DNA of 21,971 bases from a virus. Shown here one piece after another: positions 1 through 21,971 of this stretch. Location: positions 1 to 21,971 of the IMG/VR virus record IMGVR_UViG_3300020395_000125, one strand, 5' to 3'. Within the stretch, counting starts at the first letter, position 1. Each line of letters opens with the position of its first letter. Position numbers and translations under genes: made by a program. Below the pieces are notes generated by a model. It did not search any database and was not told where the DNA came from. It saw only the letters and a list, made by a program, of their open reading frames with translations.

Positions 1-955
1 CAAGAGCAGAAGCAACATCACTTGAAGTGATGATTACATTACCCTTTCCTCTACGAGTCTCTAGTGCGATTGCGTTAGCATCTCTTTCGATCTGGAATAG
101 AAGACCTTTGAATTTCTCAACAGACCATCTTCCATTTGAGTCAACGTCTAAGTCGAATACACCCGCGTTAGCAGTGTTGACCTGAGCACCTGGTTTAGCA
201 CCACGGTAAACAGTTCTAACAACTTCTCTGTTGATTTCAGCAAGGATCTCAGTAGAAAGAATGTTTGCTAGTTCAGACTCGGCATCTAATCCGTGGATTG
301 CTTTCAAGTCTTGAGCAAGTTCAACTGAGTAGTCTGCTCTTAATGCTCTACCTTTAGCTTCAACAGCAATTCTGTCGATGCTAAACGCCATTTCCATGAA
401 CGCTGTAGAAGTTCCTTCTCCAAGAGATTCCATCTCAGATGTGCCGAACTTAGAAGAAGCAAGGTCATAGTTACCTTCTGTTGTACCACCACCAGAAGCA
501 TCGTTGATCAAACCTGGGTTTTTCTCAGTTGTTGCTGTTGGAGGAGTAGCTCCGTCGGTACCAGAGAACTGTGCATCTGGCTCATCGAAGAATGCTTCGT
601 TACCTGACTGGTTAACGTAGCGTGATCTCATTGCGAAGATTAATCCAGTAGGACCATTCATAGGCTGAACACCTGCGATGTCATAAGCAATAAGCTTAGG
701 CATAGCACGACGAATCAAGCTAATAAGAATTGGGTCGAAACCGAAGTTAGCACCCGCACCTGTAGTAGGGGTGTTGATAGGACCTGCGTTAGTAGGTGCC
801 TCTGTAAGGATTTGTTTTTCCTCACGCATGAACCTTTCTTGGTTCTCTAGGAGTTGTGCGGTAACCGCTTTACGATAGTTATCCTTAATCTCAGGAAGAC
901 CATCATGCTTTAGTACGGGATTCCACTTCTCCTGTAGTTTTTCTGTATTGAACAT
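1..955 (-). CDS. 23: Major capsid protein gp23, N-terminal 318 residues (3' end outside window)
   Basis: This gene encodes the precursor of the major capsid protein that forms the hexamers of the T4-like prohead. Translation from the ATG at 955 begins MFNTEKLQEKWNPVL and stays open to the window edge. The central stretch GVQPMNGPTGLIFAMR (encoded around 600-680) is the strongly conserved gp23 signature, close to T4 GVQPMNSPTG. Residues 1-52 look like the cleaved propeptide. The sequence QILTE followed by APTN fits the family rule for the gp21 protease (hydrophobic residue, any residue, Glu), so cleavage is predicted after Glu52 (codon near 800-802). The gene follows scaffold gene 22 after a 26-base gap, as in T4. 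I see no good Shine-Dalgarno and no perfect late promoter just upstream. Identity is very secure; the C-terminal part is not in the window. Confidence 0.97.
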   Translation of the reverse strand, partial: MFNTEKLQEKWNPVLKHDGLPEIKDNYRKAVTAQLLENQERFMREEKQILTEAPTNAGPINTPTTGAGANFGFDPILISLIRRAMPKLIAYDIAGVQPMNGPTGLIFAMRSRYVNQSGNEAFFDEPDAQFSGTDGATPPTATTEKNPGLINDASGGGTTEGNYDLASSKFGTSEMESLGEGTSTAFMEMAFSIDRIAVEAKGRALRADYSVELAQDLKAIHGLDAESELANILSTEILAEINREVVRTVYRGAKPGAQVNTANAGVFDLDVDSNGRWSVEKFKGLLFQIERDANAIALETRRGKGNVIITSSDVASAL

Positions 956-981
956 TTTAAAATGTTAGTTATAGAAGTGAA

Positions 982-2076
982 TTAGATCCTTTTAGCTAGT
1001 TGCTCGACATATGCTGCCATGCTTTCACTAACAGTTTCAAGTGTTTTTTCTGCTTCTGGAGCAGATTCTTCTGAAGCAACCTCAGTCACAGTCTCAGCCT
1101 TTGGAGCACCAAAGTATGATTCCTTAATTTGACCTAGCTTCTCACGATACGACTCATCAGATTTGAATTCGACTGCATCGGCAAGGGATTTGAACTTGTC
1201 CTTCTGTGTCTCAGCGAGACCTCTGGTTAGTTCTGTCAAAATCTCATTTTTACGATAGGTACCCACTACCTCGTGTAGTTCGACATTCTTCTTAACCTGT
1301 TCGTTAAGTCGGTCTTCCATGTCATCTATTTTCTCGCTCATCTCAGCAGCAATGTCTAACTTCTCGTCAGGTACATTGATGTTTGATTCGATGAACAATT
1401 TCCTTAATCCTTCCATGAACGTCTCAGTGACTTCAGTGCGGAGACCTTGCTCAACTGCAAGTTCGTTCTCCTTGAGCCACTCATCTGCAGCGTACTGGAG
1501 GAAATTCTCTACGCGGCCAGCAAACTCGTCTTTCATTGTTTCGATTTCTTCAACGAATTTAGCTGCTGCTTGCTCCTTAAGGGAGTCAATCTTTGCTGTG
1601 ACTCTTGCGTCTACAGCTGCTTCAAAGACAGTCTTTGCTTTTGCTGTGAAGTCTTCATCTAAATCAGCACCCTTAAGTACTGCATCGATGTCTTCACTGC
1701 TGTCTTCGTTTACCACTTCTCCTTCGTGTTCTGTCTCGGAGAAAATCTTAGAGGAAAGTTCACCAGGCATTTTAGATGATGCACCAGATGGTTTCATCTT
1801 TAATGTCTTGTCTTTCTCTACTCCGACAGGAGCTGCTGCTTTCTTTCCAACATTATCAGGACCTTCAGGTTTTTCCTTAGAAGAACCACCTACCTCTATG
1901 GCATCGTTCTTTAAGTCTGACTTCTGTTGTGGTACAGCACCACTTGTAATGGCAGTGTTGCCTGTTGCTGCGTCTTCAGAAACTTCGGTTTTTGGTTCAG
2001 ATGCTTCCTCAGCTACAGCTTCAGTTGCTTTCTTTTCCGCGATGAGTTTCTCAAATTTTTCATCTATTGTGGACAT
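982..2076 (-). CDS. 22: Prohead core scaffold protein gp22
   Basis: This 364-residue protein is the main internal scaffold around which the gp23 shell assembles; in the family it is later degraded by gp21. It is highly charged and Lys/Glu/Ala rich. Residues 1-130 are low complexity and probably disordered. About 135-315 is predicted helical or coiled-coil, with many heptad-like A/L/V/E/K patterns. An acidic tail (TVTEVASEESAPEAEKT) precedes a conserved-looking end, MAAYVEQLAKRI. It is longer than T4 gp22 (269 aa), mostly through the N-terminal extension. The ATG at 2076 has a good Shine-Dalgarno (AGGAGA) about six bases upstream, and a T4-type late promoter lies at 2119-2126. The call rests on position between genes 21 and 23 plus composition, since scaffold sequences diverge quickly. 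Confidence 0.9.
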   Translation of the reverse strand: MSTIDEKFEKLIAEKKATEAVAEEASEPKTEVSEDAATGNTAITSGAVPQQKSDLKNDAIEVGGSSKEKPEGPDNVGKKAAAPVGVEKDKTLKMKPSGASSKMPGELSSKIFSETEHEGEVVNEDSSEDIDAVLKGADLDEDFTAKAKTVFEAAVDARVTAKIDSLKEQAAAKFVEEIETMKDEFAGRVENFLQYAADEWLKENELAVEQGLRTEVTETFMEGLRKLFIESNINVPDEKLDIAAEMSEKIDDMEDRLNEQVKKNVELHEVVGTYRKNEILTELTRGLAETQKDKFKSLADAVEFKSDESYREKLGQIKESYFGAPKAETVTEVASEESAPEAEKTLETVSESMAAYVEQLAKRI

Positions 2077-2118
2077 GGTTTCTCCTACGAAATAAGATCT
2101 GCGGTAATTTACTATTTT

Positions 2119-2133
2119 TATTTATAATTTATA
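2119..2133 (-). promoter_or_regulatory. T4-type late promoter for gene 22, tandem TATAAAT
   Basis: On the minus strand 2126-2119 reads TATAAATA, an exact match to the T4 late promoter recognised by the gp55 sigma factor. It is directly preceded by a second TATAAAT (2133-2127), so two seven-base units abut head to tail. The site lies in the short gap between the gene 21 stop (2129) and the gene 22 start (2076), and the first unit overlaps that stop. The perfect unit is 43 bases upstream of the ATG. Confidence 0.85.
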
Positions 2134-2776
2134 TACTTCTTAGGAAAGTCGCGAACGCGGAAATCTTTCTTTCTTGAAGTTCTTGTGGATTTGGTGCGTT
2201 GTCAATAGCAGCCTTAATCTCTTCGATTGTACGCTCCTTGACTTTGCCATCTACAGTGACCCACTCACGTCCTTCGTATATACCTTCTACGAATGCATCA
2301 GGTGCTGAAGGATCTGCTACGATATCCGCAGCAGTGGATAGAATGAAGTCATCTGCTACCACAGAGCAACTACCTTCTTTCTTTATTGAACCGAGACCTC
2401 TAGATGAGACTCCCAGTTGTACACCCTCATCGAGTAAAGACTTTGCAATCTTACCCATCGGTGTATCCATAAGTTTTGCCTTACCCATGAAGTTAGTACC
2501 TTCTGGATAAAGTTCAACAATTTTATGTGACACTCTATCTAGGTTAAGTGTCGGACCCTCTGGATGACCTAACTCACCAAGAGCTCTACCTCTGTTAACG
2601 AACTCCTCATTATACTTTGACACCTCTCTATTCATGGTATCGAATTTATACATCCGACCATTGCGATTGGTTATCTCAGTTTGTAGGAATACACCTTTGA
2701 TATAAGTTGATTTCTTACCGTCTTTTTCTTCGGTAAAAAACTCTACATCATTGTTCTGTTCCGTTATCAGTTTCAT
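2129..2776 (-). CDS. 21: Prohead core protease gp21
   Basis: This is the serine protease that matures the T4-like prohead by cleaving core proteins and the gp23 propeptide inside the shell. The 215-residue length matches T4 gp21 (212 aa). Visible family blocks are YIKGVFLQTEITNRNGRMY (25-43), ALGELGHPEG (65-74) with the catalytic His at 71, and LGVSSRGLGS (121-130) with the catalytic Ser at 124/125. The conserved DPSAPDAFVEG block follows further on. The ATG at 2776 has a GAGGAA Shine-Dalgarno about nine bases upstream and lies inside the 3' end of the preceding small gene (29-base overlap), which suggests coupled translation. Its products act on the neighbouring gp22, gp23 and probably the 67-like protein. 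Confidence 0.96.
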   Translation of the reverse strand: MKLITEQNNDVEFFTEEKDGKKSTYIKGVFLQTEITNRNGRMYKFDTMNREVSKYNEEFVNRGRALGELGHPEGPTLNLDRVSHKIVELYPEGTNFMGKAKLMDTPMGKIAKSLLDEGVQLGVSSRGLGSIKKEGSCSVVADDFILSTAADIVADPSAPDAFVEGIYEGREWVTVDGKVKERTIEEIKAAIDNAPNPQELQERKISAFATFLRSI

Positions 2777-3002
2777 CAGTAGGTTCCTCTAATTCAGCAG
2801 TAGGGTTTTCCAGTGCTTCTGGATCAGGTTCCGCATTACCTTCATCAGGTACATGAGGAAACATCCTGTCAGCAACACCTTGCTTACTAGCGTCCACTGC
2901 CATAGCAGCTTTCACTTGTAGCATGTCTTTGAGTTTTCCCAGAGCATCTGCCTGGTCGTCATTCCAAAGCAAATCAACGAGTTCTCGTTCTTGTGAAGCC
3001 AT
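2748..3002 (-). CDS. Small acidic prohead core protein, gp67-like
   Basis: This 84-residue protein lies between portal gene 20 and protease gene 21, the place of T4 gene 67. It has the gp67 layout: an N-terminal helix-forming half (LVDLLWNDDQADALGKLKDM, then a VKAAMAVDASK segment) and a C-terminal half rich in Glu, Asp and Pro. T4 gp67 is 80 aa with a helical start and a very acidic tail and is an internal core protein. The similarity is in architecture and position more than in residue identity, so the name is an inference. The ATG at 3002 lacks a Shine-Dalgarno, but a late promoter lies 22 bases upstream. The 3' end overlaps gene 21 by 29 bases. No second small gene like T4 68 is present. 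Confidence 0.7.
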   Translation of the reverse strand: MASQERELVDLLWNDDQADALGKLKDMLQVKAAMAVDASKQGVADRMFPHVPDEGNAEPDPEALENPTAELEEPTDETDNGTEQ

Positions 3003-3022
3003 AATAAATGTGTTACGTAATG

Positions 3023-4675
3023 TTATTTATTACCATTCCCACTTTTAGCAGTGGTTCTGGTACCTCCAGAGGGGTTGGTAGTACCCTTTTCTCTGGTGGA
3101 TTTGATTTGAGCTTTCTTCATTTCTTTATCAAGTTCCGCATTATCTTTTTCGTCCTCCATGGCTTGATTATCCATAGCGGTCATTTCTAATGGGTCAATG
3201 ATTTTTCCTGAAGAAATATCATCCTTCATCTGAGTGTCAAGTTCTGCCATTTCAGTCTCAGACTGTTTTAAGATATTGACACGGACGTAATCGGTAGAGA
3301 AGTAACGTCCCATGAATGGTTCCATAGCAGTGATTACGTTCAACTTCTCATTTAACATTTCAATATTCTTAAGTTCTGTAAAGTGATTGTCATATAAGTA
3401 ATCGTACTGTATATGCTCCTTCATGTCATCCCAGTCCTCTGGTGTGATTACACCTTTTAGAATGAGTTGAGTCTTAAGAATGTCTTGGAACATCTCACTA
3501 AATTTCTTGCGGAGTTTACCCACAAACTTAGTGAACTTCAGTTCATCACGCATGATCTCTGAAGATCTTCCAATATTAAATGCTTGTCCTGATTCTAAAC
3601 GACCAGCTGGTACGTTTAGTGCCTTATAAAGTTTGGTTTGGAAGTACTGGATGTCCGTAAGTTCTCCAAGATTTTGTCCACCTGGCAACGTAGTGATTTC
3701 AGTACCTCGTCCTCCCTCTCTTCTGGGTAACCAGAAGTCTTCGAGCATCGACATGTATTTTCTGTCATCTCTAATCTCTCCTGTATTAGCATCGTAAACA
3801 AGTTTGTTTCTATAGCGACTCATTACCTCACGTAGGTACTGCTCCGCTTTCACCTTTGGTAGGTTTCCTACATCAATGTAGAAAATTCTACGCTCTGGTG
3901 CTCTTGATATCCTGTAGATAACAAGAGAGTCCTCGATCATCATGAGTTGATTAAGAACTTTGATTGCCTTATGTAAGTAAGACAATACTATATTCTTATT
4001 AGTATCAAGGATACCAGAGGTGACATATGTTATAGCATCTTTCGCAATCTTTATACCACTATTTGCGGAGGTGTTGCGTAATCCTTTAGGGTTGTATATA
4101 AAATATTCATCTACCTTACCATAGTCTAGTGACTGAAACTGGTCTGCGGTCTTTGGAATCTTGTTGATCTGTCTAACTTTCTTGATCTTTTGTGGATCAA
4201 CGTAGCGTAATTCGAGTATACCATCTTGAGGTCTCTTCAAATCTATGACCTTATGATAATACAAACGCCCATCAATGTACCATCTACGGAACATTTCATG
4301 AGCTTTAGTATCAAATCCTATTAAGTTTTTAATATAATCGAACTCTGTTCTGATCATTTCTTTGACAGAATCACTAACCTCTAGGTTGGCTAGATTGATC
4401 TGTACTGGTGAGTCGTTTAAGTCTGTGACTATCGCCTCTTGTATAATGTCTTCAATCGCACTGTCTACTTCAGGGTGCATCGCCATCATGCGATACTTAA
4501 CCACCATGTCGTACTCAGTCTTGAAGTTACCGTCTAGATCTACGTAGGTTCCATGATAACCTCCCGCAATGAAACTGGTAGCACCGTCTTCATTAGTGGG
4601 GGCAACAGGAGAAGGAGCGTTTTTATTAAGTTCCTTCTCCCTTTTCCTAAACGAGAATCCGAATAACTCTGCCAT
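3023..4675 (-). CDS. 20: Portal vertex protein gp20
   Basis: This gene encodes the portal subunit, the dodecameric ring at one capsid vertex through which DNA is packaged and to which the neck attaches. At 550 residues it is close to T4 gp20 (524). The start MAELFGFSFRKR, the clip/stem segment around VKYRMMAMHPEVDSAIEDII (59-78), the RRWYIDGRLYYHKVID block (131-146), the RNKLVYDANTGEIRDDRKYM block (about 290-310) and LPGGQNLGELTDIQYFQTKL (about 332-351) are typical of cyanophage gp20, the region used as a diversity marker. The last 60 residues are a charged, Lys/Glu-rich tail. A late promoter lies 23 bases upstream of the ATG, next to the stop of gene 19. The next gene's late promoter overlaps its own stop codon. 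Confidence 0.97.
   Translation of the reverse strand: MAELFGFSFRKREKELNKNAPSPVAPTNEDGATSFIAGGYHGTYVDLDGNFKTEYDMVVKYRMMAMHPEVDSAIEDIIQEAIVTDLNDSPVQINLANLEVSDSVKEMIRTEFDYIKNLIGFDTKAHEMFRRWYIDGRLYYHKVIDLKRPQDGILELRYVDPQKIKKVRQINKIPKTADQFQSLDYGKVDEYFIYNPKGLRNTSANSGIKIAKDAITYVTSGILDTNKNIVLSYLHKAIKVLNQLMMIEDSLVIYRISRAPERRIFYIDVGNLPKVKAEQYLREVMSRYRNKLVYDANTGEIRDDRKYMSMLEDFWLPRREGGRGTEITTLPGGQNLGELTDIQYFQTKLYKALNVPAGRLESGQAFNIGRSSEIMRDELKFTKFVGKLRKKFSEMFQDILKTQLILKGVITPEDWDDMKEHIQYDYLYDNHFTELKNIEMLNEKLNVITAMEPFMGRYFSTDYVRVNILKQSETEMAELDTQMKDDISSGKIIDPLEMTAMDNQAMEDEKDNAELDKEMKKAQIKSTREKGTTNPSGGTRTTAKSGNGNK
3024..3031 (-). promoter_or_regulatory. T4-type late promoter (AATAAATA) before the gp67-like gene
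   Basis: The minus strand reads AATAAATA, matching the NATAAATA late consensus. It ends 22 bases before the ATG at 3002 and contains part of the gene 20 stop codon (3025-3023 is TAA). A GTAAT/ATTAC inverted repeat (3017-3033) brackets it. Such a promoter would give a leader of roughly 15 bases and could drive the 67-like and 21 genes. Confidence 0.7.
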
Positions 4676-4697
4676 AATATTGTGTACTTGTACCTAT

Positions 4698-4704
4698 TAT
4701 TTAG
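4698..4704 (-). promoter_or_regulatory. Late promoter variant (CTAAATA) before gene 20
   Basis: The minus strand reads CTAAATA, one base off the TATAAATA core, directly after the gene 19 stop (4707-4705) and 23 bases before the gene 20 ATG. The same seven-base word recurs in gene gaps at 7295, 12195 and 12438, which supports it as a real variant. An ACCTA/TAGGT inverted repeat spans 4692-4710. Confidence 0.62.
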
Positions 4705-5292
4705 TTAGGTTGCGGAAGTAACTCTTTTCATAGTGTTGGATCCTATTCCAGTCTCGAAGTACTGATAAGCAAACTCAACATCGAACTCTTCATAAGAATC
4801 GTTGTTGTCATATGCTATTGATACCTGAGATACAGATACTGGGAACGCACTAATGAGTTTGTACTCTCTAATGTTCTTAAATCCTGTAGCACTACCACCA
4901 AACTTGTCCATCTGGGTAACTGTAACATCCTTTAAGATGTCAGAGATATTACCAGCTGCTGTGTTAGCGTCAACTGTGTTTGTTAGTTCTACCCACTTTT
5001 CATAAGCACCACGTAACTCAAACGCATCATCCATATAGAATGTAGCAGTCCATGATTCAAAGGTTCTGTCACCAGGTACCTTGATTACTCTACCACGGAA
5101 AGGTAGTTCGACTGTACCTACAGTAGATGCAGGAAGAGCAGCACTTTTACATAAGTAAGTTGCTAGTTCTTTGTTGACACTCAACCCTCCCACTGCGGGA
5201 AAGTCATGGTTCACTTGGAACAGGTTAGGTCTGACTGCTCCTTTAATTTTCTGTTGGAACTGTAATACGCCCAACGCTGATGTTTCTGCCAT
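4705..5292 (-). CDS. 19: Tail tube protein gp19
   Basis: This 195-residue protein is the subunit of the rigid inner tube that the sheath surrounds and through which DNA is injected. The family pattern is clear: an N-terminal RPNLFQVNHDFP (21-32), YLCKSAALPASTVG (46-59), LPFRGRVIKVPGDRTFESW (63-81, the gp19/T4-like tube signature), a central helix RGAYEKWVELTN, and the ISAFPVSVSQVSIAYDNND block near the C-terminus. It is somewhat longer than T4 gp19 (163 aa), as usual in cyanophages. The ATG at 5292 lies three bases after the gene 18 stop and has a strong AAGGAGA Shine-Dalgarno. I see no separate promoter, so it is probably made from the gene 18 transcript, which fits the matched need for sheath and tube subunits. 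Confidence 0.96.
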   Translation of the reverse strand: MAETSALGVLQFQQKIKGAVRPNLFQVNHDFPAVGGLSVNKELATYLCKSAALPASTVGTVELPFRGRVIKVPGDRTFESWTATFYMDDAFELRGAYEKWVELTNTVDANTAAGNISDILKDVTVTQMDKFGGSATGFKNIREYKLISAFPVSVSQVSIAYDNNDSYEEFDVEFAYQYFETGIGSNTMKRVTSAT

Positions 5293-5295
5293 TGT

Positions 5296-7254
5296 TTAGG
5301 TTCTCCTTGGGATTACTTCCTCGAAGCTAACGCCAGTACGTGTAGCAACAAAGGTTAGTGTAATGAAGTTGATTGAACGAGCAGGCTTAATGTAAATTTC
5401 AGCAACGAACTCATTTCTATCAATCACTTCAGGTGTGTTGTTTGATCCATCACATACAACTAAGAAGTCAGTGATACCACGACGTGCTTGGATGTCACGT
5501 AGGTATGGTTCAATAACATTGTTAAAGTTGTTTCTAGTAAATTCGTCGTTTAGTTCAAACAATACTCCCTTCGCAGCATTTCCTATTGTCTTCTCTACGA
5601 CGAGGAAGAGACGACGGACGTTGATGCGATCAAAAGCAGATGGTGAAGCGAGAGCAGTTTTGTCTCCGAAGAGTACGATACCCTGACCAGGAAGAGATGT
5701 GATAGGATTAATTCTCTTCTGATATAGTGTATCTCTTTCAGATTTTTTAGGTGAGTATGCTAGTTTAATAGCATTTCTGATTCCACCTCGGTTCAATCCT
5801 GCGGGAGAGAACCATGGGTCACCTGAAGCAGTGGTGCTAGCACATAAGCCAGCAACGTCACCGTTACATGGGATCCATCTATACTTGTCAGCGAAGCGGT
5901 CATAAAGATACTTCCAACCACTATCGAAGACTACGTAAGAACTTGATGCGAAATTTTCAAAGAATGAAACTATGTTTGATGTTTGAGTACCACTGTTTGC
6001 TACTCCAACTACGTTTGTTTTATCTGGGGAGATAAACGCAACACAGTCTTTTCTTGCTCCCGCAATACTTATTAGTTTGTTTGCCTTTGCCTGAGACTCG
6101 GTTTCATTACCACCGCCACCACCCATGATGAGGTAGTCGATTTGTACTGTTTCAGGGTCAGCAAAGTAATCATATCCAGCTATGATTTCTGCCTGTGTAA
6201 GACTAAAGTCATCGACACCACCAGTTAAGGTGTATTCTTTCTCACCAAGAACGTCGAATGCTGTTGTACTTGTACCACCAAAGTTAGAAGAGTTAGCAAG
6301 AGCGTTACCACTTACATCCCAGATGTTCTCGTTATCATGAGAACCCCAATAGATGTACTGACTTTGAGTAAGTAATACTTCTGGATAGTATACGTTAGAT
6401 CCTTCAGCAGATTTACCGTCGGATGCCTTTGATAGATAAAGGAATTTTTCAAGAACTGTATTAGGTGTTCCTGTTACTCCACCATCTATATCAACTACAA
6501 CGATGTGCATCTCGTCAGTTGATCCACCACGGTCAGCAACATATGGTGATGTGCCTGGTCGGGGAGCCACTTGATTCCAGTTCAAGGTTGATGTGATCAT
6601 CTGTGCGTCATACCAGTCTTGTACACCAACTATAGGAATGTCAGGACTAGAACCATCGTTAACGATGTCTGTTGTTGTCCATCCACCACCTGTTACCCAG
6701 ATGATGTCAACCTTTACTCCATCTATCGCATGAATATACGCAGATTTTGTACCTAGTGTGTTCTCTAGTAATGATCCTTCTGTAGCACCACCCGCTAGAG
6801 AGTTGTTTAGTGTTAGTTGCTGACTAGCACCCGCGTCGATTGCTACAACTTTGATTGAGTTACCTACAGCACCGATAGATCTAGAAGCATAGTCCCATGC
6901 CTGAGTTCCATCGTAGTAGTTACCTTCGTAATCTTCTACGCTATTAATTGTAAGAGGTGTTCCACCTTTATTAGCAGTCTTAAGTGACGCACCACTAGCA
7001 CGTACTACATCAAGTACTCCACCATATGCGAGGAATGAACTTGCTGCGAACCATGTTTCATAGTTGCTGTCAGTTGGTTCACCGAATGTAGATAGTAATT
7101 CTGATTCACTGTTGACTCTAACTGGTTTATTAACAGGTCCTTTAGTGAAGGCACCCGCTATTGCTCCAACGTTAACTTCTACGGTTTCAATGTTTCCGAG
7201 GGTTGCATCCCTCTCTTGAATTACCACTCCTGGTGAGAGAAGTGTGCTAGCCAT
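5296..7254 (-). CDS. 18: Contractile tail sheath protein gp18
   Basis: This gene encodes the subunit of the contractile sheath that shortens to drive the tube through the cell envelope. Its 652 residues match T4 gp18 (659). The N-terminus (LLSPGVVIQERDATL, then VNVGAIAGAFTKGPVNKPV) and the C-terminal core (ARRGITDFLVVCDGSNNTPE, EIYIKPARSINFITLTFVAT) are the conserved inner sheath domains. The middle, about 100-370, is the variable, surface-exposed insert, Gly/Ser/Asp rich with a GGGGGN run near 378. The start at 7254 has a TAGGAG Shine-Dalgarno. A CTAAATA late promoter lies 41 bases upstream in the 61-base gap after gene 17. It is followed at once by the tube gene. Confidence 0.97.
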   Translation of the reverse strand: MASTLLSPGVVIQERDATLGNIETVEVNVGAIAGAFTKGPVNKPVRVNSESELLSTFGEPTDSNYETWFAASSFLAYGGVLDVVRASGASLKTANKGGTPLTINSVEDYEGNYYDGTQAWDYASRSIGAVGNSIKVVAIDAGASQQLTLNNSLAGGATEGSLLENTLGTKSAYIHAIDGVKVDIIWVTGGGWTTTDIVNDGSSPDIPIVGVQDWYDAQMITSTLNWNQVAPRPGTSPYVADRGGSTDEMHIVVVDIDGGVTGTPNTVLEKFLYLSKASDGKSAEGSNVYYPEVLLTQSQYIYWGSHDNENIWDVSGNALANSSNFGGTSTTAFDVLGEKEYTLTGGVDDFSLTQAEIIAGYDYFADPETVQIDYLIMGGGGGNETESQAKANKLISIAGARKDCVAFISPDKTNVVGVANSGTQTSNIVSFFENFASSSYVVFDSGWKYLYDRFADKYRWIPCNGDVAGLCASTTASGDPWFSPAGLNRGGIRNAIKLAYSPKKSERDTLYQKRINPITSLPGQGIVLFGDKTALASPSAFDRINVRRLFLVVEKTIGNAAKGVLFELNDEFTRNNFNNVIEPYLRDIQARRGITDFLVVCDGSNNTPEVIDRNEFVAEIYIKPARSINFITLTFVATRTGVSFEEVIPRRT

Positions 7255-7294
7255 GCTTGGTACTCCTAATGAATAATTTCAATTTGTCTAAAAA

Positions 7295-7301
7295 TATTTA
7301 G
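7295..7301 (-). promoter_or_regulatory. Late promoter variant (CTAAATA) before gene 18
   Basis: CTAAATA on the minus strand lies in the 17-18 gap, 41 bases before the ATG. It forms one arm of the perfect short palindrome CTAAA-AATA-TTTAG (7288-7301). It would drive the sheath and tube genes. Confidence 0.65.
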
Positions 7302-7315
7302 GGAAAGTAGCTTTT

Positions 7316-9016
7316 CTACCGATACTCCCACATAAATGATCTGTCACCATACTCATCTGTATTCCATTTTGAAGTTTCCTTGTCACTACCGTCCATCTCA
7401 AGTGACCAGACATCTCCTTTCTCATCTACCACAGTTTCTTCTTCATCTACACCGTTAAGAATAAAACCAAATGGTGCCATGTCTTGTTCTATCTGGTTTC
7501 TTTGCTCCTCATATATTCTCCGTCTTATGTCCTGATCAGTAAGCTCTTTAAAATATTCTTGCTGTACTAACCACGCAAAGATGACAAGACACATCACTAG
7601 GTCATCATTATATCCCTCGTCTGCCTCGAATGATTGCTTATTTTGTATGAATGTAGTCAACTCAGATACAATGTTATAGTCGTTTACAATTAGTTTATCA
7701 TCCTCTATCAGTGTCTTGAGGTTTGAGCATCCCTGTGCTTTCACAGTCTTACTCATCTTGACACCCATCTGCGTCTTACCTCCGCTAAATCCTGTACCAA
7801 CTATCTGTCCAGCTCTACCACGCATAGCACACATGAGTACATTCTCATACTCCACATCATAATGGAGCTGTGATGCGACTGCCTCTCCTATATCATTTAC
7901 TTCTATCAATACATATGCCATATTATATGCCTTTGCTACGTCTGATATAACATTAGGTAGTAACATAGGTCTAATATCATGGTCTCTATACTTTGCTACT
8001 AACTTCCATGGAGCTTGTGATATGTCTATCACGCAGAAAGCACTATAATCCTGTGCTAAACCCCGCGATATATCGCATGTAATTATATAATCTCTCTCAG
8101 GTATAGGATTTTCATATACATCTAGCGACCCATTAGTGCGGATTGGATCATCATATGTTAGTACACGTAACTTACTAGCAGTTATGAGTGTGTCAACAGA
8201 CCCTAAGAACTCACAGTCAAACTCTTGAGTAAACTGTCTGACTGACGTGTTGGCAATAGTAGTTTCTTTCCACTGAGCATCTCTACCTGGTACTTTTGAC
8301 CAGTGTACTTCAGTCCATATGTATCCGTTCCTACCTTTTTGTGCGTCAACCCACAACTTGTAGAAATGATTCATTCCGTTGGGGGTAGAAATAATGATGA
8401 CTTTCGTGGATTTACCAGAAGTAATAGTAGGATAAACGGAACTAAAGAATTGCTCCGCAATATGGTTAGGTATAAACGCAAACTCATCGAGGAAGATGAT
8501 GTTGAACGACATACCTCGAACAGCAGATGCTGAAGTAGATGCAGCGAGAATCTTTGATCCATTTTCTAACTCCATGCTACCCTTGTTCCATGCTATGATT
8601 CCCTGTTGCATCCAGAGTGGAAGTTGTTCATAGGCAAGTTGTAGTCTTCCGAGTAGATCTCTAGCAGTGGATAGCTTGTTTGCTAGGATACCTATATTCA
8701 CGTTGTCGTTGAACAGTGCATAATGTAAAAGGTAAGACACACACGTAGTGGACTTACCAGTCTGTCTAGGAAGTTTTGCTATATTAAACCTATTCTCGTG
8801 AAAGTTTCTAATTAATTCCTGTTGGAAGTCCCACATTTTAAATGGAACTATACCTTCATCAAGAGATATAATCTTGATGTAGTTCATAGCAAAGTATACG
8901 GGATCTGCCTTACACTTAAGGTATTCCTGTATTTGATCTTGGGTAAACTCAATTTCAGTTCCAACCTTTTTGAGGTTGGGGTTACCAAGATAGAAGTCTT
9001 GGGCAGATGAAGGCAT
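7316..9016 (-). CDS. 17: Terminase large subunit gp17 (packaging ATPase and nuclease)
   Basis: This is the DNA-packaging motor, an N-terminal ATPase joined to a C-terminal RNase H-fold nuclease that cuts the concatemer. In the 566 residues I see Walker A LPRQTGKST (82-90), Walker B IIFLDEFA (173-180, Asp177 Glu178) and the coupling motif IISTPNG (208-214). The nuclease acidic residues follow in TCDISRG (Asp315), LIEVND (Glu372) and YNDDLVM (Asp471/472). All key residues are present, so the protein should be active. The ATG at 9016 overlaps the stop of the tail-fibre-like gene (TAATG) with no Shine-Dalgarno, so its translation is probably coupled to that gene. Its partner gene 16 lies 4.9 kb upstream, whereas the two genes adjoin in T4. 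Confidence 0.98.
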   Translation of the reverse strand: MPSSAQDFYLGNPNLKKVGTEIEFTQDQIQEYLKCKADPVYFAMNYIKIISLDEGIVPFKMWDFQQELIRNFHENRFNIAKLPRQTGKSTTCVSYLLHYALFNDNVNIGILANKLSTARDLLGRLQLAYEQLPLWMQQGIIAWNKGSMELENGSKILAASTSASAVRGMSFNIIFLDEFAFIPNHIAEQFFSSVYPTITSGKSTKVIIISTPNGMNHFYKLWVDAQKGRNGYIWTEVHWSKVPGRDAQWKETTIANTSVRQFTQEFDCEFLGSVDTLITASKLRVLTYDDPIRTNGSLDVYENPIPERDYIITCDISRGLAQDYSAFCVIDISQAPWKLVAKYRDHDIRPMLLPNVISDVAKAYNMAYVLIEVNDIGEAVASQLHYDVEYENVLMCAMRGRAGQIVGTGFSGGKTQMGVKMSKTVKAQGCSNLKTLIEDDKLIVNDYNIVSELTTFIQNKQSFEADEGYNDDLVMCLVIFAWLVQQEYFKELTDQDIRRRIYEEQRNQIEQDMAPFGFILNGVDEEETVVDEKGDVWSLEMDGSDKETSKWNTDEYGDRSFMWEYR

Positions 9017-12000
9017 TAAGAAGAAGCTCTATATGTAAAGTCTAGGTATATCGCAGCCGTACCAATCGCACAGTTTCCTGCTGTGATGATACTTGATCTC
9101 TTATAATCAGCGTTACGTATCTGGAGTACCATCCACTGATTCTGAGATCCTGCGTGTGATACTACCATGTCTTTACTGTCATCTAAGAATATTGCTTGTC
9201 CTGTGTTCAAGAAGTGAGTTGCGGATGTATCCATTACTACTGTCTGTACTGGTGCGTCACTATGTGATAGTGCGGGTTGGAATGGAATTGGGAACTTAAG
9301 AACACCACCAATTAATGATGAGTCTTGAATGTTAACTGTAACCTTAGCATGTACATGTACCATTCTACCTACCTTAGTATAGTAACCAGTAGATGTGGTT
9401 GTCATACCAGCTCTGATTGTTGATGCGAACTCTGGTGTAGCATCATAGAAACCTTCTTCATAATGATCAAGGATTTGATATGTCTTACCAGCTAGTGATG
9501 TCTGGTTACTGAAGTCAATACCTTTGTCTTGCTGTAACTTATAGTGACCTGACTCAGTAATTCTTGCGGCTTCAGATAGAGTACCAGCTTGTACAGTATA
9601 GAACTTAAGTGCTCCATTTTCTGCTAAGTTTCCTGTACCAGTAACCTCAGCAAAGATACCCGCGTATGTAACGTTGGCATCATCATTAGCATTTCTACCT
9701 CTGAAGTCAATTCTACCTGGCTGATGTCCAACACCAATGGTACCTGATTTGTATAGTACAAGGTCAGGAGCAGTAGTAGAACTGTTGGTTGTGTTCTCAA
9801 TAATAATTTGGTCAGTTGTGTCATTACCTTTGACGTGTAACTGTCCTGCGGGTTCCTCTATATTAAGACCGACTAATCCACCACGGATTGTCATTGCCTT
9901 GACTTCTGATCCTGCGTCTATAACTGAGAAGTTTAGTAGTCCTCTCTCAGATCCCTCTGTATCAAAGTGAATCTTAGATTGAATCTTACCAAACTCTACG
10001 TCAGCACCGTTGGAAGTATTCCTACCGTGGAACTTAATAGCACCAAGTAAATCATTAGTAGCAGCACTAGCACTGTCTCTCTGTATAATAAGGTCAGGAC
10101 CTGCGTTTTCTGAAGCGTCATCTAATTCAACTGTAAGGGAAGTACCAGTAACTTTAGTAGCACCAGTTAATCCTATGTTTGTAGAACGTAGATCTAAGTT
10201 AGTGTCACCTACTTCTAGGTTAGGTGTACCACTGTTGTCTGCGTCAACTTCAAATGTTACTTTGCTTGTCTGTGTATTTCTCTTTCTGAATCCAATAGCA
10301 GCAACCTTAGAACCACCGTTGTTTCTAAAGTCAATATGTCCTAGGTCATTACCATCAGCAACAATACTATCAGAGGTAAAGTCAATACCACTGTGCTTGA
10401 ATGTGATGTTAGCAACTGTGTCTACTGTACCTACGTTGTCAGTGTTCTGTATAAGTAAGTTTCTTGTACCACTAGCACCGATAGTTACCTCACCAAAGGT
10501 AACGTCTGAGTTAGTAGCAACTGCCTGTCCAATAGAAATCGCACCTGATGCGGAATTATAAGTTACACCTGTACTACCACTAAGGTGTTGTCTAGTCTCT
10601 AGAGGACTAGGACCTGTGTAAGTTATAACACCTGACGCACTATCATAAGACATAGATCCGTCACCACCTAAGTCGGTGACTGAGACATGTGCTCTTACTT
10701 CAGCAGCACTAGGACCTGTGTATGTGAATACACCTGTGCTATTATCATATCCTAAACTACCATCTCCTCCTGCGTCTGTGACTGATACCGCAGCTCTTGC
10801 TCTAGTATTAGTAAAGAACTCATTAGTAGTTCCTTCTGCTACAGCATCTGTAGTAAACTCTGTGAAATCTATTGATAATGTTAGTGAGTCTGCTAAGTCA
10901 TTGTATGACTTGGATATACCAGTTCCACCTATGAGTAATGATGATACTCTATCGTCTACTCTCTCATTAGTATAGAATAAGTTTGTTGGTGAACTTGATG
11001 CTTCTTGGATATCATCTAGATCTAATGTGATGTCAGCACCACCATTAAATGATACACCGTTTATATTTCTTGCTGTCTGTAATGTTGTTGCTGAAGTTGC
11101 GTTACCCACAACTGCTGCTGTTACTTGGTTAAAGACTACATCGTCAGTTGTACCAACTGCCTGTCCTATGGCAACTGATCCAGACGCGATTGTAACTCCC
11201 GTCCCTCCCGAAAAATGTGCTCTAACTTCTGCGGAGCTAGGACCAGTATAGGTAACAACACCCGTTCCGCTGTCGTAACCGAGGGATCCATCACCTCCAG
11301 AGTCCGTGATAGAAATCGCAGATCTCGCTCTAGTGTTTGTGAAGTACACATTGGTTGGGGTTCCCGACTCCTGAACATTGTCAGTAACCAGTGTGATGTC
11401 CGATCCACCATCGAATGAAACGCCTGAGATATCTCTAGCAGTCTGTAAATTAGTTGCAGTGTCAGCATTACCAGTAAGTGCTCCTGTTATTGATGTAATG
11501 TTAGCAGCGTCACCATATATGTTCTGCCAACGTATGAGGTTGCTACCTAAATCATATGTACTATCAGCCGCAGGGAATACATGTTGATTAAACTCCCATG
11601 CGTCATTAGTATTTGACCAGAGCATACTGAGATCTGATGCTCCTTTTAAAATTATACCACCACCATCTGCTGTAGCATCAGTAGGTGAAGCAACAGTACC
11701 AAGCTCTAAGTTTTTATCATCGACTTGAACGGTAGTAGAATTCACCGTAGTGGTCGTCCCGTTAACTGTCAAGTCACCTGTGACTGTCAAGTCATTAGGC
11801 ATTGTGACATCATTTGGGAAAGCAAATTGTATATTATTATCGTCTACACGTGAACAAATTATTTGCTGTGAGTTACCTTTGAATGTTATATCATCTACAA
11901 CAGAGTATGATGATGTCAATCTAAATGTAACATCAGGAGATGTAGCTGTTATAGCACGGATATCATATTCTGTACCAATCGTTGATCCACCACCACCAAC

Positions 12001-12165
12001 GTCAAAGTTTCTGACGACACCATCTGTCCCCTTCAACTTCATGGTCAGGACGTTATTAGCAGTTGCCTCTAATACTACGTCACCATTTTGGAAAGGTGTT
12101 ATACTTGATGGGGGTCTGAGCAGATTGTTATCCTGTTCAGGTAATCTACGAATCGTCAGTGACAT
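9016..12165 (-). CDS. Large tail-fibre-like virion protein with internal repeats
   Basis: This 1049-residue protein is probably a tail or side fibre that reaches the host surface. The N-terminus (MSLTIRRLPEQDNNLLRPPS) may attach it to the particle. Residues 118-150 carry short TVTGDLTVNGTTTTVNSTTV repeats, typical of trimeric phage fibres. About 235-550 holds two LQTAR(D/N)I(S/N)GVSF units and three units of ISITDSGGDGSLGYD...YTGPS. A long beta-rich shaft (560-880) contains IDFRGRN-type units. The C-terminal 150 residues start at LDHYEEGFYDATPEF and include GYYTKVGRMVHVHAKVTVNI, a pattern common in the receptor-binding ends of marine phage fibres. The start has no Shine-Dalgarno but has a CTAAATA promoter 30 bases upstream. 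Fibre function is inferred from architecture; the receptor is unknown. Confidence 0.82.
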   Translation of the reverse strand: MSLTIRRLPEQDNNLLRPPSSITPFQNGDVVLEATANNVLTMKLKGTDGVVRNFDVGGGGSTIGTEYDIRAITATSPDVTFRLTSSYSVVDDITFKGNSQQIICSRVDDNNIQFAFPNDVTMPNDLTVTGDLTVNGTTTTVNSTTVQVDDKNLELGTVASPTDATADGGGIILKGASDLSMLWSNTNDAWEFNQHVFPAADSTYDLGSNLIRWQNIYGDAANITSITGALTGNADTATNLQTARDISGVSFDGGSDITLVTDNVQESGTPTNVYFTNTRARSAISITDSGGDGSLGYDSGTGVVTYTGPSSAEVRAHFSGGTGVTIASGSVAIGQAVGTTDDVVFNQVTAAVVGNATSATTLQTARNINGVSFNGGADITLDLDDIQEASSSPTNLFYTNERVDDRVSSLLIGGTGISKSYNDLADSLTLSIDFTEFTTDAVAEGTTNEFFTNTRARAAVSVTDAGGDGSLGYDNSTGVFTYTGPSAAEVRAHVSVTDLGGDGSMSYDSASGVITYTGPSPLETRQHLSGSTGVTYNSASGAISIGQAVATNSDVTFGEVTIGASGTRNLLIQNTDNVGTVDTVANITFKHSGIDFTSDSIVADGNDLGHIDFRNNGGSKVAAIGFRKRNTQTSKVTFEVDADNSGTPNLEVGDTNLDLRSTNIGLTGATKVTGTSLTVELDDASENAGPDLIIQRDSASAATNDLLGAIKFHGRNTSNGADVEFGKIQSKIHFDTEGSERGLLNFSVIDAGSEVKAMTIRGGLVGLNIEEPAGQLHVKGNDTTDQIIIENTTNSSTTAPDLVLYKSGTIGVGHQPGRIDFRGRNANDDANVTYAGIFAEVTGTGNLAENGALKFYTVQAGTLSEAARITESGHYKLQQDKGIDFSNQTSLAGKTYQILDHYEEGFYDATPEFASTIRAGMTTTSTGYYTKVGRMVHVHAKVTVNIQDSSLIGGVLKFPIPFQPALSHSDAPVQTVVMDTSATHFLNTGQAIFLDDSKDMVVSHAGSQNQWMVLQIRNADYKRSSIITAGNCAIGTAAIYLDFTYRASS
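10564..11340 (-). repeat. Three ~40-residue repeat units inside the tail-fibre-like gene
   Basis: Three copies encode (S/A)(I/V)S(I/V)TD-x-GGDGS(L/M)-x-YD...YTGPS-x-x-E-x-R-x-H. They lie at 11340-11206 (residues 276-320), 10809-10684 (453-494) and 10683-10564 (495-534). The last two are in direct tandem; the first is separated by about 130 residues. A second repeat, LQTAR(D/N)I(S/N)GVSF(D/N)GG(S/A)DITL, occurs before unit 1 and between units 1 and 2. The first copy has visibly more G and C at third positions than the others. Confidence 0.85.
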
Positions 12166-12174
12166 TATAACTGT

Positions 12175-12417
12175 TTAACTACTTGTACTATGGGTATTTA
12201 GCGTATACCAATCACGTGCTTCTGACTCGTGGTCGAAGAACATCGTGACTCCATGATCATATGCCACCCACTTGTCGATTATATAATCCCAGTGAGGTGT
12301 TTCTGGATACTCGTTATGGTGTGTTGTAAGATAATCTTGGTAGAACTCAGGGTTCTCTTTCATATCTTCCTCAAAGTCCAACTGGGCTGTGAGGCGATCC
12401 TCTGGTACTTCAGACAT
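12175..12417 (-). CDS. Small acidic protein of unknown function (80 aa)
   Basis: I do not recognise this protein. From the ATG at 12417 it starts MSEVPEDRLTAQLDFEEDMK. It is acidic and rich in aromatic residues and His (HHNEYPETPHWDYIIDKWVAY, and later TMFFDHESEARDWYTL), so it looks like a small folded protein without a signal peptide or membrane segment. A GTG start at 12447 would add ten residues. I prefer 12417 because a CTAAATA late promoter (12438-12444) sits 21 bases before it and would lie inside the longer version. No Shine-Dalgarno is visible. It lies between the oxygenase and the tail-fibre-like gene, ten bases before the latter, and the fibre's promoter overlaps its 3' end. It could be a fibre chaperone or an independent accessory protein; nothing decides this. 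Confidence 0.72.
   Translation of the reverse strand: MSEVPEDRLTAQLDFEEDMKENPEFYQDYLTTHHNEYPETPHWDYIIDKWVAYDHGVTMFFDHESEARDWYTLNTHSTSS
12195..12201 (-). promoter_or_regulatory. Late promoter variant (CTAAATA) before the tail-fibre-like gene
   Basis: CTAAATA lies 30 bases before the ATG at 12165, inside the last codons of the 80-aa gene. A GGTAT/ATACC inverted repeat (12193-12209) surrounds it. It would give the tail-fibre-like and terminase genes their own late transcript. Confidence 0.6.
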
Positions 12418-12437
12418 GGCGATAATTGGTGCTAATA

Positions 12438-12444
12438 TATTTAG
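12438..12444 (-). promoter_or_regulatory. Late promoter variant (CTAAATA) before the 80-aa gene
   Basis: CTAAATA lies 21 bases before the ATG at 12417 and includes the stop codon of the oxygenase gene (12443-12441 is TAA). It sits in a GCTAA/TTAGC inverted repeat (12431-12445). Its place supports the shorter start of the following gene. Confidence 0.62.
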
Positions 12445-12986
12445 CACACTTTCCAGAATAAATTTCCAGCCACCGTAATCCTCTCCTTATTTGTTGAGTG
12501 GTACGGATACACAGCGTGGTGAGTTGACGCAGGGAACATGAGCACCTCTCCGTTCCACTTCCTATCTACATTGATAAGTCTCTCTTCCAGTTGGAATCCA
12601 CCATCACTAGCAAAGTCTTTCCGTTCTTCTACACCGTATGGTATGTCTACAAAAATGACAAAACTTACCACACCGTGATGGCAGTGGTAAGGATTATATT
12701 GACCAGGTTTTTGATAGTTTACCCATAGTTCGCGGAGTTCCAGATAATCAGGATTAAACTCTCCTTGGTATGGGCATGTCTGAAAAAATGTATGCCAGAT
12801 ATGTCCAGAGGTTTTGGTAAGGTAATCCTCTAAACCATCAATAGGAACGAGAGATGACTGTTGATTCAAAGCACCAACTAATTTATCATTATAATTCCAG
12901 TCTTCATCCATCCGTCTTGCTACGCAAGATTGTTTTAAGTTATTAAAAAGGGTATGGGGGATAGGTTCGTGCCAAACTTTGCTCAT
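12441..12986 (-). CDS. Putative 2-oxoglutarate/Fe(II)-dependent oxygenase
   Basis: This 181-residue protein matches the small phage 2OG-Fe(II) oxygenase family that is frequent in cyanophages. The cupin-like core is visible. The block LWVNYQKPGQYNPYHCHHG carries the first iron ligands as His-x-His (His101 and His103 from the ATG). FVIFVDIPY is the following strand. FPASTHHAVYPY carries the distal His (156/157), and NKERITVAGNLFW supplies the Arg (169) that usually binds the 2-oxoglutarate carboxylate. Members hydroxylate proteins, nucleotides or small molecules; the substrate here is unknown. A GTG three bases upstream is an alternative start, but the ATG at 12986 is preferred. There is no Shine-Dalgarno, and it starts inside the 52-aa gene, suggesting coupled translation. 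Family is fairly secure, role is not. Confidence 0.8.
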   Translation of the reverse strand: MSKVWHEPIPHTLFNNLKQSCVARRMDEDWNYNDKLVGALNQQSSLVPIDGLEDYLTKTSGHIWHTFFQTCPYQGEFNPDYLELRELWVNYQKPGQYNPYHCHHGVVSFVIFVDIPYGVEERKDFASDGGFQLEERLINVDRKWNGEVLMFPASTHHAVYPYHSTNKERITVAGNLFWKVC

Positions 12987-13101
12987 CACAAGAATATTGT
13001 TCTAGGTAGTCTTCTAACTTTCTTGTAAGTTTTATACTACATTTATCTGTTGTACGACATAGATCTAGTAATTCTAGTATGTCTTCTTCTCTGAACTGCA
13101 T
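12943..13101 (-). CDS. Small hypothetical protein (52 aa)
   Basis: I read a short frame from an ATG at 13101 that overlaps the stop of the 77-aa gene (TAATG) and ends with TAA at 12943, 44 bases into the oxygenase gene. It starts MQFREEDILELLDLCRTTDK and then KLTRKLEDYLEQYS, a pattern of two amphipathic, charged helices with few low-complexity features. The tight start/stop junction and the otherwise empty 115 bases argue for a real gene. The overlap with the oxygenase and the small size argue for caution. Function unknown. Confidence 0.55.
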   Translation of the reverse strand: MQFREEDILELLDLCRTTDKCSIKLTRKLEDYLEQYSCDEQSLARTYPPYPF

Positions 13102-13334
13102 TAGAAATAATCAATAGCGAATAACATTGGCAAATCATTTGAACGACTTGCTTCAACGTATGATAGTATTCTAGCACCAGGATAGATTTTGTTAGCTTGT
13201 TTCTGGATATCCTGACGTTGAGGTTTCTGAAGCTTAGGAAAGAATATCTGAACACGATATGGTCTACCACGCCAAACCAACTCGACGTAATAGTATTTGC
13301 CATACTCATTCAGTCTCGCAGCTTCTGTAATCAT
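13101..13334 (-). CDS. Small basic protein of unknown function (77 aa)
   Basis: I do not recognise a named family. The protein starts MITEAARLNEYGKYYYVELVWRG, continues with a basic segment (PKLQKPQRQDIQKQANK) and ends PGARILSYVEASRSNDLPML then FAIDYF. It reads as a compact alpha/beta protein without membrane or signal segments. The ATG overlaps the stop of the 180-aa gene by one base (TAATG), and its own stop overlaps the start of the 52-aa gene the same way. The three are thus a translation-coupled run within the late transcript. Small proteins of this type are frequent between genes 16 and 17 in cyanomyoviruses and may be minor virion or assembly factors. That role is inference from position only. 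Confidence 0.75.
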   Translation of the reverse strand: MITEAARLNEYGKYYYVELVWRGRPYRVQIFFPKLQKPQRQDIQKQANKIYPGARILSYVEASRSNDLPMLFAIDYF

Positions 13335-13876
13335 TATGATACAACGACTTGAACCTCTGTACAGTGGACTGTTGCTCCACTAGCAGTCTTAGGCATTATA
13401 GCATACTTCATAGAGTTACGCACTTCTGCTGTTCCTGAGAATGCTGAGAAACCAGATCCGTCTGTACCACCGATTGTGAATGTGGTAGGTGTAGCAGCAG
13501 TTACCTCAACATGAGATAAATTATATGCTCCAACAGATGAACCAGTTGTTGTAACGTAGTCTCCTACCTTAATCTGATTATGATTTCCACCTGATCTTTC
13601 TATCGTGAATACTACTGGGTTAGCAGCAGTGGCACCTGTGATACCCATACGCACTGGGCTATCACCTTTAACGATGACTGTTTCGCCTTTCTCTACATAT
13701 AAACTTGAGTTAGTGGCATTGGCAGCTCCACCTAGCTGTATGGCAGCACCGCCCTTTGCGACTTCAGCAGCGAAGCGATAGATACCTGTCTTCACAGATA
13801 GTGCTGTACTTTGTGTGTTGGCAGCACTACCGACGGTCACCGTAGGTCCATCCTGCACTACTTTTAATACTGACAT
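13334..13876 (-). CDS. Beta-rich putative virion protein (180 aa)
   Basis: The family is not recognised. The sequence is rich in Gly, Ala, Thr, Ser and Val with short alternating strands (VTVGSAANTQSTALSVKTG, GGAAIQLGGAANATNSSLYV, EKGETVIVKGDSPVRM) and a central VKGD/KVGDYVTTTGSS pattern. There are no charged helices and no signal peptide. This composition is typical of phage decoration or fibre-associated proteins, and I infer a structural role. It lies directly after the small terminase gene with its own GATAAATA late promoter (13907-13900) 24 bases upstream. No Shine-Dalgarno is visible before the ATG at 13876. Only one Cys (in VHCTEVQVVV near the C-terminus) is present. The following 77-aa gene overlaps its stop. 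Confidence 0.78.
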   Translation of the reverse strand: MSVLKVVQDGPTVTVGSAANTQSTALSVKTGIYRFAAEVAKGGAAIQLGGAANATNSSLYVEKGETVIVKGDSPVRMGITGATAANPVVFTIERSGGNHNQIKVGDYVTTTGSSVGAYNLSHVEVTAATPTTFTIGGTDGSGFSAFSGTAEVRNSMKYAIMPKTASGATVHCTEVQVVVS

Positions 13877-13898
13877 GTTAATAATAGTTGGTTCTTAC

Positions 13899-14294
13899 TT
13901 ATTTATCCTTGGAAGCATTCTTCAACATCTTCTGTAAATCTGCTGTGCTACCAACAAATAAAGCGTTGTTGACTGTGGAAGGTCCTTTCTTTTTCTCTTC
14001 CTTTACTTCTTTGGTTGTCTTCTGAAGTGCCATGAGTTTATCAGCAACGTCACCGACGTGTTTGATTAACTGTCCTGCTACTTCATATGCTCTGGGATGA
14101 TCACTTCCCTGTGCTACATCTAAAGCACCATCGACTGCCTCTTGTCCTTTCTCTATAAGAGAATAAAGATTGGATCTAGCATACTCATGATCATCAGTTA
14201 TCTGATCATCAGTATTCTGTATGGCTCTTGTCTTTTTGGGTTTAGGTTCAGAGGTGTCAAACGCCTTCTCTAAACCACCGAAATTGTTATCCAT
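13899..14294 (-). CDS. 16: Terminase small subunit gp16
   Basis: The small terminase subunit recognises concatemeric phage DNA and stimulates the gp17 ATPase; in T4 it forms rings. This 131-residue protein (T4: 164) starts MDNNFGGLEKAFDTSEP, has a basic segment (PKPKKTRA) and a central helical region typical of gp16 (YARSNLYSLIEKGQEAVDGA, then PRAYEVAGQLIKHVGDVADK). It ends with a Lys-rich linker and an NALFVGSTADLQKMLK motif, which resembles the short C-terminal conserved segment in other T4-like gp16 proteins. The ATG at 14294 overlaps the gene 15 stop by eight bases without a Shine-Dalgarno, so translation is probably coupled. Identification rests on the central motif and the 15-16 order. 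Large subunit gene 17 is 4.9 kb downstream. Confidence 0.9.
   Translation of the reverse strand: MDNNFGGLEKAFDTSEPKPKKTRAIQNTDDQITDDHEYARSNLYSLIEKGQEAVDGALDVAQGSDHPRAYEVAGQLIKHVGDVADKLMALQKTTKEVKEEKKKGPSTVNNALFVGSTADLQKMLKNASKDK
13900..13907 (-). promoter_or_regulatory. T4-type late promoter (GATAAATA) before the 180-aa gene
   Basis: The minus strand reads GATAAATA, a match to NATAAATA, across the last codons and stop of gene 16 (TAA at 13901-13899). It is 24 bases before the ATG at 13876. It would transcribe the accessory insert separately from the neck genes. Confidence 0.7.
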
Positions 14295-15285
14295 AGAAAG
14301 AAGTCATTTCGTTGAATCCGAAGTCATCATCACTCTCAAGGAGTTCTGTGTCAGCGGTTGTAATAATATCTATAACTGAACCACTCGCATGCTCAGATTT
14401 AGTTGTAGCATTCTGACCACGAAGTACAGTAATAGATACGTCATCAGGTTTTGTCTTAACCTTCATAACTTCATTGTTAATCTCAATGTAGTCACCTATG
14501 TTGAATACAGTTGAGTCTGTGACAGGTAAGGTTGCGACTGACTTATTGACCTGTGCTGTCAATGTTAGACCAGCTCCATCATTATCCTTATCACGGAGAG
14601 CAGTAGGTTCTACTTGATATGTAGAACGACGTACTGGAACTTTTGGAGTACCAGTATCCATATGAACTTTTGCTTTCTTAATTGGTTTGCCACCCTGTGT
14701 AGGTCCAAAGATGTATGCTTTGGCAGTAAAGGTACAGTCAATAGTAGTGAGTTTACGTTGATCGAAGTTACCTTCATACTCATCTGAATAGTTTATACTG
14801 TTCAGAACTATTGGTACGTCACGGTACTCATTAATATCATCTAGAATTTTAATACTGACACTGTATGCGGGTTGGAAAATAGGAACTATCTGTTCTATGA
14901 TCTCCAATGCCTCATCATTTGTCTTAGATAAAATAGAAAAACTAAAGTCTAGATTATATGGCACGGGTGTATATACTTTTCTCGCACTCTTTCCATCTTT
15001 AACGTAGTCAGTAGTTATAGGACTTAACTTTCTACTACTGTCATATGATATACCAGTCAATTCAAATGATACTCTAGGTAGAGTGATAGCAACCTTCTTG
15101 TTTAATTCTGGTTGTCCTTCTAGTCTAGCTAAAAACTTTTGCTTAGGACCGTAAGCAAGAGGTACTTTCATTCTCTGATAGGTTGTACCACCTGTCTCTT
15201 TCCTAACTTCTATATTGTTGAATAATGTACCGAAAGCGATAACGCACTTTCTGATCACCTTATTATAAGTGTATGCACCTAACAT
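14287..15285 (-). CDS. 15: Tail terminator / proximal sheath stabilizer gp15
   Basis: In T4, gp15 caps the finished tail tube and sheath and provides the surface that binds the head neck. The 332-residue protein has the family start (MLGAYTYNKVIRKCVIAFGT), the VPLAYGPKQKFLARLEG block (41-57) and ITLPRVSFELTGISYDSSRK (67-86). It continues with TPVPYNLDFSFSILSKTNDE (106-125) and VPIFQPAYSVSIKI (134-147), all clear gp15 signatures. It exceeds T4 gp15 (272 aa) through a C-terminal module, about 235-310, that includes FNIGDYIEINNEVMKV and ITVLRGQNATT. This beta module recurs in other cyanophage structural proteins. The start at 15285 follows the gene 14 stop by one base (TAACATG) and has an AGGAA Shine-Dalgarno. 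Confidence 0.95.
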   Translation of the reverse strand: MLGAYTYNKVIRKCVIAFGTLFNNIEVRKETGGTTYQRMKVPLAYGPKQKFLARLEGQPELNKKVAITLPRVSFELTGISYDSSRKLSPITTDYVKDGKSARKVYTPVPYNLDFSFSILSKTNDEALEIIEQIVPIFQPAYSVSIKILDDINEYRDVPIVLNSINYSDEYEGNFDQRKLTTIDCTFTAKAYIFGPTQGGKPIKKAKVHMDTGTPKVPVRRSTYQVEPTALRDKDNDGAGLTLTAQVNKSVATLPVTDSTVFNIGDYIEINNEVMKVKTKPDDVSITVLRGQNATTKSEHASGSVIDIITTADTELLESDDDFGFNEMTSFYG

Positions 15286-15286
15286 G

Positions 15287-16621
15287 TTATGTTCCTAAAC
15301 CAAATGGGTTACCTTCACTGAAGTCAATGATATCGTCAGCAAATGTCTCAAACGTAGAAGACTCAGAGTATTTAGTATCTGTTGTCTTCATAGCATCATA
15401 ACTATGTATCGTTATTGACGCACCGCTAGTATTACCAACGAGTAATTCTCCTATCTGGAAATCTACAGTAGGTGATTTTAATTTTAACCAGCCTTCAGAT
15501 TTATCCCAGTCTGCTAAGAGAGCTGTGCCCGCAGTAGTTCCACTGGTAACTGTTTCACCGTCTTGGAAGTTTCCAGACAGTCCAGATGGTACAGATTCTA
15601 TGTCAAACGCAGCGGTAGTATATCCACTACCACCACTGTCAATTACTATTTGACTGACTGAATCATACCCGTCCCCTTCATTTGTAATCTCGACTTTAGT
15701 GAGTGTACCATTCGAGTCAAAAGTCGGAACGACCACAGGTTTGGTGCCTGAAGTATCAGGATCATTGAAATCAATATAAGATCTAGAAACATCATAACCT
15801 TTTCCTCCATTAAGAATTTTTAAACCAACCATCTTACCGTTCTTCACGGTAGGATCAAAAGTGGCAGGAGTAATTGGGATTGATCCACCCACGTTCACAA
15901 CTATCATTTCAGCATGTGCTGTTGCTCCTGTACCATCACCTGTTACAGTTACAGTAGGAGTGAAGTTGTATCTAGAACCATTTGTGTTGACAACAGCTTG
16001 TGATACTACATCACCAGTTAGTAATGGAGTAGCAGATGCTGATAAACCAGGTGACACAAGATAGTAGTATTGTACAGTGTAACCTGTATCTATCATCTCG
16101 TCGTCGCCCGCGAAGAACTCTCCACCTTCGTCGCTGTACTCGAATAGTTCTGCCTTTAATTTATATGTATAGTTCTTACCTAACTGGTAGAATGGTTCTT
16201 CATGCTCTACAAATTTTATCTCAAAGTAATTAGATGAGAGTGGGAAGTATATTAAATCTCCTTCTTGTGGTCTTTCTCCTACCTCAATGTCCTGATCTAA
16301 TAATAGAAACTGAGATATAAGATCACTAAATCTCTGCTGTGATATAACCATAGTTATTTCATCAGTCTGTCTGATACCAAACTTAGTCAATAGATCTCCA
16401 CCACCTTGGAAACCATCAAAGTTTTCTAGGTATGCTTCTATAATATATGAGTCATCAAACTGTGATACTACTTCTTCATTGAATACATTATCTTTAGCTA
16501 TCAACTGTCTAGGGATATACAGTACATCCATTCCAAACATCTTGATATATTCTTCAACAAGATTTTGCTGAAGGAACTGCTCGTTACGAGTACCGTGTGT
16601 AAAGAATACGTTGCGTGTCAT
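15287..16621 (-). CDS. 14: Neck protein gp14 with a large central insertion
   Basis: With gp13, gp14 forms the neck that seals the packaged head and accepts the tail. Residues 1-190 are typical (NVFFTHGTRNEQFLQQNLVE, MDVLYIPRQL, YLENFDGFQGGGDLLTKFGI, ERPQEGDLIYFP, YQLGKNYTYKLKAELFEYSD). The last 30 residues (ADDIIDFSEGNPFG) also fit the family. Between them, about 190-410 is a beta-rich insertion absent from T4 gp14 (256 aa). It holds PTVTVTGDGTGATAHAEM, several N/S-x-G-x-GY units (ILNGGKGY, ITNEGDGY, IDSGGSGY) and a paired GE-V/L-x-x-x-T-x-G-x-A element. It probably forms an outward-facing extra domain. The start overlaps the gene 13 stop by four bases (ATGA). Confidence 0.93.
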   Translation of the reverse strand: MTRNVFFTHGTRNEQFLQQNLVEEYIKMFGMDVLYIPRQLIAKDNVFNEEVVSQFDDSYIIEAYLENFDGFQGGGDLLTKFGIRQTDEITMVISQQRFSDLISQFLLLDQDIEVGERPQEGDLIYFPLSSNYFEIKFVEHEEPFYQLGKNYTYKLKAELFEYSDEGGEFFAGDDEMIDTGYTVQYYYLVSPGLSASATPLLTGDVVSQAVVNTNGSRYNFTPTVTVTGDGTGATAHAEMIVVNVGGSIPITPATFDPTVKNGKMVGLKILNGGKGYDVSRSYIDFNDPDTSGTKPVVVPTFDSNGTLTKVEITNEGDGYDSVSQIVIDSGGSGYTTAAFDIESVPSGLSGNFQDGETVTSGTTAGTALLADWDKSEGWLKLKSPTVDFQIGELLVGNTSGASITIHSYDAMKTTDTKYSESSTFETFADDIIDFSEGNPFGLGT

Positions 16622-17427
16622 CCGATCATATCCATTGGGGGCATTTCATACTTAGTCAACATCTCATCTTCTATCCTGTCTAACTCAGATTGTGCCTGTT
16701 GATATATCTCATCACCATTCATAGTGATACCGCCAGGTAACTGAGCACCTTTGAACTTACTAAGGTTCTGACCCCACTGTCTCTTGATGAGTTGTGTGGT
16801 ATATCTCTTAAGGAAGATGTCATCATATAGTGTAGTAAATGATGAAGGATCCAATGCTCTGTAAGCATCAAAAACTATAAAGTCTCCATCGTTTACATCA
16901 GTTCTAAAATCAAGATCCATGTATAATCTGTCTCCTCTACTCTGGAATCTTATTTGCTTCTGTCCTTCTAGTAACCAGTATATATCTTCTAGTCTTCTGT
17001 TTACCATTTCATATGTAAGAATCTCAGTCTGAGTTAGATCCCAGAGATCATTCAATCTCCACTGGTATCTGACATCAAATAGGTTAGTAGTATTCTTAGA
17101 TGTGAAATCAAATATCTTAATGACTGAGGTGACATGCTCAGGCATGGTGATGAAGTTATTCTGCTCAAGGAAGTTTGCTTGTCTAGCACCCACCTGTGTC
17201 ACTGTGGTAGTCGTGTCAGTAGTCATAGCATCTATTGTTGCCTGATCAAACTGATACTTTAGGAACGTTCTAATATAACCATCAGTAGATCTCTCTTGGA
17301 AAAACTGCAAAGCATCATCAATCAGATCATCTATCTGATCATCATCTACGTTTATTTCTAGGACTGGAGCTCCTAGTTTTCTCAAAGCATACTCTGCTAG
17401 AGTTGATTTACTACTTGGTTTTGCCAT
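16618..17427 (-). CDS. 13: Neck protein gp13
   Basis: This neck protein binds the portal after packaging and helps connect head and tail. The 269 residues (T4: 309) contain the conserved gp13 start (KSTLAEYALRKLGAPVLEI, then VDDDQIDDLIDDALQFFQE), the FLEQNNFITMPEHVTSVIKI block (85-104) and the YQWRLNDLWDLTQTEILTYE segment. A C-terminal motif covers RQWGQNLSKFKGAQLPGGI with the following MNGDEIYQQAQ, which is almost invariant in cyanophages. Its ATG overlaps the stop of the giant upstream gene (TAATG), and it is followed at once by gene 14 (four-base overlap), so it is translated from a longer polycistronic late mRNA. No promoter is visible just upstream. Confidence 0.96.
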   Translation of the reverse strand: MAKPSSKSTLAEYALRKLGAPVLEINVDDDQIDDLIDDALQFFQERSTDGYIRTFLKYQFDQATIDAMTTDTTTTVTQVGARQANFLEQNNFITMPEHVTSVIKIFDFTSKNTTNLFDVRYQWRLNDLWDLTQTEILTYEMVNRRLEDIYWLLEGQKQIRFQSRGDRLYMDLDFRTDVNDGDFIVFDAYRALDPSSFTTLYDDIFLKRYTTQLIKRQWGQNLSKFKGAQLPGGITMNGDEIYQQAQSELDRIEDEMLTKYEMPPMDMIG

Positions 17428-20400
17428 TAGACTGTATCGACGTTGAATCTCACCCTTACATAATATGTAGTTGTAGGTAACAGTGTAACGTCACCTGGTA
17501 ATGTATATGACAGTAAGTTGGTAGAGTTTCCTAGGGATTGATGTACAATAGTAGTGAATGTATCTGCCTGTGAGAACTGCCAGTCAGTAGAGTTATGTCC
17601 ATAACCATTCTTAAACTCTGGTGTTAGAACATTGATTGTAGGATTAAATGCGGGAGTAATAGTTTGTACCTCTGGTTGATCTACAACAGGTGTAGAGAAC
17701 TGTACAGCAGTTGAATAATTACTTGATAATCCTGCGTTATCTTTATACTTAACTTGAACTGAGTAAGTTGTTTGGAAGTCAAGTGTACCAGCTGGTACTG
17801 TAAATGTAGTTAAGTTACCAGTATCACCCTGTGATAAGTCAGGAACTGTGATAGCAGCAGTGTCATATATGACTGCGTTATCAGATGTTCTCTTGATTAA
17901 CCACCAAGATGCTGAGTGTGTTGACCCTGCGTACTGTGATACAAATGCGTTTGCTGTAAATGTAGGTTGTCTATTAAATGTTAAGTTAGTTGTTGGGTCT
18001 TCATTGACAGTGATTCCAGTAGATGCTTCTACAAATTCAGACTCATTTACAGTTATAGTAGCAGACTGAGATGTAATTGATATAGCATTACTATTAGACA
18101 ATACACAACGATACTCATTGTTTAATGTTGGGAATGGTTGTGTGACTGTAGTATATGACGCAGATGTCGCACCATTTATATTCGCCCAGTTTCCACCACT
18201 ATCAGTTGACTTCTGCCACTGGTAGTTGATTGATCCAGATGTGATAGCAGCAGTGATACTAAATGTTGCTGTCTGTCCTTCAATGACTGTTTGTGCCTGT
18301 GGTTGCTGAGATATAGAGATAACTCTAAGAACTGTTTGTACAGCAAAGGTTGATACTAGATCATTTTGAGCACCTACTAGACTGAGTGTACACTTAAATC
18401 TGTCATCATTATCATCAGCAAATACTAAAGCAGGAGTGGTATAGGTAGCTCCTACAGCACCTGGTATAGTATTATAGTCTACGCCATTGTCAGATTTACT
18501 CCACTGATAAGTATGTGAACCACTAGATGTATTACCCGCTACAGTATATGATGATGTTCCTCCTTCATTACCTGTTGCGTTAGATGGTTGAGCAGTAATG
18601 TTATGAGTCCTGTAGACAGTTAACAATGCGGCTGAGGTGAATGCATCAGCGTCAGCACCAATAGCCGATAGCTTACAACGGAACCTATCATTGTGGTTAT
18701 CAGCGTATGTCAATGTCCCTGTGTTGTAAGAAGGACTTGTTGCTCCACCTATATCAGTATATTGATCAGTCACAGTCATCGCTGCTCCTTGACCTGTGTG
18801 GAAATGACACCAATAGTATAGAGTTGCAGGAGCACTACTAGGTACTGTCCACTCTACTCTTCTAGTACTAGCAGCTACGAATCCACTAACATATCCAGAC
18901 ATAGTGACAGTAGCACCATCTAACTTATATACTATCCCATCACTATAATGTCCGTTACCATTATGATCTCCGTCAGCACCTGTACTGAGCATCAATGGAT
19001 GATGTACACCACCGTAGGTAGCATTGGATGAAGCATCTTGGTTGAAAGTATATGTAGCATTCTTCTCAAATTCTAGAACCGCTTTCTCTACTCCATCAAA
19101 ATAGAATACACCAGTTGATTGTCCTGCGTTTGTATCTACACCTATTGTGACTGCGACTTCAGCATCTCCATCAGATTTCTGCCATTGATATGTTACTGAC
19201 GGAGCATGGCTAGACCAGATAGAGTTGTATAATTCTGGGTCAGCAGCTGTCTCTTCCTTAGCAGAAGCACCACCACCTGAAGGTGTTGTCCAGTTACCAA
19301 CTCCAAAGGAAGAATTAAGTAATGCTGTGATTGCTTGAGTTTGTACTGAACCTACTGCTGTGAATGTAGCGGTCTCTCCTTCATCCTTAGTTGCGTCATT
19401 TGGATCAGAAACTACAGATACAGTAACAGTTTCTACCTGTAAAGTAGCAGCATTAGAGAATGTATTGCTAGCACCAGCCGCTGTTATTAAACATCTATAT
19501 TGATATTCATCAAACTGAGCTGTAAGTGTAGGTGTTGTATATGATGCTGAGGTTGCTCCTCCAATACTTGAGAAGTTATTACCATCATCAAGTGATAACT
19601 GCCATTGATAGTTAATGTCAGCACTGTCACCATCAGAAAGACTGGCAGCAACTGTAAAGGATCCAGTTCCACCTACTGCCCCTGTGTCATTTTGTGGATG
19701 TGTATCGACTGTTATAGTTCTTGTAACTGTTAACTGAGCACTATTTGATACTACCTCACTAGCACCTGAAGCGTTGACTCTACATCTGAAGTAGTCTCCA
19801 TTGTCAGCTGCGAATGATGCGGGAGGTGTACCACCACTATCATATGTGGTTGCTGTAGTAGTATATGCTGCATTAGTAGCACCTGGTATTTGATGCCATA
19901 CAGAGTCGTCTTCTGATTTATCCCATGCGTATGTAAGTGATGCTGTATCAGCAGTAGAAGCAGTTATATTAAATGTAGCAGCAGCTGGTGATACTATGGA
20001 TGTGCTAGCGGGATGTGCCGATATTGATACAACTCTGGTTACAGTCAGTGTAGCTGTATTACTTGTTGTACTAGAAGCGGACGTATTAGAATCACAGACG
20101 CATCGGTATTGCCATCCGTTATATGAGTAGTCATCATCTACAGTAAGTGTATCTGTTGTTTCTCCACTATGTCCTGCTAGACTACTAATACTTGTCCAAG
20201 CACCACCTGTACTATATTGCCACTGGTATGTGATAGTAGATGAGTCTGATACAGTAGCGTTTAAAGGACCAAACTGTGCGTTGGTTCCTGCTCCCGCCTC
20301 TATTGATACATCGGAAGGTTGATCTCCAATCGTAACAACAACACCTGTACCTATAGTATGGAAATTATAATTTCGTGCTTCACCAGAACTATCTTCTGTG

Positions 20401-21971
20401 ACTATGATGTCAAAGAATGTATCCTGATAAGATGATGTAACTGTACCTGATAGTACACCACTCGTTGTATTAAATGTTAATCCTGTATTTGATATGTTGT
20501 CACCTGAAAGAGTATATGTCTCTCCTGCGTTAAATGTTTCGTTAGCATAGCTCTTAAACTCATCAATACCTATGTCTTTACTGATAGCACTGTTGTGAGC
20601 AAATCCGTCACCACCTATTTTACCTGTGGTTACTAGATTACCAGTACCAGTTCCTTGAGTAGTCTTGATATAGAATGGATGACTAGATCCTGCTGTAGTA
20701 TCGAATACTAGAATGTCACCTACTGTAGCAGCAATACCAACATCATCACCACTTTGTCCTGCTGAGGAATTTGTCTGAACAGTAATAGTACCGTACATAT
20801 TGTTGTGAGCTGTACACTGATAGTAGTATGTGCCAGGTGTTACGCCAGTTGTGATCCACTTAACAGTGCCAGATGCTGATGCTCCACCACCTGTATATGT
20901 ACCTGTTGATACCTGATTAGATGAACCAGTTCCTTGTACAGTCTTGAAAACAGTTGGGTGACTGCTACCCGCATTCATATTAAAGTTTATTGTATCCCCA
21001 ACTTGTACAGTAATAGCAGGATCATTACCACTGACTGAACCAGATCTATCAGAACCAGATACGATGTAGTCTTGACTACCACTAGCAGTGACAGCAAAGT
21101 TATAGGTATTGGTTATAAGGTTTACATTTTTTTCTGTTAAAGTATAGTCGCTACTACCAGACGCTGTTACGTCCCAATATCTCTTGGCAGTACCACCTGA
21201 TCCAGATAACGCAATGGAACCATACATGTCATTATGAGCAGAACATTGATAGTAATATGTACCAGCTGTGACTCCTGTTGTATCCCAATATATTCTTCCG
21301 TTAGTGACACCTTGACCTCCTGTAGAACTTATATTACCGTTATAGAACCATGTGATAGTCTTAGAAATGTATCTAGTAAACAGTCCTCTGACCTTACTAA
21401 TTAAGGCACCTGTCTGACTATAGTCAAAGTCAACACCTGTGTCTACTGGTATTTGTTTGACGGTACGACCTGTATGTCCTGCTTCCTCTGAGTCTAACTC
21501 AGCATATAATGTGACGTTACCAAATGAAGGTCCGTCAGTTCCCTCATGTGTGTCAGATATTACGCAAGCATAGTTATTATCTCCACCACCTGTAGCATTA
21601 CCTGTAGCACTGTTGACTACAGTTATCTCGATATAGTTATTAGCAGCATCCTGTCCTGTGATACCCCACCATGTCCCAGACTCAACATACAGGTTGATAC
21701 CACCTAATACAAGACTTGTATCGGCTACTCTTATCTGTATCTTCTTTCCAATCTTGTTCAAGAAGGCAGATGAGTATAGAGATGGATAGTATATCCTAAT
21801 AACGTTACTACCATTGCTAACTACAAATGGGTCAGTAGGTAACTTATATTCATGAGCTGTATTAGCAGGGTACGCTGTTGTACTTGTAGCAGCAAAGTTG
21901 CCAGGATCTCCTGATCCTCTGATCCAGTTTTTACATAAGACTGGTAGTGTACCTGTACTATGTGTATAACT
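17427..21971 (-). CDS. Giant virion protein with cupredoxin-like, Ig-like and FN3-like domains (5' end outside window)
   Basis: At least 1514 residues are visible. The frame is open to the window edge, and the first possible start inside (TTG at 21761) is not convincing, so the real start lies upstream. In order I see a unique beta-rich part (21971-21360) and a half cupredoxin-like module (21359-21201). A linker with two VTASGS(S/Q)DY units, a full cupredoxin-like module (21044-20772) and a front-half module (20744-20592) follow. Next come a cadherin/Ig-type segment with an NTTSGVLSGTVT core, six Ig-like domains (20342-18042, the fourth carrying a nested cupredoxin-like module) and FN3-like C-terminal domains ending VRVRFNVDTV. 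Placement before gene 13 equals T4 wac, so I infer a fibre, whisker or adhesin on the virion. Ig and cupredoxin calls rest on motifs only. Confidence 0.85.
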   Translation of the reverse strand, partial: SYTHSTGTLPVLCKNWIRGSGDPGNFAATSTTAYPANTAHEYKLPTDPFVVSNGSNVIRIYYPSLYSSAFLNKIGKKIQIRVADTSLVLGGINLYVESGTWWGITGQDAANNYIEITVVNSATGNATGGGDNNYACVISDTHEGTDGPSFGNVTLYAELDSEEAGHTGRTVKQIPVDTGVDFDYSQTGALISKVRGLFTRYISKTITWFYNGNISSTGGQGVTNGRIYWDTTGVTAGTYYYQCSAHNDMYGSIALSGSGGTAKRYWDVTASGSSDYTLTEKNVNLITNTYNFAVTASGSQDYIVSGSDRSGSVSGNDPAITVQVGDTINFNMNAGSSHPTVFKTVQGTGSSNQVSTGTYTGGGASASGTVKWITTGVTPGTYYYQCTAHNNMYGTITVQTNSSAGQSGDDVGIAATVGDILVFDTTAGSSHPFYIKTTQGTGTGNLVTTGKIGGDGFAHNSAISKDIGIDEFKSYANETFNAGETYTLSGDNISNTGLTFNTTSGVLSGTVTSSYQDTFFDIIVTEDSSGEARNYNFHTIGTGVVVTIGDQPSDVSIEAGAGTNAQFGPLNATVSDSSTITYQWQYSTGGAWTSISSLAGHSGETTDTLTVDDDYSYNGWQYRCVCDSNTSASSTTSNTATLTVTRVVSISAHPASTSIVSPAAATFNITASTADTASLTYAWDKSEDDSVWHQIPGATNAAYTTTATTYDSGGTPPASFAADNGDYFRCRVNASGASEVVSNSAQLTVTRTITVDTHPQNDTGAVGGTGSFTVAASLSDGDSADINYQWQLSLDDGNNFSSIGGATSASYTTPTLTAQFDEYQYRCLITAAGASNTFSNAATLQVETVTVSVVSDPNDATKDEGETATFTAVGSVQTQAITALLNSSFGVGNWTTPSGGGASAKEETAADPELYNSIWSSHAPSVTYQWQKSDGDAEVAVTIGVDTNAGQSTGVFYFDGVEKAVLEFEKNATYTFNQDASSNATYGGVHHPLMLSTGADGDHNGNGHYSDGIVYKLDGATVTMSGYVSGFVAASTRRVEWTVPSSAPATLYYWCHFHTGQGAAMTVTDQYTDIGGATSPSYNTGTLTYADNHNDRFRCKLSAIGADADAFTSAALLTVYRTHNITAQPSNATGNEGGTSSYTVAGNTSSGSHTYQWSKSDNGVDYNTIPGAVGATYTTPALVFADDNDDRFKCTLSLVGAQNDLVSTFAVQTVLRVISISQQPQAQTVIEGQTATFSITAAITSGSINYQWQKSTDSGGNWANINGATSASYTTVTQPFPTLNNEYRCVLSNSNAISITSQSATITVNESEFVEASTGITVNEDPTTNLTFNRQPTFTANAFVSQYAGSTHSASWWLIKRTSDNAVIYDTAAITVPDLSQGDTGNLTTFTVPAGTLDFQTTYSVQVKYKDNAGLSSNYSTAVQFSTPVVDQPEVQTITPAFNPTINVLTPEFKNGYGHNSTDWQFSQADTFTTIVHQSLGNSTNLLSYTLPGDVTLLPTTTYYVRVRFNVDTV
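18042..20342 (-). repeat. Six tandem Ig-like domains in the giant virion protein
   Basis: Six units share a start S(I/V)xxxP followed by TF or SF, then YQWQ/YAWD/YQWS with K/L/Y-S, (I/N)-G-A-T-x-A-x-YTT, a (D/N)xxx(F/Y)RC strand, and a closing A-x-L-T-V strand. Boundaries are about 20342-20040, 20039-19725, 19724-19431, 19430-18615, 18614-18324 and 18323-18042. The Trp of strand C and the Y/F-x-C of strand F are kept, while the strand B Cys is replaced, so the usual Ig disulfide is absent. Unit four is nearly three times longer because of two insertions. Such Ig units in phage virions often bind surface sugars; that role is inferred. Confidence 0.85.
18762..19163 (-). other. Cupredoxin-like module nested in Ig-like domain four
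   Basis: Between the YQWQKSDGD strand and the IGGATSPSYNT strand of Ig unit four lies about 134 residues. It contains GVFYFDGVEKAVLEF, ATYTFNQD, GGVHHPLML (His near 18999-19004), VEWTVPSSAPATLYYWCHFH and GQGAAMTV. Candidate ligands are His, Cys (18809-18807), His (18800-18798) and Met (18779-18777), with Cys-x2-His-x6-Met spacing. The longer loop and unusual insert make this copy less certain. Confidence 0.55.
20592..20744 (-). other. N-terminal half of a cupredoxin-like module
   Basis: The segment IAATVGDILVFDTTAGSSHP, then FYIKTTQGTGTGNLVTTG, repeats the front half of the complete module, with His at 20681-20679. The Cys-His-Met loop does not follow; the chain passes into DEFKSYANETF and a cadherin-like segment. 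It looks like a truncated copy. Confidence 0.6.
20772..21044 (-). other. Cupredoxin-like module with complete type 1 copper ligand set
   Basis: The module runs from GNDPAITVQVGDTINFNMNA through GSSHPTVFKT to GTYYYQCTAHNNMYGTITV. The candidate ligands are His (codon 20960-20958), Cys (20816-20814), His (20807-20805) and Met (20798-20796). Cys-x2-His-x2-Met is the loop spacing of amicyanin. The VGD-x-(I/L)-x-F strand before the first His and the G-T-YYYQC strand also fit the fold. Copper binding itself is inferred. Confidence 0.7.
21201..21359 (-). other. C-terminal half of a cupredoxin-like module
   Basis: This segment encodes ITWFYNG, then GVTAGTYYYQCSAHNDMYG and SIALSG, with Cys (21245-21243), His (21236-21234) and Met (21227-21225) in the same Cys-x2-His-x2-Met loop as the next module. 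The front strand with the SHP ligand is missing upstream, so this copy lacks one candidate ligand. Confidence 0.6.

Follow-up and report, generated by a model that had tools for sequence, protein, structure and literature searches.

Electron carriers and oxidases are the familiar settings of type 1 copper sites. Plastocyanin and amicyanin, for instance, are free carriers, whereas the phage module described here sits inside a 2000-residue protein. A literature search that took in few subscription journals found no report that phage particles contain cupredoxin or plastocyanin-like domains or type 1 copper sites. The DNA that we analysed (the window) is a stretch of 21,971 nucleotides from a T4-like phage, whose nearest isolates, when the genes for tail sheath, terminase, and portal are compared, are the Prochlorococcus phages P-HM1, P-HM2, and MED4-213, with 74–75% DNA identity in these genes. 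The modules of interest are encoded by a single gene, hereafter the host gene, which overlaps gp13 and lies directly upstream of it, the order then being gp13, gp14, and gp15. The gene has the same position ahead of the neck genes in P-HM1, P-HM2, and MED4-213. The comparison by Sullivan et al. (2010; PMC3037559) gives an S8 peptidase, T4-GC518, as common to P-HM1 and P-HM2.

17427..21971, minus strand: host gene, an open frame of 1514 codons with its 5' end beyond the window edge.

The part of the host gene product encoded in the window amounts to 1514 residues, the C-terminal portion of a phage protein of roughly 2080 residues that is subtilisin-like (peptidase S8). Four full-length relatives (L015, L118, L190, and L125) are ~1830–2086 aa long and have an N-terminal peptidase S8 domain, which is found by Pfam (PF00082, Peptidase_S8) in the orthologues L118, L190, and L125. 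In L015, a close relative of the protein studied here, the S8 domain is unscored by Pfam; L015 and L125 share 69% identity over 583 residues, the Asp, His, and Ser motifs included. At their front, the longer IMG/VR relatives have an N-terminal region, a cupredoxin-type module that is either degenerate or intact, and the subtilisin-like protease domain. In the protein of this genome, the S8 domain falls outside the window. Because the longer relatives have an N-terminal S8 domain, the cupredoxin modules can be assigned to the Ig-rich C-terminal portion of a phage subtilase, which replaces the view of an earlier note on this DNA that they belong to an anonymous structural phage protein. The subtilisin-like N-terminal domain could not be seen from the window alone, since it is cut off by the window edge. 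In the clade of the window, the N-terminal module is degenerate, with WYNVSN instead of YYC..H..M.

Comparison with relatives in which the corresponding domain is uninterrupted (L124/L125 and L004) shows that a block of cupredoxin sequence is inserted in one loop of a domain of the host protein (the host domain). This block comprises a complete module (module 2) between two half modules (modules 1 and 3).

21336..21419, minus strand: host domain, first part (KTITW...), uninterrupted in L124/L125 (KTITWHRAAGDISSGGDGFDNGESVNLQL) and in L004.
21204..21335, minus strand: module 1, C-terminal half of a cupredoxin, residues 213–256 (HMM C-half match, 53 bits).
21243–21245, 21234–21236, and 21225–21227, minus strand: predicted module 1 ligands Cys243, His246, and Met249, respectively.
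21114..21203, minus strand: linker, proposed first strands of a permuted cupredoxin; RYWDVTASGSSDYTL resembles the first strands of module 2, YNFAVTASGSQDYIV.
20775..21113, minus strand: module 2, complete cupredoxin, residues 287–399 (Pfam Copper-bind, PDB matches, and AF2).
20958–20960, 20814–20816, 20805–20807, and 20796–20798, minus strand: predicted module 2 ligands His338, Cys386, His389, and Met392, respectively.
20607..20765, minus strand: module 3, N-terminal half of a cupredoxin, residues 403–455 (HMM N-half match, 50 bits).
20679–20681, minus strand: predicted module 3 ligand His431.
20325..20606, minus strand: host domain, second part, which resumes at GFAHNSAISKDIGI (empty-site comparison).

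The second part of the host domain is poorly modelled by AF2 (pLDDT mostly <60); by eye only, it resembles a putative-Ig repeat of the He_PIG type.

The earlier note had singled out positions 20592–21359 for a complete His...Cys-x2-His-x2-Met set with VGDTINF before it and GTYYYQC ahead of the loop, all of which are present in the minus-strand frame 17427–21971, with the set and its flanking strands falling in residues 307–399. Its idea of a cupredoxin of the plastocyanin/amicyanin kind, with every type 1 ligand in place and spaced as in amicyanin, is supported. Residues 316–399 score 37 bits (E 4.8e-9) with PF00127 (Copper-bind, plastocyanin/azurin), for which the cut-off is 21.2, and a phmmer search aligned module 2 with Prochlorothrix plastocyanin (1b3i; E 4e-6), its His, Cys, His, and Met being in register with the ligands of plastocyanin. 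Judging from this alignment, the four side chains would meet in one site. These Pfam and PDB E-values rule out a chance match for module 2, which is modelled by AF2 with a pLDDT mostly >90. Modules 1, 3, and 4 (see below for the last), unlike module 2, are recognised only by the module's own profile. On the evidence of its sequence, module 2 is predicted to hold a complete type 1 copper site.

Searching the PDB with the module profile gave 47 matches with E up to 0.01, consisting of blue-copper and multicopper proteins plus one COX2. These include plastocyanin, amicyanin, rusticyanin, auracyanin, pseudoazurin, and copper nitrite reductase. Foldseek likewise returned plastocyanin (TM by target 0.55–0.64), amicyanin (TM by target 0.52–0.59), rusticyanin, and laccases with probabilities of 0.97–1.00, and the AF2 models showed the Greek-key beta-sandwich when compared with plastocyanin, amicyanin, and rusticyanin (probability 1.00). 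The rmsd values are large, mostly 4–8 Å, probably because the query consists of two domains, one of them permuted. As far as the overall fold goes, the structural check that had been suggested together with the original observation is favourable, with the predicted fold matching both amicyanin and plastocyanin. Neither name applies to the module proper. It scores 31.9 bits with the plastocyanin family TIGR02656 against an equivalog cut-off of 87.85, and 15.6 bits with the amicyanin family TIGR02657 against a cut-off of 110.2, the loop spacing alone being held in common with the latter. Because these equivalog cut-offs are not reached, we class the module as a cupredoxin domain that is neither a plastocyanin nor an amicyanin. 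That it has a cupredoxin fold with a type 1 ligand set is almost certain.

The putative ligands rank among the best-conserved positions of the family. His, Cys, His, and Met are invariant in 13 diverse modules, all of which match Pfam Copper-bind with E<0.1. With an iterated profile, hundreds of modules were collected. In the 86 left after removal of redundancy at 70%, the Cys and the two His lead all other residues in conservation (0.92 each); the Met stands at 0.87 and is replaced mostly by Gln. Complete modules have HCHM in 60/74 cases and HCHQ in 7/74, together 67/74. Since the loci were originally fetched by a Cys-x2-His pattern, the count was redone on modules not matching that pattern, 30/37 of which have HCHM or HCHQ. 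We also assembled an independent set of 27 non-redundant orthologues, fetched via a C-terminal region unrelated to cupredoxins and including the protease Ser motif. At least one intact site was found in 24 of them, and no detectable module in the other three. The pattern-free modules and the independently fetched orthologues counter a bias of the search pattern as the cause of the conservation. In cellular relatives the four residues are kept in 46/46 (His), 47/47 (Cys), 47/47 (His), and 45/46 (Met) cases. The four residues therefore do not vary freely in alignments of phage and cellular modules, which is what the earlier note had proposed to check, and where a full module is present they are retained almost without exception. 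As 3/27 orthologues are without any module, the modules are dispensable; together with the degenerate N-terminal module in the clade of the window, this indicates that copper is not indispensable either.

The two half copies reported in the earlier note are present as described; rather than relics, they are probably two parts of one permuted domain. Both halves are broken at the same loop, VSTG-x3-G-x-G, and the same arrangement is found in 15 homologues (48–93% identity), where Cys, His, and Met of module 1 and the His-Pro of module 3 are kept in 15/15. When the block was modelled by AF2 with its host domain, the pLDDT was 77–93 for module 1 and 71–86 for module 3. When trimmed to residues 213–455, the block had a mean pLDDT of 90.9, with 92–96 for module 1 and about 91–95 for module 3. 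In the trimmed model every cupredoxin strand is present once per domain, and the linker RYWDVTASGSSDYTL supplies the first strands (predicted as E51–58 and E64–68 of the trimmed model); R52, W54, V56, T57, and Y64 of the linker are invariant across the 15 homologues. The pTM of 0.62 leaves the mutual orientation of the two domains uncertain. Considering that a lone half of a beta-sandwich is unlikely to be modelled so confidently, modules 1 and 3 are likely to be the two parts of a single cupredoxin, circularly permuted and wrapped round module 2. In such a domain, His431 from module 3 would join Cys243, His246, and Met249 from module 1 across module 2. The halves could instead be separate, decaying remnants of unequal recombination, as unequal exchange in a tandem array would leave half modules beside a full one. 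They do match overlapping profile ranges (34–90 and 4–67); the overlap, however, is on host-domain sequence. That the ligands of both halves are invariant in the 15 homologues, and that both halves reach pLDDT >90 with each cupredoxin strand present once, argue against remnants and make this origin unlikely. To our knowledge, the permuted pair, with ligands drawn from two stretches about 180 residues apart, is possibly the first natural circularly permuted cupredoxin.

Further downstream in the same protein, a fourth module, which the earlier note had missed, interrupts an Ig-like domain within its loop.

About 19155–19409, minus strand: Ig-like domain holding module 4, first part.
18768..19154, minus strand: module 4, cupredoxin-like, residues 940–1068 (HMM match, 59 bits).
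18807–18809, 18798–18800, and 18789–18791, minus strand: predicted module 4 ligands Cys1055, His1058, and Gln1061, respectively, with His990 or His991 as the first ligand.
18612..18767, minus strand: Ig-like domain holding module 4, second part, which matches an uninterrupted repeat in L118 and L004.

This insert is absent from L118, L190, and L004. Its motif is Cys-x2-His-x2-Gln, with HCHQ in 9/9 relatives of the nr80 set, and L322 and L323 have Met at the Gln position. The axial ligand of stellacyanin is Gln. Module 4 alone gave no match in a search of the PDB and is recognised by the module profile only, which makes its site the weakest of the three. Taken together, these findings predict about three type 1 copper sites in the protein, in module 2, the permuted pair, and module 4.

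The family to which the modules belong is large and has members in both marine phages and marine Flavobacteria. At least 502 relatives are among the first 600 IMG/VR pattern matches listed, and isolates with modules include Pelagibacter phages, Methylophilales phages, and many cyanophages. The best 80 cellular matches are nearly all from marine Bacteroidetes, and in the cases that we read the cellular module is at the extreme C terminus of lipoprotein-like surface proteins. Fusion to S8 peptidases recurs in several architectures. Strict S8 motifs are found in 23/71 non-redundant module proteins versus 1/231 other long frames, although these fusions are not independent events because many members of the 71 are orthologous to each other; Pfam adds further S8 fusions beyond the strict motif. 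Among predicted viral structures, the best matches are the S8-domain proteins of ACG-2014e and ACG-2014h (1.1 Å over 113–115 columns).

The best explanation of the whole, to which we assign a probability of about 0.6, is that these are genuine cupredoxin copper modules on a large subtilisin-like virion protein of the phage. The protein would probably bind copper when purified. It is also likely to be on the virion, a location suggested by the gene order and by the tail fibre, baseplate, and virion or structural annotations of homologous modules; in its accessible part, a cyanophage proteome study, which dealt with S-SM1, S-PM2, and Syn9, does not cover P-HM-type proteins. The particle would take up copper after lysis or from copper-rich compartments of the host, and the metal would lock the ligand loop and stiffen an exposed beta-sandwich, which may then, in the manner of the adjacent Ig-like domains, serve at the surface or in adhesion and position the protease. 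Copper-locked modules of this kind would be interchangeable with Ig-like domains and serve stability or attachment. We lean towards such a structural or adhesion role rather than electron transfer. A bolder version, in which a virion protease has an array of functional type 1 sites, including the permuted cupredoxin, and how stable or active the particle is depends on copper state, is tentative and in our view rather doubtful.

Alternatively, the modules might be metal-free, or bind metal incidentally, and be used as handy Ig-like adhesion sandwiches whose motif is left over from a copper-binding ancestor. They do stand among Ig-like domains and are freely gained and lost, and the site is lost in some of them, e.g. 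in N-terminal modules with HNTM or HNYY and in a YCYY group in which both His and the Met are changed to Tyr. Nevertheless, no columns of the phage and cellular modules are better conserved than the ligands, whereas the remainder is variable, and losses tend to be concerted, the two His being lost jointly above expectation (Fisher p 0.001, or 0.01 for the pattern-free modules, both uncorrected for kinship), which renders a mere leftover improbable. Another soft metal, or a redox-active thiol, could instead be what the ligands are conserved for. Electron transfer, by which the virion protease or a partner would carry out redox reactions through the sites on the surface of the host (such as exchange with plastocyanin-type chains of the host, or the oxidation of copper(I) or of thiols on the surface), is made possible by the retention of an axial Met or Gln. 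The Met is unneeded for merely holding a metal, yet it is largely kept or changed to Gln, a known type 1 variant, and the nearest folds are electron carriers. Set against this are the lack of a redox partner domain in the gene and the Flavobacteria, in which the same module caps LRR, InlB-type, or Ig-like surface lipoproteins, pointing to a surface role; we hold a redox function to be improbable as well. Least probable of all is that the protein scavenges or sequesters copper, from sea water or from the host after lysis, to protect the particle or deliver the metal; scavenging was already raised in the earlier note. Type 1 sites bind copper tightly, and several high-affinity sites are predicted per protein, but one to three sites amount to a tiny capacity and no copper-handling genes were seen within the window.

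If the copper modules on the subtilisin-like protein do hold the metal, copper in sea water may be a factor in phage stability, attachment, or protease function. The modules occur in hundreds of marine phage contigs, repeatedly fused to subtilisin-like proteases, and on surface proteins of marine Flavobacteria.

Compared with known systems, the phage module is like plastocyanin and amicyanin in its fold, the His...Cys-x2-His-x2-Met set, the loop spacing of amicyanin, and a G-T-Y-x-Y-x-C strand before the loop, and differs from both at the first His, which is in an HP dipeptide in the phage and in a PH dipeptide in plastocyanin and amicyanin. The best single PDB match of the profile is the C-terminal cupredoxin of a copper nitrite reductase (6hbe), whose loop, CSIHPYM, has the same C-x2-H-x2-M spacing. 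Like the phage module, it is a cupredoxin attached to a larger enzyme; unlike 6hbe, the phage protein has no nitrite reductase core and its enzyme part is a subtilase. A phage counterpart is the protein upstream of gp13 in P-HM1, P-HM2, and MED4-213 (T4-GC 519, "contains PF07686"), which is orthologous in gene and position and also has cupredoxin modules with full ligand sets, but at other insertion points and with neither the permuted pair nor module 4. S8 proteins of Synechococcus phages (ACG-2014e/h/i/j and S-H9-1) likewise combine a peptidase S8 domain with a homologous C-terminal cupredoxin, whereas they are shorter (about 670–970 aa), have one module, and are encoded at another genomic place. 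Finally, the surface lipoproteins of marine Flavobacteria have a C-terminal module that is up to 61% identical to that of the phage, matches Pfam Copper-bind, and has near-invariant ligands; these proteins differ in being cellular and in having a single terminal module, joined to LRR, InlB-type, or Ig-like repeats.

The cupredoxin complement of the peptidase S8 gene is mosaic. Comparison of sites between its orthologues, including window 18612-19409 (module 4 and the Ig-like domain in which it is nested), reveals four separate cupredoxin insertion points, each occupied or empty depending on the orthologue, and three orthologues lack these modules altogether. Two other genes of the window have tail-fibre features:

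9016-12165, large tail-fibre-like gene, adjoining the terminase gene
14287-15285, gp15 homologue whose C-terminal extension matches tail-fibre PHROGs

A peptidase S8 domain and a cupredoxin module are found in one protein in the window's orthologues and in five other loci (L002, L003, L008, L010, and L122). Because this fusion recurs across several dissimilar phage protein architectures, a functional link between the two domains is suggested. YHYH domains (PF14240) are another partner of cupredoxin modules (L077:1879-11802 and L006:5041-6411), and a single 3308-residue protein harbors five cupredoxin modules together with four YHYH stretches.

One group of modules has an altered ligand set:

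near residues 1088-1240, YCYY modules of L065, L070, L078, and L082

In this group, the Cys is kept and Tyr replaces both ligand His and the Met. The site looks as if it had been remade, either metal-free or for a different use.

Cupredoxin modules also occur in cellular genomes:

L192-L271, marine Flavobacteriaceae loci with a cupredoxin module

The phage protein also has an orthologue on the contig of L201, from a MAG labelled Euryarchaeota. This orthologue shares the permuted arrangement (a complete module flanked by what are probably two halves of one cupredoxin), and the contig is probably phage DNA placed in an archaeal MAG by binning. In these marine Flavobacteriaceae, the same module forms the extreme C terminus of surface lipoproteins that also carry InlB-type, LRR, DUF285, or Ig-like repeats, and some genomes encode several paralogues.
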